Of a stretch of 64,000 bases of DNA, positions 1 through 64,000 are shown in pieces. A program made the position numbers and the translations under genes. Position 1 is the first letter of the stretch. Each line of letters starts with the position of its first letter. This stretch comes from Granulosicoccus sp. Lineage in GTDB: Bacteria > Pseudomonadota > Gammaproteobacteria > Granulosicoccales > Granulosicoccaceae. The notes beneath the pieces are model-generated. The model ran no database searches, had not been told where the DNA came from, and saw only the letters and a list, made by a program, of their open reading frames with translations. The DNA is taken from contig JALZVU010000008.1 of NCBI GenBank assembly GCA_023301795.1, positions 62,001-126,000 of the forward strand, written 5' to 3'.

Positions 1-230
1 TCAGGTAGCTCATGAATCCGCTTGACTTCCTTTCGATTGATACCGGTGACGATAGAGATTCTGGAAACGGTGGGGGTTTTTCCATTAATGCCGAAATGCG
101 TTGCTGCCTGATCGACATAGGCCTGCTTTGCCCAGTTGCTGAATTCGGCATGTGAGACACCGTGGCGCAGCAACAGCCGAACTAAGGGTTGGAGCACGCG
201 AGTGACAGCTTTTTGTAGGGATTCATGCAT
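1..230 (-). CDS. DUF6502-type protein, N-terminal part (gene runs off the window)
   Basis: Reading leftward from an ATG at 228-230, the first 76 codons are open to the window edge. The peptide begins MHESLQKAVTRVLQPLVRLL and continues with a helical region and a 'VSRISIVTGINRKEVKRI' segment that looks like a helix-turn-helix. This opening is typical of DUF6502 proteins, which are common in gammaproteobacteria and have no established function. The C-terminal two thirds lie outside the window. A second ATG two codons downstream (224-226) could be the start instead. Identification rests on remembered family appearance. Confidence 0.6.
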   Translation of the reverse strand, partial: MHESLQKAVTRVLQPLVRLLLRHGVSHAEFSNWAKQAYVDQAATHFGINGKTPTVSRISIVTGINRKEVKRIHELP

Positions 231-310
231 ACTAAAGCGGCTAGGATAATGATTGGCTAAAAGTTGGGATAATATTCCCAGTTTATCAGAGATTCAATAC
301 GGGGCGTAAT

Positions 311-1138
311 GTGAGTCAGAAAAAGCGAAGTAAGTCCAAGCCTAAAATGGCTGATTTGTCGACTACAACCAGACGCACAGAGCCTCAAAAGGCGTCAGGG
401 TTCCCTGCCAGTGGTTGCTGGGTCAACATCTTTGATCCGATTGTGGGCGAGTTGGTCGGTCGCTGTGGATATGACTACGCCATGATCGATATGGAGCATA
501 GCCCTGCAACACTGGATCTTGCTTTGAATATGATCAGGGCGGTGCAATTGGGCGGGGCCAAAGCGATTGTACGAGTGCCGGATAAATCGCCTCAGTGGAT
601 AGGCAGATTAATGGATATGGGCGCTGACGGCGTTATGGTGCCTATGGTTGATTCAGCGGAGGAGGCCACGGAATTGGCCCGCGCTGCCGTGTACGCGCCC
701 GAGGGCACTCGTGGTATGGCCGCCCCCATTGTGCGAGCAACGGGTTATGGGGTTAGCACAGAGCACTACCTCGACAACTATCGCAAAAATTTCATGCTGC
801 TACTACAAATAGAGACGGCAACTGCCGTTGATGCTGCCGCCGAGATTGCAGCCGTGGATGGAGTGGACTGTATTTTCATCGGTCCCTTCGATCTTGCAGG
901 GAGTCTGGGACATCGAGCAGAACCTGACCACAAGGACACAAAGGCTGCGATTCGCAAGATATCCAAGGCCGTGAAGGCTTCCGGAAAGTTGTTGTCGACG
1001 CTCAATACACCCAAATCTGACGCAAAAGCGTTACTTGCCCGTGGCTTTGATCTGGTCTTCAGCGGCAGCGACATCAGCATGCTGCGCCAGGCAATGTCCA
1101 GTGATGCGGCAAACAGTGAAAAACTTATTGAGAGTTAA
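311..1138 (+). CDS. HpcH/HpaI-family aldolase (class II, pyruvate-type)
   Basis: This 275-residue protein has the HpaI/citrate-lyase-beta fold signature. The YAMIDMEHSP segment carries the catalytic region, followed by GADGVMVPMVDSAEEA, the RGMAAP stretch, IETA and VDCIFIGPFDLAGSLGH near residue 195, which carries metal and substrate ligands in the family. Members cleave or form 2-keto-3-deoxy acids such as 4-hydroxy-2-oxoheptanedioate or 2-keto-3-deoxyrhamnonate; the exact substrate cannot be read from sequence. The start shown is GTG. An in-frame ATG at 347 would remove a basic 12-residue leader and is equally plausible. It is divergent from the DUF6502 gene, and no pathway partner lies beside it except possibly the TRAP acid transporter downstream. 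Confidence 0.85.
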   Translation: MSQKKRSKSKPKMADLSTTTRRTEPQKASGFPASGCWVNIFDPIVGELVGRCGYDYAMIDMEHSPATLDLALNMIRAVQLGGAKAIVRVPDKSPQWIGRLMDMGADGVMVPMVDSAEEATELARAAVYAPEGTRGMAAPIVRATGYGVSTEHYLDNYRKNFMLLLQIETATAVDAAAEIAAVDGVDCIFIGPFDLAGSLGHRAEPDHKDTKAAIRKISKAVKASGKLLSTLNTPKSDAKALLARGFDLVFSGSDISMLRQAMSSDAANSEKLIES

Positions 1139-1214
1139 CCACTAGGCTGTCTGGGAACAGGGTTTTCTTTGTGGCCGTCATCGGTTCCGATCACCCTATT
1201 CATGGAAAACAGTT

Positions 1215-1655
1215 TCAGAAACCTGCGGACAATTTGTACAGATTAGTAAAAGTGGGCTTTCCATCGATGCACTTCTGCATGTCCAGCGGCACCACAATCA
1301 TGACGGTAGTGCGGGTCAGCATTGCTGAGATAGCGGTGGCTTCAATCTGCTCCTGGATGTCCTGATCAGCGTTACCGCTTCTTTCCATACGCAAGATATT
1401 ACTCCGACAAGCGGTTGGCCCCACTTCGTGGCCACCGATGTTTACGGTGAGGTAGTCGCGCCCATCGATGTTGCCATGCTGCACCTCTCTGAGCTGGGTG
1501 GCTATGGATACCTGATAGTTCCCGGCATGCTGTGATGCTTTCTCGGGAGGCATGTGCGCGAACGCGTTACCGACTACAAGCAATAGTGCCCCTGCCAACA
1601 GCGCATGGCTGGCAGATGTGAAGCCGGTTTTTGTGGACTGTTGCTGACTGTACAT
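1215..1655 (-). CDS. small secreted hypothetical protein
   Basis: A 146-residue protein with a clear Sec signal peptide: a basic N-terminus, then a hydrophobic core ALLAGALLLVVGNAFA ending in AFA-H around residue 33. The mature part is about 110 residues with two cysteines (in TACRSN and MQKCID) that could form a disulfide in the periplasm. I do not recognise a family. It sits between the aldolase (convergent) and the TRAP genes (same strand, 125 bases upstream of it in transcription), so it might be read from its own promoter. Function unknown. Confidence 0.6.
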   Translation of the reverse strand: MYSQQQSTKTGFTSASHALLAGALLLVVGNAFAHMPPEKASQHAGNYQVSIATQLREVQHGNIDGRDYLTVNIGGHEVGPTACRSNILRMERSGNADQDIQEQIEATAISAMLTRTTVMIVVPLDMQKCIDGKPTFTNLYKLSAGF

Positions 1656-1780
1656 CGTTTACCCTCTTGTGCACCAACATCAATGCAGTGTGAACTCTCT
1701 GGACCTTAAGTACAATAGCTAGAATCGTGCCTCAGGGGGGTTACATGATCAACCCTGGGCACGACGCTCCGCCTGTGTGG

Positions 1781-4435
1781 CTAGAAATTCAGCGATAGAT
1801 CCTTGTGGTGAGAACGACAGGCCGCCACTGAAAGGGCTTGTGTTCGGGTAAATCGATCCTGCTGACGAATTCCTATGGTGTTTTTAAGCATATCCTCATA
1901 GTTGCTCAGATCAGCAAAGAGGGCAGGTTCTGCCTGCTCACGCCACTGCATTTGCGCCTCGTATTCTTCCATCGCAGTGTCAATCGATTCCATTGCAGCT
2001 TCAGGGTCCGGAGTCTTTTTGCGCATGGCCGAACGAGCTTTGGATACAGCTGAACGAATCTTATCGGCCCCTGCAATGTCACCAAATTGATCAGCCAACT
2101 CTTCCAATGGATCCACCAGATCAGCAGGCTCATTGGTTGACATCAACGTTTTCATATCCGGGATAGCGCTGCCAAGTGCTCGCAGATCCGATGTGCTGGC
2201 AAGAATCCCCACTACTTCTCCGGCGGCTTCGTAGCCGCTATCTGCAGCACGGCGATAAGCATTTCGCGCATCTTGCTCGGCCTTTTGCAGCTCGGTATGA
2301 CGTTGGTTTTCAGCCTCCCATTCGGCTGGGATCGTCTCTTCCAGTGCGCTGATCTCGAGTTGGAGCGCCTCAATGCGCTCGTTGAGTGATGCACGTCGCT
2401 CCTCAGTGTCTTCGCCGCGCACGCGATCAAGTAGTACTTCAAGCTCGTCTACTCGTGCATCGACTTTCCTGACATCTGCCTGGATACGTCTGACCACTGT
2501 GTGCACTGGACGGTACCTGTCTTCATTGTCGATCACGTTTTGCTCAGCTGCCTTTGCTGCAACGAGCAGATCGACAGCTTCAGAGGCTGGACCAAAACTG
2601 TCTTCGAGATCTTCAGCCAGGTCTTCAGGCAGGGTGGACAGATCGAGTGCACGTGCCGAGGAAAGAGCAGAGTCGTACGCATCGCGTTCTGCCAGAAGCT
2701 GATCGTAGGTGTATTCCTCAACGCAATACTGCAGCAGCGGATTACGTGGAGGCGGCGCGGTGTCTGACAGCAAAGACATGCGATTTGGCAAGTAGTTAAC
2801 CAGTGGCGGATAGGAGCCCACAATGGCAAGCGCGGTGAGCTGCAATGCGATGAAGGCAATAACGCCTTTATACATATTGACTGTTTTGACCACCGCAGGC
2901 GCAACTCCGCGTAAATAGAACAACGCAAATCCGAAGGGAGGCGTCAGGAAGGAGGTCTGGATATTCAATCCAATCATCACACCAAGCCACACAGCGGTGA
3001 TGTTCGCACCCGGATCGGCCAGCAGTATGGGCGCTACTATGGGCACCACCACGACCGCAATTTCGATGAAATCGAGGAAGAAGCCAAGCAGAAAGATAAC
3101 ACCCATAACGATGACGAATTTCATCCAGAAACCGCCAGGAAGACCGTTGAGAAAATCGCGTACCAGCTCTTCTCCGCCAAAGGCACGAAAGGCTGCAGTA
3201 AGCATCGCAGCTCCCAACAGGATAATGAATACCAGCGATGTAGCCTTCGCTGTCTCGATCATCACTTCATGCAAGGTGTTATTAATGCGACTCACTCGCA
3301 AGCCACTCCACAGTAAGGCAATGAGCAGAAGTGCCACGACACCGGCTGCAAAATAGACCGCTTCCAGGTCCTCGGCGCTTTTGATGTTCTTGATGTTGGT
3401 GTCGTTCAGGTTTAGCGACACGGCAAGGCCTACAATAGCCAGCAATGCAAGGCAGGCTGGCCAGTACTTGCGCTTACCGTCCTTGAGTCGATAACTGGCC
3501 ATGATCAGTGCACCGGCAGCACCAATGGCACCAGCCTGATTTACCGTTGCTATACCACTGATAATGGAGCCCAGAACCGCAAAGATCAGGGCTAGTGGCG
3601 GCACCAGTGTGCCAGCAACATTCAACAGGAACTTGCCATCATAGGCGCCACCAAAACGCACTGCTGGAGCGTTTTTAGGTTTTATTATGGCGTACACAAG
3701 GATGTACAGCATGTAGAGCCCAACCAATACCAGCCCTGGCACAAGAGCGCCCAGGAACATCTCTCCTGCACTGGTTGAGGTAACCGCAAATTCGGACGGC
3801 ATACTGAGTTCGCCGGTCGCATCTTTGTGCAGAACTTTACGTGCTGTGCCTGCCTGATCGGTAGCACTGGCCAATTGATCTGCCAGGATGATCAATACAA
3901 TCGAGGGTGGAATAATCTGACCCAGAGTGCCGGAAGCGGCGATAGTGCCAGTAGCTAATGATTGGGAATAACCGTTGCGCAACATGACCGGTAATGAGAT
4001 GAGGCCCATGGCAACAACTGTTGCGCCAACAATTCCGGTGGTTGCCGCAAGCAGGGCACCCACAAAAACAACTGAGATGCCCAGGCCACCAGGTACAGGT
4101 CCAAAAAGTTGTGACATGGTGACAAGAAGATCTTCTGCAATCTTGGAGCGTTGCAGCATGATCCCCATGAAAATAAACAATGGGATGGCAATGAGCGTAT
4201 CTCGCTCCACCTCCCAATAGATCCCGCGTAAATTGGTAATACCGGCACTTAGCCATTGGCTGGGACCGCCATGGGTGAAGTAGGCGTCTGGGCTGCCACC
4301 GAATATAAAGCCTGCGGCAGCTGCAATCGATATGGTCAGAATGGCTGCACCGGGCAAGGCGAAGGCTACCGGGTAGCCGGAACCCAACGCAAGCGCAAGT
4401 GTGATCAGAAGTAGTGCAAGAAAAACGAGATCCAT
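1781..4435 (-). CDS. TRAP transporter large permease (DctM) with a long coiled-coil C-terminal extension
   Basis: The first about 560 of 884 residues form a hydrophobic DctM-type permease of the mannitol/chloroaromatic (TakP-like) branch, with the IPLFIFMGIMLQRS, GIVGATVVAMGLISLPVML and TGTIAASGTLGQIIPPS segments characteristic of the family. It would import an organic acid or similar solute, driven by an ion gradient, together with the DctQ and DctP proteins encoded just upstream. Residues from about 565 to 884 are soluble, rich in Glu, Ala, Arg and Asp, and predicted to form long heptad-like helices (VRKVDARVDELEVLLDRV, LNERIEALQLEISALEE). Ordinary DctM proteins end after the last membrane helix. 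No frame break separates the two parts. It starts 21 bases after the DctQ stop. Confidence 0.88.
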   Translation of the reverse strand: MDLVFLALLLITLALALGSGYPVAFALPGAAILTISIAAAAGFIFGGSPDAYFTHGGPSQWLSAGITNLRGIYWEVERDTLIAIPLFIFMGIMLQRSKIAEDLLVTMSQLFGPVPGGLGISVVFVGALLAATTGIVGATVVAMGLISLPVMLRNGYSQSLATGTIAASGTLGQIIPPSIVLIILADQLASATDQAGTARKVLHKDATGELSMPSEFAVTSTSAGEMFLGALVPGLVLVGLYMLYILVYAIIKPKNAPAVRFGGAYDGKFLLNVAGTLVPPLALIFAVLGSIISGIATVNQAGAIGAAGALIMASYRLKDGKRKYWPACLALLAIVGLAVSLNLNDTNIKNIKSAEDLEAVYFAAGVVALLLIALLWSGLRVSRINNTLHEVMIETAKATSLVFIILLGAAMLTAAFRAFGGEELVRDFLNGLPGGFWMKFVIVMGVIFLLGFFLDFIEIAVVVVPIVAPILLADPGANITAVWLGVMIGLNIQTSFLTPPFGFALFYLRGVAPAVVKTVNMYKGVIAFIALQLTALAIVGSYPPLVNYLPNRMSLLSDTAPPPRNPLLQYCVEEYTYDQLLAERDAYDSALSSARALDLSTLPEDLAEDLEDSFGPASEAVDLLVAAKAAEQNVIDNEDRYRPVHTVVRRIQADVRKVDARVDELEVLLDRVRGEDTEERRASLNERIEALQLEISALEETIPAEWEAENQRHTELQKAEQDARNAYRRAADSGYEAAGEVVGILASTSDLRALGSAIPDMKTLMSTNEPADLVDPLEELADQFGDIAGADKIRSAVSKARSAMRKKTPDPEAAMESIDTAMEEYEAQMQWREQAEPALFADLSNYEDMLKNTIGIRQQDRFTRTQALSVAACRSHHKDLSLNF

Positions 4436-4456
4436 GGTTTTAGCTCCGTGATCTGA

Positions 4457-5443
4457 TCAATGAGTTGAGGCGTCTTCAGGAGCAGGCATTCGCGCCCCCG
4501 GATCGTTACGTATGTCTGCACGGGCTTCAAACAGCTGACTGACAAACTGGATGAGCATGGAAATGGCGAACACACCCAGGTAGCCTGCCATCAGATATTT
4601 GGTGTACATGCCAAATCCGGATTGTGACACTTCAAAGTTGGCGAGCGGTCCGTAAATGATGGAGGCTTTGCCTTTGAGACCGATGATAAGTATCGTCCAG
4701 CACAGCACCATCCCGAACAGAATGGCGCCAACCATATTGACGCGCCCCTTGGAGCGTCGAGACAGGCCGGCATAAAAGACATCGACTCTTACATGACCCT
4801 CGTGCAGCAGAGTGTAGGCACTGGCAAACAGGAACAGAGCTGCGTACCAGAAGCGCACCAGATCTCCCATGAATGCTTGCTCATAAGAGAAGACAAAGCG
4901 TGTGATAACGATGGTGAGCTCAGCTATGACGATAAGCAACGCTAACCAGTGAAATCCCAGGGTGCGTGTAAAGAGTGCTATGAAAAAGCCTGCGGCCATA
5001 AGCGGGTAGTGAACATACAGCCCGCGAAAGTTGGAACGTCCCAGTTCCTTGACCATGTCTTCCGAGACATAGTTACCCAGGATGCCTTCGACCCGAAGGA
5101 AAGAAATGCTCATGTCGGCAAGGCCCACCAAAAGCACAGCCCAGAAGCAGCCGCGAATCAGGTACGTGTTGAAGCCGGTGATGGTCTTGGCATCATCGCG
5201 TAGAGAACGATGGGATCTGGAGGTGACAAAGTAGGCGGCTACCGCTATGCCTGCGGCATACAACGCTAGCTGCAGCAGAGCGCCCAATGAAAAATTTCCC
5301 GAAAACAACGGACCGACGCCCGGCATATCGCGGCTGATGGTCAAGTAGTTGTTAGTTAGATAGGTAAACAGCGTGGCAAGCATCGACCAGCCAAACAATC
5401 GGGTTACCAGGGCCGGAGGGAGGGTAGGCTGCTGCGTATCCAT
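4457..5443 (-). CDS. TRAP transporter small permease (DctQ)
   Basis: A 328-residue membrane protein. Its C-terminal half (about 160-310) has the four-helix DctQ layout, with the typical LLHEGHVRVDVFYAGLSRRSKGRVNM-like loop (key residues HVRVDV, R-S-KGR) between helices. The N-terminal half adds several further membrane helices, so it is longer than the usual 160-220 residue DctQ; such long forms accompany TakP-type TRAP systems. It lies second in a dctP-dctQ-dctM order on the minus strand, separated from dctP by a hairpin and from dctM by 21 bases. It pairs with the large permease in the inner membrane. Confidence 0.85.
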   Translation of the reverse strand: MDTQQPTLPPALVTRLFGWSMLATLFTYLTNNYLTISRDMPGVGPLFSGNFSLGALLQLALYAAGIAVAAYFVTSRSHRSLRDDAKTITGFNTYLIRGCFWAVLLVGLADMSISFLRVEGILGNYVSEDMVKELGRSNFRGLYVHYPLMAAGFFIALFTRTLGFHWLALLIVIAELTIVITRFVFSYEQAFMGDLVRFWYAALFLFASAYTLLHEGHVRVDVFYAGLSRRSKGRVNMVGAILFGMVLCWTILIIGLKGKASIIYGPLANFEVSQSGFGMYTKYLMAGYLGVFAISMLIQFVSQLFEARADIRNDPGARMPAPEDASTH

Positions 5444-5580
5444 AAGCGGTTATTATTCACCGGTAGACTAGTGGCACATCAAGGTCTGGGTGGTGGCATA
5501 CGGTGGGCCCACTCGAACCATGAATTTGGGGTTAGGAGGCTGATACTACGATTGAAAAGGATCTGGCTGTGTTGATTGAC

Positions 5581-5617
5581 CCGGTGGGTAGGGGGAAACA
5601 TAGGCCCTACCCACTGG
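5581..5617 (-). terminator. strong hairpin between dctP and dctQ
   Basis: Arms CCGGTGGGTAGGG (5581-5593) and CCCTACCCACTGG (5605-5617) pair over 13 positions with one mismatch or wobble, around an 11-base loop. It lies 22 bases after the dctP stop on the minus strand and is not followed by a clear T-run in that direction. It is best read as an attenuating or mRNA-stabilising structure that lets the binding protein outnumber the permease, a common arrangement in binding-protein operons. Confidence 0.55.
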
Positions 5618-5638
5618 GTCGCTCAGACTGAAGCGCTA

Positions 5639-6736
5639 CTACAGGTCGAGAACGCGGTTACGCTGGTTGCTGAAACCTACGCCTGCATTCATCATCCATG
5701 TGCCAAGCTCTGTACGTGCCTTGGCAAAGCTGTCATGTACTTTGGCAGCCAGTTCGCTGTGATCACGAGTCTCCTCGAACACCTCTTCAGCAGCTTCCTG
5801 GAAGCTGTCGAATATTTCATCGTTGAACTGGCGAAGTTCAACGCCATTCTCGGTGATCATTTTTTGCAGGAATTCACCATTGCGGGCAGTGGCTTCGTCG
5901 TACTGGTTAGCATGCTCTTCGTAGCAGCAAGCGGTGATCAGTGCCTGATCTGCGTTGGACAGACCTTCCCAGAACTCTTTATTCATGCCGAATGCCAAAG
6001 AGCTGCCTGGCTCGTGCATACCTGCAGCGTAGTAGTACTTGGCTGCCTCATAGAACTTCATGAAGTAGTCATTGTAAGGTCCAACCCACTCCGTAGCGTC
6101 GATAGCACCGGAGACCAGGTTCTCGTAGATTTGCCCACCAGGCAGAGATACTGGAGATGCACCCAATTTGGCCATAACATCACCGCCAAGTCCTGGAATA
6201 CGCATTTTCAGACCCTTAAGGTCGTCAGCAGATTCGATTTCCTTGTTAAACCAACCGCCCATCTGACAACCGGTAGAACCGCAAGGCAGGCACTTGATAC
6301 CAAATTCATCACCAACCTCATCCCAAAGGGCCTGGCCATCCATGAACTTGATCCAGGCTGACCATTCGGTTGTCGTCAGTCCCATAGGAACGGCTGTGAA
6401 ATACGCCCATGCAGGGTGTTTGCCTTTCCAGTAGTAGTCAGCACCAATATAGGCTTGAGCGTTACCAGAGGCGACCTCATCAAATGAATCAAATGCACCC
6501 ACGCGCTCGCCAGCAGCAAAGTACTCAGTCTCGATTCGACCTTCAGACAGCTCGCCAATGCGCGCTACCAGACGCTGTGCACTCGTACCCAGACCTGGAA
6601 AATCACGGGGCCATGTAGAAACCACAGTGAGCTTTACTTTGCTCTGCGCGATAGCAGGAGCAGATGTAATTAGGCCAGAGCCGGCAACGGCTGTCAGGCC
6701 AGCTGCACTGCCAGCAAGAAATTTACGTCGTGACAT
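5639..6736 (-). CDS. TRAP transporter solute-binding protein (DctP/TakP-like), Tat-exported
   Basis: A 365-residue periplasmic receptor. The N-terminus has a twin-arginine signal (SRRKFLAG, hydrophobic core, cleavage probably after AIAQ near residue 31). The body matches the 2-oxoacid/mannitol-chloroaromatic branch: WPRDFPGLGTSAQR, YYWKGKHPAW, the conserved MRIPGLGG segment that carries the substrate-carboxylate arginine in the family, and DATEWVGPYND. TakP, a characterised relative, binds 2-oxoacids; the ligand here is unproven. It is first gene of the TRAP operon, preceded by a region with repeated operator-like words (6791-6901). Confidence 0.88.
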   Translation of the reverse strand: MSRRKFLAGSAAGLTAVAGSGLITSAPAIAQSKVKLTVVSTWPRDFPGLGTSAQRLVARIGELSEGRIETEYFAAGERVGAFDSFDEVASGNAQAYIGADYYWKGKHPAWAYFTAVPMGLTTTEWSAWIKFMDGQALWDEVGDEFGIKCLPCGSTGCQMGGWFNKEIESADDLKGLKMRIPGLGGDVMAKLGASPVSLPGGQIYENLVSGAIDATEWVGPYNDYFMKFYEAAKYYYAAGMHEPGSSLAFGMNKEFWEGLSNADQALITACCYEEHANQYDEATARNGEFLQKMITENGVELRQFNDEIFDSFQEAAEEVFEETRDHSELAAKVHDSFAKARTELGTWMMNAGVGFSNQRNRVLDL

Positions 6737-6771
6737 AGTTTTGGTTCCTTCAGAGGATGTAATTGCGAGCA

Positions 6772-6901
6772 GGACTTTCAGATCTGACCTAAAAGTCCGG
6801 CCTGTAATTACAACACAGGCAAAAGACCGTGTATACGAAGGAATAAATTGCTTACCGTATCTAGTTACCTTTTTCGGTCGTTGATGGTCGTTAAAAGACC
6901 G
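6772..6901. promoter_or_regulatory. dctP upstream region with repeated AAAAG(A/T)CCG words
   Basis: The word AAAAGACCG occurs at 6821-6829 and 6893-6901, and a one-mismatch copy AAAAGTCCG at 6791-6799. Two GGTCGTT copies (6876-6882, 6886-6892) face the last one, and GGACTTT/AAAGTCC (6772-6778, 6792-6798) form an inverted pair. Copies begin 30 and 72 bases apart, near whole helical turns. They lie 55-165 bases upstream of the dctP start. This looks like a multi-site operator, but no regulator gene is adjacent. Confidence 0.35.
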
Positions 6902-6922
6902 ACTGGTTCTCGAATTTTCTGC

Positions 6923-7696
6923 CTACAAATCCATCATAAGCTGCGAGTCTTCAATAATTCGATCCAGCTCCACGCCTTCATAGAAATCAAATATGGCATC
7001 GACCACGAATTGTGGATCGTCGGTAAGCTGAAACAGATCCATGTCGCCAGGGCTTATGGTGCCCGCCTCAATCAGTGACGTTTCAAACCACTCCAGCAAG
7101 CCACTCCAGAATTTTGTACCAAACAAAATGATGGGAAGACGTTTGGATTTGCCGGTCTGCACGAGGGTCAGCACCTCAGCCATCTCGTCCAGCGTCCCGA
7201 AGCCACCGGGCATGACAACGTAGGCGGACGCATATTTAACGAACATTACTTTACGCGCAAAGAAATACTTAAAATTCAGGCTGATGTCCTGGTAGGGGTT
7301 GCCAGATTGCTCATGGGGCAGTTTGATGTTCAGACCCACGCTGGCAGACTTGCCTGCGAAAGCACCTTTGTTACAAGCTTCCATGACACCGGGCCCGCCT
7401 CCGCTGACGACGGCAAAGCCTGAGTCTGATAACAGACGGCTGATTTCTTCGCTGGCTTTGTAATACGGATTGTCTGGGCTGAATCGGGCAGAGCCAAAGA
7501 TACTGACAGATGGGCTGAGATCAGCCAGTTGCTGAAACCCGTCCACGAACTCCGCCATGATCTGGAAGATTTTCCAGGAGTCTTGTGTCAGCGCTTTGTC
7601 GCGCGCATCGCGCCGCATCTGGTTGTGCGTGGGTAGTTGTCGCATCTTGCGTACCTGGTTAAGAGTCGATAAGGAATAGAGGTCTATGGTTCGCAT
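6923..7696 (-). CDS. LOG-family Rossmann-fold protein (TIGR00730)
   Basis: A 257-residue protein carrying both LOG signatures: SGGGPGVMEA at residues 98-107 and PGGFGTLDE at 163-171. The family includes cytokinin riboside 5'-monophosphate phosphoribohydrolases and nucleotide 5'-monophosphate nucleosidases; older annotations as lysine decarboxylase are misleading. The length is a little above the roughly 190-residue minimal form because of an N-terminal helical arm. It is transcribed away from polA and towards the TRAP operon but is separated from dctP by about 190 bases. The native nucleotide substrate cannot be told from sequence. Confidence 0.88.
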   Translation of the reverse strand: MRTIDLYSLSTLNQVRKMRQLPTHNQMRRDARDKALTQDSWKIFQIMAEFVDGFQQLADLSPSVSIFGSARFSPDNPYYKASEEISRLLSDSGFAVVSGGGPGVMEACNKGAFAGKSASVGLNIKLPHEQSGNPYQDISLNFKYFFARKVMFVKYASAYVVMPGGFGTLDEMAEVLTLVQTGKSKRLPIILFGTKFWSGLLEWFETSLIEAGTISPGDMDLFQLTDDPQFVVDAIFDFYEGVELDRIIEDSQLMMDL

Positions 7697-7877
7697 AATG
7701 CGCGCCAGAGCACAAGTTTTGTCTTTTGAAATCGAAATTCTTACCTGTGCACTCGCATTACCTGGCTTTTCAGTGTGGGTCAGTGATGGTTTGAGTCGTG
7801 CTACCCCTCAACTGACGTTATCGCAGCATGGCTCAAGCGTTACACTAGGCCGATTCCAGCCTTAACCCAGAAATATC

Positions 7878-10640
7878 ATGTCAAAAGTGACTGCAGCCAA
7901 GAATTCGGTCCAGCCCTTCATTCTGGTGGATGGGTCGGCGTATCTATATCGCGCGTTCCACGCGATGCCACCGCTCACTAATTCCAAGGGGCAGGCAACG
8001 GGTGCGATCTACGGTGTTGTCAATATGCTCCGACGTCTGGTGGCGGACTACCAGCCTACACATATGGCTGTGATTTTCGACGCCAGTGGCAAGACATTCC
8101 GCGACGATATATACAGCGAATACAAAGCTAATCGCGCCAGCATGCCTGATGACATGCGCACGCAGATCAAACCGCTGTACGAGGTAGTGGAAAAGATGGG
8201 TTTTCCTGTGCTAATCGAACCCGGCGTTGAGGCTGATGATGTCATTGGTACATTGTCCGCTCAGGCCAGTGCCATGGGATTGAAGACGATTGTGTCGACC
8301 GGAGACAAGGACATGGCACAACTGGTCGATGAGCACGTCACCCTGGTAAACACCATGACCAATACCGTCATGGACGTGGACGGTGTAAAAGAAAAATTCG
8401 GCGTACCTCCGGAACAGATTATTGATTACCTGGCATTGGTGGGTGACACTTCTGACAACATTCCCGGTGTGCCCAGCTGCGGTCCAAAAACGGCGGCAAA
8501 ATGGTTAGCAACCCATGGTTCGTTGAAGGAGGTTATGGCGAACGCGGAGTCTGTAAAAGGCAAGATTGGTGAGAAGCTTCGCGAGGCGATGGCACATCTG
8601 CCCATGTCCTACGATCTGGCCACTATTCGTCTGGATGTAGCGCTTGCGCAGACTGTCGATGAGCTGACGCTGAACGAGCCAGATGAGGCAGCGCTTGCAC
8701 AGCTGTATACCGATCTGGAATTCAAGACATGGAGCCGCGAGTTAGCCGATGGCATGTCGCCTTTGCAAACGCGTGCATCACAAGGTGGCGGATCTGCAGA
8801 AGACTCCACTCCAACGGCTTCCTCTTCGGCCAGTAGTGACTACAAAACCATTACCACGATGGAGGAGCTGGATGCGTGGATAAAGGATTTGCTAGCTGCG
8901 CCGTTGTTCGCCTTTGATACCGAAACCACCAGTCTGGATTATATGCAAGCCGAGGTGGTCGGTGTCTCATTTGCCTTGCCTGCTGGGCGAGCTGCCTATG
9001 TGCCTCTGGCGCATGATTACGAAGGTGCGCCACAGCAGCTTGAGCGACGTGCAGTGCTGGATAAGCTGCGACCTTTGCTTGAAGGCGAAAAACGCAACCT
9101 GGTAGGGCAGCACATTAAATACGATATTAATGTACTGGCTAACCACGATATCCATCTGGTTAACGTTGCACACGACACGATGCTTGAGTCTTATGTTCTG
9201 GATAGCACAGCCACTCGCCATGACATGGATTCACTAGCCAAGAAGTATCTTAACGTTGCTACCGTTAAGTTTGAAGATGTAGCGGGTAAGGGCAAAGCGC
9301 AAAAAACATTCAATCAGATTGAGGTTGATGTGGCTAGCCATTACGCAGCCGAGGATGCTGACATCACTTTGCGTTTGCACGAGGTCTTGTGGCCCAAGCT
9401 GTGTGCTGAGCCCACTCTGCAGGCATTGTATGAGTCGATCGAAATACCGGCACTGCATGTGTTGTCGCGTATTGAGCGTACTGGTGTTCGTATCGATGAT
9501 GCCATGCTGGAGAAGCAAGGCAAGAAAATAGCAGTAACCATCAGTGATGTTAAGGCTGCGGCGTTCGAGGACGCCGGGCGTGAGTTCAATCTGGGTTCAC
9601 CTAAGCAGATTGGTGAAATATTTTTTGAAGAAAAGCAGTTCCCCATTATTCGCAAAACGCCCAAGGGCCAGCCCTCAACGGCTGAAGATGTGCTTGAGCA
9701 GTTGGCGCTGGACTATCCCTTGCCCAAGCTTATTCTTCAACATCGCGGTTTGACAAAGTTGATGTCTACCTACATCGAGAAGCTGCCCTTACAGCTTAAT
9801 CCGGGTTCGGGGCGCGTACATACTTCGTATAATCAAGCTGTAGCTTCCACTGGACGTTTATCCAGTACTGATCCAAATCTGCAGAACATACCCGTTCGTA
9901 CTGAAGAGGGGCGAAGAATTCGCGAGGCATTTATTGCTGAAGACGGCTATCGTTTGTTGGCGGCGGATTATTCGCAAATAGAGCTGCGCATCATGGCGCA
10001 CCTGTCAGAGGATGATGGCTTGCTTGATGCCTTTGAGAAGGGGTTGGATGTGCACAAAGCCACCGCTGCAGAAGTGTTTGGCGTACCGCTGGACGCTGTT
10101 GAATCAGACCAACGTCGATCGGCCAAGGCAATTAATTTTGGTCTTATTTATGGCATGTCAGCTTTTGGTCTGGCCAAGCAGTTGGACATAGGTCGGGGTG
10201 AGGCGCAAAGCTATATTAATCTGTACTTTGAGCGTTATCCCGGGGTCAAGCGTTATATGGATGAGACGCGTGCTCTGGCTAAAGAGCAAGGTTTTGTAGA
10301 GACGGTATTTGGCAGGCGTTTGTATCTGCCAGACATCAACGCGCGCAATGCCCAGATGCGAAATTATGCTGAGCGCACGGCTATCAATGCACCGATGCAA
10401 GGCACCGCAGCAGACATCATTAAAAAAGCCATGATCAAGGTGAATGGCTGGTTGGTAGAGAAAAGTGTCGATGCGCGAATCATTATGCAAGTGCACGATG
10501 AACTCGTGCTTGAAGTTAAAGCGGGTGAGCTCGATGATGTTGGAAGCAAGGTCCGCGAATTGATGACAGCCTCTGCAGGGTTGAAGGTGCCACTGGAGGT
10601 TGATGTGGGCGTGGGTAACAGTTGGGAGGAGGCGCACTGA
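7878..10640 (+). CDS. polA: DNA polymerase I
   Basis: A full-length 920-residue Pol I. The 5'-3' exonuclease domain opens with FILVDGSAYLYRAFHAMP and continues with STGDKDMAQLV and VGDTSDNIPGVP. The 3'-5' exonuclease domain keeps FDTETTSLD (D347, E349), and HYAAEDADIT later. The polymerase domain has motif A DYSQIELR (D697), motif B RRSAKAINFGLIYGMS and motif C QVHDELVLEV (D874). All three activities therefore look intact. It fills repair gaps and removes Okazaki primers. An ATG start at 7878 gives the normal N-terminus. The next gene is convergent, with 27 bases between the stops. Confidence 0.98.
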   Translation: MSKVTAAKNSVQPFILVDGSAYLYRAFHAMPPLTNSKGQATGAIYGVVNMLRRLVADYQPTHMAVIFDASGKTFRDDIYSEYKANRASMPDDMRTQIKPLYEVVEKMGFPVLIEPGVEADDVIGTLSAQASAMGLKTIVSTGDKDMAQLVDEHVTLVNTMTNTVMDVDGVKEKFGVPPEQIIDYLALVGDTSDNIPGVPSCGPKTAAKWLATHGSLKEVMANAESVKGKIGEKLREAMAHLPMSYDLATIRLDVALAQTVDELTLNEPDEAALAQLYTDLEFKTWSRELADGMSPLQTRASQGGGSAEDSTPTASSSASSDYKTITTMEELDAWIKDLLAAPLFAFDTETTSLDYMQAEVVGVSFALPAGRAAYVPLAHDYEGAPQQLERRAVLDKLRPLLEGEKRNLVGQHIKYDINVLANHDIHLVNVAHDTMLESYVLDSTATRHDMDSLAKKYLNVATVKFEDVAGKGKAQKTFNQIEVDVASHYAAEDADITLRLHEVLWPKLCAEPTLQALYESIEIPALHVLSRIERTGVRIDDAMLEKQGKKIAVTISDVKAAAFEDAGREFNLGSPKQIGEIFFEEKQFPIIRKTPKGQPSTAEDVLEQLALDYPLPKLILQHRGLTKLMSTYIEKLPLQLNPGSGRVHTSYNQAVASTGRLSSTDPNLQNIPVRTEEGRRIREAFIAEDGYRLLAADYSQIELRIMAHLSEDDGLLDAFEKGLDVHKATAAEVFGVPLDAVESDQRRSAKAINFGLIYGMSAFGLAKQLDIGRGEAQSYINLYFERYPGVKRYMDETRALAKEQGFVETVFGRRLYLPDINARNAQMRNYAERTAINAPMQGTAADIIKKAMIKVNGWLVEKSVDARIIMQVHDELVLEVKAGELDDVGSKVRELMTASAGLKVPLEVDVGVGNSWEEAH

Positions 10641-10667
10641 ATGCGTTATGGGGTAGAGCGATGTGAG

Positions 10668-11894
10668 TCATCGGCTGGTATCTGGCTTGGTTACCTGCGC
10701 AGCCGATTGATTTTTGTCGCGCAGGTTAGTGTCTAGTGCAAAAAAATATACCGCCAATGCGGCACCTAGAAACAGCGCATAGGTGGCAAACAGTAGCTGA
10801 TAGCTGGCAGGTGATGAGGGGTCGGTTTGCCAGCTCATCACCTGTCCGGTAAAAAACTGCATAATGCCTGCGCCAAAGATTGAGCAAAAATTGAGTAGTG
10901 TCACGCCGCGGCCAACCAGATGTGGTGGCAAAAAGGATCTGCCGTGTGCCATCAACACGCCGTAGCTAGAACCACACAGTCCCAAGGCAATGAAAAGTAG
11001 TGTGGCGCTGTCTACGCCCCTCAGCGGATTCCAGGCTAGCGCGAGCAACACCGCAAGGACGATCAGATTGCCAGTAAAGATGATCCACTTACGGGTCTTA
11101 AACAGCTTGTCCAGAGGACCATAAATCAGGCTGCCTGCAATCATGGCAATTGCCATGTACAAAGTGACGGTGCCAATTAATGGGCCATTAGCCTGGTAGA
11201 GATCTGTCAGGTAGGGGCCTGCCCACAGTCCACGAATGCCAGCCACGGGTGCATAGCAGAGCAAGGTCATGATCATGATGGCCCAGAGAGCTCGGGATTT
11301 CAGAAGCGTAAGGTAGCCCGCCAGTCCATTATTTCTAACCGATGCTGCTTCAGGATCGCGCACCAGAGAATAAATGGCCAACGCCACAAGAAATGAGGCA
11401 ACGGCAAGTGCTGTCATAACCTGCCGCCAACCGTAGCTGTCCACAGCCGCAGCTAGAGGGCTTGCACCGATGACATTGCCCATGGTGCCAAACGCCACCA
11501 GAGACGAGGTCATGATTGCAAATCGGCTATCGGCAAAGCGTCGTGCAAATATAAACAACGAGGCCATCAGTACGGGCGAGCAGCCAATGCCAAACAGACA
11601 CATGGCAACGACAATGGCTGTGGGTGTCTGTGCCGTGGCAAACACCAGTGCGCCGCTGGTGGCTCCCAAGCCAAAAATAATGGCGGTGGTTCGCCGTGGC
11701 CCAAACCTGTCCAGACCGACGCCCACCACAAACTGCATCAATGCAAAACTGATAAACCAGATCCCAGAGGCGAGCGAAAGGTCAGCCTTGTCTGCGCCGA
11801 TATCAGCGCTTAGCTGAGGGGTCAGTACAGCCAGAAAGGAGCGGTAGAACTGCGATAGCACATAGGCAATGGCAAGTGACACAAGGCCTTTCAT
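10668..11894 (-). CDS. MFS transporter
   Basis: A 408-residue major facilitator protein with about 12 hydrophobic segments. The loop after helix 2 has GVGLDRFGPRRTT, the MFS signature (D-R-x-G-x-R), and the start SLAIAYVLSQFYRSFLAVLTPQL resembles transporters annotated as nitrate/organic-anion or general MFS. The substrate is not predictable. It is convergent with polA and divergent from the aldehyde oxidoreductase operon, sharing a roughly 200-base upstream region with it, so co-regulation with that operon is possible but unproven. Confidence 0.8.
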   Translation of the reverse strand: MKGLVSLAIAYVLSQFYRSFLAVLTPQLSADIGADKADLSLASGIWFISFALMQFVVGVGLDRFGPRRTTAIIFGLGATSGALVFATAQTPTAIVVAMCLFGIGCSPVLMASLFIFARRFADSRFAIMTSSLVAFGTMGNVIGASPLAAAVDSYGWRQVMTALAVASFLVALAIYSLVRDPEAASVRNNGLAGYLTLLKSRALWAIMIMTLLCYAPVAGIRGLWAGPYLTDLYQANGPLIGTVTLYMAIAMIAGSLIYGPLDKLFKTRKWIIFTGNLIVLAVLLALAWNPLRGVDSATLLFIALGLCGSSYGVLMAHGRSFLPPHLVGRGVTLLNFCSIFGAGIMQFFTGQVMSWQTDPSSPASYQLLFATYALFLGAALAVYFFALDTNLRDKNQSAAQVTKPDTSR

Positions 11895-12102
11895 AGTGGG
11901 TTATGGATAGTTGAGTGAATTACTGGGAATTGCAGAAAAGTACAGCTATTAGTGGTTATTTGATGTTGCCTTAACACAAATCGCATAATTATTCGTTTCT
12001 TTTGCGTCATAGTTGCTAGGCTAGGCCTCAAGCAGTATCCTTACGCAAGGTGGGGAAATATCCGCTGCCTTTTTCACGAACACCACACGGAGAATGTCAA
12101 GA

Positions 12103-12573
12103 ATGCAGAAATCCCTGCACATCGATCCGGCTAAATGCACTGGGTGCCTGCAGTGCGAGTCGGCCTGTTCACTGGTTAATGAAGGCACGGTAAACCCTGC
12201 CAAGTCTCGCATAAAGGTATTCAGTTTTCACGATGAGGGACGGTTTGTACCCTACACCTGCACTCAGTGCGATGAGGCTTGGTGCATGCAAGCTTGCCCT
12301 GTTGATGCCATTGTTCTGAATCCTGTCAACGGATCTAAGGACGTTCTGTCCGATGTATGCGTTGGTTGTAAAGTCTGCACCATTGCGTGCCCGTTCGGGA
12401 CAATCAACTACAACACATCCACCGGCAAGGTCGTCAAATGCGATCTGTGTGGCGGTGATCCTGAATGCGTCAGCGCGTGTCCCACGCAGGCCATTACCTA
12501 TGTGGACGCGAATGCAACAGGTCTCGACAAGATGCGGGCCTGGGCAATGAAGACCGACAACGCAGGCGCTTGA
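12103..12573 (+). CDS. polyferredoxin subunit of the AOR complex (AorA-like)
   Basis: A small protein with four cysteine groups for four [4Fe-4S] clusters: CTGCLQCESAC, CTQCDEAWCMQACP, CVGCKVCTIACP and CDLCGGDPECVSACP. It matches the electron-transfer subunit of bacterial tungsten aldehyde oxidoreductases, passing electrons from the AOR subunit to the FAD subunit. I prefer the ATG at 12103 because GGAGA at 12089-12093 is spaced nine bases from it; the upstream ATG at 12094 would sit almost on the ribosome site. It begins the operon, 14 bases before the AOR gene, which has its own GAGGAGA site. Confidence 0.88.
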   Translation: MQKSLHIDPAKCTGCLQCESACSLVNEGTVNPAKSRIKVFSFHDEGRFVPYTCTQCDEAWCMQACPVDAIVLNPVNGSKDVLSDVCVGCKVCTIACPFGTINYNTSTGKVVKCDLCGGDPECVSACPTQAITYVDANATGLDKMRAWAMKTDNAGA

Positions 12574-12587
12574 GGAGATAGCAGATT

Positions 12588-14444
12588 ATGAGCTGGACTA
12601 GAAAATTTTTACGAGTGAATCTGACGAGCGGTGCTATAACCGAAGAAGCGCTGAACATGCAGTGGGCCCATGACTATCTGGGGCAGCGCGGTTTAGCCAC
12701 TCGCTATCTGGTAGACGAAATCGATCCGGCCTGTGATGCATTGGGGCCAGACAACAAGATGATCATGACGACGGGCCCGCTTACCGGGACCATCGCCTCC
12801 ACAGGCGGTCGCTACTCAGTGGTTTGCAAAAGCCCGCTGACAGGTACTGTTGCGTGCTCCAATTCTGGTGGGTTTTTTGGCGCTGAGCTGAAATTCGCTG
12901 GTTGGGACATGATTATTTTTGAGGGCAAGGCTGCAACGCCTATGTACCTCAGCATTGAGGACGACGTAGCAACGCTGCTACCGGCTGATGATTTGTGGGG
13001 CAAGACAGTATGGGAAGCCGACAAGATGCTTCGACAGAAGCACCAAGATCCGCAGACCAAAATCGCTTGTGTAGGTCGCTCAGCTGAGGAAGGTTGCCTG
13101 TATTCTGCCATCGTTAATGACTTGCATCGTGCAGCAGGGCGCTCAGGTGTGGGTACGGTCATGGCTTCCAAAAACCTCAAGGCCGTTATTGTTCGCGGAA
13201 CCAAAGGTCTGGGTGGTATTCAGGATCCCAAGCGTTTCTTGCAAGTCACCAAAGACGCCAAGAAAGTGCTTGCTGATAACGCCGTAACCGGCCAGGGTCT
13301 GCCTGCCTACGGTACTCAGGTGCTGATGAACGTTATCAATGAGGTGGGCGCACTGCCAACACGCAACATGCGTGAGACTCAATTTGAAGGTGCGTCAAAC
13401 GTCGGTGGTGAAGCCATGCACGAGCCACGTAAGTCTGATGGTAAGCCGAATCTGACAACCAACGGTGCTTGCTTCTCCTGCACCATCGCTTGTGGCAGAA
13501 TCTCAACGATTGATCGCACTCACTTCTCTGTTAAAGACAAGCCCGAGTACTGGATCAATTCTGGCGGCCTGGAGTATGAGGCAGCATGGGCGCTGGGTCC
13601 AGACACGGGTGTTGATGATATTGATGCGCTTACCTACGTCAACTTTCTGTGCAACGAAGACGGCATGGACCCGATCTCTTTCGGCTCAACCGTGGCTGCT
13701 GCTATGGAGCTGTTTGAGACAGGTGCAATAACCACAGAACAAACCGGTGGTGTTGAGCTGAAATTCGGATCTGCCGAAGCACTTTGCTGGGCCGCTGAAA
13801 TGACGGCCAAGGGCGAAGGCTTTGGAATAGATCTTGGCCTGGGTTCGAAGCGTTTGTGCGAGAAATACGGCAAGCCCGAGCTCTCTATGACAGTCAAGGG
13901 TCAGGAATTCCCGGCCTACGACCCTCGTGGCATTCAAGGCATGGGTCTGGCTTACGCTACGGCTAATCGTGGTGCATGTCATCTACGCGGCTACACAGTG
14001 GCCTCTGAGATTCTGGGTATTCCGGAGAAGACTGATCCGCTGGAATCTGACGGCAAGGCTGGTCTGGTTAAGGCGTTTCAGGATGCTACTGCGGCTGTCG
14101 ACTCTGCAGGTCTTTGCGTATTCACCACTTTTGCTTGGACAATGGACGACATCGCTCCTCAGGTTGATGCAGCCTGCGAAGGTGACTGGTCCACTGAGCG
14201 CATGATGGAAGTGGGCGAGCGTATCTGGAACCTTGAAAAAGATTTCAACCAGAAAGCGGGCATCACAGGTGCTGATGACACATTGCCTGAAAGATTGCTG
14301 AAAGAGGCTGCTAACACGGGGCCTGCCAAAGGTCGTGTCAACGAACTGGATAAGATGCTTCCTGAGTATTACCAGTTGCGCGGCTACTCTACAGACGGTT
14401 CCATGACTGACGAGACTCGTCAGAAGTGGGCTCTACCTAGCTAG
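12588..14444 (+). CDS. tungsten-type aldehyde:ferredoxin oxidoreductase, catalytic subunit
   Basis: A 618-residue AOR. The N-terminal domain has GGRYSVVCKSPLTG and SNSGGFFGAELKFAGWD, which bind one pterin. The [4Fe-4S] cluster ligands are visible as C295, C298 and C302 (ACFSCTIAC) and C510 (AGLC), closely spaced as in Pyrococcus AOR. The EYEAAWALGP and DPRGIQGMGLAYATANRGA segments are typical of the second pterin domain. The enzyme oxidises aldehydes to carboxylic acids in the cytoplasm with a bis-metallopterin cofactor, usually tungsten. Neighbours supply the FeS and FAD subunits and cofactor genes, arguing for an AorABC-type complex that can reduce NAD or run in reverse. Confidence 0.93.
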   Translation: MSWTRKFLRVNLTSGAITEEALNMQWAHDYLGQRGLATRYLVDEIDPACDALGPDNKMIMTTGPLTGTIASTGGRYSVVCKSPLTGTVACSNSGGFFGAELKFAGWDMIIFEGKAATPMYLSIEDDVATLLPADDLWGKTVWEADKMLRQKHQDPQTKIACVGRSAEEGCLYSAIVNDLHRAAGRSGVGTVMASKNLKAVIVRGTKGLGGIQDPKRFLQVTKDAKKVLADNAVTGQGLPAYGTQVLMNVINEVGALPTRNMRETQFEGASNVGGEAMHEPRKSDGKPNLTTNGACFSCTIACGRISTIDRTHFSVKDKPEYWINSGGLEYEAAWALGPDTGVDDIDALTYVNFLCNEDGMDPISFGSTVAAAMELFETGAITTEQTGGVELKFGSAEALCWAAEMTAKGEGFGIDLGLGSKRLCEKYGKPELSMTVKGQEFPAYDPRGIQGMGLAYATANRGACHLRGYTVASEILGIPEKTDPLESDGKAGLVKAFQDATAAVDSAGLCVFTTFAWTMDDIAPQVDAACEGDWSTERMMEVGERIWNLEKDFNQKAGITGADDTLPERLLKEAANTGPAKGRVNELDKMLPEYYQLRGYSTDGSMTDETRQKWALPS

Positions 14445-14456
14445 TTGTTGTCATCG

Positions 14457-14483
14457 CCAGGCGCACCCCTAGGGTGTGCCTGG
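14457..14483 (+). terminator. hairpin after the AOR gene
   Basis: CCAGGCGCACCC and GGGTGTGCCTGG form a 12-bp stem with one G-T pair around a three-base CTA loop, 13 bases past the AOR stop. It is followed by a T-rich stretch (TCTGTGTCTATTTT). It could partly terminate transcription or protect the highly expressed aor transcript; the FAD-subunit gene starts about 120 bases later. Confidence 0.65.
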
Positions 14484-14605
14484 TCTGTGTCTATTTTCGG
14501 ACAGCCTTCTTTTGTCCAAGCGACTTTACTGATGCTCGTTTGGCACGTATCGTATCGGCTTGATACAAGGCTGTGCGCGACTGCCTTATCCACGAGAACA
14601 TCAAT

Positions 14606-15874
14606 ATGCATTATGTGATTATTGGCGCAGGCCCTGCCGGCGTGAACGCTGCAGAGCATCTGCGTAAATACAATTCGCTTGCCCAGATCACGATGCTGGT
14701 CGCAGAAGATGTACCACCTTACTCGCGTATGGCGCTGCCCTATTTTCTGGTGGGCAATGTGAAAGCCGAAGGCACGTACTTACGCAAGAATGAAGGTCAT
14801 TTCGAGGGCCTCAACATCACGCTGAAGCACGGCCGAGCCAGCGCTGTCGACCCTGTAAGCAAGGCGATAACATTGCTCGGCGGAGAGGTCATCAACTACG
14901 ACAAACTGCTGGTTGCCTCTGGAGCAACTGCTACTCGTCCGCCGATTCCAGGCATTGACCTGAAGAATATTTTCAACTGCTGGTCATTGGCTGACTCGCA
15001 CAAAATCGTCGAATCCACACAACCTGGCTCGAAGGTCATCCTGATGGGCGCAGGCTTTATTGGGTGCATCATTCTTGAGGCTTTGGCTGCTCGTGGCGTG
15101 GATTTAACGGTTATCGAAATGGAAAACCGTATGGTGTCCAGAATGACGAACGAGGTCATGGGCACAATGATCAAGGACTGGTGCGTGAACAAGGGCATCA
15201 AGGTACTCACCTCTACCAAGGTATCCAGAATCGATGATGACGGTGACTCGCCATTAACCGTGAGCACAGAGGATGGACAGAAATTGCCTGCCGATGTGGT
15301 CATTTGCGCCACTGGTGTGCGCTCTAACACCGCATTTCTTGAAGGAAGCGGTATAGAGGTAGACATGGGTATCGTCGTAGACGATTTCATGCAAAGCAGC
15401 GTGGCCGATGTGTTTGCGGCAGGCGATGTAGCTCAGGGTCGTGATTTGTCCACGGGTGATTACTACGTTCAGGCCATCCAGCCGACGGCCGTAGAGCATG
15501 GCAAGCTTGCGGCCAACAACATGGTGTTTGGCAAACGTACTCCGCATCCGGGCAATCTCAATATGAACGTTTTGGATACTGTAGGTCTGATTTCTACATC
15601 GTTTGGTATGTGGATGGGTGTTGATGGTGGCGAAGAGGCAGAGATGTCTGATATCGGCAACTTCAAATACCTGAACTTGCAGTTTAAAGATGACGTCCTG
15701 GTGGGCGCTAGCAGTCTGGGGATGACTCAGCATGTGGGTGTTATGCGTGGACTGATTCAGACGGGTGCGCATTTGGGGGACTGGAAAGCCAAGCTTATGG
15801 CTGAGCCAAATCGTATCTCGGAAGCTTATCTGGCTAGCGCTCAGGCCCAGCATGTCGCTACGGCGCCCGTTTGA
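14606..15874 (+). CDS. FAD-dependent NAD(P) oxidoreductase subunit of the AOR complex (AorC-like)
   Basis: A pyridine nucleotide-disulfide oxidoreductase-type flavoprotein of about 422 residues. MHYVIIGAGPAGVNAAEHL is the FAD-binding dinucleotide fold, a second GxGxxG-like fold (LMGAGFIGCIILEAL) is for NAD(P), and ADVFAAGDVAQ is the second FAD motif. I take ATG 14606 as the start because GAGAAC lies just upstream and the FAD motif follows directly; an upstream GTG at 14573 adds 11 unlikely residues. In AorABC complexes the equivalent subunit exchanges electrons with NAD. It follows the AOR gene after a hairpin. Confidence 0.85.
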   Translation: MHYVIIGAGPAGVNAAEHLRKYNSLAQITMLVAEDVPPYSRMALPYFLVGNVKAEGTYLRKNEGHFEGLNITLKHGRASAVDPVSKAITLLGGEVINYDKLLVASGATATRPPIPGIDLKNIFNCWSLADSHKIVESTQPGSKVILMGAGFIGCIILEALAARGVDLTVIEMENRMVSRMTNEVMGTMIKDWCVNKGIKVLTSTKVSRIDDDGDSPLTVSTEDGQKLPADVVICATGVRSNTAFLEGSGIEVDMGIVVDDFMQSSVADVFAAGDVAQGRDLSTGDYYVQAIQPTAVEHGKLAANNMVFGKRTPHPGNLNMNVLDTVGLISTSFGMWMGVDGGEEAEMSDIGNFKYLNLQFKDDVLVGASSLGMTQHVGVMRGLIQTGAHLGDWKAKLMAEPNRISEAYLASAQAQHVATAPV

Positions 15875-15899
15875 ACCTGCATCAGATAGCTTTTACATC

Positions 15900-16154
15900 A
15901 TGAAAATTACATTTAAGCTTTTTGCTACATTGCAGCACCTGTTGCCACCGGGTGCTGTAAAAAACGCTGTGACCATCGAAGTTTCTGATGATGCCTCGAT
16001 GCACGATATTATCGACCAATTCAAGGTTCCCAGGGAGCTTGCGCATCTTGTGCTGATCAACGGCGTGTTTTATTGCGAAGCTGATCGTGATCAGGCAAAG
16101 ATTCTCAAAGAAGACGACGTGCTTGCCATCTGGCCACCCGTAGCGGGTGGATGA
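15900..16154 (+). CDS. MoaD/ThiS-family small sulfur carrier
   Basis: An 84-residue beta-grasp protein, MKITFKLFATLQHLLP at the start and ending in PPVAGG. The terminal Gly-Gly is the site that is adenylated and thiocarboxylated in MoaD. The family delivers sulfur for the dithiolene of metallopterin cofactors. It lies 25 bases after the flavoprotein gene, so it probably supplies or specialises cofactor synthesis for the AOR enzyme; MoaD-like genes are a usual part of aor operons. The true start, ATG at 15900, is well inside a longer open frame. Confidence 0.85.
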   Translation: MKITFKLFATLQHLLPPGAVKNAVTIEVSDDASMHDIIDQFKVPRELAHLVLINGVFYCEADRDQAKILKEDDVLAIWPPVAGG

Positions 16155-16234
16155 ACACGCGCAGCAGATGTTTCGGTGCTATCAGTTAGTGTGATTGCCC
16201 GCCATTCGCAGATGCAATAATCGGATAAGTAGTT

Positions 16235-16543
16235 ATGAACCAGGTGTCGAGCGATAACATCATCGAGTACAGTCGTGAGATGGGGTTGACTCATGAGGAT
16301 TTCTGGCGGCTTCTGCCCAGAGCCATGGGCGAGCTTCAGTATTCTTGCGAAGGCGATAACGTGACCGTCAAGCTGCATGATGGTCACGTACATATTCATT
16401 TGGGTGTCTTGCAAGAGCGCAGAATCGCGTTGCTAAGGCTGCCGTTTGCTGAAGTGTCTTTCCGATTTGAAGGTGTTACCGTAGAGCAGCAAATGGCATT
16501 TAAAACCAATTTTGATCTTCATTTCCAACGAGGTGGTGGTTAA
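16235..16543 (+). CDS. small conserved-looking protein of the AOR operon, unknown function
   Basis: A 102-residue protein with no signal peptide or membrane helix. It begins MNQVSSDNIIEYSREMGLTH and has a beta-rich middle (VTVKLHDGHVHIHLG, RRIALLRLPFAEVSFRFEG). It ends in RGGG, so like the MoaD-like protein it has a C-terminal diglycine. The last base of its stop is the first of the moaA start (TAATG), which implies translational coupling. I think of it as a metallopterin or AOR maturation factor from position only; I do not recognise the family with certainty. Confidence 0.7.
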   Translation: MNQVSSDNIIEYSREMGLTHEDFWRLLPRAMGELQYSCEGDNVTVKLHDGHVHIHLGVLQERRIALLRLPFAEVSFRFEGVTVEQQMAFKTNFDLHFQRGGG

Positions 16544-17562
16544 TGGCTACATCGGCTGCCGTAACTGATCGCCTATTCAGGCCCCTGCGTGATCTACGAA
16601 TTTCGGTCACGGATCGTTGTAACTTTCGTTGTGTGTATTGCATGCCGAAAGAGACCTTCGACAAAGACTACCGATTTTTACCCAAAGCCGAGCTGCTCAG
16701 CTTTGAAGAGATCGTAAAGGTAGTGGGTGCAGCGGCGGAGCTGGGTGTTACCAAAATACGATTGACTGGTGGTGAGCCATTACTGCGTCGCGATCTGGAC
16801 GTACTGATTGGTCAGATAGCCAAGGTTCCGGGCATCGAAGATATCAGCATGACCACCAACGGTTCGCTGTTGACTCAGGCACGGGCACGCACTTTGCGCG
16901 ATGCCGGATTGCAACGTATCACGGTGAGCCTGGATGCCATGGACGATGAAACATTCAAGGCAGTCAACGATGTTGATGTATCTGTTCAGAGTGTGCTTGA
17001 CGGTATAGAAAACGCCAGCGCAGCCGGGTTTAGCGGCACGAAAGTCAACATGGTGGTTAAGAAAGGGCTCAATGATCATTCCATCGTTCCCATGGCCCAG
17101 CACTTTCACGGCACGGACAGTATCTTGCGCTTCATTGAGTTCATGGATGTGGGCAATAGCAACGCATGGAATCTGGCACACGTGATCACCAGTGCACAAA
17201 TCGCTGAGCGTATTGGCCAGGTGCTGCCTATCCAGCCCGTGTCAGCCAACTACCGGGGAGAGGTTGCCAAACGCTGGGAGTACCTTGATGGCGGTGGGGA
17301 AATAGGCATTATTTCATCGGTATCGGAGCCGTTTTGTGGTGATTGCTCACGTGCTCGACTCAGCGCTACCGGAAGCATCTACACGTGCTTGTTTGCTAGT
17401 AGTGGGCACGATCTTCGGCCTAAGCTGCGCGAGCCCGGCGATGAAAGCGTCAGGGATGCCTTGCGCACATTGTGGTCACTGCGTACAGACAGATACTCTG
17501 AAACGCGAACCCAGGTTGCCGTGCTTCGGCCCAAGGTTGAGATGTCCTTTATAGGGGGTTGA
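16543..17562 (+). CDS. moaA: GTP 3',8-cyclase MoaA
   Basis: A 339-residue radical SAM enzyme that starts molybdopterin biosynthesis. The SAM cluster motif is CNFRCVYCMP (C26, C30, C33), with TGGEPLLR for SAM binding. The second cluster is built from C-x2-C-x13-C (FCGDCSRARLSATGSIYTC) near the C-terminus. It ends in IGG, and the C-terminal Gly-Gly is needed by MoaA to act on GTP. The gene overlaps the preceding one by a base and closes the AOR operon, so a dedicated copy probably supports pterin supply for the tungsten enzyme. Other moa genes are not in the window. Confidence 0.95.
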   Translation: MATSAAVTDRLFRPLRDLRISVTDRCNFRCVYCMPKETFDKDYRFLPKAELLSFEEIVKVVGAAAELGVTKIRLTGGEPLLRRDLDVLIGQIAKVPGIEDISMTTNGSLLTQARARTLRDAGLQRITVSLDAMDDETFKAVNDVDVSVQSVLDGIENASAAGFSGTKVNMVVKKGLNDHSIVPMAQHFHGTDSILRFIEFMDVGNSNAWNLAHVITSAQIAERIGQVLPIQPVSANYRGEVAKRWEYLDGGGEIGIISSVSEPFCGDCSRARLSATGSIYTCLFASSGHDLRPKLREPGDESVRDALRTLWSLRTDRYSETRTQVAVLRPKVEMSFIGG

Positions 17563-17622
17563 GTTTTCACCCTAAGTACTATGTCCAAGCGGCAGCCTAC
17601 TCGCTAATCTAGGCCTCAGCAT

Positions 17623-18900
17623 TTGTCAGGAAGCGTGATATTGAAGGTGGAACATTCAACGAACATTGGTCGTAAAGAGCCTGCTGGTGCAATAGCGCAA
17701 CGCATGGGCAGCTGGTCTTTGGGCCAATGGATTGCTGGGGCAGCAGTGCTGTTGCTGGGTTCCACAAATGTTCTTGCTCAGGGCGCGTTGCATGTCAACA
17801 TCCTGTACGTAGAGCAGCGCATTGAGCGCCCACCCGTGCTGTCCAATCTAATCAGTTGGCCTGAGGATGCCGGGCTCCAAGGTGCAAGCCTTGCGATTGA
17901 CGACAACAACACCACAGGCAAATTTCTTGGCCAAAACTACGCTCTGGAATCCATCGTGCTTGAGCCTGGGCATTTAGAGAACGAGGCGCTGGAGCAAATT
18001 CGGCAAACATTGGGTGCGGGTCCACGGCTTGTTGTTCTCAATCTGCCCGTTGAGTTATTGAAGCAGGTGGCGGCACTTGACGAAGCTCAGGATGATCTTC
18101 TGTTTAACGCGCAAGCACCAGAGAACACGCTGCGTAATGCTGACTGCAGTGCCAACCTGTTGCACACGGTACCTTCGCGGGGCATGCTCAGTGATGCATT
18201 GGCGCAGTTCTTTACGTACCGACGATGGCGTGAGGTGTTTCTCATTGAGGGTAACCGCGATGGGGACCGTGCGATGGCAACATCTGTGCGCCGATCTTTG
18301 CAAAAATTCGGTCTACCCATCGTTGAAGACAAGATGTGGATAGAAGATGCTGACATGCGTCGAAATGCATCAAGAGAGGTGCCTGTTTTTACCCAGGCGC
18401 GTAAATACGATGTGGTGCTCGTTGCCGATGAGGATCGCGATTTTTCAGAGTTTATTCTGTATAACACTTGGTTGCCACGACCTGTTGCCGGTAGTGCAGG
18501 CCTGACACCTGTTGGTTGGTCAGCGGTTATTGAGCAATGGGGAGCAGCGCAGCTGCAATCGCGTTTCGGCAAATTAGCGATGCGTGATATGACGTCACGT
18601 GACTACGCGAATTGGGCTGCGATACGCACGATTGGAGAGGCTGTTACGCGAACCGAGTCTGACGATACCCAAGTGCTGAGGGACTACATATTGTCCAGTG
18701 ATTTTGAATTGGCGGGTTTCAAAGGCGCACCATTGAGTTTTCGTGGCTGGAACGGGCAGCTACGTCAGTCCATACAACTGGTGCATGCTCACGCGGTTGT
18801 GGCCAGCGCGCCTGTTGAAGGTTTTCTGCACCCTGTTACCGAACTGGACACCCTGGGCACTGACCAGGCAGAAACACTGTGTGAAGCGTTTGACTTCTAA
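17623..18900 (+). CDS. periplasmic binding protein of the PQQ-alcohol dehydrogenase-linked ABC system (TIGR03863-like)
   Basis: A branched-chain-type periplasmic binding protein, 425 residues from the first possible TTG. A signal peptide is visible (WIAGAAVLLLGSTNVLAQ), followed by LHVNILYVEQRIERPPVLSNL and a C-terminal SFRGWNGQLRQSIQLVHAHAVVASAPVEGF-like segment (key SFRxWNxQLRQ, FLHP) typical of the family linked with PQQ-dependent alcohol dehydrogenases. The start is uncertain: AGGAAG at 17628-17633 favours TTG 17641 or GTG 17647, while ATG 17704 would give a compact signal peptide. It is paired with the beta-propeller gene after it. The matching ATPase and permease genes are about 30 kb away at 48.5-50.1 kb. 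Confidence 0.8.
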   Translation: MSGSVILKVEHSTNIGRKEPAGAIAQRMGSWSLGQWIAGAAVLLLGSTNVLAQGALHVNILYVEQRIERPPVLSNLISWPEDAGLQGASLAIDDNNTTGKFLGQNYALESIVLEPGHLENEALEQIRQTLGAGPRLVVLNLPVELLKQVAALDEAQDDLLFNAQAPENTLRNADCSANLLHTVPSRGMLSDALAQFFTYRRWREVFLIEGNRDGDRAMATSVRRSLQKFGLPIVEDKMWIEDADMRRNASREVPVFTQARKYDVVLVADEDRDFSEFILYNTWLPRPVAGSAGLTPVGWSAVIEQWGAAQLQSRFGKLAMRDMTSRDYANWAAIRTIGEAVTRTESDDTQVLRDYILSSDFELAGFKGAPLSFRGWNGQLRQSIQLVHAHAVVASAPVEGFLHPVTELDTLGTDQAETLCEAFDF

Positions 18901-18937
18901 CGCTTTCCGTTTATAACAAACGTAACTTTTTTCATTC

Positions 18938-19933
18938 ATGAAAACATCTACTGCTTACCATTGTGCTGCAGCATTTTGTCTGTCTATCCTGTCTGTTAAC
19001 CAGGCATCGGCACATTGGCTGTACGTCTCTAACGAGAAAGACGACACCATCTCCATCATTGACTCTGAGACCAACGAGGTTATCAACACCCTTGATGTGG
19101 GTGAGCGTCCACGGGGTGTAACAATCAGCCATGATTTTACTCACCTGTATATCTGCGCCTCAGACTCCGACACTGTGCAGGTAATGAGGATTGCTGATAA
19201 TCGCATTGTGTTTGAGTTGCCTAGCGGCGAGGATCCAGAGCAATTTGCGCTGCACCCTGATAACAAGCATCTTTATATTGCCAACGAAGATGATGCCATC
19301 GCCACCGTTGTTAATATTGAAACCCGACAGGTGGTTGCGCAAATTGATGTCGGTGTGGAGCCAGAAGGCATGGCGGTAAGCCATGATGGACGATACGCTA
19401 TCGTCACATCCGAGACCTCCAATATGGCCCACTGGATTGACACCGAGCGTCAGGAAATTGTTGCTAACACCCTTGTGGATCAGCGTCCGCGCGATGCTGA
19501 ATTTACGCTTGATGACAGTGAGCTGTGGGTATCCTCTGAGATTGGGGGCACCGTGTCTATCATCGATACCGAATCCAAGGAAATTAAACACACCCTGAAT
19601 TTTGAGATACCCGGGATTTCCAAAGACAGGATTCAGCCGGTTGGTATGGAACTGACCACGGATGGAAAACTTGCATTCATAGCGCTGGGGCCTTCCAATC
19701 ACGTGGCTGTTGTCGATCGTTCAACGCTTGAGGTAATTGAGTATGTTCTGGTGGGGCGGCGTGTCTGGCACATGGTACTCACGCCTGAAGAGGATAAGCT
19801 TTACACCACCAATGGTGTCTCAGGAGATGTCACGGTTGTGGATGTTGCCAGTTTGAAGGCTGAGAAAACCATCAAGGTTGGCCGTTATCCATGGGGCGTA
19901 GCAGTGTTACCCAAAGAGCATATTCCCCAGTAA
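18938..19933 (+). CDS. YVTN beta-propeller protein, PQQ-dependent catabolism-associated (TIGR03866/PedB-like)
   Basis: A 331-residue secreted beta-propeller: signal peptide ending near SVNQASA, then seven YVTN-like blades with repeating units such as LYVSNEKDDTISIIDSETNEV, LYIANEDDAIATVVNIETRQV and LYTTNGVSGDVTVVDVASLK (quoted in part). Proteins of this type accompany the Ped ABC transporter of pseudomonads, which has been reported as needed for lanthanide-dependent growth on alcohols; the blade protein's own task is unclear. It starts 37 bases after the binding protein gene and is likely co-transcribed with it. Confidence 0.85.
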   Translation: MKTSTAYHCAAAFCLSILSVNQASAHWLYVSNEKDDTISIIDSETNEVINTLDVGERPRGVTISHDFTHLYICASDSDTVQVMRIADNRIVFELPSGEDPEQFALHPDNKHLYIANEDDAIATVVNIETRQVVAQIDVGVEPEGMAVSHDGRYAIVTSETSNMAHWIDTERQEIVANTLVDQRPRDAEFTLDDSELWVSSEIGGTVSIIDTESKEIKHTLNFEIPGISKDRIQPVGMELTTDGKLAFIALGPSNHVAVVDRSTLEVIEYVLVGRRVWHMVLTPEEDKLYTTNGVSGDVTVVDVASLKAEKTIKVGRYPWGVAVLPKEHIPQ

Positions 19934-19999
19934 CGGTTAAACCAATCATAATACGATGCGGCCATGGCAGATATGGCGATTTATAGATTGTCATGACAC

Positions 20000-20827
20000 G
20001 TGACTATTCTGGTGTTTGATTCTGGTATTGGTGGTTTATCGGTCTTGCGTGAAGCACGACTGCTCATGCATGAAGAGCGGTTCGTGTATGTAGGAGATGA
20101 CGCTGGTTTCCCCTACGGCGATTGGGAAGAGAATGCACTTGCTCAACGTATGGTGGGGTTGTTTGAAAGTCTACTCGACACGTTTAATCCCCGGTTAGCC
20201 ATCGTTGCTTGTAACACGGCGTCAACGTTGATCATGCCGGCCTTGCGTGAACGTTTCAGTATCCCGTTTGTGGGTATTGTGCCAGCCGTAAAACCTGCTG
20301 CGGAGCGCACCGCTTCGGGTCTGATTACGGTACTGGCAACGCCTGGTACTGTCAGTCGTCCGTATACCCTGAACCTTATCAAACAATTTGCAGGTAAATG
20401 TGAGGTCAAACTTGTGGGAGCAACTTCGCTGGCGCGCATGGCAGAGGAGCACATGCAGCTGCGAGATATCGATACACAACTGCTTCGCGAGGAGATTCGG
20501 CCCTGCTTTGTTCAGCGTCAACATCGAAAGACAGACATTGTCACTCTGGGCTGTACCCACTACCCATTTCTGGTGAATGAGATGCGTAAGCTTGCACCCT
20601 GGCCGGTCGATTGGCTTGATCCAGCTCACGCGGTGGCTAAACAGGCGCAGCGACTCTTGAATAAAGCTGCGCCGATCACGCCTTATGAACAGGAAAGGCT
20701 GCAAAGCGATATTGCGATCATGACCTCTGGCAATCCCACAAGCGCGATCACGCGTTTGTTGAGCAGTTTCGGGATAACACTGGAGTCTATGTGCTTCCCA
20801 AGTCTCAACGCTATGCCAAGCGATTAG
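20000..20827 (+). CDS. murI: glutamate racemase
   Basis: A 275-residue enzyme making D-glutamate for peptidoglycan. It shows FDSGIGGLSV with the substrate-binding D-S pair, FPYG, the first catalytic cysteine in VACNTAST and the second in TLGCTHYPFL. The start is GTG at 20000; an ATG at 19993 is out of frame. It follows the beta-propeller gene by 66 bases on the same strand but is functionally unrelated. The DUF2805 protein and amidase follow. Confidence 0.95.
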   Translation: MTILVFDSGIGGLSVLREARLLMHEERFVYVGDDAGFPYGDWEENALAQRMVGLFESLLDTFNPRLAIVACNTASTLIMPALRERFSIPFVGIVPAVKPAAERTASGLITVLATPGTVSRPYTLNLIKQFAGKCEVKLVGATSLARMAEEHMQLRDIDTQLLREEIRPCFVQRQHRKTDIVTLGCTHYPFLVNEMRKLAPWPVDWLDPAHAVAKQAQRLLNKAAPITPYEQERLQSDIAIMTSGNPTSAITRLLSSFGITLESMCFPSLNAMPSD

Positions 20828-20890
20828 TGTTGGTAAAAAACGCTTCGGGGTGCACTTGTTATCTAAACAACATGAACTTACATTGCTTCC

Positions 20891-21157
20891 ATGAGTAGAC
20901 GTCTACCTGTGTTTTCTGAAAGTGAAGTGTCTCGTATTATCGAGATGGCATGGGAGGATCGCACGCCTTTCGATGCCATCACGGCAAGCTTTGGTATTAG
21001 TGAGCAGCAAGTCATCACGCTGATGCGACGCGAGATGAAACCCGGCTCTTTCAGGCTATGGCGAGAGCGGGTGAGCAATAGGAGCACCAAACATGCTGCT
21101 AAACGCCCTGAGGGGGTAACGCGAGCTTATTGTCCCACTCAATACAAACAACGCTGA
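20891..21157 (+). CDS. DUF2805/TIGR03643 small helix-turn-helix-like protein
   Basis: An 88-residue basic protein containing FSESEVSRIIEMAWEDRTPF, then FGISEQQVITLMRREMKPGSF and LWRERVSNRSTKH. This is the signature of TIGR03643 (DUF2805) proteins, which are short, widespread in Proteobacteria and Bacteroidetes, and of unknown function. The middle looks like a helix-turn-helix. It stops eight bases before the amidase start, suggesting co-transcription. Confidence 0.85.
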   Translation: MSRRLPVFSESEVSRIIEMAWEDRTPFDAITASFGISEQQVITLMRREMKPGSFRLWRERVSNRSTKHAAKRPEGVTRAYCPTQYKQR

Positions 21158-21164
21158 GTAAACC

Positions 21165-21599
21165 ATGTCTGTGCTTGATGCTTCGGCAATACGGTATCTG
21201 GTCGTTCATTGCTCGGATACACCCGATGATGAGCCAATGGGTGCACGTGAGATTCATCAGATGCATCTGGGTTTTGGCTGGCATGGTGTCGGATACCACA
21301 GAGTTATCACGCGTGATGGTGTGATCGAAGCCGCCAGGCCCGATTATTGGCAGGGGGCACATGTCTATGGCCACAACGAGATCAGCCTAGGGGTTTGTCT
21401 CATTGGGCGTAGCGCGTTTACTGACGCGCAGTTTGCCTCGCTCGAGACCGTGCTCAGAGGGTGGCTAGCCGACTACCCTGATGCCTGCATTTGTGGCCAT
21501 CGGGATTTTGACTATACGGATAAAACTTGTCCGAATTTTGACGTTGCAAGCTGGTGTTTGTCCCGTGGGCTGCGGGTAGGGCCTCCTCCCACTGCCTGA
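21165..21599 (+). CDS. N-acetylmuramoyl-L-alanine amidase, T7-lysozyme type, no signal peptide
   Basis: A 144-residue Amidase_2 protein. The zinc ligands H15 (VVHCS), H112 (CGHRDF) and C122 (KTCPNF) and the catalytic Y44 (VGYHRV) and K120 align with those of T7 lysozyme. It cuts the amide between MurNAc and L-alanine. There is no export signal, so it either acts on recycled anhydro-muropeptides in the cytoplasm or derives from a phage lysin; no other phage genes are near. The order murI-DUF2805-amidase puts two wall-related genes together. Confidence 0.88.
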   Translation: MSVLDASAIRYLVVHCSDTPDDEPMGAREIHQMHLGFGWHGVGYHRVITRDGVIEAARPDYWQGAHVYGHNEISLGVCLIGRSAFTDAQFASLETVLRGWLADYPDACICGHRDFDYTDKTCPNFDVASWCLSRGLRVGPPPTA

Positions 21600-21732
21600 A
21601 TGCTATGCCCCTCAGGTAACGAAGCCAGTCGATTTGTGACTGAGGGCGGCAATCAACTATCTTTCAGCAGCAGATGTAACCATCTTCGAGCACTACAAAG
21701 TGTGAACTGAGGCTCAGAAGCCACAAAAAAGC

Positions 21733-23802
21733 ATGGTTTTTGCTAAATATACGGTACGCCTACTCACTGGGCTGAATGGCAACAATACCGGAACGATGGC
21801 AAATCAATCAAAACCGCAGTCTGTAACGAAAATAAACACGGCGCTCGCCGCGAATTCAGATGATGAACGTACTGTAGAGGTAGAGGCGCTTCGACAGCAG
21901 ATTCAGTCACTGGAACGGCAGAACATAGAGTCTGGGCGCCACGAAAAGGGTTTACAGGATCAACTGGCTGCGCTGCATAAATCCATTGCTGAAATGGAAG
22001 CTCAGCGTGAAGAATTCGAGACGCTATACAACAACCAGCGCACCGCTGAAACGCGCTACCGCGAACTTTTTGATCTGGCACCAGTGGGCTATATCTCTTT
22101 AAGCTCTGAAGGCATTATCGACAAGGTCAATCTTGCAGCTATCTGGTTTTTAAAAATACCCGGATCCAAATTGATTAACACAGCGTTTTCCACATACTTG
22201 ACGACTGACGATCAGCTAAAACTGCACGAGTACCTGATGCTCGTGGCAAGCTCTCATCTGACGCAGACTTGGGTGGCCAACGTACAGTTGCCTGATGGCA
22301 GCAGCCGTCCTGTGCAGTTCATGTCGAGTGCGATTCGTAGCAGAAAAACTCACAAGCACAGTTACCAGATCATGATCGTCGATATCAGCCAACAGCTGAA
22401 CAATGAAAAACTGCTGCGCAACGCTAAAGATTATCTGGAAGAAATGGCGCACCAGGATCCATTGACCAAGTTGCCTAACCGCACGCTTTTCACTGATAAC
22501 CTTCAGTCTGCAATAGATCGCCGAAGTCGGGATGGCGGGAAAACAGGGGTTATTTACTTCGATTTGGATGGTTTCAAGCCAATTAATGACAGTCTGGGAC
22601 ACGCTGCGGGAGACAACGTTCTTAAGGAGGTTGCGAGCCGCGTCAGTGCGCTGCTGCGTCCTGGCGACAGCATGGCCAGACTCGGTGGCGATGAGTTTAC
22701 TGTGATTATGGATAACCCGGCAGGCGCTGACGATGTTGTTGCTTATGCGCAGGCTATTGCGGAACGTATCAGAGAGCCCTTTAAACTTGATGAGGCGGTC
22801 GTTAGGGTAAGTAGCAGTATCGGTATCAGTTTGTATCCTGATCATGCTGTGAAAATTGATGATCTGGTGAAAGGCGCTGATGCGGCCATGTATCAGGCTA
22901 AGCAAGCGGGACGGGATCAGGTGGTTATGTTTACCCGCGAGTCACTGGAAACCAGTGATAGGCAATCAGTGCTGGAAACCAGTCTGGTGCACGCGGTGCG
23001 TGACGATCAGCTGATCCTGCACTACCAACCGATTTACGACGTTGCCTCATTGAAAGTTGTCTCGGTAGAGGCGTTAGTGCGTTGGGAACACCCAACGCTG
23101 GGGCTTGTCTCTCCGGGCGAGTTTATTCCGCTGGCAGAAAAAACCGACCAGATCGTGGTCATTGGACAGTGGGTGCTGGAGACCGCCTGTCAGCAAGCAC
23201 GGGCATGGCAAATGGCGGGTATCCACACGCCGATAGCCATCAACGTTTCCGGACGACAGCTGGTGAAACCTGATTACGCCTCGAATGTCAGTCTGACGCT
23301 GGCGCGCCATGGTTTGTCGTCAAACGCGATAGAAATTGAAATCACAGAGACGGCTGTGATGCTTGATGATGTGCAGTGTGCACAGTCGTTGCAGCAGCTA
23401 AAGGAAGAGGGTCACATGCTGGCTATCGATGATTTTGGTACAGGCCATTCATCACTGGGGCGTCTGGCTCACTTGCCAGTCTCGCGGTTGAAGATTGATC
23501 GCATATTCATCGCCGATATGGGGCTGTCGAGCAATATGCGCTCACTCATCAGATCGATCATCGTTATGTCTCATGAGCTGGGCTTGCAAGTGGTATCGGA
23601 AGGAATTGAATGTCAGGAACAGTTGGAATTTCTTGCGAAGAACCACTGCGATGCGATTCAGGGCTACATGATGAGTCGCCCTGAACCTGCAGCTGACATC
23701 ACCAAGCTACTGGCATTCAATGCAGGCGCTAACGCTACGCAGTATCAAAGCTCTTCGACTGTGTCTCCCCCATCGGAGCTGTTGAATTCTCTCGAAACAT
23801 GA
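21733..23802 (+). CDS. PAS-GGDEF-EAL cyclic-di-GMP enzyme
   Basis: A 689-residue cytoplasmic protein. An N-terminal coiled coil (about 35-100) leads to a PAS domain (about 105-225), then a GGDEF domain with intact GGDEF at 318-322 and an inhibitory I-site RPGD at 309-312, then an EAL domain with EAL at 446-448, ITETAVM and DDFGTGHSS. Both the synthesis and breakdown sites of cyclic di-GMP look complete, so the net activity depends on the PAS signal. The start could be ATG 21733 or MANQS at 21796. Its last 68 bases overlap the 3' end of the convergent BLUF-CheB-CheR gene. Confidence 0.92.
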   Translation: MVFAKYTVRLLTGLNGNNTGTMANQSKPQSVTKINTALAANSDDERTVEVEALRQQIQSLERQNIESGRHEKGLQDQLAALHKSIAEMEAQREEFETLYNNQRTAETRYRELFDLAPVGYISLSSEGIIDKVNLAAIWFLKIPGSKLINTAFSTYLTTDDQLKLHEYLMLVASSHLTQTWVANVQLPDGSSRPVQFMSSAIRSRKTHKHSYQIMIVDISQQLNNEKLLRNAKDYLEEMAHQDPLTKLPNRTLFTDNLQSAIDRRSRDGGKTGVIYFDLDGFKPINDSLGHAAGDNVLKEVASRVSALLRPGDSMARLGGDEFTVIMDNPAGADDVVAYAQAIAERIREPFKLDEAVVRVSSSIGISLYPDHAVKIDDLVKGADAAMYQAKQAGRDQVVMFTRESLETSDRQSVLETSLVHAVRDDQLILHYQPIYDVASLKVVSVEALVRWEHPTLGLVSPGEFIPLAEKTDQIVVIGQWVLETACQQARAWQMAGIHTPIAINVSGRQLVKPDYASNVSLTLARHGLSSNAIEIEITETAVMLDDVQCAQSLQQLKEEGHMLAIDDFGTGHSSLGRLAHLPVSRLKIDRIFIADMGLSSNMRSLIRSIIVMSHELGLQVVSEGIECQEQLEFLAKNHCDAIQGYMMSRPEPAADITKLLAFNAGANATQYQSSSTVSPPSELLNSLET

Positions 23803-26716
23803 TCAGTACACCTTGCGCCAGTCCACTACTGGCGCGATAAGGGTGGATACCCACGTTTAGCGGGTCAGCATCAACACGTGTGATTTCACGTGTGATGGAT
23901 TTTCCGATAGATAGAACGCGTCGCATGTCGTTGGTAAGTTCTGTGTACTCAAGCTTGTTCGCAAGATCAACAAAGGGGCGGCCGATGTCTGAGGGCAGCA
24001 GATTAACGGTTTGTGTTGCAACCTCAGTGAATCGACGTATGCAAAGATCAGAATCCAGAAATATCACTCCAAGATTCGTACTGTCTAGCAGATTATCAAG
24101 ATCCTGATTAAGATCTGATAACTCATGAATCTTTGTCTGGTATTCAAAGTTAACGGTATACAGCTCTTCATTCACTGACTGCAACTCTTCATTCGTGCTT
24201 TGCAGTTCTTCGTTGGCTGCTGAGAGTTGTTCATTGATTGATCGCTGTTCATCATCCAGTGTTTCCAGATCGTTGATAGCAGCTTCAAGTGCTTTTTTGG
24301 TTTCAGTCAGTTCAAAACGGAGTTCGTCGACCTGTGCCCCATCTGCTTGAGCCTCCCCACTAGTACTGAGCTCTCGAGACTTGCTTTCCGACAGCACCAC
24401 CAGAGCATATTGAGCCGATGTAGGTTTTGCTGGCGTATGTGGAAAGACTTCAATGTCGATTTCCCGGCTTGATTTACCGATAGGTGTGCAGTCGATCTGG
24501 CGATGGGTCACCTCGCTTAAATCCTTGAACGCACGAGCTAGTGCGAAGGTTAACGAGGGTCGGAGCCCTTCGGGTATCATCTTGACGATGTCCAGCGTGG
24601 GTTCGCCACGATGAACCTGCAATAATCCGCTGGGATCAGAGATGACGGTCATCACTGAACGCGAACTGTCCACGAGAATATTGGTGTTGCCTGTGTATTG
24701 AGATACTGCATCAAGTGATAGCCCAAGAATCCCGTTAACCTCCAGGCCATCATTGAGCTGCATGGGCTGAGCTGCCGAGGCAAGCTCTCGAGATGTGTCG
24801 CGTAGTCGTTCAGCCGACAGATGCAGCGGTAAGCGTAAGTTTCGAAGTTTCTTGTATTGATTCCACTCGCGTTGTATCGGGTAGAACTCGCTCTGAAGAT
24901 TACCCAGTGTTTCGGACGGGCCAAGAAAAAGAATGCCATTAACGTTCAGTGCGAAGTGCAGCATCTTGATAGCAATTTGCTGCAGATCAGGTTGCATATA
25001 GATCAACACGTTGCGGCATGTAACAAGATGCATACGTGTGAAAGGTGCATTTTTTATAAAATTGTGCGGGGCAAATATAACGTTTTCGCGAATCTCTCGA
25101 TCGATAACGTAGCCTTCAGCCTTTTTGGTGAAAAAACGCTCCTGGCGCTCTGAACTTACCTGCTCCAGCGCACGTCCACTGTAACAACCTGCACTGGCTA
25201 TTGCTAACGCTTTGCGTTCTATGTCTGTTGCATAAATTTTGAAATTGATGCTTTTGTCCTGATTCTCGAGTATCTCGACCATTATCATGCCCAGGGTGTA
25301 GACCTCCTCACCAGTGGCACACGCGCTAACCCAGATTCTGTAAGTGTCGCCGTCTTTCAGATCACGTTCAATTTGTTGTGCTATCGCGTCAAAGAGTTTT
25401 TCCCAAGCCTCGGGATCGCGAAAAAAGCTTGTCACAGTAATTAGGATATCTTCACGCAGTTCCGTGCGTTCTTGCTCGTCATCGCGCAGGAATGTAAGAT
25501 AATCATCGCTTGAGGTTATGTTGGCAATAACACGGCGGCGCTCAATACGTCTAAACAGTGTTTCGCTTTTGTATTGGGAGAAATCCACATCGTTATCTTC
25601 AAGCAGCGCTACGGCCTTCTCAACATAATCAATGCGCAGTGCAGGCTTGAGGGCTAATGATTCTTGCAGAAATTCGCTGCTTAGATTATTCAGAAAATGC
25701 GCAATATCGATGGGTGCGAGTACCTGATGTACGATCCCCGCATCAATCGACGATTGCGGCATACCGTCAAATTCTGCTGAGCTGACGCTTTGGGCGAGCA
25801 CAACTCCGCCGGCCTCATTGACCACTTTTGCGCCTCTGGATCCATCAGATCCGGTGCCCGAGAGGATAACGGCAATGGCTTTGTCACCGTACTCACGAGC
25901 AATCGATCTGAAACAGATGTCAATGGGGAACTGAGGCCCGCGTCCTGAGCGCTGCTGCTCGTTGAGTTCAAACTTTCCGTTAATGATCTCGAGGTTCTGA
26001 CCGGGGGGAATAACGTAAATATTTCCTGCCTCTATAACAACGTCCCGCTCTGCCGCTTGCACATCCATAGAAGTATCGCGCTGCAGAATCATGTCCATCA
26101 TGGTCTCAGTCTCTGGCGAAAAGTGCTGGATGACGACAAAAGCGGCATCAAGATCTTTCTTGAGACTTCGTACAATGGATTGCAGTGGTGCGAGCCCTCC
26201 TGCCGAGGCGCCTAGCACCACCAGATACGGTGGCTGTTCATCGACGTCAACAGTGGGTAGCGATTTCGTGCCGACCAGCGTACCGGTGTTTGCTTTGTGA
26301 AGCTTTGACATCTGATCCAGCATATCGAGGATGATCCGGCGCGACTCAGTTTCGTCAAATACGTTGCCAGTTGAGGATTTCATGACATCTTCAATTAAAT
26401 CCTGTATTCGAATATCAGGTACACCAGCGCCGGAAATATTGAGCATATCCCAGCGAGTAAAGCGTCTCTGGGTGATATTTCCCAGTTGCAACGTGTGCAC
26501 GATAGTCTGGTGCTGGTCGTTGTTAATCGCTAGGAGAGCAGCCTCTATGGCGTTCTCAGGCCCTTCCAGATATTGGAAAAAGTGCCCTTGTTTCCAGTTG
26601 AGATAGCCGGTTAGGCCAAGCCGGCGATGTCGTTGCAGTGAGCTCGCATAGAGCTCCTTCATCATGGGCTTGTCAAAGGGCTGGTTGGTCTGACTGGCAC
26701 AGGCTATGGCAATCAT
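23735..26716 (-). CDS. BLUF-like/CheB/CheR/PAS fusion protein
   Basis: A 993-residue fusion. Residues 1-100 have the BLUF fold pattern (RRLGLTGYL, GHFFQYLEG with Q48, RRFTRWDM with W89), but the flavin-partner tyrosine is Cys6 and the usual asparagine is His30, so normal BLUF photochemistry is not expected. Residues about 163-345 are a CheB methylesterase with S171, H198 and D291 in place. About 355-620 is a CheR methyltransferase (FFRDPEAW, SACATGEEVYTLG). A long coiled coil with repeated EELQSTNEELQSVNEEL follows, then a C-terminal PAS domain. It ends a run of genes that starts with the kai genes. A GGGAG ribosome site precedes the ATG. Confidence 0.9.
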   Translation of the reverse strand: MIAIACASQTNQPFDKPMMKELYASSLQRHRRLGLTGYLNWKQGHFFQYLEGPENAIEAALLAINNDQHQTIVHTLQLGNITQRRFTRWDMLNISGAGVPDIRIQDLIEDVMKSSTGNVFDETESRRIILDMLDQMSKLHKANTGTLVGTKSLPTVDVDEQPPYLVVLGASAGGLAPLQSIVRSLKKDLDAAFVVIQHFSPETETMMDMILQRDTSMDVQAAERDVVIEAGNIYVIPPGQNLEIINGKFELNEQQRSGRGPQFPIDICFRSIAREYGDKAIAVILSGTGSDGSRGAKVVNEAGGVVLAQSVSSAEFDGMPQSSIDAGIVHQVLAPIDIAHFLNNLSSEFLQESLALKPALRIDYVEKAVALLEDNDVDFSQYKSETLFRRIERRRVIANITSSDDYLTFLRDDEQERTELREDILITVTSFFRDPEAWEKLFDAIAQQIERDLKDGDTYRIWVSACATGEEVYTLGMIMVEILENQDKSINFKIYATDIERKALAIASAGCYSGRALEQVSSERQERFFTKKAEGYVIDREIRENVIFAPHNFIKNAPFTRMHLVTCRNVLIYMQPDLQQIAIKMLHFALNVNGILFLGPSETLGNLQSEFYPIQREWNQYKKLRNLRLPLHLSAERLRDTSRELASAAQPMQLNDGLEVNGILGLSLDAVSQYTGNTNILVDSSRSVMTVISDPSGLLQVHRGEPTLDIVKMIPEGLRPSLTFALARAFKDLSEVTHRQIDCTPIGKSSREIDIEVFPHTPAKPTSAQYALVVLSESKSRELSTSGEAQADGAQVDELRFELTETKKALEAAINDLETLDDEQRSINEQLSAANEELQSTNEELQSVNEELYTVNFEYQTKIHELSDLNQDLDNLLDSTNLGVIFLDSDLCIRRFTEVATQTVNLLPSDIGRPFVDLANKLEYTELTNDMRRVLSIGKSITREITRVDADPLNVGIHPYRASSGLAQGVLIMFRENSTAPMGETQSKSFDTA

Positions 26717-26785
26717 GATAAGGCTCCCTGTGACAGTGGTGCGGTGTTAGCCATTGGCTTTGTGGCCGAATCGGTGGCTATTGTT

Positions 26786-27874
26786 TCATAGCTCATCTGG
26801 GTAGCTCTTTGTCGTCGATTCAATGGGAATCGTTATTGATTTACCAGGCAGTGACACATAGACAGTGCTGCCATGGTCTTGGATGGACTCTAGCCAGATC
26901 TTGCCATTATGGGTGCCGACAATTTTCTTGCAGGTGGCAAGGCCAATGCCAGCACCTTGTTTATCGCCATCGGACTGCAGGTGATTAAACGGCTTGAATA
27001 CTTTACTCCAGGAATTTTCTGGGACACCAACGCCATTATCGGCAAAACTCAATAACCATGAATGATCATGTTGTTCAGCGTTGATCATGATTTCTGGCCG
27101 CTCCGAACAGTACTGGAGACTGTTCTGAATCAAATTTTGAAATAACGTTGTCATCTGAGCAATATTACAATCGATAACAGGTAGTACTGCATTTTGGATA
27201 GTTGCTGCAGTTCTAAAAATATCCTCGGACAATGCAGCTTTCACATCTTCTAGTATCTCGTTCAAATCCACATTTGGTGCTTTTTTCTGGCGTGCACTCA
27301 CACGGCTGTAATGTAGTAGGTCATCCACCATACGTTGCATCCGCGCAGTGGTGGTCCGAATCATTTCCACATCCTCCAACGCATCAGAGTTCAAATCGGC
27401 AGAGTGGTCTTTCTGCAGCCAGCCTGACAAGAGGTTCAGGTTTCTCAGTGGGGCACGAATATCATGCGACAAAACAGACGCAAATTCTTCAAGATCCTGA
27501 TTGGAGCGCAGCAGGTCTTTTGTAAGCTGAATACGCTCTGAAATATCCCGCAAGGTTGCCAGCATGGCGGGCTGACCATCCCACTCAATCTGTACTACAC
27601 GCATTTCGGCGATTATTGGTGCCCTGTCAGGTTGTAGTATTTCAATTTCAACACTGCTCCCAGTCAGGTCAGAATAGTGAAATGGTTTGCCCAGAAGTTT
27701 TTTCTGGCTAAGCCCAAACATGAGCATCGCTGCAGGGTTAACAAACCGGATGACAGCATCAGTGCTGGTGACAACGACGCCATCCGGGGAGCTATTCACA
27801 ACGTTCTGGAACCGGGCATTACTAGCCTGAAGTTCTGCAACAGCGATTACCTGCTCATCGGCCTGTGCGTCCAT
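26786..27874 (-). CDS. PAS-domain sensor histidine kinase, soluble
   Basis: A 362-residue cytoplasmic kinase. The PAS domain covers about 20-115 (FVNPAAMLMFGLS). The dimerisation helix has H137 in VLSHDIRAPLRNL. The ATPase domain has FQNLIQNSLQYC, DNGVGV and GAGIGLATCKKIV. There are no membrane helices. It lies 116 bases after kaiC and 69 before the BLUF-CheB-CheR gene, all on one strand. It lacks the KaiB-like sensor domain of SasA, so if it reads the Kai state it does so by other contacts; it may phosphorylate the receiver protein encoded first in the operon. Confidence 0.88.
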   Translation of the reverse strand: MDAQADEQVIAVAELQASNARFQNVVNSSPDGVVVTSTDAVIRFVNPAAMLMFGLSQKKLLGKPFHYSDLTGSSVEIEILQPDRAPIIAEMRVVQIEWDGQPAMLATLRDISERIQLTKDLLRSNQDLEEFASVLSHDIRAPLRNLNLLSGWLQKDHSADLNSDALEDVEMIRTTTARMQRMVDDLLHYSRVSARQKKAPNVDLNEILEDVKAALSEDIFRTAATIQNAVLPVIDCNIAQMTTLFQNLIQNSLQYCSERPEIMINAEQHDHSWLLSFADNGVGVPENSWSKVFKPFNHLQSDGDKQGAGIGLATCKKIVGTHNGKIWLESIQDHGSTVYVSLPGKSITIPIESTTKSYPDEL

Positions 27875-27990
27875 TGCAATCGTCTACTCTGTGATCGTGC
27901 AGGGAAATGGATAAGGTACTGACTTGTTGAACATAACCTTTGAGAGCGCTTGGGGCAAGATAGTGTTACATCGTGTAGAAATAAAGTTGG

Positions 27991-29505
27991 CTAGACGTCA
28001 TCAAACATTTCCTTGAATCGTGTCGATTCTGGTGTCTGATGATATTGCGGATTGCCGGTGAGGATACCTGTGATATTTCTGAACGGCTTACCCACATGCA
28101 TCCCTGTCTGGTCGATGGAGTATTCGCGAATATCTTTTTCATGCAGAGAGCCGCGCATTTTTAGCACTGCTATGCCACGGCTGATTTCACCGAATAACTC
28201 CACGTAGCGAAGCAGTACGATGGAATCGGTGACGGTGGAAATATGTGCTTCGGTAATACTGGTGCCGCCCATAAGAGACGGTGTTACCGAGGTAAACACA
28301 CCCACGGTTTCCACCTGCTTTATGTAGGAGGTGAGCCCGATGACAAACTCGCGAAAACTCTTCGGAGTAGCGCCTCGTTCCAGTGCCGACAAGCTATCTA
28401 CTGCAATGCGGGTGGGTCTGAACTCATCGATTACCTTCTTCATGTTAACCAGATGCTCTTCAAGACCGGTGGTTTCCGGATAGGCACAGACCACCTTGAG
28501 CAGGCCCTGTTGCTCCATTGTTCTGAAATCCACACCCCAGCCTTCTGCATTTCGAAACAACTGGTCTCGGCTTTCCTCAAAGGCAAAAAACAGGCTGCGC
28601 TCCTCTTTGGTTGCACCGCTGATAAAGCTTGTGGCCATAAGCGTTTTGCCGGTGCCTGTGGCTCCTGATATCAACACAATGGAGTCTTGAAAAAAACCAC
28701 CGCCGCACATGCTGTCGAGCTTTTCGATTCCGGACGTGACGCGAATAGTAGAGGAGCGATGATTGAGCAATACAGTGGATAGGGGTACGCCGACGATACC
28801 ACCATCAGACACGATGCTGAATGGGTGTTCGCCTTTCTGATGATCGGTACCCCGAAATTTTAGTATCTCCATGGTTCGACGACGGCTTTCAGCCTCGAGC
28901 ACGTTACGTAGAATAATGACGTTGTCAGCGACAAACTCTTCGATGCCATGTCGGGCAATTTCGCCGTATTCCTCATTTCGCTCTGCTGTCATCAGGGCAG
29001 TAACGCCGAGTTTTTTAAGCGCAACAGAAATGCGAAGAAGCTCGCTTCTGACGATATGCTGATCGAGGAATTTGCTAAAAATGGCGCCTAATGAATCGAT
29101 CGATACTCGAGTGGCCCCAATCTTTTTTATCGCATGTTCTATTCTTGCGATCAGTGCTCCAAGATCGTAGTCACCACTGACAATGCTCACATCCGCGGGC
29201 TTGGGAGATGCATCGACAAAGCTCCACAGCTTTTGATCTTCCCATTGCTGAATATTCCATCCGAAGCTGAGCATATTCTGACGAATATCTTCAGGCGTCT
29301 CTTCGAAGGTCACAAAAACGCATTTGTCGTTTTTCTGCATGACACCACAGGCGAGAAACTGCACGGCGAAAACAGTCTTTGAGCTTCCCGCAGTGCCCGC
29401 CAATAGCGTCGTTCTACCTTTGGGGATACCGCCATTAGAGATTGCGTCGAAACCTGCAATGCCTGTCGCCAGTTTCTTGACAATGTTTAGAGAGGTTTCA
29501 TTCAT
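27991..29505 (-). CDS. kaiC: circadian clock ATPase KaiC
   Basis: A 504-residue double-RecA protein. CI has a Walker A of GTAGSSKT (37-44), unusual in lacking the Gly before Lys, and the catalytic pair E68-E69. CII has GATGTGKT (281-288) and E310-E311. The phosphorylation region ITEAHIST keeps S423 and T424, matching S431/T432 of Synechococcus KaiC, and T418, matching T426. The C-terminal tail (about 478-504) corresponds to the A-loop and KaiA-binding peptide. It should autophosphorylate, dephosphorylate and hydrolyse ATP slowly as a hexamer. Its start overlaps the kaiB stop (ATGA). Confidence 0.95.
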   Translation of the reverse strand: MNETSLNIVKKLATGIAGFDAISNGGIPKGRTTLLAGTAGSSKTVFAVQFLACGVMQKNDKCVFVTFEETPEDIRQNMLSFGWNIQQWEDQKLWSFVDASPKPADVSIVSGDYDLGALIARIEHAIKKIGATRVSIDSLGAIFSKFLDQHIVRSELLRISVALKKLGVTALMTAERNEEYGEIARHGIEEFVADNVIILRNVLEAESRRRTMEILKFRGTDHQKGEHPFSIVSDGGIVGVPLSTVLLNHRSSTIRVTSGIEKLDSMCGGGFFQDSIVLISGATGTGKTLMATSFISGATKEERSLFFAFEESRDQLFRNAEGWGVDFRTMEQQGLLKVVCAYPETTGLEEHLVNMKKVIDEFRPTRIAVDSLSALERGATPKSFREFVIGLTSYIKQVETVGVFTSVTPSLMGGTSITEAHISTVTDSIVLLRYVELFGEISRGIAVLKMRGSLHEKDIREYSIDQTGMHVGKPFRNITGILTGNPQYHQTPESTRFKEMFDDV

Positions 29506-29804
29506 GCTTCATTCAAATCTCGAAGGTACGCGGCTGGAGACAGGTCCAGTCCACGCAGGAGTAACGCCTTATCGGACAGATCACCGATGGTTCGTCGTTC
29601 AGGTTCTGGAGTCACTTTCACCAAGGTGGGTGTTGCCAAAATGAACTCATCCTCGGCTGCTTGAGGGTTAGCCAGTACATCGATAATGAGGAGATCGAAA
29701 TCATCAATGCCGATTTGTGACAAGGTCAATTCAAGGTTGGAAATCGCAGCATCGGATCTCATGGATCTGCCAGATACGAATAGCTTTAGCGATAACCGAG
29801 TCAT
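29502..29804 (-). CDS. kaiB: clock protein KaiB
   Basis: A 100-residue thioredoxin-like protein with the KaiB core: LSLKLFVSG, IIDVLANPQAAED, ILATPTLVKV, RRTIGDLSD and LLRGLDL. KaiB switches fold and binds phosphorylated KaiC, favouring its dephosphorylation. The length and motifs match cyanobacterial KaiB closely. Its ATG overlaps the stop of the receiver/KaiA-like gene, and its stop overlaps the kaiC start, so all three are translationally coupled and probably made in fixed ratio. Confidence 0.95.
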   Translation of the reverse strand: MTRLSLKLFVSGRSMRSDAAISNLELTLSQIGIDDFDLLIIDVLANPQAAEDEFILATPTLVKVTPEPERRTIGDLSDKALLLRGLDLSPAAYLRDLNEA

Positions 29805-30652
29805 AGAGCGTCAGCCCTTGGTTTGGCAGAGTCTAACTGCGTATTGGCGCGATTCATGTAGAAGTAACATAAGTGCCCCATCAACCCCGACAGTAAATAA
29901 CGCGCTTCCTCATGGCACAGTGCATTTTTTTGCGCTGGTAGTTCGTCAAGCTTGATGGCTACACACACCGTGTGTACCTGCATAACATCACGAGGTGATG
30001 CGCCGTGCAAGCCTAATGTCTCCGCAAGGTCTTTAAGTAACTTGGACAGATTCACTGAGCGCACTTGATATTCACGGCGTTCCAGTGAATGGCTGATCAT
30101 GTTCCCGTAGGTATCGATAGCTTGTTTGAAAATTGTCGGGAACTCAGCCTTTAACGAGTTGCTTTTTGAGGAAGCTTGCGCTGGGGAATCTGATGCGATG
30201 TTAGCGTCGGATTGTAATCGCTGCAATTCAAGTTCGCGGCGAGTGATCTGTCGGATGTCATGTAACTCTTCGAGAAGCCCATACCTCTCTATGGCATAGC
30301 ACAGAGTTCGTCGCAAAAGCAGTGGCTCCATCTGATCTTTAAACAAGTAGTCTTGTGCGCCGTGCTGTACCGCTTTTAGTGCAGTACTCTCATCGTGAGT
30401 GTTGGATAGGACAACAACCGGAGTTGATACTTGCTGTGTGAATGCATCGATTGTGGAAAACCCTTCGCTATCAGGTAACGATAGGTCGAGTAGAACAACA
30501 TCGAAATGCTCATCGCTAATGAATGTAACCCCTTGTTCAAGGGTCTGAGCGTGTATTAGTTTAAAGCTGGGGTAGCTGCGCAGGGCACGTTGCAGCAGCT
30601 TGAAGTCAATTGGATTGTCTTCCACAACCAGCACGGACAGGGTGCGATCCAT
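29801..30652 (-). CDS. response-regulator receiver fused to a KaiA-like C-terminal domain
   Basis: Counting from ATG 30652, a 283-residue protein. Residues 5-120 are a receiver domain with E11-D12, phospho-acceptor D56 (VVLLDLSLP), S83 and K105. After a charged linker, residues about 168-268 form a helical domain whose last half (LAETLGLHGASPRDVMQVHT through LLSGLMGHLCYFYM) lines up with the C-terminal domain of cyanobacterial KaiA: the xVxxVH and RxxLxxxxxHLCxxY positions match with nearly equal spacing. RsbU N-terminal domains share this fold, so that is the alternative. It begins the kai operon and overlaps kaiB. An upstream in-frame GTG at 30724 is possible, but TATAAT at 30698-30703 lies inside that extension. 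Confidence 0.75.
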   Translation of the reverse strand: MDRTLSVLVVEDNPIDFKLLQRALRSYPSFKLIHAQTLEQGVTFISDEHFDVVLLDLSLPDSEGFSTIDAFTQQVSTPVVVLSNTHDESTALKAVQHGAQDYLFKDQMEPLLLRRTLCYAIERYGLLEELHDIRQITRRELELQRLQSDANIASDSPAQASSKSNSLKAEFPTIFKQAIDTYGNMISHSLERREYQVRSVNLSKLLKDLAETLGLHGASPRDVMQVHTVCVAIKLDELPAQKNALCHEEARYLLSGLMGHLCYFYMNRANTQLDSAKPRADAL

Positions 30653-30697
30653 GACGTCTATGCCAGCGTCAAATTGGTGGCAAGTAGGATTTCCAAC

Positions 30698-30703
30698 ATT
30701 ATA
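30698..30703 (-). promoter_or_regulatory. possible -10 box of the kai operon
   Basis: On the minus strand TATAAT stands 45-50 bases before the ATG at 30652. No convincing -35 hexamer is found 16-18 bases upstream, so another sigma factor or an activator may be involved. The placement supports the ATG start over the GTG at 30724. Confidence 0.3.
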
Positions 30704-30834
30704 TGCACGAACAGAATTCCCCACTTTCGATTAATGACAGCCTTATTGTACGTGAGTTATCGCGCAACTTGTCTCTGTTCAGAATAATCTAGGCCATTCG
30801 CTGTTTTTTTCGATGCAGCGGTAGGCAGATTTGC

Positions 30835-31038
30835 TTAAGTAAATTCTTGTAAACGTGCCTTATCAGATTCAATAGCGCTGAAGCGTTTTCGAACAATAAC
30901 CAACAACACCAGAAACTGGATGACCATCAGCGCGGTGATGACGAAGAACAATCCCCAATCTCCGTCAAGGTAATCAACCATCGCTCCAGGCGAAGCTGCC
31001 AGTGCAATGTGCTTGTCACCTGCATTATCGTTGTGACT
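30835..31038 (-). pseudogene. possible C-terminal remnant of an MFS (AmpG-like) transporter
   Basis: In the gap between the kai operon and the GH84 gene, one minus-strand frame is open from 31038 to a stop at 30835-30837. It reads like the last helix of an MFS/AmpG protein: AASPGAMVDYLDGDWGLFF, then about 20 hydrophobic residues, then VRKRF. An in-frame stop (31039-31041) cuts it off upstream. The alternative is a real 48-residue single-helix protein starting at ATG 30981. The rest of the gap shows nothing I recognise. Confidence 0.35.
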
Positions 31039-31097
31039 TTATGCGTCATATAGCGTGGTAATCTGCGACATGTTCAAGCCGTGGATCTTATCGCATC

Positions 31098-32333
31098 ATG
31101 ATTACGCCAATCCGAGGCTATGCAGAGGGGTTTTATGGGCATTTGCTGAGTTGGGCAGAGCGTTGCCAGATAGTGGATGCAATGCATGCGCTTGGTTTGA
31201 ACACCTACTACTACGCCCCCAAAGAGGATGTTCTACATCGCTTGAACTGGCGCCAGAGCTATGCACAGAATTGGCTTGCTGAGTTCAACAGCTTTTGCGT
31301 GTATGCGGCAAAGCGTAATGTCACCGTTGTAGCCGGTGTGGCACCAGGGCTAGATTTTAATTTTGCACACTTGCCTGAGGGGCAAGACTTTAAGCTTCTT
31401 GTGTCCAAGTGCCTTGACCTGTTGCATAACGGGGCTGACGCGATTTCTTTGCTGATGGATGACATCGACGCTGATTTTTTGCATCGGCGTGGCTCGTTTG
31501 ATTCAGAAGGTCGGGCGCATGCAGCCTTGGCTAATTCACTGAGTGACGCACTTTCATCATCGAGTGATCCAACTGCTGGCCGTGCGAATTGCCTGTGGGT
31601 TACGCCGCGTATTTATGCCGATGAGCTTATGGCTGAGGCACCAGATTATTTGCCGCACTTTATGCAGACGCTGGATACTTGTCATTATGTGTTGCATTGC
31701 GGCAGTGATGTGGTAGCCCACAGTATCGATAAAGATTTTGATAGGGCGTTGCATCCCATCGACGGCACAGCTGAGTTTTCATCGTCCAGTAGCGTTCATC
31801 GCGCTATAGCCTGGGACAATCTGTACGCCAATGATTACTGCCCACGACGCTTGTTCGTCGGCCCATGGATGCGACGTCACAGGCTTCAGGATGTATTGTT
31901 GAATCCGACGGGTATGGTGTTTACCGATTGTTTACTGCTGGAGCTTATGGCTACAGCCATGAAGGCTTCTGATGACGGTGAATCGAATGCTTCAACTGAG
32001 CATCAGGCATGGCTGCATACACTGCAAAAGCACGGAGTGCCTGATCAATTTTCAGCGATAGCGCCGTATTTTTTTCATCCAGTATTTAATTCGGATGCTG
32101 TGCAGGATGATTTGGTGGAAATTACCGTGAATGTTGCACCGCTAATGGATGCTATTGAAGATTGCCTGTGGCGTTGGAAGACGCCGTTATCGCGTGAGTG
32201 GTACCCGGCCATTTTCGGGCTCAAGCATGATCTATTAACATTGCAAGGACGGCACTCATCACTAAGGATTCGAAAAACTCAAAACGCGCCGCTTGCCCGG
32301 TGCCTTCTAGCAGCTGAAGAGACGTTTGAATGA
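31098..32333 (+). CDS. GH84-type beta-N-acetylglucosaminidase, cytoplasmic
   Basis: A 411-residue protein with the GH84 opening RGYAEGFYGHLLSWAER, the NTYYYAPKEDVLHR barrel segment, VAPGLD, and the paired catalytic aspartates D121-D122 in SLLMDDID. GH84 enzymes (O-GlcNAcase, NagJ) cleave beta-linked GlcNAc by substrate-assisted catalysis. There is no signal peptide, so the substrate is intracellular: a GlcNAc-containing muropeptide or modified protein. Convergent with an NlpC/P60 gene, whose end overlaps by 27 bases, and next to a possible AmpG remnant, both favouring cell-wall recycling. Divergent from the kai operon. Confidence 0.88.
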   Translation: MITPIRGYAEGFYGHLLSWAERCQIVDAMHALGLNTYYYAPKEDVLHRLNWRQSYAQNWLAEFNSFCVYAAKRNVTVVAGVAPGLDFNFAHLPEGQDFKLLVSKCLDLLHNGADAISLLMDDIDADFLHRRGSFDSEGRAHAALANSLSDALSSSSDPTAGRANCLWVTPRIYADELMAEAPDYLPHFMQTLDTCHYVLHCGSDVVAHSIDKDFDRALHPIDGTAEFSSSSSVHRAIAWDNLYANDYCPRRLFVGPWMRRHRLQDVLLNPTGMVFTDCLLLELMATAMKASDDGESNASTEHQAWLHTLQKHGVPDQFSAIAPYFFHPVFNSDAVQDDLVEITVNVAPLMDAIEDCLWRWKTPLSREWYPAIFGLKHDLLTLQGRHSSLRIRKTQNAPLARCLLAAEETFE

Positions 32334-33143
32334 TGTGATGCTACCGGCACGACTCACCACCTTATCAAGCGGTTCTATCACGCAGCTTAGCGAATGCGCC
32401 GTGGCGTGGAGTAGGTTGTCCGAATCCACGAGTATCCCGGTATGGCCTGGCCAGTACACAATATCCTGGGCGCGTTGTGAGCCTGGCTTAATCGTGTGAG
32501 TCAGTGCATTTTCCTGGTCATGGCTGTCACGAGGAATACTCATGCCCTTGGCCGCAGCGAGCGCTTGAATCAGTCCGGAACAATCCAACCCTTCAGGTGT
32601 GCAACCACCCCATAGATAAGGCGCCCCCAGGAAATGTGATTTGGCGAGTTCCACCGCAGTGCTTTGCACTTTACTATCAATATCCATCAGATGCTGTGAC
32701 CAGATGAAGCCGCCAGTGGCTAATTTGACAAAGGGCGTGCTCTGTTCGTCGGTGGCAGTAATGTGTGAAAGAAACGGCAAGCGATTCAACACCTGACTTT
32801 TAATGGACGGATGACTGAACAGCAGAGTGCTGCGTTGGGCGACTCGATGGGTGGCTTTTGGGGTTGATGATTGAACCGCTTGCACGTGTGCGCGATCAAT
32901 AAACCCGGTATAGCCATCGCGCTCGGCGGATACCCATAGCCAGTTCTTGCTATCGATTACTGGGCCGTTAACAAGATTTGTCTGTGGTTTCTGAAGGTTC
33001 AGAACGTCGGACGTTTGGCCCACGTTGGTGACGCGTTCACCGAACAGGCACTCGTTGGTACACTCTGCCTGTGCCTCAGGCGCTGCACGCATGCATGAAG
33101 ACGCCACACACAGTTGGTATTGCTGGACGAGTGATTCTGACAT
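32307..33143 (-). CDS. NlpC/P60 peptidase with SH3-like domain (YkfC-type)
   Basis: About 278 residues from ATG 33143. The N-terminal half contains two SH3-like stretches (VIDSKNWLWVSAERDGYTGF; LATGGFIWSQHL). The C-terminal half is the NlpC/P60 domain: YLWGGCTPEGLDCSGLIQ with catalytic C188, IPRDSHDQ, and GHTGIL with H234. It resembles gamma-D-glutamyl-diamino acid endopeptidases that trim muropeptides. A longer frame to ATG 33236 adds 31 residues that do not look like a signal peptide. It is divergent from the EamA gene and tail-to-tail with GH84. Confidence 0.88.
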   Translation of the reverse strand: MSESLVQQYQLCVASSCMRAAPEAQAECTNECLFGERVTNVGQTSDVLNLQKPQTNLVNGPVIDSKNWLWVSAERDGYTGFIDRAHVQAVQSSTPKATHRVAQRSTLLFSHPSIKSQVLNRLPFLSHITATDEQSTPFVKLATGGFIWSQHLMDIDSKVQSTAVELAKSHFLGAPYLWGGCTPEGLDCSGLIQALAAAKGMSIPRDSHDQENALTHTIKPGSQRAQDIVYWPGHTGILVDSDNLLHATAHSLSCVIEPLDKVVSRAGSITSFKRLFSC

Positions 33144-33266
33144 GCGCAAAGGATAGGTTAGCCAGCAAACTTTGTATACCCATAGCGCGGCGTCTCGACA
33201 GACACGGTATGATCGAAATCTGATGATACCTGTCATTGGTCTTTCACCGACGTTGATCTGCTTACT

Positions 33267-34151
33267 GTGTTTTTAAATCTTGTTGCGGTGATTGTGTTTG
33301 GTATTTGCTGGGGTTCAGCCATACCATTGTTAAAATTTGCGATTAGCGCCGGTCACCATCCGATGGGGATGATGGTATGGCAGTTGAGTGTCGCTGTTCT
33401 AGTGCTTGGTGCTGCGTTGCTCATGCGCAGAAAGCCCCTGCATATCAGAGTGTTCAATTGTCGATATCTGTTGTTTGTCTCTCTGATTGGTACGCTGGTG
33501 CCCAACACCTTCAGCCTGTTCGCTACCCAGCACTTGCCCGCAGGCATTCTTGCCATCGTTATTGCTACCGCCCCCATCATGTCCTTGATAATCGCCCTAG
33601 TGGCGCGCGTGGAGTTGTTTAGCTGGAAGCGTTTTGCAGGTGTCATGATTGGTGTGGCTTCGCTCATTCTCATAGCGGTACCCGAGACCTCATTGCCTGA
33701 TCCGAGTAAAGCTCCGTGGGTTCTGGTGGCAATACTTGCACCGCTCTGTTACGCCGCTGAAGGGAACTATGTTGCTGTCAAAGCTCCAAAAAATCTAAAT
33801 GCCGTGACCACACTGTTTGGTGCGTCGGTGTGTGGGTTACTGCTGTTGCTACCACTGGTGTACGGTTTCGGTTGGCAAGTGCCGGTGTGGGTTGTCTGGG
33901 ATGGGTCGCGGTGGACTATCGTATTGGCAGCGCTTGGGCACGTTACCGCTTACACGGGATATCTGTGGCTTTTGGGCCGAGTCGGGGCTGTCTTCACCAG
34001 TCAGATTGCCTACATTGTGACGCTGACTGGTGTATTTGCATCAGTGCTGTTTCTGGGTGAGCGCTACGGTTGGTTGTTGTGGTTGGCTGTGGCATTGATG
34101 TTCGTTGCATTGACCCTGGTAAAACCTGTAAGGCAGCTGAGCGATAAATAG
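33267..34151 (+). CDS. EamA-family (DMT) transporter
   Basis: A 294-residue protein with ten hydrophobic helices in two EamA repeats. GSAIPLLKFAISAGHHPMG, LIGTLVPNTFSLFATQHLPAG and VFTSQIAYIVTLTGVFASVLFLGE (in part) are typical of drug/metabolite exporters. A GTG start at 33267 fits the first helix. Substrate unknown; the amino-acid-lyase gene downstream hints at amino acid efflux. It lies in a small plus-strand pair with that gene, 97 bases apart. Confidence 0.85.
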   Translation: MFLNLVAVIVFGICWGSAIPLLKFAISAGHHPMGMMVWQLSVAVLVLGAALLMRRKPLHIRVFNCRYLLFVSLIGTLVPNTFSLFATQHLPAGILAIVIATAPIMSLIIALVARVELFSWKRFAGVMIGVASLILIAVPETSLPDPSKAPWVLVAILAPLCYAAEGNYVAVKAPKNLNAVTTLFGASVCGLLLLLPLVYGFGWQVPVWVVWDGSRWTIVLAALGHVTAYTGYLWLLGRVGAVFTSQIAYIVTLTGVFASVLFLGERYGWLLWLAVALMFVALTLVKPVRQLSDK

Positions 34152-34248
34152 CTTCGCGGCTGGTTACAGATGCACAGCATGATCAATCGTAAGCGCCTCA
34201 GCCTATGCAGTACACTCAACATTCATTGAACAGGGGCAGCCGACTAAC

Positions 34249-35331
34249 GTGCCAGTGACTATGACGGATTCAGATCGTGACAATCAACGCGAAAAATTGA
34301 AAACAATAGGGTTTCAACCCGATCATGAGCGTGCGTGGAATATGCTGCAAAGCTGTCCACGGTATACAGCGACACCGTTGTTATGCATGGCAGATGATGG
34401 CATCGGTGTATGGGTTAAGGATGAATCTCGGCGTTTGGGGTTGGGCTCATTCAAGGCGCTGGGTGGCATTTATGCCGTCGCACAGCTTGTTAGCGATGAA
34501 TATGAAAAACGACATGGCACGCGTATTCAGGCAGCCAATATGCTGGATGAGTCTTTTAAGAAGGTTGCTGCGCAGATGAGCTTTGTTTGTGCCAGTGCCG
34601 GGAATCATGGCTTGGCGGTTGCCACCGGTGCGCGTCTGTTTGGCGCCAGCGCCACTATTCATATCGCCAATACTGTGCCGGATAGTTTTGCGACACGGCT
34701 TGAAAATGTTGGTGCTGTGGTACGCCGCTCTGGTAATACCTATGAGCAAAGCCTGGCGTTGGCCGAACAGGACGCCCAAATGTCCGGAGGCATCTTGTTG
34801 GCCGACGGTTCCTGGCAAGGCTATATCTATCCACCGTCGCTTGTGATGGAAGGCTATTGTGTTATTGCCCGTGAGCTGTTTGACGCATTCACGCTTAAAA
34901 ATCGTTGGCCCAGTGATGTTTACTTGCAAGCAGGTGTGGGTGGCATGGCGGCAGCGGTCGCTGTCATGATTCGACAATACTGGCCGCAACAACCTCGCAT
35001 AGTCATTGTCGAACCCGCCGCTGCAGATTGTCTGGCATTAAGTGCTCGCGCTGGCAAGCTGATTGACGCTGTAGGGCCCGTGTCCACCATGGGTCGGCTG
35101 GATTGCAAAGCTGCCTCGTTGCTCTCCTTTGATGCCTTGTCTGTCTGCGATGTGGAGTATGCAGCCATCAGTGATGGCGAAGCAGATGTTGGTGTTAATT
35201 CCCTGGGGTTTTTGGGATTGGACACATCGCCGTCAGGTGCAGCAGGGTTTGCAGCATGGCAACGGGACCGAGCGCTGGATCGTCATGCCGGTGATCATCC
35301 CTTGGTCATCATGAGTGAGCAAGCGGTTTGA
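34249..35331 (+). CDS. PLP-dependent diaminopropionate ammonia-lyase-like enzyme
   Basis: A 360-residue fold-type II PLP enzyme. FKALGG holds the Schiff-base lysine (K69 from GTG 34249); SAGNHGLAVATGARLFG, the PSLVMEGY segment and LQAGVGGMAAAV (phosphate or cofactor loop) match diaminopropionate ammonia-lyase (YgeX) and its relatives, which deaminate 2,3-diaminopropionate or D-serine to pyruvate. The protein is shorter than YgeX (about 400), so another amino acid is possible. ATG 34261 is an alternative start. The next gene is convergent. Confidence 0.8.
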   Translation: MPVTMTDSDRDNQREKLKTIGFQPDHERAWNMLQSCPRYTATPLLCMADDGIGVWVKDESRRLGLGSFKALGGIYAVAQLVSDEYEKRHGTRIQAANMLDESFKKVAAQMSFVCASAGNHGLAVATGARLFGASATIHIANTVPDSFATRLENVGAVVRRSGNTYEQSLALAEQDAQMSGGILLADGSWQGYIYPPSLVMEGYCVIARELFDAFTLKNRWPSDVYLQAGVGGMAAAVAVMIRQYWPQQPRIVIVEPAAADCLALSARAGKLIDAVGPVSTMGRLDCKAASLLSFDALSVCDVEYAAISDGEADVGVNSLGFLGLDTSPSGAAGFAAWQRDRALDRHAGDHPLVIMSEQAV

Positions 35332-35346
35332 ACAGGTACGATTACT

Positions 35347-35400
35347 GGCCAATGCCCCTTAGATAAATCGTTCTGAAAAGCAGCTCGGTGGGCACTGGCC
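35347..35400. terminator. inverted repeat between convergent genes
   Basis: GGCCAATGCCC (35347-35357) and GGGCACTGGCC (35390-35400) pair over 11 bases with one mismatch around a 32-base loop. It lies between the ammonia-lyase-like gene and the helicase gene, which end towards each other. There is no T-run, so an intrinsic terminator is uncertain; a processing or stabilising structure is the alternative. Confidence 0.3.
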
Positions 35401-35454
35401 GGAAGAATTACCGACCGTTGTGCAGCATGCGGCCTGGTCAGCCGCGCAAGCGCG

Positions 35455-37653
35455 TCATGAGGAGGTTCGCTTACCCTTGTTCTTCTTGTTGCGATGGCGC
35501 TCTTTCTTCTTCTTTTCACGCTTCTCAACATCAGCAGGGCTGATTTCGCCGCTGGCCATGTCATCAGGCTCGGCTTTCGCGGCGCGTGCTCTGTCGCTTG
35601 ATGCTCCAGAAGGTTTAGGCGAGCGTGGTTTGCGTGCCTTGGGCGGCGGACTATTGCCTCCTTCTGATGATCCACCGTTGCTTTGCATGTCGCGACTACC
35701 TTGCCCAACTCGCGAGATATTCAATTGCTGTTCACAGACCCACACACGTTTGAGATCCTTGAGCAGGAACTTGGGCATGCCTGCGGGTAGTTCTACTGTG
35801 GAATGTTTGTCATCGATTTTGATACGGCCAATGAACTCACTGCTCAGGCCTGCTTCATTGGCAATGGCGCCCACCAGGTTCTCAGGTTTTACACCGTGGG
35901 ATTCACCAACCTCAACTCGAAAGCGTTCCATTTCGATATCGGCTGATTCTGCCGCGCGGCGTCGTTCTGCACGTGAGCCAGGCTGAACAGAGGTGTCAAT
36001 GTTCAGAGCGCCTGGCTCTTGCTGAACGGTTTTATCGTGGTTTTGTGTCTCACGCGGCTTTTGTTGCGGATTATCGCTTTTCTTATTGCTGCGTTCAGCG
36101 GCCACAGGCTTTGCGCTAACAGCTGCGACAGTTGAATGATCAGCACGTGGAGCAGGTTGGCGAGTGGCCGGTTCTTGCGAACGTTCGCGTTGCGGGCTTT
36201 TTGACTGAGCCGATGGTGAATCGACGATGCGCTCCCGGCGAGGTGGCTTTTCGCCACCTCGATCTCTGACTACATCTCCTCGGGGAGGACGTTTATCGTT
36301 GTTGCGTTCTTTGCGTGGCCGCTCTGGCTTGCCCTCTAGCAACAGGGATTGATCGCCCATACACAATTTTGCAAGTGCTGCCCCGACGCGCTCTGGTGGG
36401 ACATCGTGTTCGCGTGAAAAGTCTTCGACCAGCCGTTGCAGATAGGCAAGCTCACCGGTGGCCAGGGTGTCGGCAATGCGCTGTTTGAAATCGGCTATGC
36501 GCTTGTTGTTGACCATTTCCACCGTTGGCAGCTGCAGAGCTTCCAGTTTTTGGCGTGTAGCTTTTTCAATGGACCCCAGCAGGTGTCGTTCGCGCTGGGT
36601 AACAAACAGAATTGCGTCGCCACTTCTGCCTGCGCGTCCAGTACGACCGATGCGATGCACGTAGGCCTCAGTGTCGTAGGGGATGTCATAGTTGACAACA
36701 TGGCTGATGCGTTTTACGTCCAGACCACGCGCGACTACATCAGTGGCAATAAGAATGTCCAGTTGACCGCGCTTGAGCTTGTCGACCATCTGTTCACGTT
36801 GTTTTTGCGGCATATCGCCATTCATGGCGGATGCAGCAAAGCCGCGGGCGCTGAGTTTTTCGGCGAGTTCTACGGTGGCGTTACGGGTGCGCACAAACAC
36901 CAGCATGGCATCAAAAGTTTCTGCTTCCAGAATGCGTGTCAACGCATCCAGCTTGTGCAGTCCGCTGACCATCCAGAATCGTTGGCGGATGGTATCCGCT
37001 GTTGTCAATCGTCCCTCAATGGTGATTTCGACAGGCGTTTTCAGATGTTTGCTGGCAATGCGCTTGATAACACTGGGCATGGTGGCCGAGAAAAGCGCCA
37101 TCTGTCGGGTGGCTGGCGTTTGTTCCAGAATCCACTCCACGTCATCGATAAAGCCCATGCGCAGCATTTCATCAGCCTCATCCAAAACAAGAGTTTGAAG
37201 ATTGTCCAGTTTCAACGTACCGCGACGCATGTGATCCATGATGCGTCCCGGGGTGCCGACGACAATATTGACACCGCGATTGAGCTGGCGAATCTGGCCG
37301 GTATAATCCTGGCCGCCATAGATCGGTAGCACCCTGAGGTTTTTCATTTGCGAGGCGTATTTGGAAAACGCTTCTGCAACCTGTATGGCAAGCTCTCGGG
37401 TGGGGGCTAGAACCAGTGCCTGGACACCTTTAGCGTTCATATCCATTCTGGCCAGCACGGGCAGCGCAAACGCGGCTGTTTTACCCGTGCCGGTGGGTGC
37501 ATGTCCTAGAAGGTCACGACCCTCGATGAGCGGCGGGATGGTGCGCTGCTGAATAGGGGTGGGGGTCTCGTAGCCTACGGCTTGCACCGCACGCTGTACC
37601 TCTTCGGGTAGAGCGAGGTCGGAAAAACGCGTAAATGTGTCAGATTCTGTCAT
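35455..37653 (-). CDS. deaD: DEAD-box ATP-dependent RNA helicase (DeaD/CsdA type)
   Basis: A 732-residue helicase. The Q motif is PTPIQQ; Walker A is APTGTGKT; DEAD is at 158-161; SAT and RIGRTGRAGR follow. After the core comes a region rich in basic and proline residues (about 435-555), then a DbpA/CsdA RNA-binding domain (MERFRVEVGESHGVKPENLVG onward, about 570-645), and a strongly basic tail ending KKNKGKRTSS. CsdA helicases act in ribosome assembly and mRNA decay, especially in the cold. The linker is longer and more repetitive than in E. coli. It is alone between a convergent lyase gene and a divergent EVE gene. Confidence 0.93.
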   Translation of the reverse strand: MTESDTFTRFSDLALPEEVQRAVQAVGYETPTPIQQRTIPPLIEGRDLLGHAPTGTGKTAAFALPVLARMDMNAKGVQALVLAPTRELAIQVAEAFSKYASQMKNLRVLPIYGGQDYTGQIRQLNRGVNIVVGTPGRIMDHMRRGTLKLDNLQTLVLDEADEMLRMGFIDDVEWILEQTPATRQMALFSATMPSVIKRIASKHLKTPVEITIEGRLTTADTIRQRFWMVSGLHKLDALTRILEAETFDAMLVFVRTRNATVELAEKLSARGFAASAMNGDMPQKQREQMVDKLKRGQLDILIATDVVARGLDVKRISHVVNYDIPYDTEAYVHRIGRTGRAGRSGDAILFVTQRERHLLGSIEKATRQKLEALQLPTVEMVNNKRIADFKQRIADTLATGELAYLQRLVEDFSREHDVPPERVGAALAKLCMGDQSLLLEGKPERPRKERNNDKRPPRGDVVRDRGGEKPPRRERIVDSPSAQSKSPQRERSQEPATRQPAPRADHSTVAAVSAKPVAAERSNKKSDNPQQKPRETQNHDKTVQQEPGALNIDTSVQPGSRAERRRAAESADIEMERFRVEVGESHGVKPENLVGAIANEAGLSSEFIGRIKIDDKHSTVELPAGMPKFLLKDLKRVWVCEQQLNISRVGQGSRDMQSNGGSSEGGNSPPPKARKPRSPKPSGASSDRARAAKAEPDDMASGEISPADVEKREKKKKERHRNKKNKGKRTSS

Positions 37654-37826
37654 AGCGCGAGCTTACCGTGTTCAACTCCGTAGCGCATGAGTACTTGTCG
37701 CATTGTTGCGACGAATCGTAGTATGTTGATGGCACAAATTCCGTGACGGTTCAGCATCATAGCGTAAGGATGGGCTTATGTAGGGGCGCTGGCACCTCGT
37801 TTTGAAACTGTCTATCTCATTTTCCT

Positions 37827-38282
37827 ATGAATTATTGGCTATTCAAATCTGAACCAGACGCCTTCAGTCTGGATGACCTGAAGTCCCTCAAAGGACAGAC
37901 TGATCACTGGGATGGCATCAGAAATTATCAGGCCCGTAATCTGATGCGTGACCAGATGAAAACCGGCGATCAGGGGTTTTTCTATCACTCCAGTTGCAAG
38001 GTGCCGGGTATTGTCGGTGTGGTCAGTATCGTAAAAGAGGCCTACCCCGACCACACAGCGTGGGATCCAGAATCCAATTATTTTGACGCTAAAAGCACAC
38101 TGGAGAACCCGCGCTGGCTAATGGTGGATGTGAAATTCGAGCGTGAGTACCCCAGTGTTATCAGCTTGCAGCAGTTGCGGGAGGTGCAGGGTCTTGAGAG
38201 TATGCCGTTATTGCAGAAAGGCAGCCGGCTCTCGGTTCAGCCCGTAAGTGCTGAACATTGGAATATCATCGACGCGCTTTGA
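37827..38282 (+). CDS. EVE-domain protein
   Basis: A 151-residue protein made of a single EVE (PUA/YTH-like) domain: NYWLFKSEPDAFSLDDL, WDGIRNYQARNLMRDQMK, GFFYHSSCKVPGIVG and WLMVDVKFE. Members bind modified nucleotides in DNA or RNA; bacterial ones can be part of restriction systems or RNA metabolism. This is the short cellular type, with no linked nuclease. It ends 19 bases before the convergent BatD gene end. Confidence 0.92.
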   Translation: MNYWLFKSEPDAFSLDDLKSLKGQTDHWDGIRNYQARNLMRDQMKTGDQGFFYHSSCKVPGIVGVVSIVKEAYPDHTAWDPESNYFDAKSTLENPRWLMVDVKFEREYPSVISLQQLREVQGLESMPLLQKGSRLSVQPVSAEHWNIIDAL

Positions 38283-38301
38283 CAACCCGCGAGCCTCCAG
38301 G

Positions 38302-39744
38302 CTAGAGACTTGGCAGTGTGTCGAGCGCGCTATCCGCTCGGTACCGTCGTATCCAAGCGCGTAGCTCTAGGGTCAGCAATAACAGAGCTATTAAGCTCAG
38401 AAGAGCCAGTGATACGTGCCAATAGGCAAATCTGCTGGCTGCGGCGCGAACTTGCAGTTCAAATTTGTCTTGCCAGCGTGTTCCCAGTGCTAGCTCTGCG
38501 AGCAGATCTGCCCGATCAGGTAAGCCAACGTTAATTCGTCTGGCCGGGATAATAGCCTCGCGAAGTTCGGACCGGGTAGTGTCGTACCACGGCACACGAA
38601 CGGTATCCAGAAACACAGGAATCGGGCTTTGTGCTACCAGGCGAAAGGTGAATGTGGCGCTTGCCTTGATCTGGTCGCCAAGTAATACCTGCTTGCGCGA
38701 TTGACCTATGAGCGTGCTGGATATAGCCCGACTCTCCAGAGGTACAACATCCGGTAAATGGCTGGCTAATACATCGCTTGCCGCAAGCGTTATGGTGCGA
38801 ACAACCTCATCGCCTGCGGTCAACTCGCGGGCATCTTTTGACCAGCTGTCACTCAATGATACATCGCTGGTGGCTAACCACCAGTCAACTGAGGCAAGAG
38901 CGGGTTTGATGTTCACAAGCATCACCCCCGTTTCTTGAGTGAACTGCGCGCGTTGTGTGCGCGAACGTATCGCTTCACCACGCCATGTCACAGGCCCGAT
39001 GTTCAGCTTGCCAGAGCGCTGGGCAAACAGATGAAAGCGCCACGAGATCAATCGCCATCCATCATTATCTTCCGCCTCGTCAGCCGGAGGTTCAATAGTG
39101 CGTCGTTGTTCATATTCTGCAAGCACATCAAAGCCGTCGAAATCGGGCAGCAATATGTGCTCATCGGCTATTGGATGGCGATGACGCAACTGGATGTCTG
39201 CAATGATCCTCTGTCCAATATAAGCGTTATAAGTTGCGGCTGAATCGGGGTTCTCTATGTTTGCATCTGATAAGGTCACGCTGATATGCAAGTCATCATT
39301 ATCGGGTTGCCATTGAACATTGCTTGCAGGTAGCACAGTGAAGCTCAAGGTGTTTGAAGTTACCAAGCCTGCGACACTCTCACCTTGCAGAGGGCCAAAG
39401 ACAATAGTGCCTTCACGGCGTGGCAAAAATTCCATACGTCGAAGCTTGACCTCCACCACGCGATCCTCAATCACAGAGATGCGCGTGCCAGTGGTTTCAC
39501 GTAGTAGGTCGGCGTTGCGGAATAGGGATGAGACATCGACTGTATCCAGAACTCCTACAGCCTCAAGTTCTATTACCAGCGTATCCCCGAAGTACAACGT
39601 GTCACTGTCAGCGCTCAGAGTGATGCTGGGAGTGAGCGCAGCTTCAGCAGGTGCTGGAGATAGCAGCATCAATATCAGCGGCAAACAAACCACCACAGTC
39701 AGCCATTTTGCAATACTAAGCCGCATAAGTTTCATGGTTACCAT
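38302..39744 (-). CDS. BatD-family protein
   Basis: A 480-residue protein with a signal peptide (LMLLSPAPAEA), a beta-sandwich domain beginning ITLSADSDTLYFGDTLVIELEA, a second region with an HPIADEHILLPDFDGFDVL segment, and a single C-terminal membrane helix (about 445-465, SLALLSLIALLLLTL) followed by a short cytoplasmic tail. This is the BatD layout. In Bat systems it works with VWA proteins in the cell envelope. It is last in the eight-gene minus-strand cluster and overlaps the TPR gene by seven bases. Confidence 0.85.
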   Translation of the reverse strand: MVTMKLMRLSIAKWLTVVVCLPLILMLLSPAPAEAALTPSITLSADSDTLYFGDTLVIELEAVGVLDTVDVSSLFRNADLLRETTGTRISVIEDRVVEVKLRRMEFLPRREGTIVFGPLQGESVAGLVTSNTLSFTVLPASNVQWQPDNDDLHISVTLSDANIENPDSAATYNAYIGQRIIADIQLRHRHPIADEHILLPDFDGFDVLAEYEQRRTIEPPADEAEDNDGWRLISWRFHLFAQRSGKLNIGPVTWRGEAIRSRTQRAQFTQETGVMLVNIKPALASVDWWLATSDVSLSDSWSKDARELTAGDEVVRTITLAASDVLASHLPDVVPLESRAISSTLIGQSRKQVLLGDQIKASATFTFRLVAQSPIPVFLDTVRVPWYDTTRSELREAIIPARRINVGLPDRADLLAELALGTRWQDKFELQVRAAASRFAYWHVSLALLSLIALLLLTLELRAWIRRYRADSALDTLPSL

Positions 39745-40634
39745 GTGCTACCACCCTGAGGTGGTGTCTGGCCGGCAGCGCGTCGCCGTCGTTGCTCAAG
39801 CTTAAGTCGTCGCTGCAAGAACAGCTGTGGGTCATGCTGTATTCGGTTGAGCCATTGTGTAGTTGCCTGCTCGGTCTCTAAGGTAGTACGTGCACCTGCC
39901 GCAGCGGTGTCTGTTGTAGGTTCGTCGTTGTCAGAGCCACCAGAAGGTCGGCCGTCTTGTTCTTCGGGTTCGCCGGGCTTGCCATCGGTGATGTCACTAC
40001 CATCACCTTCAGGCTTGTCTTCACTCTCGTTGTCATCTGAGGCGTTTGCACCTTCGCCCGCCTGGGCCTGCTGGTCTGTTTGTGCCTCTTGTCTTTGTGC
40101 ATCATCAGATTCGCCGGGAGCCGACTCGCCTTTTTCAGTGTCCTGTTCCCCTTCACTGTTGTCTCCACCGTCCTCCGGCGTCTTGTCTGACTCGAGCTGT
40201 TCTATCTCATCACCACCTGGTGTTCTGCCTCCTCGCTCATTGTCTTCATCATCGGTGCTCAGAAGCGCGCGCATGATATCGGCATTGTGTACCGCATCTT
40301 CCAGGGTTGGGTCGAGTGACAAGGCGCGTTGATACGCCTCTAGCGCCAATGCATAATAGCCAAGTTGCACGTAGCAGTTGCCCAGATTGAATGCGGACAA
40401 GGCATCATTTGCGCGTATAAAGGCTTCGGCCGCACGCCACCATTGTGATGAGCGGTAAAGCGCCAGTCCTTTCCAGGCTGGGTCTGTGAAAATCTCTCCT
40501 GCCTGTGCATAGCTGCCTTGTTGATACAGACGATGCGCTAGCAGGTTGTCATCGTTGGCAACAGCATTGTTAAAGACGAGCGATGCCATAACGAGGAGTA
40601 AGCCCATAGCGTGCAGCTTGATCAGTTTCATCAT
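39738..40634 (-). CDS. BatC-like TPR protein with acidic tail
   Basis: A 298-residue exported protein. A signal peptide (GLLLVMASLVFNNAVA) precedes two or three TPR units (about 30-110, LSAFNLGNCYVQLGYYALAL). A low-complexity region rich in Glu, Asp, Gly, Ser and Gln spans about 125-250, and a basic end with QRRLKLEQRRRRAAG follows. TPR-plus-acidic-tail proteins are typical third members of bat operons. The start overlaps the stop of the VWA gene before it (ATGA). The role is likely scaffolding in the periplasm, by family analogy. Confidence 0.82.
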   Translation of the reverse strand: MMKLIKLHAMGLLLVMASLVFNNAVANDDNLLAHRLYQQGSYAQAGEIFTDPAWKGLALYRSSQWWRAAEAFIRANDALSAFNLGNCYVQLGYYALALEAYQRALSLDPTLEDAVHNADIMRALLSTDDEDNERGGRTPGGDEIEQLESDKTPEDGGDNSEGEQDTEKGESAPGESDDAQRQEAQTDQQAQAGEGANASDDNESEDKPEGDGSDITDGKPGEPEEQDGRPSGGSDNDEPTTDTAAAGARTTLETEQATTQWLNRIQHDPQLFLQRRLKLEQRRRRAAGQTPPQGGSTW

Positions 40635-41581
40635 GACTGGCGCTCACGCCGAAACTGCATCAGCAGCAGCGGTATACCCAAAAGCAATAACCAGTGTGAT
40701 TGATCCTTCCAGACCAGCGCTTTTAAATCTGTATGGGTAGACGCTGTAGCTTGCTCACTCAGAGACAGCTGGTCGTAATCCAAAACACCAAATGCATTAG
40801 CGTAAACAGCCTGCCCACCACCGGCTGTTGCCAGATCTTCAGCCAGTGGCTTAAGCACAAGCGTTTGCGATGAATCATCATCGGCCGTTGAGGTGTTGCC
40901 ATAGACCAGAACATCGACGCTGTGGCGGTTCTCAGCCAAATAGGCGGCGGCCGTCACCGAGCTTGCAGTGATGCCGCCCGTGTCGGTGAGCACAAATACA
41001 CGCGATGCGACAAAACCGCTGTCAGCCACCACAGACGTTGCTAACGATAAAGCGCGTGCCAGGTTCGAGCCTTCGGTCTCCACAACGCCGTGTTCGAGTA
41101 AGGCTGCATGTTCGTTGAATACTGACTTATCAAACGCGGGAGGTGCAACCAGAAAAGCATCTCCTGCATAGATGATCATGGTAATGGGGCGAGCACCCGA
41201 TGCGGCTGACAAAACAGCCAGTGACTGGCGCGCAGCACTGAGCCGTGAAGGTACGGTGTCGTTGAGTGTCATGGAGCGGGACACATCAATAACGGCAACC
41301 CATCCGATACTATGACGCCAAGTATCATCGTCATCGGTACGTATTACCGGTTGTGTCAGGCACAGGCAGACAAGCGTTGCACACCACAGCAGCCAGTTTG
41401 CACAATCCTGTTGTTTGTCTTTACCACTGAGAAATTCGAACACCTCAGGTGACATCACCGCTTGCCAATCATTGGAGCTTTTATTGCGGGTCCACAGCAT
41501 CGCAAGCGTTGCAAAAAGCACTGTGCCTATCAACCATAGTGGTTGCAGTAGTACGACAGATCCTATGGATACGCTATTCAT
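40631..41581 (-). CDS. VWA-domain membrane protein (BatB-like)
   Basis: About 316 residues from ATG 41581, which overlaps the stop of the preceding VWA gene as ATGA; a longer frame to 41644 is less likely. It has two N-terminal membrane segments, a VWA domain with metal site VIDVSRSM and later TDTGGITA, and a C-terminal helix (HWLLLLGIPLLLMQF). VWA proteins bind partners through a divalent metal. It forms a tandem pair with the BatA-like gene. Confidence 0.87.
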   Translation of the reverse strand: MNSVSIGSVVLLQPLWLIGTVLFATLAMLWTRNKSSNDWQAVMSPEVFEFLSGKDKQQDCANWLLWCATLVCLCLTQPVIRTDDDDTWRHSIGWVAVIDVSRSMTLNDTVPSRLSAARQSLAVLSAASGARPITMIIYAGDAFLVAPPAFDKSVFNEHAALLEHGVVETEGSNLARALSLATSVVADSGFVASRVFVLTDTGGITASSVTAAAYLAENRHSVDVLVYGNTSTADDDSSQTLVLKPLAEDLATAGGGQAVYANAFGVLDYDQLSLSEQATASTHTDLKALVWKDQSHWLLLLGIPLLLMQFRRERQS

Positions 41582-42534
41582 CGTGATATCCGCTGGGCAC
41601 CTGCCATTAGCAATAATACAATCAGCAATGCCGCCAATGGCCATAGGTGTAGATCGCGTCTCAACATCACAGGCGGTGCATCTACATCAGCTTTCTCAAG
41701 TGTGTCAATAGCGGCATATACAGCCTTTAAATCATCCAGAGTGCGAGCTCGAAAAAACTGTCCTCCTGCTATCTGCGAGACAGACTGAAGCGTTTCCTCA
41801 TCCAGGTCGGCAGACTGTGCCGTGTCGTAGCCGCTAATGTCGCCGTCTTCGCTGCCCAGTGCAATGGTATGAATGCGAATGTTTAGTGACAAGGCAAGCT
41901 CTGCAGCACTTTCAGGTTCCACCGAGCCTGCATTATTGGTTCCATCTGATAAAAGGATAATGGCTTTGTTCTCTGCCGGGTCGTCTCGTAAGGTCTGTAT
42001 AGCTAACCCGATAGCATCCCCGATAGCGGTAGAGCGTCCGGCCATGCCGATACCTGCACTATCCAAAATGCTGGACAACGCGTTTAGATCAAAGGTTAAC
42101 GGCGATGCGATAAACGCCTCTTTGCCGTAGAGCACAAGGCTAAGCCTGTCGCCTGCTCGTGCCGATACAAAATCATGGGCAACTTCTTTAACGACTGACA
42201 GCCGATCCATTTCCACGCCATCGAGTGAAAAATCTTCGCGTTCCATACTGGCCGATACATCTACAGTTATTGCCAATGCACGGCCACTGACAGGTTGAAC
42301 AGAACTGCGTCCTGGTATCCATGGCTGCGACAAGCTCAATAGCAATAGGCACCAAGCAAGCCATAGTAAGGTGATGCCGGCATTGAGTGATACATTGCTG
42401 CCGCTCTTAAGTGCGTTGAAGGCACTCTCCAGATCGGGAGGTATGCGCAGCGACTCATCGGTGTGTTGTGCGCTGTTAAACAGCAACGGCATCGGAAGTA
42501 ATAGAAAAATCCAGGGCCAGACAAACTGAATCAA
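41578..42534 (-). CDS. VWA-domain membrane protein (BatA-like)
   Basis: A 318-residue protein: membrane segment at the N-terminus (FVWPWIFLLLPMPLL), another near residue 55-70, a VWA domain with intact metal site TVDVSASME, SDGTNNAG and TIALGSED, and a C-terminal membrane helix (LWPLAALLIVLLLMAG). The order VWA-VWA-TPR-BatD is the classic bat order. In methanol-dehydrogenase operons the comparable mxaC/mxaL proteins help insert the metal, which may be relevant here. The gene overlaps both neighbours. Confidence 0.9.
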   Translation of the reverse strand: MIQFVWPWIFLLLPMPLLFNSAQHTDESLRIPPDLESAFNALKSGSNVSLNAGITLLWLAWCLLLLSLSQPWIPGRSSVQPVSGRALAITVDVSASMEREDFSLDGVEMDRLSVVKEVAHDFVSARAGDRLSLVLYGKEAFIASPLTFDLNALSSILDSAGIGMAGRSTAIGDAIGLAIQTLRDDPAENKAIILLSDGTNNAGSVEPESAAELALSLNIRIHTIALGSEDGDISGYDTAQSADLDEETLQSVSQIAGGQFFRARTLDDLKAVYAAIDTLEKADVDAPPVMLRRDLHLWPLAALLIVLLLMAGAQRISR

Positions 42535-43025
42535 CTGCCTTCTGCCTTTTCTGCAGTGTGGTCTGGAGTGCTTGCCGGTAGTGTTGCAATCAGTTTTTCA
42601 AGTTCATTGATAACCTTGCTCGTATCCTTATAGCTCGCGATATCGGGCTGGTAAAGAGCCTCTCCAAAAAGGCGACCATCGCCTTTACTAAACCAATGGG
42701 TGGCGAAGGCTGTATCGAGCTGTTGTAACCAGGGTGTACCACTGAGTGTCTCTACGCGATAGCCACGCAATAGCATCAGTTTTCGCAAGCCGGCTGCCGC
42801 TATGCCAATAGCCTCTTGTGGCGGTTTGTTATGCGCTTTGTGCAGGTGCTCCAGCACCTGTTTTTTCCATGCATTTGTCCGCTGGTGTTTACGGTGCCAT
42901 AGCAGTATTATTATAAATATAAGTACGGCTGCATTGGCGCCAATCAACCAGAGGGATACACCTTCGGGCGGCAGTGGTTCGCGGACATCACGCAGTTGTG
43001 CCAACAACTCTGCCGTATCCCTCAT
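42531..43025 (-). CDS. DUF4381 membrane protein
   Basis: A 164-residue protein with one membrane helix at about 24-42 (LWLIGANAAVLIFIIILLW), preceded by LLAQLRDVREPLPPEGVS, the standard opening of DUF4381. A cytoplasmic part follows, including LRKLMLLRGYRVETLSGTPWL and LYQPDIASYK. It sits between DUF58 and BatA, where this family is always found. It overlaps the DUF58 stop by one base. Function unknown beyond membership in the MoxR/Bat complex. Confidence 0.88.
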   Translation of the reverse strand: MRDTAELLAQLRDVREPLPPEGVSLWLIGANAAVLIFIIILLWHRKHQRTNAWKKQVLEHLHKAHNKPPQEAIGIAAAGLRKLMLLRGYRVETLSGTPWLQQLDTAFATHWFSKGDGRLFGEALYQPDIASYKDTSKVINELEKLIATLPASTPDHTAEKAEGS

Positions 43026-44134
43026 CAGGCAAGTACACCCTGGTCGCGTAACTGTGCAATGACAGCGTCATCGCCCAGTGTGTTGCTCAATAGCGGTATT
43101 CTCAATGAGTCAAAGCGCTGTATACGGGTTTGTTCAAGCTGCGTGAGCTGGTCACGCAGCACGTGTTGCTGCGCTCGGTTAATCATGGCGTGATGCACTG
43201 TTTTTTTATAAGTTGCGTAGGATGTATAGTCATAGTGTCCAGCGCGAAGTGGGTCATGCAGTAAGGGGTCGCTCATGTGAATAATCAGCTGTGTGGCGTT
43301 TACGCCTTGCTTGCCAAGCAATGCGCCGAATTGCTCGCCTTCATAATCCAGAGCGCTTATCCACAACGTGGTGGACTGTTGTTCGCCTTGCGTGCTCAAC
43401 CATTGCAGTAGTGTTGCCAGACTGGGGCCGTGGGCTGGGTTATCTGACGGTAGAGCGTGTTGCGCGTCTTCATTCACTTCGACGTTTGCCGGGTTCCAGA
43501 TAGTTTGTTTACCCGTTGGATTTCCAGCTTTGGCGCGCTTTACGTGTTGTGCTGAAGGGTTGATGTGGCTTTTGCTTAGCGTCTGCACCGCCTTGATGTA
43601 TTCTCGGGCCAAGGTTGCACAGCCTCGAATGGCAAACGAATGCCCAGCGCCTGGTGCAGTGATGCATACGCCGGTCTGGGTGAGGATGTTAAGACACACG
43701 TGTGTGCCACTGTGCGTGCTAAGCCAAAGCAATCGCGCGCACAAGATAACAGTGCGTGTTGCACGCAGTTGTTGTGAGCCTGTAAACATACAGTGTCGTA
43801 GATCGCAAACAATGCTCAGACGCCTCTCTTTTTCTTCCCGATAAAGACGCGTATGCAATTGATCTGTCCGGGCACTGGCGCGCCAATCAATGTGGCGTAT
43901 GTCGTCGCCTGCGCTGTAGGGGCGAAGATCGTCGTAGTCTGTACCGTGCCCGCGTTTACGGCTTCTGAAGGTGCCGATCCATGCCCCATTGGAATCAGGC
44001 GTAATCCGGGTGCTTGGTGTTGGCAGATGTCGTAGTTCCAGCAGTTGCTCGATGCTTATGTGTATCGAGTCTGTAGCCCTTGTTATTGGGCTGGAAGCAT
44101 TATTGCCAGGTAGGCTATTCACATTGCCCATCAC
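43025..44134 (-). CDS. DUF58 protein (MxaS-like)
   Basis: A 369-residue soluble protein with the DUF58 core GTDYDDLRPYSAGDDIRHIDWRASAR (key residues R-PY--GDD-R-IDW--SAR) at about 65-92, followed by a VWA-like fold. DUF58 proteins pair with MoxR ATPases; MxaS is the equivalent in methanol dehydrogenase operons. A roughly 50-residue insertion rich in Lys, Pro and Asn (around 200-235, HVKRAKAGNPTGKQTIWNP) is not usual for the family. It lies nine bases after moxR. Confidence 0.88.
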   Translation of the reverse strand: MMGNVNSLPGNNASSPITRATDSIHISIEQLLELRHLPTPSTRITPDSNGAWIGTFRSRKRGHGTDYDDLRPYSAGDDIRHIDWRASARTDQLHTRLYREEKERRLSIVCDLRHCMFTGSQQLRATRTVILCARLLWLSTHSGTHVCLNILTQTGVCITAPGAGHSFAIRGCATLAREYIKAVQTLSKSHINPSAQHVKRAKAGNPTGKQTIWNPANVEVNEDAQHALPSDNPAHGPSLATLLQWLSTQGEQQSTTLWISALDYEGEQFGALLGKQGVNATQLIIHMSDPLLHDPLRAGHYDYTSYATYKKTVHHAMINRAQQHVLRDQLTQLEQTRIQRFDSLRIPLLSNTLGDDAVIAQLRDQGVLA

Positions 44135-44143
44135 ACTTGGCCC

Positions 44144-45151
44144 CTACAAACGGGGCGTATTCTCGAGAATTTGCTGGACAACATCGCGCTCGCTGATGCC
44201 GGCTGCGCGTGTGCGATAGTCCAGTATGATTCGACCACACAGAATATCGGGTGCAAGCTGCGCAACATCATCGGGTGTTACGTAGTTGCGCAGGTGTAGC
44301 CAGGCATGGGCGCGTGCAGCTAAAGCCAGGTTAATGGATGCACGAGGGCTGGCGGCATGCGCAATTTCACCAGGCTTAACACCGCCTTTGCCGATTCCTC
44401 GTGTCGCGCCTGTCAGGCGCACGATGTAATCTTTTACTGCATCGCTAATGAAGACACCGTGAACCGCGTTGCGTGCGCTAGCCACATCATCGACAGTGCA
44501 CAGTGCAAGGCTTTGGTGATCGTGCTCCGAGGCATTGCTGTTCTCGGCTAGAACCTGATCGAGAATCCGACGCTCGTTGTCCAGCGTGGGAAGTGATAGT
44601 TGGACAAAAAACATGAAACGATCCAACTGTGCTTCGGGTAGCGGGTAGGTGCCTTCATGTTCAATGGGGTTCTGCGTGGCAGCCACCAGAAAAGGTTCTT
44701 CCAGTACGCGTGTCGTACCGCCGGTACTGATCTGACGTTCACCCATGGCTTCCAGTAGGGCGCTTTGGACTTTGGGCGGTGCACGATTAATCTCATCGAC
44801 CAACACAATGTTGTTAAACAGAGGCCCCGGTATAAAACGAAATTCGGCAGTAGGCTGATGAAACACGTCGCTACCGGTCATGTCAGTGGGTAGTAGATCT
44901 GGAGTGGCCTGGATACGCACAAATCGCGCATCCATCAATCGGGAAAACTCTTTTATCGTGCGTGTCTTTGCAACACCAGGGGGGCCTTCAATCAGAATAT
45001 GTCCGCCGCACAGCAGCGCTATAAGGAGTCGTTGGGTGAGCTGTTCAAGACCCACAAGCTGCGCTTGCATGGCAGGTACTAGCTGATGAACAGCGTGTGG
45101 TGCGACGAGCGTGTCGTGGTGCGTGATGTCCGCCGAAGGCAGGTTACTCAT
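44144..45151 (-). CDS. MoxR-family AAA+ ATPase
   Basis: About 335 residues from ATG 45151 (a TTG further upstream at 45208 would overlap the previous gene and is unlikely). Walker A is EGPPGVAKT, Walker B VLVDEINRAPP, and sensor ATQNPIEHEGTYPLPEAQLDRF. MoxR ATPases act as chaperones with DUF58 and VWA partners to activate metalloenzymes. It starts 13 bases after the CXXCW gene and leads the DUF58-DUF4381-VWA-VWA-TPR-BatD series, in the order of mxaRSACKL. Confidence 0.95.
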   Translation of the reverse strand: MSNLPSADITHHDTLVAPHAVHQLVPAMQAQLVGLEQLTQRLLIALLCGGHILIEGPPGVAKTRTIKEFSRLMDARFVRIQATPDLLPTDMTGSDVFHQPTAEFRFIPGPLFNNIVLVDEINRAPPKVQSALLEAMGERQISTGGTTRVLEEPFLVAATQNPIEHEGTYPLPEAQLDRFMFFVQLSLPTLDNERRILDQVLAENSNASEHDHQSLALCTVDDVASARNAVHGVFISDAVKDYIVRLTGATRGIGKGGVKPGEIAHAASPRASINLALAARAHAWLHLRNYVTPDDVAQLAPDILCGRIILDYRTRAAGISERDVVQQILENTPRL

Positions 45152-45164
45152 TGTCGCAAACTCA

Positions 45165-45770
45165 TTATTGCGAGTCCCGCGTGGCTGGATTGTCTGGGGT
45201 ATCGTCAAAAAAATTCAGTGGAAAAACCCGGGTCAGGGTATGGCCATCCTCCAGCCAGCCATCGCTACCTAACGGGTACCAATGCAAGTTGGTGTAGCCC
45301 AGCTGAGTTGCCCTGCGTGTGGCGTTCCACGATTGCCAGCAATCGGATGTGCAGAAAAATACAAGTGGCGCCGCCTTGTCAGCACCGCTCAGGCGCTCCA
45401 GATTGCGTTCAAAGTAATCCTTAGCGTCGCTTTGCAGCGTGCCTCTGCCCACTTCGGGCAACCAGGTAGCACCTGGGATGGATTCTCGTTCCTCGGTGAT
45501 CACCCAATGCCCATCCAGTGGGTCAGGACCCAGACCTTTGGGCGGGTACACATCAATAAACACAGCGATGCCGTCATCGTGCAGTGTGCGTGCGGCTGGC
45601 GTATCTACCGTTATGGCATCGGGTATGTCGGTTGGCACCGGTGCCCGATAGCGCTCCATACGCAGTCCAGACGTGGGGTCTACAGCATAGGTTTGTTGGG
45701 CCTGCACTGATCCACTCAATAGGGTGAGTAGCGCAAGCGTGCCAGTTAAAATCGTAGAAACCCGTGTCAT
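45165..45770 (-). CDS. rhodanese-like PQQ-associated CXXCW-motif protein (TIGR03865-like)
   Basis: About 201 residues from ATG 45770: signal peptide (TGTLALLTLLSGSVQAQ), then a rhodanese-like domain with PDAITVDTP, FIDVYPPKG, WLPEVGRGTL and the signature FFCTSDCWQSWNA, where two cysteines flank three residues before Trp. The family is found beside PQQ-dependent dehydrogenases in the periplasm; its role is thought to involve thiol or sulfur chemistry. A longer frame to 45830 adds a non-signal leader. It is the first gene of the MoxR/Bat operon. Confidence 0.87.
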   Translation of the reverse strand: MTRVSTILTGTLALLTLLSGSVQAQQTYAVDPTSGLRMERYRAPVPTDIPDAITVDTPAARTLHDDGIAVFIDVYPPKGLGPDPLDGHWVITEERESIPGATWLPEVGRGTLQSDAKDYFERNLERLSGADKAAPLVFFCTSDCWQSWNATRRATQLGYTNLHWYPLGSDGWLEDGHTLTRVFPLNFFDDTPDNPATRDSQ

Positions 45771-45896
45771 ATTATTCAGTATGCGCGTTCGTTTTCGCCG
45801 TTGCCGTGGTACCAAAGTGCAACACTGCAAACTCTATTGAGTTGTGTGTCATCTGTGTAGACTCTAACGTAATCACCAACATAATAGAGACTCTGT

Positions 45897-46892
45897 ATGA
45901 ATACAACCGGGCGAACACTGCTACGTTCATTAAGCGCCATCGTTATGTTTGCGTTGAGTTTGCAGCTACTGGCGGCAGACACACCAGTGGTGCGGGTGGG
46001 AGTGTTGAAGTTCGGCACTGTTAATTGGGAACTCAAATCCATGCAGCATCATGGGCTGGATAAGGCCAATGGATTCGAGTTGGAAATTGTGCCATTTGCA
46101 GGCGGTGATGCCACTCGCATTGCACTCATGGGTGGCGATGTAGACGTTGTTGTATCTGATTGGCTTTGGGTATCGCGTCAGCGCGCAGAAGGCCGTCCTC
46201 TGACCTTCGTACCTTATAGCTCATCAGTGGGTGCCATCATGGTGCGCGAAGACAGTGATATAAAAACACTGGCCGATCTGAAAGGCAAGAAGCTGGGTGT
46301 GGCGGGAGGGCCGCTGGACAAGAGCTGGTTGCTACTACAAGGTATGGCCACTCAGGAGCACCAACTCGCACTGGCTGCCGAGAACGACATTGCTTTTGGT
46401 GCGCCGCCTCTGTTGGCGGAAAAAACCAAAGACGGCGAGCTGGATGCCGTGCTGAACTACTGGCATTACTGTGCACGGCTGGAAGCTGTGGGATTCCGCC
46501 GACTGGTGAGTGCTGAAGAGGCCGCCATGGCATTAGGGTCTACAGGACCTGTATCAGCGATTGGCTATGTGTTCAGCGATCAGTGGGCACAAGGTGGAGT
46601 TGCCAAGGCGTTTGTTGATGCTTCTCGGCAGACCAAGCAGATCATGAACGACTCAGATGAAGAATGGCAGCGTCTATCAAGCTCCGGCGCCATTAAGGAT
46701 TCGCCCGAAGCGCTAATAGTGCTTCGGGATAGATTTCGTGAAGGCATTCCCGTTAGAGCGCATGAGGATGAAGTTGCTGATGCGGCTTTGATCTATGGCG
46801 TGCTCAGTGAGCTGGGTGGAAAGAAGCTGGTAGGCAATTCCACAGTTATGGCTGAAGGTACCTATTGGGGCGGTGCCTCCTTGAGCAAATAA
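45897..46892 (+). CDS. ABC transporter substrate-binding protein (NMT1/TauA-type)
   Basis: A 331-residue periplasmic protein with signal peptide (IVMFALSLQLLAA) and an NMT1/SsuA-like fold: VRVGVLKFGTVNWELKSM, FAGGDATRIALMGGDVDVVVSDWLW and LADLKGKKLGVAGGPLDKSW (quoted in part). The family binds small sulfonates, nitrate, thiamine precursors and other ligands; no ligand is assignable. It is first of a three-gene set with permease and ATPase, divergent from the CXXCW gene across a 126-base region. Location inside a quinoprotein locus suggests a link to alcohol metabolism or metal supply. Confidence 0.9.
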   Translation: MNTTGRTLLRSLSAIVMFALSLQLLAADTPVVRVGVLKFGTVNWELKSMQHHGLDKANGFELEIVPFAGGDATRIALMGGDVDVVVSDWLWVSRQRAEGRPLTFVPYSSSVGAIMVREDSDIKTLADLKGKKLGVAGGPLDKSWLLLQGMATQEHQLALAAENDIAFGAPPLLAEKTKDGELDAVLNYWHYCARLEAVGFRRLVSAEEAAMALGSTGPVSAIGYVFSDQWAQGGVAKAFVDASRQTKQIMNDSDEEWQRLSSSGAIKDSPEALIVLRDRFREGIPVRAHEDEVADAALIYGVLSELGGKKLVGNSTVMAEGTYWGGASLSK

Positions 46893-46964
46893 CGCGTTCT
46901 GTTTGTAGATACTCCTAAGGTGTATGTGATTTAAATTCATGCGCGTGAAACCGACAGAATCGGC

Positions 46965-47750
46965 GTGAAAACACAAAACGGACAAGTGCATCAGGCGCGT
47001 AGTCGGTCCTGGCCATGGATGTTGGGATCGGTGCTCGCATTCATGGTGTTGTGGAGTGGCGTGTCTCATACGCTTAATGACAACTCATTGCCCACGCCAT
47101 GGGCTGTCTGGCAATCGTTTGTCACTGAGTTGCAATCAGGTGAGTTGTTTTATCACCTTGGAGCCACGTTGCTTAGAGTGCTGGCAGCATTTACAGTGGC
47201 GATGGTCATTGGTAGCGCCATTGGTATCTGGTTGGGTATGTCTGAAAAAGCGGACCGTATCGTGGATCCGTGGATCATATTGCTGCTCAATATCCCTGCT
47301 CTGGTTATTATTGTGCTGAGCTATATCTGGTTCGGCCTGAATGAGGCGGCAGCCATTGGTGCGGTGGCATTGAACAAGATTCCCAATGTGACGGTGACCT
47401 TGCGTGAAGGAGCCCGCTCGCTGTCGCCTGAGTTTTCGGAGATGGCCGCGGTGTATCGCTTTGGGCTTCTCAAGCGTTTGTTGCATGTCATTTTGCCGCA
47501 GCTGCAGCCGTTTTTTGCAGCGGCCACCCGGAGCGGTGTGGCACTTATCTGGAAAATCGTGCTAATTGTGGAATTATTAGGTCGATCTAACGGCGTGGGA
47601 TTTCAGATACACCTGTATTTTCAGTTGTTCGATGTCGCTACCATCCTGGCTTATACACTGGCTTTTGTAGTGGTCATGCTGGTGGTGGAATACGCCATTT
47701 TGCAACCGCTGGACAGGCACTCTAACCGCTGGCGAGGTGCTCGTGTCTGA
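46965..47750 (+). CDS. ABC transporter permease (SsuC/TauC-type)
   Basis: A 261-residue membrane protein with about six helices and the coupling-helix segment EFSEMAAVYRFGLLKRLLHVILPQLQPFF-like (key E-A---G---R--H-ILP). The start is GTG 46965. It pairs with the binding protein and with the ATPase gene, which it overlaps by 14 bases. Transport direction inward is inferred from the binding protein. Confidence 0.9.
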   Translation: MKTQNGQVHQARSRSWPWMLGSVLAFMVLWSGVSHTLNDNSLPTPWAVWQSFVTELQSGELFYHLGATLLRVLAAFTVAMVIGSAIGIWLGMSEKADRIVDPWIILLLNIPALVIIVLSYIWFGLNEAAAIGAVALNKIPNVTVTLREGARSLSPEFSEMAAVYRFGLLKRLLHVILPQLQPFFAAATRSGVALIWKIVLIVELLGRSNGVGFQIHLYFQLFDVATILAYTLAFVVVMLVVEYAILQPLDRHSNRWRGARV

Positions 47751-48498
47751 TATCGCAGACTCGCAATTACCGGAAACCGTGCTTGATATTCAGGTGGCTG
47801 GACGTTCGTTTGACCTGGCCGGCGGAGGCGCTCTGCATGCGGTGGGTAAGTTGGCGTTTTCACTCACCGCGCGCTCGTTCACCTGCATCGTAGGTCCGTC
47901 GGGGTGTGGCAAGACCACCACACTACGGATGATACTGGGACTAGACACTGGCTTTGAAGGCACCATTCGTCAGCCCGATAGCAGCAGCGTGGCGGCGGTT
48001 TTTCAGGAGCCTCGATTATTGCCGTGGCGTACGGTAGAGCAGAATGTTCGCCTGGTTTTGCCTAAAAACCAGCGTGATCAATCACTGGATGCACTGTTTG
48101 ACGTGCTGGAGCTGGATGAGGTGCGACACTTCTATCCAAGCCAGTTGTCGTTAGGGCTTGCACGCCGTGCCGCGTTGGCCCGTGCGTTTGTGCTCGAACC
48201 TCAATTGCTGATACTGGACGAGCCTTTTGTCTCTCTTGACGATGTCACAGCTCACAGACTTAGGCAACTATTACTCAGTTTGTGGCACAGACAGCCAACG
48301 ACCGCGTTGATGGTCACACACAATATCCGTGAGGCTACATTGCTTGCAGACAGGATCCTGGTGTTTGGCAAACGTCCCACCTGCGTGTTGGGGGAGTTGG
48401 TTATTGATACATCACGTGAACAACGTGATGATGCGTTTGTTGAGCACGTGGTGGGGCAGGTGAGCGATATCGGAAAGTTGAACAACCCGCTACGCTGA
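47737..48498 (+). CDS. ABC transporter ATP-binding protein (SsuB/TauB-type)
   Basis: A 253-residue ATPase: Walker A GPSGCGKTT, Q-loop FQEPRLLPWRT, a weak signature LSLGLARRAALARA in which LSLGL replaces the usual LSGGM/LSGGQ, Walker B LLILDEPFVSLDD and switch His in VTHNIREA. The altered signature (SLGL) is unusual but occurs in related transporters. The GTG start at 47737 or 47743 overlaps the permease gene. It ends nine bases into the convergent PQQ-linked permease gene. Confidence 0.9.
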   Translation: MLVSDIADSQLPETVLDIQVAGRSFDLAGGGALHAVGKLAFSLTARSFTCIVGPSGCGKTTTLRMILGLDTGFEGTIRQPDSSSVAAVFQEPRLLPWRTVEQNVRLVLPKNQRDQSLDALFDVLELDEVRHFYPSQLSLGLARRAALARAFVLEPQLLILDEPFVSLDDVTAHRLRQLLLSLWHRQPTTALMVTHNIREATLLADRILVFGKRPTCVLGELVIDTSREQRDDAFVEHVVGQVSDIGKLNNPLR

Positions 48499-49299
48499 TG
48501 CAGTTTTGCTGGCACGAAACCGTCGGGCTGGATCATAAGACCAGCAAGCTGCACTGAAAAACACCAGAGTGCAAACCATCAATACGCTCATGGATACACC
48601 GTTAAATTGTCCGTAGAACGCAAAGCGGATAGCTTCGATAGCGTGTGTGAAGGGGTTCAGCTCACAAATTTGTGCGAGTAGATCACTGGACTCTCGCATC
48701 TTCCATATCGGGTACAACGCCGACGACATAAAAAACAGAGGGAAGATAATAAAATTCATGACACCAGCGAAATTCTCTAATTGTTTTACCATTGAGGATA
48801 TAAGCAGGCCAAGCGAACCCAGCATGATGCCACTGAGTATCATGACCGGTAATGCAAGGATGACACCTTGATAGGCAAAGTCGATGCCCGCCAGGCGTGA
48901 TGCAATAAGAAAGGTGGCTATCTGCATGATTGACACCAGTACGCCTGCCAGCAGTTTGCAAAGCAGTAGGTACCAACGTGGCAGCGGTGCAGTCAGTAAG
49001 ACGCGCATGCTGCCCATTTCCTGATCGTAGACCATCGACAATGATGATTGCATGCCGTTGAACAGCTGGATCATGCCGATGAGTCCCGGAATGATGTAGA
49101 CCTCATAGCTTATATAGGTCTGGTAGGGCGGGATTATGGACAGACCCAGCGCTGCTCGAAAGCCTGCAGCAAATACCACTAGCCATAACAACGGTCGCAC
49201 AAGAGCTGCCAGGAAACGCTCGCGCTGATGTACGAAACGCAACAACTCGCGCACTGTTATGCCTGTTAAGGCATGGAGGTATCGTCGCTGAGCGTTCAT
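48490..49299 (-). CDS. ABC-2 type permease of the PQQ-alcohol dehydrogenase-linked system (PedC-like)
   Basis: A 269-residue ABC-2 membrane protein: RPLLWLVVFAAGFRAALG, the SYEVYIIPGLIGMIQLFNGMQ region, YDQEMGSMRVLLTAPLPRWYLL, PLFFMSSALYPIWKM and LNPFTHAIEAIRFAFYGQ. It belongs with the ATPase gene upstream, six bases away. The pair matches the permease and ATPase of the PQQ-ADH-associated ABC system, reported in Pseudomonas putida (PedA1A2BC) as needed for lanthanide-dependent alcohol growth. The binding protein and beta-propeller of this set are at 17.6-19.9 kb. Confidence 0.87.
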   Translation of the reverse strand: MNAQRRYLHALTGITVRELLRFVHQRERFLAALVRPLLWLVVFAAGFRAALGLSIIPPYQTYISYEVYIIPGLIGMIQLFNGMQSSLSMVYDQEMGSMRVLLTAPLPRWYLLLCKLLAGVLVSIMQIATFLIASRLAGIDFAYQGVILALPVMILSGIMLGSLGLLISSMVKQLENFAGVMNFIIFPLFFMSSALYPIWKMRESSDLLAQICELNPFTHAIEAIRFAFYGQFNGVSMSVLMVCTLVFFSAACWSYDPARRFRASKTASA

Positions 49300-49305
49300 A
49301 TATTA

Positions 49306-50079
49306 TTAACCAACAGTTTGCGCTTTGTGTCCATCGCTGACGTATTGCATCAGTGCGGGAAGATCGCTGAGCTGATTGTCTTCCAGCAAATTCTTGGCAA
49401 TACCATCATGGTGCAGTTTGCCAGCGTGCAATAACGCTACCCGATCAGTATCGCGAATTTCATCGATCAGGTGAGTAGCCCACAGTACAGCGCAACCTTG
49501 GCTTGAGGGTAGTTCACGCACATAATCAACGAGTTCAGCCCGTGTCGGAATATCAAGCCCTACGGTGGGCTCGTCGAGAAGCAGAATGCTTGGCTCGTGC
49601 AAGGTTGACCGTATAATCTCGACACGACGCCTGTGGCCGCCATTGAGAGTTCGTACTTTGTCGTTGGCGCGTGTGTGCAAGTCCATGCGTTTAAGTGCAT
49701 CTGCTATCCGGCTTCGGGCAGTGGCTTTGGGTAATCCATGCAGTGCGCAGAAATACAGCAAATTTTGTTGAACGCTTAAATCCAGATCCAGCGTTTGAGC
49801 CTGGAAAACGATCCCTAATGGCGCTAATGCGTCAGAGCGCTTCAACAAAGACTGCCCATTAATCGAGATGCTGCCGCGTGCGGGTGCAAACAGGCCGCAG
49901 ATAAGTGAAAATAGTGTGGTTTTGCCGGCACCGTTAGGTCCCAGAAGTATAGTGAGCTCCCCGTGAGCCAATGTGAGACTGACGTCATTGAGCGCCTGCT
50001 TGCTGCTGTAATCAAACCCCAATGCTCTGATGTCCAGCGCGGGTGTTGATGCTGTGTCAGTGGGCGGGTGTATGGTCAT
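49306..50079 (-). CDS. ABC ATPase of the PQQ-alcohol dehydrogenase-linked system (PedA1-like)
   Basis: About 257 residues from ATG 50079 (a longer frame to 50169 adds 30 residues). Walker A is GPNGAGKTT, Q-loop VFQAQTLDLDLSV, signature LNGGHRRRVEI (the LSGGQ position reads LNGGH), Walker B ILLLDEPTVGLD, and switch His in WATHLIDEI. LNGGHRRRVE is typical of the TIGR03864 PQQ-associated ATPases. It is divergent from the cytochrome c-550 gene, so the roughly 170-base gap probably holds both promoters. Confidence 0.88.
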   Translation of the reverse strand: MTIHPPTDTASTPALDIRALGFDYSSKQALNDVSLTLAHGELTILLGPNGAGKTTLFSLICGLFAPARGSISINGQSLLKRSDALAPLGIVFQAQTLDLDLSVQQNLLYFCALHGLPKATARSRIADALKRMDLHTRANDKVRTLNGGHRRRVEIIRSTLHEPSILLLDEPTVGLDIPTRAELVDYVRELPSSQGCAVLWATHLIDEIRDTDRVALLHAGKLHHDGIAKNLLEDNQLSDLPALMQYVSDGHKAQTVG

Positions 50080-50250
50080 TGACAGTGTCGTTGGCTTGCG
50101 ATGAGAGACAGGAAGTGGCAGACTCAATTTGAGGCGACTGTTGCCGCCGAAGCATAAGAGTGTGTGCACAGAACCAAAAGTACCATTTTAATGTACCCGA
50201 AAGTGCCCTATGTTCGAGGGTCTGAATCACCATTGACACTATACTAAAGT

Positions 50251-50697
50251 ATGAATAAACGACTAATTGCTGGCTCTGCCTGCGCGTTGCTTCTTGCGCA
50301 GTTTGCCACAGTAAAGATTGGATTCACGCATGGTGATGTGACCCCTCAGGCAGTCGACACGGAAGGTCTGGAAGCTGTTGGCGAGGAGATCGCTTTAGAA
50401 AACCCTTACCGCCTAGCAGGTGGAGAGCAATATGAGCTTGCCAAAGAGGTTGGCTCCTCTGGATATAATTCCAACTGCGCGCGATGTCATGGATTACAAG
50501 TCATCTCTGGCGGTATAGCACCTGATCTACGCATGCTGGAAGATGGTGAATTCGGCGATGAGTGGTTCATGGAGCGAGTGCTCAAGGGCTACAGCCAGAA
50601 TGGTGCGTACAAAATGCCTGCATTCAATGAGATTCTCAGCCAGGAAGCGATGTGGGCTATTCGTTCGTACACCGAATCCCAGCCCAAGCCCGAGTAA
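50251..50697 (+). CDS. cytochrome c-550 (PedF-like)
   Basis: A 148-residue periplasmic c-type cytochrome with a signal peptide (ACALLLAQFATVKIG) and one heme site NCARCHGLQ. The distal ligand is probably the Met in GAYKMPAF. It matches the cytochrome c-550 that accepts electrons from PQQ alcohol dehydrogenases. It is followed on the same strand by the binding protein, SoxYZ-like, metallohydrolase and dehydrogenase genes. A short ATACT/AGTAT palindrome overlaps the start. Confidence 0.9.
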   Translation: MNKRLIAGSACALLLAQFATVKIGFTHGDVTPQAVDTEGLEAVGEEIALENPYRLAGGEQYELAKEVGSSGYNSNCARCHGLQVISGGIAPDLRMLEDGEFGDEWFMERVLKGYSQNGAYKMPAFNEILSQEAMWAIRSYTESQPKPE

Positions 50698-50780
50698 AGC
50701 CTCGACTCTTCAGCTCGCTTTGACAGCGGTTTGAACGGTTAACCGGTGTTCCGGTCAGAAGCTGGAGCACCCGAAAAAAC

Positions 50781-51680
50781 ATGATGGGTTCGATTAAATT
50801 GAGGCATGTAGCGGCTGTGGCTATAGCAAAAACGTTAACCAAGGCAGGATGGGCGATGGGTGTCGTTGCCCTGTTAGCCAGTTCGCTAGCTAGTGCGCGC
50901 CCGTATGATGAGGTTGTGAGTAGTGGAAAAATCACTGTATTCGCCTACAGTGACTACGCCCCTTACTCTTGGATCGATGAGTCCGGCACGCCAACAGGCA
51001 TAGATGTCGATATCGCCAGACATTTCGGCACGGCATTGGGTGTTGATGTCGAGTTCCTCATTCGCGGTGCGGACGAAAATCTGGACGATGATCTTCGTGT
51101 GAATGTGTGGAAAGGCGATCTCATACACAGAAAGCTTGCTGACGTGATGATGCACGTGCCCTTCGATAGGGAAGTTGACACACGCAATGAGTTCGCGGTG
51201 CTCACATCGCCCTACTTTCAGGAAAAAATGGCCTTGGTGGTAAATGAACAAGAGCACTCAAGTGTTGAGACTTTCGGGCGTTTTGTCACAAATCCGATAG
51301 CAGTTGAGGTGGATACTGCAGGGGACTTTTTTTTGTCGAATGCGTTTCGAGGTCAGCTGCAACAGAGCATTCAACGGGGGCGCACGTTTGCCGACACCCA
51401 AGAGTTGTTTATCAGCGGTGAGGTTGGTGCTCTGCTCGCATCCAGAGCTCAAGCGGAGTGGGTGGCGTTTTCGGCGAGCGATATCGAGTCATACATTACT
51501 CAGCCTCCCATGCCGGGTATCGTTCGGACGGGTTGGCCCATTGGTATCGCCATCAAGCACGACAGCCGAGATTTGGGGTACGCACTGGGCGATGTGTTGA
51601 CTGAGCTAACCGCGTCTGGTGAGATTCAGCGCATAGCGCAAAAATACGGTGTTAAATGGATGCCGCCTGAATTGGAATAG
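50781..51680 (+). CDS. quinoprotein dehydrogenase-associated periplasmic binding protein (MoxJ-like)
   Basis: A 299-residue bacterial extracellular solute-binding protein (family 3 fold): signal peptide ending SLASA-RPYD, FAYSDYAPYSWIDESGTPTGIDVDIAR (in part), ADVMMHVPFDREVD and the C-terminal IQRIAQKYGVKWMPPE. MoxJ-type proteins are needed for maturation or function of quinoprotein alcohol dehydrogenases rather than simple transport, and no permease accompanies this one. It lies between the cytochrome and SoxYZ-like genes. Confidence 0.87.
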   Translation: MMGSIKLRHVAAVAIAKTLTKAGWAMGVVALLASSLASARPYDEVVSSGKITVFAYSDYAPYSWIDESGTPTGIDVDIARHFGTALGVDVEFLIRGADENLDDDLRVNVWKGDLIHRKLADVMMHVPFDREVDTRNEFAVLTSPYFQEKMALVVNEQEHSSVETFGRFVTNPIAVEVDTAGDFFLSNAFRGQLQQSIQRGRTFADTQELFISGEVGALLASRAQAEWVAFSASDIESYITQPPMPGIVRTGWPIGIAIKHDSRDLGYALGDVLTELTASGEIQRIAQKYGVKWMPPELE

Positions 51681-51812
51681 GCTGCGAGTTATGTTCTCGC
51701 GTGCATCTTCGATGCAACCGCAATGACAGCAGCGACGTTTAGATTTTCAAGATTTAACAGTGTGGAAGTGCCATTGTTCTTTCACGTGCTAGATGACAAC
51801 TGAGGATATTCA

Positions 51813-52691
51813 GTGATGAGTTCAGGCAACATGAGTATGACACCCCGAATAGTATGGGCAACGCTAGGCATAAGAGTGTGCACACTGTCTGTAACTGCCC
51901 TCAAACGCGCTACGGCTCTTGCTGTACTTATGCTGTCTATATCTGTCAGCGGTACCTCACTCGCACGCGAATTGCCTGCAGACCCGCTGGATTCTGTCAT
52001 GTGGGAATCCATGGCCAACCGGTTTATGCCGGAAGGCGACATCGTCTTTGACGATCGGGTGAAGGTGATGGCGCCGCTGTTCGCTGAGAACCAATTCCAT
52101 GTTCCGATCACCATAGATGCCACTGAGCTGGACGATGTCGAAGAAATTGTTGTGGTGGCAGACCTCAACCCGATTCCGCTCGTGTTGAATATGCGCCCTA
52201 AAGCGGCACTTTCGTACATTGGGTTGAGATTGAAGTTGCAGCAGACTTCACCTATTCATGTTGGTGTTCGCACGGCTGACGGGACCTGGCGTGTGGGATA
52301 CGCCGTTGTCGATGCAGCTGGTGGTGGCTGTACAGCGCCTGCGGCAGCTCATGGCAACAGCAACTGGATGAAAACGCTCGGAGAAACTCGTGCTCTGGCG
52401 TCGCGCGCAGATGCGGGCACCGCCCGAATGACCCTGCGCATGCGTCACCCGATGGATACCGGGTTGGCGGCAGGCATTCCTGCTTTCTACATGAACGAGC
52501 TTGAGGTGAAAAACAACGCCGGAGAGGTTGTGGCCCAGTTGGATTTATTCGAGCCTGTGAGTGAAAACCCCACGTTTACGCTGCGTCCAAAAATTGGTGA
52601 AGAGGCTGAAACGCTTCACGTGTCCACCCGCGATACGGAAGGCAACGTTTTTGATTTCCCTCTCAGTGTCCCGGCGTTTGCCGATTTATAA
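51813..52691 (+). CDS. SoxYZ-like fused carrier protein, quinoprotein-associated (TIGR04557-like)
   Basis: A 292-residue exported protein. A signal-like segment (TALAVLMLSISVSGTSLA) precedes a SoxY-like domain ending in GGGCTAPA, whose Cys would be the carrier residue, then a SoxZ-like domain (RMRHPMDTG, IPAFYMNELEVKNNAG). SoxYZ carries sulfur intermediates in thiosulfate oxidation; the quinoprotein-linked fused form has an unknown cargo. The true start may be one of several early Met codons. It precedes the metallohydrolase gene, its usual partner. Confidence 0.87.
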   Translation: MMSSGNMSMTPRIVWATLGIRVCTLSVTALKRATALAVLMLSISVSGTSLARELPADPLDSVMWESMANRFMPEGDIVFDDRVKVMAPLFAENQFHVPITIDATELDDVEEIVVVADLNPIPLVLNMRPKAALSYIGLRLKLQQTSPIHVGVRTADGTWRVGYAVVDAAGGGCTAPAAAHGNSNWMKTLGETRALASRADAGTARMTLRMRHPMDTGLAAGIPAFYMNELEVKNNAGEVVAQLDLFEPVSENPTFTLRPKIGEEAETLHVSTRDTEGNVFDFPLSVPAFADL

Positions 52692-52766
52692 ACGCTAAAT
52701 CCGTGTGCGCAGTCCGCCGATTGCGCACGCACTAATTTTCCCTGTAAACGCTTCTGAGGTGTCGGA

Positions 52767-53759
52767 ATGATCGTGACAAGACATAGTGCGGTCCCCGTTT
52801 CACGTTCCAGGCGTCGAGCTTTGCAATGGTTTGCAGCAGGATGTGGTTGTGCTGTTTGCGGCTCCTTGCACGCAACGTTGCTGGATTTTGATCTGTCTGC
52901 TGTAGAAATTGCGTCAAAGACCTGGGCGGTACTGGGGCGTAGTGAATACTTTGACATGGACAACGGCGGCAATATCGTCAACGTGGCTTTTGTGGAGGTG
53001 CCTGACGGTGTGGTGGTTATCGACAGTGGCCCTTCAAAGCGCTTTGGCGATGCACTTCGACTACTGATCGAGAAGACGGTACCCAACAAGCCGATACTGC
53101 GCGTATACAACACGCATCATCATCCTGATCACTTTCTAGGCAATCAGTCTTTCGACGCAAGCCTCATTGCAGCGCCGCAGAAGGTGATTGACAATATTTC
53201 GATGGAAGGCAACGATTTCGCGGACAACATGTATCGTTTGTTAGGTGATTGGATGCGCGGTACTCTGCCCGTGGCGCCGACTCTGGCGCTGGACGCTGAC
53301 TCGGAAGATGTCGGGGGGAGAACATTTTCCCTGTTCTATTTGTCTGGACACACCAGCAGTGACCTGGTCATTCGTGACGATGAAACGGGCGTGGTGTTTT
53401 CGGGTGATCTGGCGTTTTTGTTCAGAGCGCCCACCACGCCACATGCTGACATTGCTGTCTGGCGAACCACCTTGCAAACCCTGGATGGTATTGACAAGTC
53501 ACTGTTGCTACCAGGTCATGGGCCTAGCGATCCAAACGGTGAGGCTATTGCCCAGACGGCTGATTACATTGACTGGCTGCATGGTCAGTTAAGTGAGGCG
53601 GTATCCGCCGGACTGACGATGAACGAGGCCATGCAGTTGGCAATACCTGCAAGGTTTGAAGGGCTAGGGGTGGTCAGAACCGAGTATGAAAGATCGGTTG
53701 TGCACCTTTATCCAGCACTGGAAGATTCGCTTTTTCCGCTTATCCAGATTGAGCGTTAG
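52767..53759 (+). CDS. quinoprotein relay system zinc metallohydrolase (SoxH-like)
   Basis: A 330-residue metallo-beta-lactamase-fold protein. The zinc motif is H117-x-H119-x-D121-H122 (NTHHHPDH), with SGHTSSD and LLPGHGPSD for the other ligands. The N-terminus has RSRRRALQWFAAG, suggesting Tat export. The family is linked with SoxYZ-like carriers and PQQ dehydrogenases, where it may release or load the carrier. It lies 75 bases after the SoxYZ-like gene and 234 before the dehydrogenase. Confidence 0.88.
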   Translation: MIVTRHSAVPVSRSRRRALQWFAAGCGCAVCGSLHATLLDFDLSAVEIASKTWAVLGRSEYFDMDNGGNIVNVAFVEVPDGVVVIDSGPSKRFGDALRLLIEKTVPNKPILRVYNTHHHPDHFLGNQSFDASLIAAPQKVIDNISMEGNDFADNMYRLLGDWMRGTLPVAPTLALDADSEDVGGRTFSLFYLSGHTSSDLVIRDDETGVVFSGDLAFLFRAPTTPHADIAVWRTTLQTLDGIDKSLLLPGHGPSDPNGEAIAQTADYIDWLHGQLSEAVSAGLTMNEAMQLAIPARFEGLGVVRTEYERSVVHLYPALEDSLFPLIQIER

Positions 53760-53853
53760 TACCGCAGGTGCTCACAACGCGTATAAAAATCAGTATTCGC
53801 GAAGTGAATGTTCGTAAATTTCGATGTATTGATATTGCCATTTATCTACGGGA

Positions 53854-53899
53854 CCATTTGGCACTTTCAGTAAAGTGTCAACTTCTTTAGACTAAATGG
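53854..53899. promoter_or_regulatory. nested inverted repeats upstream of the PQQ alcohol dehydrogenase
   Basis: An inner pair TTGGCACTTT/AAAGTGTCAA (53858-53867, 53872-53881; one mismatch, four-base loop) is enclosed by an outer pair CCATTT/AAATGG (53854-53859, 53894-53899). It lies about 95-140 bases before the dehydrogenase start, where an activator or repressor site is expected. The response regulator gene after the dehydrogenase is a candidate binder. Confidence 0.4.
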
Positions 53900-53993
53900 C
53901 ACAGTTGGTATGAATCAACGGAAATGTCCAAGTGCGCTTTGTCCTAAGGGTCGATGCGTGCTTGAATGAAATTGCCCTATAGAGGAATGTTGA

Positions 53994-55778
53994 ATGAAGC
54001 GTAAACAGACGTTGTTGGCATTTGCCAGCACTCTCGCTGTCGGTGTTGCCGGATTTGCCGGTTCCGCCAGTGCACTGGATGTCACGATTGAAGACATCAT
54101 GAATGACCAAGCCACTGTTGATGATGTGGTATCCAACGGTTTGGGCCCACGCGGCCATCGCTATAGTCCTCTTGATATTCTGAACAAGGACAACATCAAG
54201 AACCTCTACCCCGTATGGTCTTTCTCATTCGGCGGCGAGAAGCAGCGGGGCCAGGAATCACAGCCACTAATTAAAGATGGCGTTATGTATGTCACAGGTT
54301 CTTACAGCCGAATGTGGGCTATCGACGTAGCTTCTGGTGAAGAACTCTGGCAGTACGATGCACGTTTGCCCGAGGGCATCTTGCCTTGTTGTGATGTTGT
54401 CAACCGTGGTGCTGCCATTCTTGGCGACAAGGTATTCTTCGGTACGCTGGATGCCAAGATCGTAGCGCTTGATGCCAAGACTGGCAAAGTTATCTGGCGT
54501 AAAACTATCGGCGACTACGAAGCAGGCTATTCGTATACGGCAGCACCGCTTATCGTACCTACAGAGACTCACGGTCCACTGATTCTTACCGGAAACTCCG
54601 GTGGCGAATTCGGCATTGTTGGCGCAGTTGAAGCGCGTCATCCTGATACCGGCGAGCTGATCTGGAAGCGTCCTACCATCGAAGGCCACATGGGCCAGTA
54701 CAAGGGCGAAGATTCCACCATGACAGGTACTGTTAATGAGTCGTGGGCAGGCGATCAATGGAAGAATGGCGGCGGCGCTGTCTGGTTGGGCGGAACCTAT
54801 GATCCGGGTGAGAAACTTGCCTATTTCGGTACCAGTAATCCGGCACCCTGGAATTCGCATCTGCGTCCCGGTGATAACAAGTGGACCGCATCGCGTATTG
54901 CTATTAACCCTGAAAATGGCGAAGTACAGTGGGCATTTCAAACCACGCCGCACGACGGCTGGGACTACGATGGCGTTAACGAGTTCATCTCTTTCGATAT
55001 GGAGAAGGATGGCGAGACTATCAAGGCCGGTGCTACCGCTGACAGAAACGGTTTTTTCTATGTACTGGACAGAACCAATGGCGAATTTATCTCGGCTGAC
55101 CCGTTTGTCCAGAACATCAACTGGGCATCAGGTATCGACGAAAACGGTCGACCTATAGAAATTCCTGAGAACCGCCCAGGCAATCCTGCAGAGTCTGCTG
55201 ATGGTAAAAAAGGTAAGTCAGTCATGGCCATCCCAAGCTTTCTGGGCGGCAAGAACTGGATGCCTATGGCGTACTCTCCAGACACCTCAAACTTCTATAT
55301 CCCTTCTAACGAGTGGGCTATGGATATCTGGAACGAGCCTGTAACTTACAAGAAAGGCGCCGCCTACTTGGGTGCAGGTTTCACCATCAAGCCTATCTTC
55401 GACGACTACATTGGTTCATTGAAGGCGATGGATCCTGCCACGGGCGAAATCAAGTGGGAATACAAGAACAAAGCGCCTCTCTGGGGTGGCGTGATGACAA
55501 CCGGTGGTGGTCTGGTATTTACTGGAACACCCGAAGGTTTTCTCAAGGCATTTGATGACGAGACCGGAGAAGAGCTCTGGAAATTCCAGACCGGTACTGG
55601 CATCGTATCGTCGCCGATTACATGGGAACAGGATGGTGAGCAGTATGTCGCTATCGTTACAGGTTGGGGTGGTGCAGTACCGCTTTGGGGTGGAGAAGTT
55701 GCCAAGGTTGTCAGTTACCTGAATCAGGGTGGATCTGTGTGGGTTTTCAAAGTGCCTGAAGGTCTTGCATCTAAGTAA
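53994..55778 (+). CDS. PQQ-dependent alcohol dehydrogenase, predicted lanthanide type
   Basis: A 594-residue periplasmic quinoprotein with signal peptide ([18 protein letters not shown]), eight tryptophan-docking propeller blades, and the vicinal disulfide C132-C133 (LPCCDV) that sits over PQQ. The active-site stretch is GWDYDGVNE: catalytic D324 and an additional acid D326 two residues on. This second Asp marks lanthanide-dependent enzymes (XoxF, PedH); calcium enzymes have Ala, Ser or Thr there. It oxidises primary alcohols to aldehydes and hands electrons to cytochrome c. Codon use and a nearby hairpin suggest high expression. Substrate range is not predictable. Confidence 0.93.
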
Positions 55779-55826
55779 TACGCGAGAAGAACAGGGCTGT
55801 ACGCCACGTGCAGCTCTATCTGGCCT

Positions 55827-55864
55827 GACTATTCGTCAAACGCACATCGCTTTAACGAATAGTC
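55827..55864. repeat. perfect 10-bp inverted repeat after the alcohol dehydrogenase
   Basis: GACTATTCGT (55827-55836) and ACGAATAGTC (55855-55864) are exact complements around an 18-base loop. There is no T-run after it. It lies 49 bases past the dehydrogenase stop and 150 before the response regulator gene, so it may stabilise the dehydrogenase mRNA or bind a regulator. The rest of this 238-base gap shows nothing else I recognise. Confidence 0.5.
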
Positions 55865-56016
55865 TTGGCTGGACACAATCTGTTAGCGAAAAAGGCGACA
55901 TATTGAGCGTTTTTTTCGATTCCAAGGGTAGCTCGAGAGGCCTGCCCTTTTTTATTGACTCGAAGCCTGCGAATGTAGGGCTGGAGGCATAGCGCTATGG
56001 CCATGACAAAGGTAGG

Positions 56017-56733
56017 ATGAACGGGTTAACGTCTATTCAATATCCTGCAACCATGACCGACCTGTCGCAAGTTCTGATCATCGATGATCATCCGTTATTC
56101 AGAGAAGCACTGAGTTCAGCCGTATCATTGGCCTATCCGACTGTTCGCTCACGCGAGGTGAGCAACGTCGAAGACGCCATCAGTGTGCTCGAATCCGATC
56201 GAGACTACGATATCGCACTACTCGATCTGAACATACCCGGTGTCAGTGGTTTTGAAGGCTTGTTAAAGTTGCGTACCCTGCATCCGAGATTGCCAGTGCT
56301 GGTGGTGTCGGGTCTTGAAAACGAACAGATCGTCGACGAGGCAATCACATACGGTGCCGCTGGGTTTCTGCCTAAGTCGCTGGGGCGGGATGTGCTGGCA
56401 ACTGCAATAGATGCAGTAATGGCAGGTGATGTCTATGTGCCTGAAGGGTTGGAGAGTCAGGGTTCGTCTGATAGTGCCGCTGCTAAAAGCGACATAATCG
56501 AAAGACTGTTAAGTCTGACGCCACAACAGTTGCGTGTATTGTTCATGTTGCGAGAGGGTTTGCTTAACAAACAGATTGCCTATGAGTTGGACGTTGGTGC
56601 AACCACTGTCAAAAAGCACGTGTCCGAAATTCTTCGCAAACTACATGTGCACAGCCGCACCCAGGCTGTTATAGAAGTATCAAAGCTTGATCAGGATGAG
56701 CTCTTTGATATGGAAAAGCGGTTTTTAAAATAA
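56017..56733 (+). CDS. NarL/LuxR-family response regulator
   Basis: A 238-residue regulator: receiver domain with the DDH acidic pocket (LIIDDHPLF), phospho-acceptor D70 (IALLDLNIPG) and the conserved Lys in FLPKSLG, followed by a LuxR helix-turn-helix (LTPQQLRVLFMLREGLLNKQIA, TTVKKHVSEILRKL, about 170-225). Similar regulators (AgmR/ExaE, PedR1) control PQQ alcohol dehydrogenases. It lies downstream of the dehydrogenase and converges on a hybrid kinase gene. MTDLS at 56053 is an alternative start. Confidence 0.9.
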   Translation: MNGLTSIQYPATMTDLSQVLIIDDHPLFREALSSAVSLAYPTVRSREVSNVEDAISVLESDRDYDIALLDLNIPGVSGFEGLLKLRTLHPRLPVLVVSGLENEQIVDEAITYGAAGFLPKSLGRDVLATAIDAVMAGDVYVPEGLESQGSSDSAAAKSDIIERLLSLTPQQLRVLFMLREGLLNKQIAYELDVGATTVKKHVSEILRKLHVHSRTQAVIEVSKLDQDELFDMEKRFLK

Positions 56734-56757
56734 CAACCGGCTTTATCGCTGCAGCGA

Positions 56758-56780
56758 CCAGCACGTTGTCACGTGCTTGG
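56758..56780. terminator. hairpin between convergent regulator and kinase genes
   Basis: CCAGCACG and CGTGCTTGG pair (six perfect bases AGCACG/CGTGCT plus flanks) around a six-base TTGTCA loop. It is in the 82-base gap between two convergent genes, a usual place for a shared terminator. The T-run is missing, so confidence is low. Confidence 0.35.
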
Positions 56781-56815
56781 TTGAACCGCATAAACGCTGT
56801 TTTACAGTGGGTTTA

Positions 56816-58186
56816 TTAAGCCGACAACTCAAACGAGCGTGATCTCAGGTGAGTTAGCAAGGCTCGTAGTTGTGCAGGTTTGACAGGTTTTTGCATGACT
56901 TCGAACTGCCCCTGATCAGCCATTTTCCATAAACGCTCTGATGGGTCAGCGGTGACAATAACCGCTGGAATCTGCCTGCCGATCAGCTGACGAAGGATGC
57001 GAACGACCGATGTGCCGCGCTCGTCATTGTTGAGATGTTGATCGGCGATGATGATATCGGGATTCCATGCCTGATCAATGCTCAGTGCGCTCATGGCTTC
57101 GCGAGTGGAGCTTGCCAGGCGAAGATTGCATCCCCATTGACCCAACAGTGCCTCCATGGCTTGTAAAGCAGCAAGATCGTTCTCGATGATCAGAATATTT
57201 GCGCCAGCCAATTTGATACCCGATAGTTTTTCATGATGTCGATAACTGTTGACGGTAGGCTGGGGCACTTGCTCGGGTGCTTCGGTATGGGGAAGTCGCA
57301 GGCTGAAACACGAACCATATCCGACACGCGAGTTCAGGCTTAGTGAATGATTTAACGTGTGAATCATTCTTTCCACAATAGCCAGGCCCAGTCCCATTCC
57401 AGCCGACGAGCCATCAAGATCATCCTGACCTTGTGCGCAGCGCTGGAATTCGATGAAAATATCTTTAAAGCGCGCGCGATCAATACCGACGCCAGTGTCA
57501 GCTATGCGCACATGAACTTCGCCGCCACGTTTGCCTGCTACTAGCAAGGCACCGCCTTTCTTGGTGTAGCGCAGTGCGTTGGCCACAATATTCTGGATGG
57601 TGCGGCGCAGCATGGTGGGGTCAGACCAGACGTGTAATCCGCTTCTGCGCACGCGCAGATCAAGGTTCCTGACCTGAGCAATAGGCTCAAAGTCTGAGGC
57701 AATGGAGTCAAAAAGGCGATCTAGCGACACTGTCTGAAAGTGAGGTTTCACATCTCCGGCATCCAGTCGTGACATATAGAGCAGATTGCGCAAAAGCGTA
57801 TCCATTGTTTCAAGAGAACGCTCAACCTGTCGGCACAGCTTTTTGCCTTCATCGTTGCCTTGCACGGTTGTGAGGGTGGACATCAGCAGCAGAGCTGCAT
57901 TCAGAGGTTGCAAGACATCGTGGCTGGCAGCCGCCAGAAATCGTGTTTTTGAATTATTCGCCTGCTCGGCAGTCTCCTTGGCTGTTATCAGCTGGCGATT
58001 TGAACGCTGCAGGTCTGATAGCGTACTGGTGAGCTCATAGGTGCGTTGGCGCACCTGCTCTTCCAGTCCGATGCCGGTTCGAACGCGAGAGAAGTTGTCA
58101 CGCCCCTGCGAGTCGGTCGAGCGATCAACAAGTGCCTGATTGATCCTGCGTACCTTCTCGAGTTCTTGGCGGTCTTGTTTACCCAT
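56816..58186 (-). CDS. soluble hybrid histidine kinase (NahK/ErcS'-like)
   Basis: A 456-residue cytoplasmic kinase. An N-terminal coiled coil (about 40-80) leads to the phospho-acceptor H89 in LAAASHDVLQPLNAALL, a kinase ATPase domain (IVANALRYTKKGG, ADTGVGI, GMGLGLAIVERM), and a C-terminal receiver (IIENDLAALQAMEALL, IIIADQHLN, VMQKPVKP). The SHDVLQPLNA H-box is the NahK/ErcS' type; ErcS' belongs to the network controlling ethanol oxidation in Pseudomonas aeruginosa. There is no membrane or PAS domain, so the sensing part is missing or supplied by a partner. Likely partner of the regulator across the gap. Confidence 0.88.
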   Translation of the reverse strand: MGKQDRQELEKVRRINQALVDRSTDSQGRDNFSRVRTGIGLEEQVRQRTYELTSTLSDLQRSNRQLITAKETAEQANNSKTRFLAAASHDVLQPLNAALLLMSTLTTVQGNDEGKKLCRQVERSLETMDTLLRNLLYMSRLDAGDVKPHFQTVSLDRLFDSIASDFEPIAQVRNLDLRVRRSGLHVWSDPTMLRRTIQNIVANALRYTKKGGALLVAGKRGGEVHVRIADTGVGIDRARFKDIFIEFQRCAQGQDDLDGSSAGMGLGLAIVERMIHTLNHSLSLNSRVGYGSCFSLRLPHTEAPEQVPQPTVNSYRHHEKLSGIKLAGANILIIENDLAALQAMEALLGQWGCNLRLASSTREAMSALSIDQAWNPDIIIADQHLNNDERGTSVVRILRQLIGRQIPAVIVTADPSERLWKMADQGQFEVMQKPVKPAQLRALLTHLRSRSFELSA

Positions 58187-58525
58187 GATGGACGATAGTC
58201 GGTGTCTCTGGTTGTTGGAACGCCTAGCACGAACCTTGTGAGAGTCTGTTGACTGTGCGAATTCCTGTAATGTTGTCCATACGTATCTAATCCCGGAAGA
58301 GCTTCCTTTTCGGCACCGGGTGTGTTTGTTGGCGCATTAGCTGGCAGTGGCATACCCAAGGTCGACAGCTGCTGCGCTGGCGGCCGTATCGAGTGAGCAT
58401 GTCTGATGTCTGGCAACTTGGCCGATATCTGCTTTTGTCTCTGGGGCTTTAGTAGTAGTGTGGCATATCAACGCGTCCGCGGGAAGGGCGTGTACAAGAT
58501 TGACCCCCGCGATACACTACTGCGT
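58187..58525. other. 339-base gap without a supportable gene
   Basis: This gap lies between the divergent starts of the hybrid kinase and the small plus-strand gene. It must hold both promoters. I see no strong -35/-10 pair, repeat or RNA. A minus-strand open frame here continues into the kinase in another frame and looks like a shadow. The plus-strand gene could begin at 58406, but its first 40 codons do not look like protein. Confidence 0.5.
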
Positions 58526-58876
58526 ATGACAAATTCAACACAGCCTGTACGTCAGGCAATAGAACGCCCCGACGGTTTCCTTGCCGATGTGGCCGCCAAT
58601 GCCTGGCAGGCTTATAATGCAATGGAAACCACCAAGCGACGGCACTTTGACTTATTGGAAATTCTGGCCAACAAGAAGAAAAATTATAATCTTGAGCCCA
58701 GTCAGCGGGAGCAGGCATTACTGGCCAATTTGTTAAGAGATCATGATGAGCAGGTCAAGCGTTTCACCGCCGCCAGTATGGAATTGAAGCAAGCTGATGC
58801 TCAGGCTCACGTTGCTCTGTTTGTGTATATCGGTGATATTAGCGACCTTAGTACGCCATCGCCTGTTCAGCACTGA
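58526..58876 (+). CDS. small helical cytoplasmic protein, unknown
   Basis: About 116 residues from ATG 58526, with MTNSTQPVRQAIERPDGFL, then a helical region AYNAMETTKRRHFDLLEILANKK, LEPSQREQALLANLLRDHDEQVKRF and ALFVYIGDISDL. It has no signal or membrane segment. I do not recognise a family. A longer frame to 58406 is open but improbable. It converges on the OmpA-like gene. Confidence 0.6.
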   Translation: MTNSTQPVRQAIERPDGFLADVAANAWQAYNAMETTKRRHFDLLEILANKKKNYNLEPSQREQALLANLLRDHDEQVKRFTAASMELKQADAQAHVALFVYIGDISDLSTPSPVQH

Positions 58877-58925
58877 CAAGCCAATGCTCGCAGTTCACCA
58901 CAGCAAGCCTCATCCTCTTGTCTGC

Positions 58926-60131
58926 CTAGTTAAGCTGGTGTAGCTCCACGCGCCGGTTGGCACGGCGTCCGGCTGCTGTGCGATTGTCATGCGCCGGGCT
59001 GGTTTCACCATAGCCCCGTGCCTGAACCTGATTGGGACCCACGCCGCGCAGCATCAGGTAATGCCTGATTGCGTCAGCACGATTCTCTGACAAAAGCTGA
59101 TTGTTGCTGACATACCCCGCGTTGTCTGTATGGGTTGCAACGCGAAAAAGCTTGTCTGGCGTGCGTTGCAAGGCAATGGCTACCTTGTCCAGTATCACGC
59201 GTGCTTTTGCGTCGAGGTAGGTTTGCCCACTTGCAAATTGTATGTCCGGCAGTTCCACCAATGCATCGTCTGAGCATCCCAGCGAGCTGTCAGCGCTCAG
59301 ACGTGATGGGCCAGCCCCACTAATGCCTGTACCGTCGGTCAGGAGGGTGGACTCGTTCCCCTGTGTTTCGGTTATTGGCTGGTCGCTGTTCTCAGGAACA
59401 ACGCAAAGGTCGCGATAATCCGGGACCTGATCAGCATCTGTGTCTGGAGAGCACCATTCGGAGGGGCCGATCGCTTCAAGGCACGCATCATTACTTGATC
59501 CCTGAGGTTGATGAACGCGATAGTTGATGCTCATTTGCGTCGGGAAGCCACCGGTTTGGGCGTACGTAAGAGTGTTTGCCTGTTGAGTCCATCCATCCGA
59601 ATTCTCAGCCTGCAAGCCTGGAAGCGCGGTGTAGTCCAAAATTTCAGCATTGGATGGCAACACCCACGTGATCCGGTAGTTCAGGGATTCGTCGTTTGTC
59701 ATTGTGGTCTTGAATTGAGCGATTGTTGCGCTGAGTTGGACCGCCTGTTCGGTGTTGGCGGGATCCTCAGCCGCCGTAGGTTCGGATGGGCCGGTAAAGC
59801 GATGTCTAAATCGTGTCAGCACGTTGCCCGATACCAGTGTCAGCTTGTCAGGCTCAGTTTCGTGCGCGCGCCTGTATAACGCACTGCCAGAGCCTGAGAA
59901 GATGGTGGTCAATGTGGTTCGGTTCTCTGGCAGTGTGATGACAATAAGATCATCGTCAGCGAACACGGTTTGTTGTGCGGTGTAGCCGATACCATCTTCA
60001 TCCAAAACGATCAGCAGATCGCTTTGTGTTTGAGCCGCAGCTGAAAGGGATGTGCTCAGCAACACTGACAGAGCTAGAAGCTGCGCTAGCGATGGGAGGC
60101 CCTTCAAAAGAGCTTGAGCTGGTTTATTCAT
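58926..60131 (-). CDS. OmpA-family outer membrane/periplasmic protein
   Basis: A 401-residue exported protein. A signal peptide (LLALSVLLSTSLSAAAQ) precedes an N-terminal beta-rich region of about 200 residues, a thrombospondin-3-like segment (CSPDTDADQVPDYRDLCVVPE), and a C-terminal OmpA domain: FASGQTYLDAKARVILDKVA, THTDNAGYVSNNQLLSENRA and ARGYGETSPAHDNRTAAGRRANRRVE (in part). The OmpA domain binds peptidoglycan. The N-terminal region carries no recognised domain. Divergent from trpS. Confidence 0.9.
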   Translation of the reverse strand: MNKPAQALLKGLPSLAQLLALSVLLSTSLSAAAQTQSDLLIVLDEDGIGYTAQQTVFADDDLIVITLPENRTTLTTIFSGSGSALYRRAHETEPDKLTLVSGNVLTRFRHRFTGPSEPTAAEDPANTEQAVQLSATIAQFKTTMTNDESLNYRITWVLPSNAEILDYTALPGLQAENSDGWTQQANTLTYAQTGGFPTQMSINYRVHQPQGSSNDACLEAIGPSEWCSPDTDADQVPDYRDLCVVPENSDQPITETQGNESTLLTDGTGISGAGPSRLSADSSLGCSDDALVELPDIQFASGQTYLDAKARVILDKVAIALQRTPDKLFRVATHTDNAGYVSNNQLLSENRADAIRHYLMLRGVGPNQVQARGYGETSPAHDNRTAAGRRANRRVELHQLN

Positions 60132-60189
60132 ATCTGGATAATTCGGACATACGCAAGAGGAGGTCTGGGCTTGTTACAATCGCGAGTGG

Positions 60190-60258
60190 GCGTACGTTAC
60201 TTAAGCATTTGCACAAAATCGTACGCTCCGGATCGCCTGGCCAGTCTGGTCGGGCCAG
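60190..60258 (+). repeat. two inverted repeats in the trpS leader
   Basis: GCGTACG/CGTACGC (60190-60196, 60220-60226) and CTGGCC/GGCCAG (60237-60242, 60253-60258) lie just upstream of trpS. They could form two successive RNA hairpins in the leader. I see no Trp-codon-rich leader peptide that would indicate attenuation. Confidence 0.35.
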
Positions 60259-60276
60259 AGCATAGATCACTTTTTC

Positions 60277-61278
60277 ATGTCAAAACAAACTTGGTTAACC
60301 GGCATTACCACGTCGGGCACGCCCCATCTGGGGAACTACGTCGGTGCCATCCGTCCAGCGGTAGAAGCCAGTCATAACCATGAGCAAGAGGGATTCTACT
60401 TTCTTGCGGATTATCACGCACTGATTAAGAATCAGGATCCTGCACTGTTGCGACAGTCGCGGCTGGAAATATCGGCGGCCTGGCTAGCATTGGGTCTGGA
60501 TACTGAACACTCTACGTTCTATAGACAATCAGATATCCCCGAAATTCCCGAACTGACGTGGATACTGACCTGCCTGACAGCCAAGGGGCTGATGAATCGT
60601 GCCCATGCTTACAAGGCCGTGGTGCAGGACAATCTGGACAACGGCGCGAGTGATCCTGACAAAGGCATTACCATGGGCTTATTCGGTTACCCGATACTGA
60701 TGAGTGCAGATATCCTGATGTTCAAGGCGACTCACGTACCGGTTGGCCGGGATCAGGTTCAGCATCTGGAGATGGCGCGTGATATCGCCCAACGGTTCAA
60801 TCACCATTATGGAGAACACTTGGTGCTACCGCAGGTGGTGGTCGACGAGCGGGGCTCGGTGCTACAGGGCCTGGATGGACGCAAGATGAGCAAAAGCTAT
60901 GGCAACACAATTCCTTTGTTTGAATCGTCCAAAAAGCTGCGCAAGTCGATCATGAAAATCAAAACCAATTCCCAGGAGCCGGGCGAGCCTAAAGATCCGG
61001 ATGGCAATACGGTCTTCGACATTTACAAGGCTTTCGCTAGCGATGAGCAATGCGCTGCTTTGGCAGAGGCTTATGCACAAGGAATAGCGTGGGGGGAGGC
61101 TAAACAACAATTGTTCGAGTTGGTGGACGGGGTACTGTCAGAGCCGCGAGAACGTTACGATGAACTAATGGCAAATCCTGCTCAGATTGATGCGGTGCTT
61201 GCGCAGGGCGCATTGAAAGCACGCGAACATAGCCGTCCATTTCTTGAGCAGTTACGTCGCGCCGTAGGTGTTGCATGA
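60277..61278 (+). CDS. trpS: tryptophanyl-tRNA synthetase
   Basis: A 333-residue class I synthetase: [16 protein letters not shown] carries the HIGH-like motif, [19 protein letters not shown] (in part) the tryptophan pocket, and [10 protein letters not shown] the KMSKS loop. Length is normal. The stop overlaps the start of the asparaginase gene (ATGA), suggesting coupled translation. Confidence 0.97.
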
Positions 61279-62288
61279 ATCCGGTACTGGTCAACCAGTG
61301 GCGAGGCAACGCCATTGAATGCCGATACCGCGGCGCCGTGGCGGTTGTGGAAAACTCTGGTCGTGTGTTCTCCTCGCTTGGCGACATCCAGCGAGCGGTG
61401 TTTCCTCGCTCTGCGATCAAGTTTCTGCAAGCCATTCCGTTTGTTGAATCGGGTGCCGTGGAGGCATTTGGCCTCGATGAGCGACATGTTGCATTGGCCT
61501 GTGCGTCGCACAATGGTGAGCCTATTCATGCAGGCCTTGCGCAAGACTGGCTTGAACGCATTGGCTGTAATCATGATGATCTGGAGTGCGGCGCCGAGCT
61601 ACCCCTGCATAAGGAGACTCAGTTTGAGTTGATGGCCGAGGGGCGCGGGCCGCAGCGTGTGCACCACAACTGTTCTGGTAAGCATCTGGGTTTTTTATCT
61701 ACCTGCAAGCAAGCGGGTGAACAAACTCAAAATTACCGACTGTATAACCACGCGGCCCAAAAACGCTGGTTTGAAGTGTTGGAAAGTTTGAGTAACACCC
61801 GCGTTAGTCAATTGCCTTGGGGATATGACGGCTGTGCCATTCCATCGGTTGCCATGCCTTTACAGCGTATTGCGCTTGCCATGGCGCGTTTTGGCGATGT
61901 TGCGCGATTTGAGGGTCAACGTCGTGCTGCTGTGGAAAGAATTCATGCAGCGGTAACCGAGCAAGCGTATCTGGTTGCCGGCAAAGAGCGTCTGTGCACC
62001 TCACTGATGGAGATTCTTGCCCCTGGCATCCTCGTTAAAGTGGGAGCTGCTGGCGTCTACACTGCCGTGGTACCCGAGCATGGTTTAGGTATTGCGCTGA
62101 AAATAGATGATGGACACGATGGTGCTGCGCGTGTGGCATTAGGTGCTGTGTTGAACGCTCTGGGGGTCATGCCTTCAGACAAGGCGCAACAGCTTAGCGA
62201 GTACTTCATGCCATCGATCAATAACTCACGCGGTGAGACTATTGGTCGTTTCGAACCCTCTTCGGACTGGCAGGGTGTGACTGCTTAG
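61275..62288 (+). CDS. L-asparaginase II-family protein (AnsA of Rhizobium type)
   Basis: A 337-residue cytoplasmic protein of the Rhizobium etli asparaginase II family (PF06089), unrelated to E. coli AnsB. The catalytic S46-x-x-K49 is in [18 protein letters not shown] and [12 protein letters not shown] (zinc-site region) and [13 protein letters not shown] are conserved. It hydrolyses asparagine to aspartate and ammonia. It is translationally coupled to trpS, though no functional link is known. Confidence 0.92.
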
Positions 62289-62343
62289 AAGCCTGCTTTG
62301 AAATAGACTGTCCGAGAAAAGGTAATGCTGTGCACTAACCAAA

Positions 62344-62373
62344 CGCCCCTGACTACGAAAGTCAGGTGAGGCG
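62344..62373. terminator. hairpin after the asparaginase gene
   Basis: CCTGACT (62348-62354) and AGTCAGG (62360-62366) pair perfectly around a five-base loop, with CGCC/GGCG flanks (62344-62347, 62370-62373). It lies 60 bases past the asparaginase stop and just before the stop of the convergent gene. There is no T-run. Confidence 0.4.
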
Positions 62374-62402
62374 ATAAAACGCTATATGATAAAACGCTAT
62401 AT
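62373..62402. repeat. tandem 15-base direct repeat
   Basis: GATAAAACGCTATAT occurs twice head to tail (62373-62387 and 62388-62402), exact. The stop codon (TAG, complement of 62397-62399) of the minus-strand gene lies inside the second copy. It probably arose by a recent slippage duplication. Confidence 0.8.
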
Positions 62403-63917
62403 ATTGTCTTGTGCTACGTGCAATGGTGCTTCTTCACAACTGACTAGTGAACGATAGTCCCTGATTTGTGCAGCACTGCCATTTTCTAACAGCTGTCCCT
62501 TTAGCAGAGCAAGATGGCGAAGCTGAATCAGTTTTTCGTGCTGGGCAATTTCCCGACGCTTGAGCACATTGGCAAGGTGTGATTGCCTGGCGGCGTCGAT
62601 CAGTTCAAGCAAAGTTGTGTACTGGGGTTGAGTGTTTTCCAGAAACCTATTGATAGCGGGTATCTGTCCAGAGTTCACTAGCGACTCATACCCTTGGGTA
62701 TACGGTGCGTTTAGCTGAGGCCATTGTGCATACGCCTGCGATTGAAGTGTTGCCTGCAGTTGTGCGATAGAGCCCAATTGTTTGGTGTACAACTGTTGTT
62801 GATCTTTCAATTCTCGCAGCAGATGGTTTTGGCGATTGCGTATATCTTTAGCCACATTATCGGTGAGTGCAATACGCATTTGACTGGCTACATCCCGAAA
62901 AATACGTGTGTATTCATTATTGGGTAGTGTTTTTTGTGCAGGCTGCCAGCGCAAGTACCAAGGCTGCCAACGTAACAGATAGTCTTCGCTGGTGGACAGT
63001 GGAAGATCAATGCTCTTGCCTTCGAGCAATGCGAACATGTGCGCTTCGCGCAGGCTGGTTCGACCATCATCGTCTTGATCTGCAAATCGGTTGATGATCT
63101 CGCCGTCGTATTCATACCCTGCCAGTGCTGAGAAAAAATACGACGCATAGTCATGCTGCTCGCTCTTGCTCGGATGTTTAATGCTTGTCTCACTCGTGCC
63201 GTAGGTGGAGCTGGCAGTAAAGCCGCAATGTGTTTGCGAGCCAAGTTCTAGCCCGCGCGATGGATGTTTATAAGCGAGCCTGTGAAAGCCACCCGAGTGG
63301 CTTTGTGACAGCACAAAGCGCACTGGCATATTGCCACTGTGCGCCCACTGGTGAAGTTGGCGTACATTAAGCTGGCTGTCATTCCACAACGGTATGGAGG
63401 CAAGCTCTTCGGAGCCACCTGGATACGCGCCCAGACCTGAATTTACGATCAAGAGCTGATTGATGGACTTATCGGTCAATTTAGCGCTTATCGCAGGCTC
63501 CAACACGTCGATCCCCGTTCCACCACTAACATTGTTCAAACGATGGTTACGAAAGCTGAGCATCTGCTTGTATGAGTCGTCAAACACCATTGACAGTGCT
63601 TGTCGTTGACGAACCGAATCGTCACTCGCAACACTAACGTCTGGATATCCGTTGTCGCCGTCGTTGAAATACGCAGTAGAAGATACGTTTTGATCGCTTA
63701 GAACGCTTCTTATCCAGATGAGCGAGTCTTCAAAACGCACATGCGAATCATGCACATCACTGCCACCACCTATGAGAATGGCTTCAGTTGATTGTGCCGA
63801 TAATTGGGCTGCGCTCAGCGTGCAAACAATAGCGGTTGCGTAGCGCAGTGTTTTGAATATCTGCCTTGACGATTTACTGTAATTGCAGTGTGGATGATAC
63901 GGGTTACTCTCTCTCAT
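62397..63917 (-). CDS. secreted caspase-fold-like protein lacking catalytic residues, with EF-hand
   Basis: A 506-residue exported protein: a signal peptide (AIVCTLSAAQLSAQ), then a domain with the pattern of the caspase/legumain fold. The strand-loop normally ending SGHG reads LLIVNSGLGA (Leu162 for His), and the strand normally ending DxCHSGG reads FVLSQSHSGG (Ser206 for Cys). A calcium-binding loop DQDDDGRTSLRE follows at 280-291. The C-terminal 180 residues are helical (LLRELKDQQQLYTKQLGSIA, IAQHEKLIQLRHLALLKGQL). If the fold assignment is right it is a pseudoprotease. Its gene ends next to the asparaginase gene; nothing complete lies upstream in the window. Confidence 0.75.
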   Translation of the reverse strand: MRESNPYHPHCNYSKSSRQIFKTLRYATAIVCTLSAAQLSAQSTEAILIGGGSDVHDSHVRFEDSLIWIRSVLSDQNVSSTAYFNDGDNGYPDVSVASDDSVRQRQALSMVFDDSYKQMLSFRNHRLNNVSGGTGIDVLEPAISAKLTDKSINQLLIVNSGLGAYPGGSEELASIPLWNDSQLNVRQLHQWAHSGNMPVRFVLSQSHSGGFHRLAYKHPSRGLELGSQTHCGFTASSTYGTSETSIKHPSKSEQHDYASYFFSALAGYEYDGEIINRFADQDDDGRTSLREAHMFALLEGKSIDLPLSTSEDYLLRWQPWYLRWQPAQKTLPNNEYTRIFRDVASQMRIALTDNVAKDIRNRQNHLLRELKDQQQLYTKQLGSIAQLQATLQSQAYAQWPQLNAPYTQGYESLVNSGQIPAINRFLENTQPQYTTLLELIDAARQSHLANVLKRREIAQHEKLIQLRHLALLKGQLLENGSAAQIRDYRSLVSCEEAPLHVAQDNI

Positions 63918-64000
63918 CGCAGTCTGCCTCGGCTATCGCTACCCGCGATGATGTCTATCGATCGATGAATGATTGCTAACACCACACCGGTGGCTGCCAG
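63918..64000. other. upstream region at the window edge
   Basis: These 83 bases precede the caspase-like gene. They contain no complete gene that I can see and may hold its promoter; the neighbour lies outside the window. Confidence 0.4.

Follow-up and report, generated by a model that had tools for sequence, protein, structure and literature searches.

The kai locus of Granulosicoccus

The window, a stretch of 64,000 nucleotides from the 5.78-Mb genome of a marine Granulosicoccus species, contains five minus-strand genes in the order kaiA3, kaiB, kaiC, PAS-HisKA-HATPase kinase, and BLUF-CheB-CheR-PAS protein. The genes and their principal features are as follows.

29801..30652, minus strand: kaiA3, 283 aa, with a receiver and a C-terminal domain of the KaiA type (ORF, Pfam, family profiles, fold)
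30278..30652, minus strand: receiver domain of KaiA3 (residues 1-125), phospho-acceptor D56 at 30485-30487 (PF00072, E 5.5e-19)
29804..30196, minus strand: KaiA-type helical C-terminal domain of KaiA3 (residues 153-283; AF2 model, VIA, family profile)
29502..29804, minus strand: kaiB, 100 aa (Pfam KaiB, E 7.4e-20; ATGA overlap with kaiA3)
27991..29505, minus strand: kaiC, KaiC3 type, 504 aa (TIGR02655, 629.8 bits; tree; ATGA overlap with kaiB)
28234-28239, minus strand: phosphosites S423/T424 of kaiC (site alignment)
26786..27874, minus strand: PAS-HisKA-HATPase sensor kinase, H137 at 27464-27466 (Pfam); candidate partner of the KaiA3 receiver
23735..26716, minus strand: BLUF-CheB-CheR-PAS protein, 993 aa; Cys6 at 26699-26701 (Pfam)

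The overlaps of kaiA3 with kaiB and of kaiB with kaiC noted in the initial annotation are real, with an ATGA at both junctions; according to the coordinates, kaiC is separated from the kinase gene by 116 bases and the latter from the BLUF-CheB-CheR gene by 69 bases. All five genes, from kaiA3 to the BLUF-CheB-CheR gene, likely form one predicted operon. The start codon of kaiA3 is the ATG at 30652; a longer version with a GTG start that extends to 30724 was set aside because the homologs align at the ATG. A gene on the plus strand (21733-23802), which by eye encodes a PAS-GGDEF-EAL-like protein, is convergent with the BLUF-CheB-CheR gene, their 3' ends overlapping by 68 bases.

The order of the five cassette genes is identical in each of the four Granulosicoccus loci for which sufficient sequence is available, and the PAS-HisKA-HATPase kinase has the same place in the intact loci of the genus. 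Orthologs of the BLUF-CheB protein (at least 61% identity over 345 residues) are encoded by each of the six KaiC3-positive genomes and by none of the other 42 genomes of the family (n = 48; Fisher p 8e-8, a value that overstates independence because the genomes are related). Contamination was rejected as a source of the cassette because it is shared by other Granulosicoccus genomes, in part on long contigs. The genome that harbors the window also contains pufL- and pufM-type genes, which makes aerobic anoxygenic phototrophy of the host probable; pufLM have been reported for kelp-associated Granulosicoccus (PMC9238374). Within the family, pufLM-type genes are present in four of the six KaiC3-positive genomes vs. 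six of the 42 others (p 0.013), a weak association among related genomes.

Residues 7-112 of KaiA3 match Response_reg in Pfam (E 5.5e-19), and the active site of the receiver (acidic pair E11/D12, D56, S/T83, and K105) is kept in all 29 aligned relatives, which confirms the intact receiver that had been recognized by its D56. The protein thus has the N-terminal receiver with a phospho-acceptor Asp that is typical of KaiA3, and D56 distinguishes it from canonical KaiA. The motif VMQVH begins at residue 223 and the motif R..L.....HLC..Y at residue 251; their spacing is, as had been proposed for VxQVH and RxxLxxxxxHLCxxY, almost the same as in KaiA sequences (H-to-R, 24 vs. 25 residues; R-to-H, nine residues in both). 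Several other members of the family (L043, L044, L060, L077, L100, and others) possess longer N-terminal parts and a total length of up to ~600 aa. Single-sequence searches found no receiver in these parts; the N-terminal domains of long family members may differ, or the receiver search may be too weak.

Relationship of the C-terminal domain to KaiA

The homology of the window protein with KaiA becomes visible only with family profiles. Searches of Pfam, NCBIfam, and the PDB with the single sequence matched only the receiver; therefore, family profiles were used. The Pfam model of KaiA (PF07688) gave no match at its cut-off in the window protein or anywhere else in the host genome. A profile of the C-terminal domains of five Granulosicoccus proteins, run on 398 Pseudomonadota genomes, detected relatives in 22 of them (the window's own included), and the matches adjoin kaiB/kaiC wherever the flanks are readable. 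A 21-row profile, run on 85,000 genomes, yielded 80 named loci, 71 of which are adjoined by kaiB or kaiC; the other nine are without kaiB/kaiC in the available sequence, and at least two of these are cut by contig ends, while several are Chloroflexota receiver-KaiA genes adjoined by a kinase gene. Viral collections yielded nothing.

When compared with the PDB, a shallow 27-row profile of the family matched KaiA at E values that are suggestive only (0.2-0.8). A 75-row profile, which contains no canonical KaiA, has KaiA as all five of its top matches in the PDB (best E 0.0018), and RsbU is not among the matches. In a set of 6,585 ORFs, the sole matches of the same profile outside the family are 11 of 12 canonical cyanobacterial KaiA proteins (E 7e-5 to 6e-3).

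The initial annotation had allowed for an RsbU_N-like domain of the same fold instead of KaiA. The N-terminal domain of RsbU (RsbU_N, PF08673) indeed belongs to the same fold superfamily and shows detectable profile similarity to the C-terminal domain of KaiA3, but it is the weaker relative, and KaiA is ahead in each test that scores both. With hhalign, the family is aligned to 22 KaiA sequences at 89.9% over 90 columns and to RsbU_N at 86.7% over 57 columns, which is a small margin. Pfam KaiA matches 10 of the 75 family members (best 7.1e-6), and RsbU_N matches six (best 0.0044).

Because a VIA search with the whole protein was swamped by receivers, the C-terminal domain was modeled alone. 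The best VIA matches of the AF2 model (pLDDT 90.3, pTM 0.79) are KaiA entries at Z scores of 10-11.3, which are inflated in helical bundles; the stressosome-type helical domain 3zta, at a Z score of 10.6, is level with KaiA. Foldseek also ranked KaiA first, but with a weak E value (0.14). RsbU itself is not among the listed fold matches of the domain, which has no bearing either way.

The proposed alignment with the KaiC-binding domain of KaiA is borne out by the family profiles, hhalign, and the fold, and we interpret it as genuine KaiA homology inside the KaiA/RsbU superfamily. That the domain is instead an RsbU_N-like regulator with a partner-switch or stressosome-like action, as might be argued from its similarity to RsbU_N and 3zta, is highly improbable, considering the lead of KaiA in the profile comparisons, the restriction of the PDB matches to KaiA, the linkage of the C-terminal-domain genes with kaiB/kaiC, and a window protein that is without a phosphatase domain (Pfam).

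KaiC type and spread of receiver-KaiA genes

In a KaiC tree computed with a quick method and SH-aLRT support, the cyanobacterial KaiC1 proteins linked to canonical KaiA and the KaiC2-like proteins without KaiA each form their own clade (support 100, starred, in both cases). The KaiC of the window clusters apart from both, with the KaiC3 proteins linked to KaiA3. This large group comprises cyanobacterial KaiC3s and proteins from Roseiflexus, Rhodospirillaceae, Magnetococcales, and Granulosicoccus; the KaiC of Granulosicoccus genome G036 is labeled L197, and its contig begins inside the gene. As expected of a KaiC3, the window KaiC possesses Ser-Thr phosphosites (S423/T424) and two complete ATPase domains, with the two Walker A motifs and the two EE pairs all present. 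The tree of the linked KaiC proteins and the recovery in one profile scan place the window protein with the cyanobacterial and Roseiflexus KaiA3 systems. In five Granulosicoccus loci, the gene is located directly upstream of kaiB3 and kaiC3, which is the order usually found for kaiA3. The suggested resemblance to the receiver-KaiA architecture of the KaiA3 type has thus been substantiated and includes a linked KaiC of the KaiC3 type. Judging from the sequence data (receiver-KaiA architecture, KaiA homology, type of the linked KaiC, order of the genes, and conservation of the kinase and BLUF-CheBR partners), the Granulosicoccus locus is almost certainly a KaiA3-KaiB3-KaiC3 system.

Among 299 Pseudomonadota genomes, KaiA3 is encoded in the flanks of KaiC genes scoring above 600 bits wherever these are readable, and is absent from the flanks of KaiCs near 560 bits (n = 2) and of full-length KaiCs near 360 bits (n = 7). 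The premise that proteobacterial kaiBC loci are without kaiA is out of date, given this pattern and the KaiA3 proteins of Rhodospirillum and Bradyrhizobium that have already been listed (PMC11372060).

The 80 named loci are distributed over at least 14 phyla; one of them is from a Helarchaeota MAG, and binning errors are possible. The Helarchaeota locus (Candidatus Helarchaeota, JAHPZH010000004.1; L049) is located on a 604-kb contig, on which another kaiB-kaiC pair and kinases come after KaiA3-kaiB-kaiC; it is either a genuine Kai system of an archaeon or the result of erroneous binning. Many carriers of KaiA3 have magnetotactic names (L061, L071, L074, L075, L078, L096, and others), such as Magnetococcales and Candidatus Magnetobacterium, Magnetominusculus, and Magnetocorallium.

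A second, shorter receiver-KaiA type matches the window profile more weakly (L035-L038, L040, L041, L179-L182, L071:4570-7424, L079:9768-12407, and L095:3949-6637). Several of its loci read kaiB, kaiA-like, kaiB, kaiC and have their own KaiC clade (support 100, starred), and at times such a locus shares an organism with a KaiA3 locus. In Chloroflexota (L057, L080, L083, L088, L116, and L121), the receiver-KaiA gene is directly followed by a histidine kinase gene, with no kaiB/kaiC in the available flanks. Because of this arrangement, the KaiA-type domain does not seem to be used only next to KaiC and may have a use without it; some of these genomes also possess a separate KaiA3-kaiBC locus.

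Proposed signal input and comparison with known Kai systems

The BLUF domain encoded at the end of the cassette has a gapless Pfam match and is placed on AppA and BlrB by PDB alignments. The photoactive tyrosine of BLUF domains stands 42 residues before a conserved glutamine (Y21/Q63 in AppA, Y8/Q50 in PixD). The glutamine is kept as Gln48, and position 6, which by this spacing we take to be that of the tyrosine, is Cys in all six orthologs. Ordinary BLUF photochemistry of the BLUF-CheB-CheR-PAS protein is therefore doubtful, and its interpretation as a blue-light photoreceptor was withdrawn. The BLUF-CheB-CheR gene was not seen in the flanks read of the other named KaiA3 loci, and nothing relevant on BLUF together with CheB/CheR and KaiC was retrieved in a literature search.

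As a whole, the locus is best explained as a KaiA3-KaiB3-KaiC3 system that includes a dedicated input module, and we assign this explanation a probability of about 0.65. By analogy with the biochemistry of KaiA3B3C3 in Synechocystis, the C-terminal domain of KaiA3 would dimerize, bind KaiC3, and raise its autophosphorylation at S423/T424, and KaiB3 would favor the dephosphorylation of KaiC3, resulting in a slow phosphorylation cycle. The logic of the operon suggests that the PAS kinase might phosphorylate D56 of KaiA3 and thereby determine either the phase of the cycle or its amplitude. The PAS kinase, in turn, might receive its input from the BLUF-CheB-CheR-PAS protein, either as a flavin-related signal (redox or light) or through the methyl chemistry of CheR/CheB. 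It is quite unlikely that all of this adds up to a KaiABC clock that is self-contained and gated by a phosphorelay in a host with aerobic anoxygenic phototrophy. Such a clock would combine the oscillator with the cognate KaiA3 kinase still missing in Synechocystis and with a BLUF-CheB-CheR sensor of a non-canonical kind, which would entrain the oscillator via flavin redox or methylation, not via ordinary BLUF photochemistry.

The assignment of the PAS kinase to the input of KaiA3 has to be weighed against a SasA-like output kinase read by KaiC, which is possible, if somewhat doubtful. Outside cyanobacteria, kaiC is commonly followed by a kinase gene (PMC3164672), but the kinase of the cassette differs from SasA in having a PAS domain and lacking a KaiB-like one, and no receiver other than that of KaiA3 was found in the products of the five genes (Pfam).

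A fair rival to the oscillator, although in our estimate an unlikely one, is a driven switch or hourglass, in which KaiA3 is correctly identified but the kinase sets its activity upon a stimulus and the phosphorylation of KaiC merely reports it. The KaiBC system of Rhodobacter is an hourglass timer, even KaiA3B3C3 of Synechocystis is damped in vitro (PMC11372060), and the patchy spread over six of 48 family genomes fits an accessory function. However, all three oscillator parts and both phosphosites of KaiC are kept in Granulosicoccus, and KaiA3 and KaiB3 give phosphorylation cycling of KaiC3 in Synechocystis.

The presence of KaiA outside cyanobacteria is not new, because KaiA3 homologs from Rhodospirillum, Bradyrhizobium, Roseiflexus, and others were published with the KaiA3 type by Köbler et al. 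in 2024 (PMC11372060). The same authors rebuilt a damped oscillator from the Synechocystis proteins and stated that the cognate kinase of the KaiA3 receiver is not identified, which makes this receiver a puzzle. What appears to be new is the host (a gammaproteobacterium with pufLM), the spread over at least 14 phyla, and the fixed cassette of five genes, which includes those of a PAS kinase and a BLUF-CheB-CheR-PAS protein. A literature search retrieved no paper that names both Granulosicoccus and kaiC, and a search of Dvornyk & Mei (2021) for non-cyanobacterial terms found none. With a kinase gene and a BLUF-CheB-CheR gene behind the clock genes, the latter in exactly the KaiC3-bearing genomes of the family, the question of input becomes directly testable with five genes. 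Receiver-KaiA genes adjoin kaiB and kaiC in many lineages beyond the five non-cyanobacterial genera of the 2024 list; Kai systems with three parts should therefore not be regarded as peculiar to cyanobacteria. Since the current Pfam model of KaiA misses most KaiA3 proteins, annotations of kaiBC without kaiA deserve rechecking.

Among the known systems, the hourglass of the Rhodobacter type (KaiC2) shares with Granulosicoccus the presence of kaiB and kaiC in a proteobacterium, but KaiA3 is missing from the flanks read of the KaiC2-like loci in our sample (~360 bits), and the single KaiC of this kind that was aligned carries a long C-terminal extension. Canonical cyanobacterial KaiABC has a homologous C-terminal domain of KaiA (PF07688), the A-B-C gene order, and both phosphosites of KaiC; it differs in the pseudoreceiver of KaiA, which is without a phospho-acceptor Asp (PMC11372060), and in its KaiC, as the KaiC of the window is not a member of the KaiC1 clade and ends in a different, shorter tail. 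The KaiA3 loci of Rhodospirillum and Pararhodospirillum (Rru_A3293 of R. rubrum, PMC10931921; L087 and L094) have the same kaiA3-kaiB-kaiC order, and in the KaiC tree their proteins form the group nearest to Granulosicoccus (support 92, not starred). By contrast, their flanks, as far as read, contain no BLUF-CheBR gene, and the phosphosites in the KaiC of L087 are Ser-Ser.

The KaiA3-KaiB3-KaiC3 system of Synechocystis sp. PCC 6803 (sll0485 and partners; PMC11372060) is found in a cyanobacterium with kaiC3 located elsewhere and no known cognate kinase, whereas the host of the Granulosicoccus system is a gammaproteobacterium whose genome is without a Pfam KaiA match and whose clock genes are followed by those of the kinase and the BLUF-CheB-CheR-PAS protein. 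Both systems have in common a KaiA3 that combines a NarL-type receiver, with a conserved Asp, and a KaiA-type C-terminal domain, the position of kaiA3 upstream of kaiB3, and the phosphosites Ser423/Thr424 of KaiC3, which bear the same residue numbers. The kaiA3-kaiB3-kaiC3 synteny of Granulosicoccus is that of most KaiA3 relatives.
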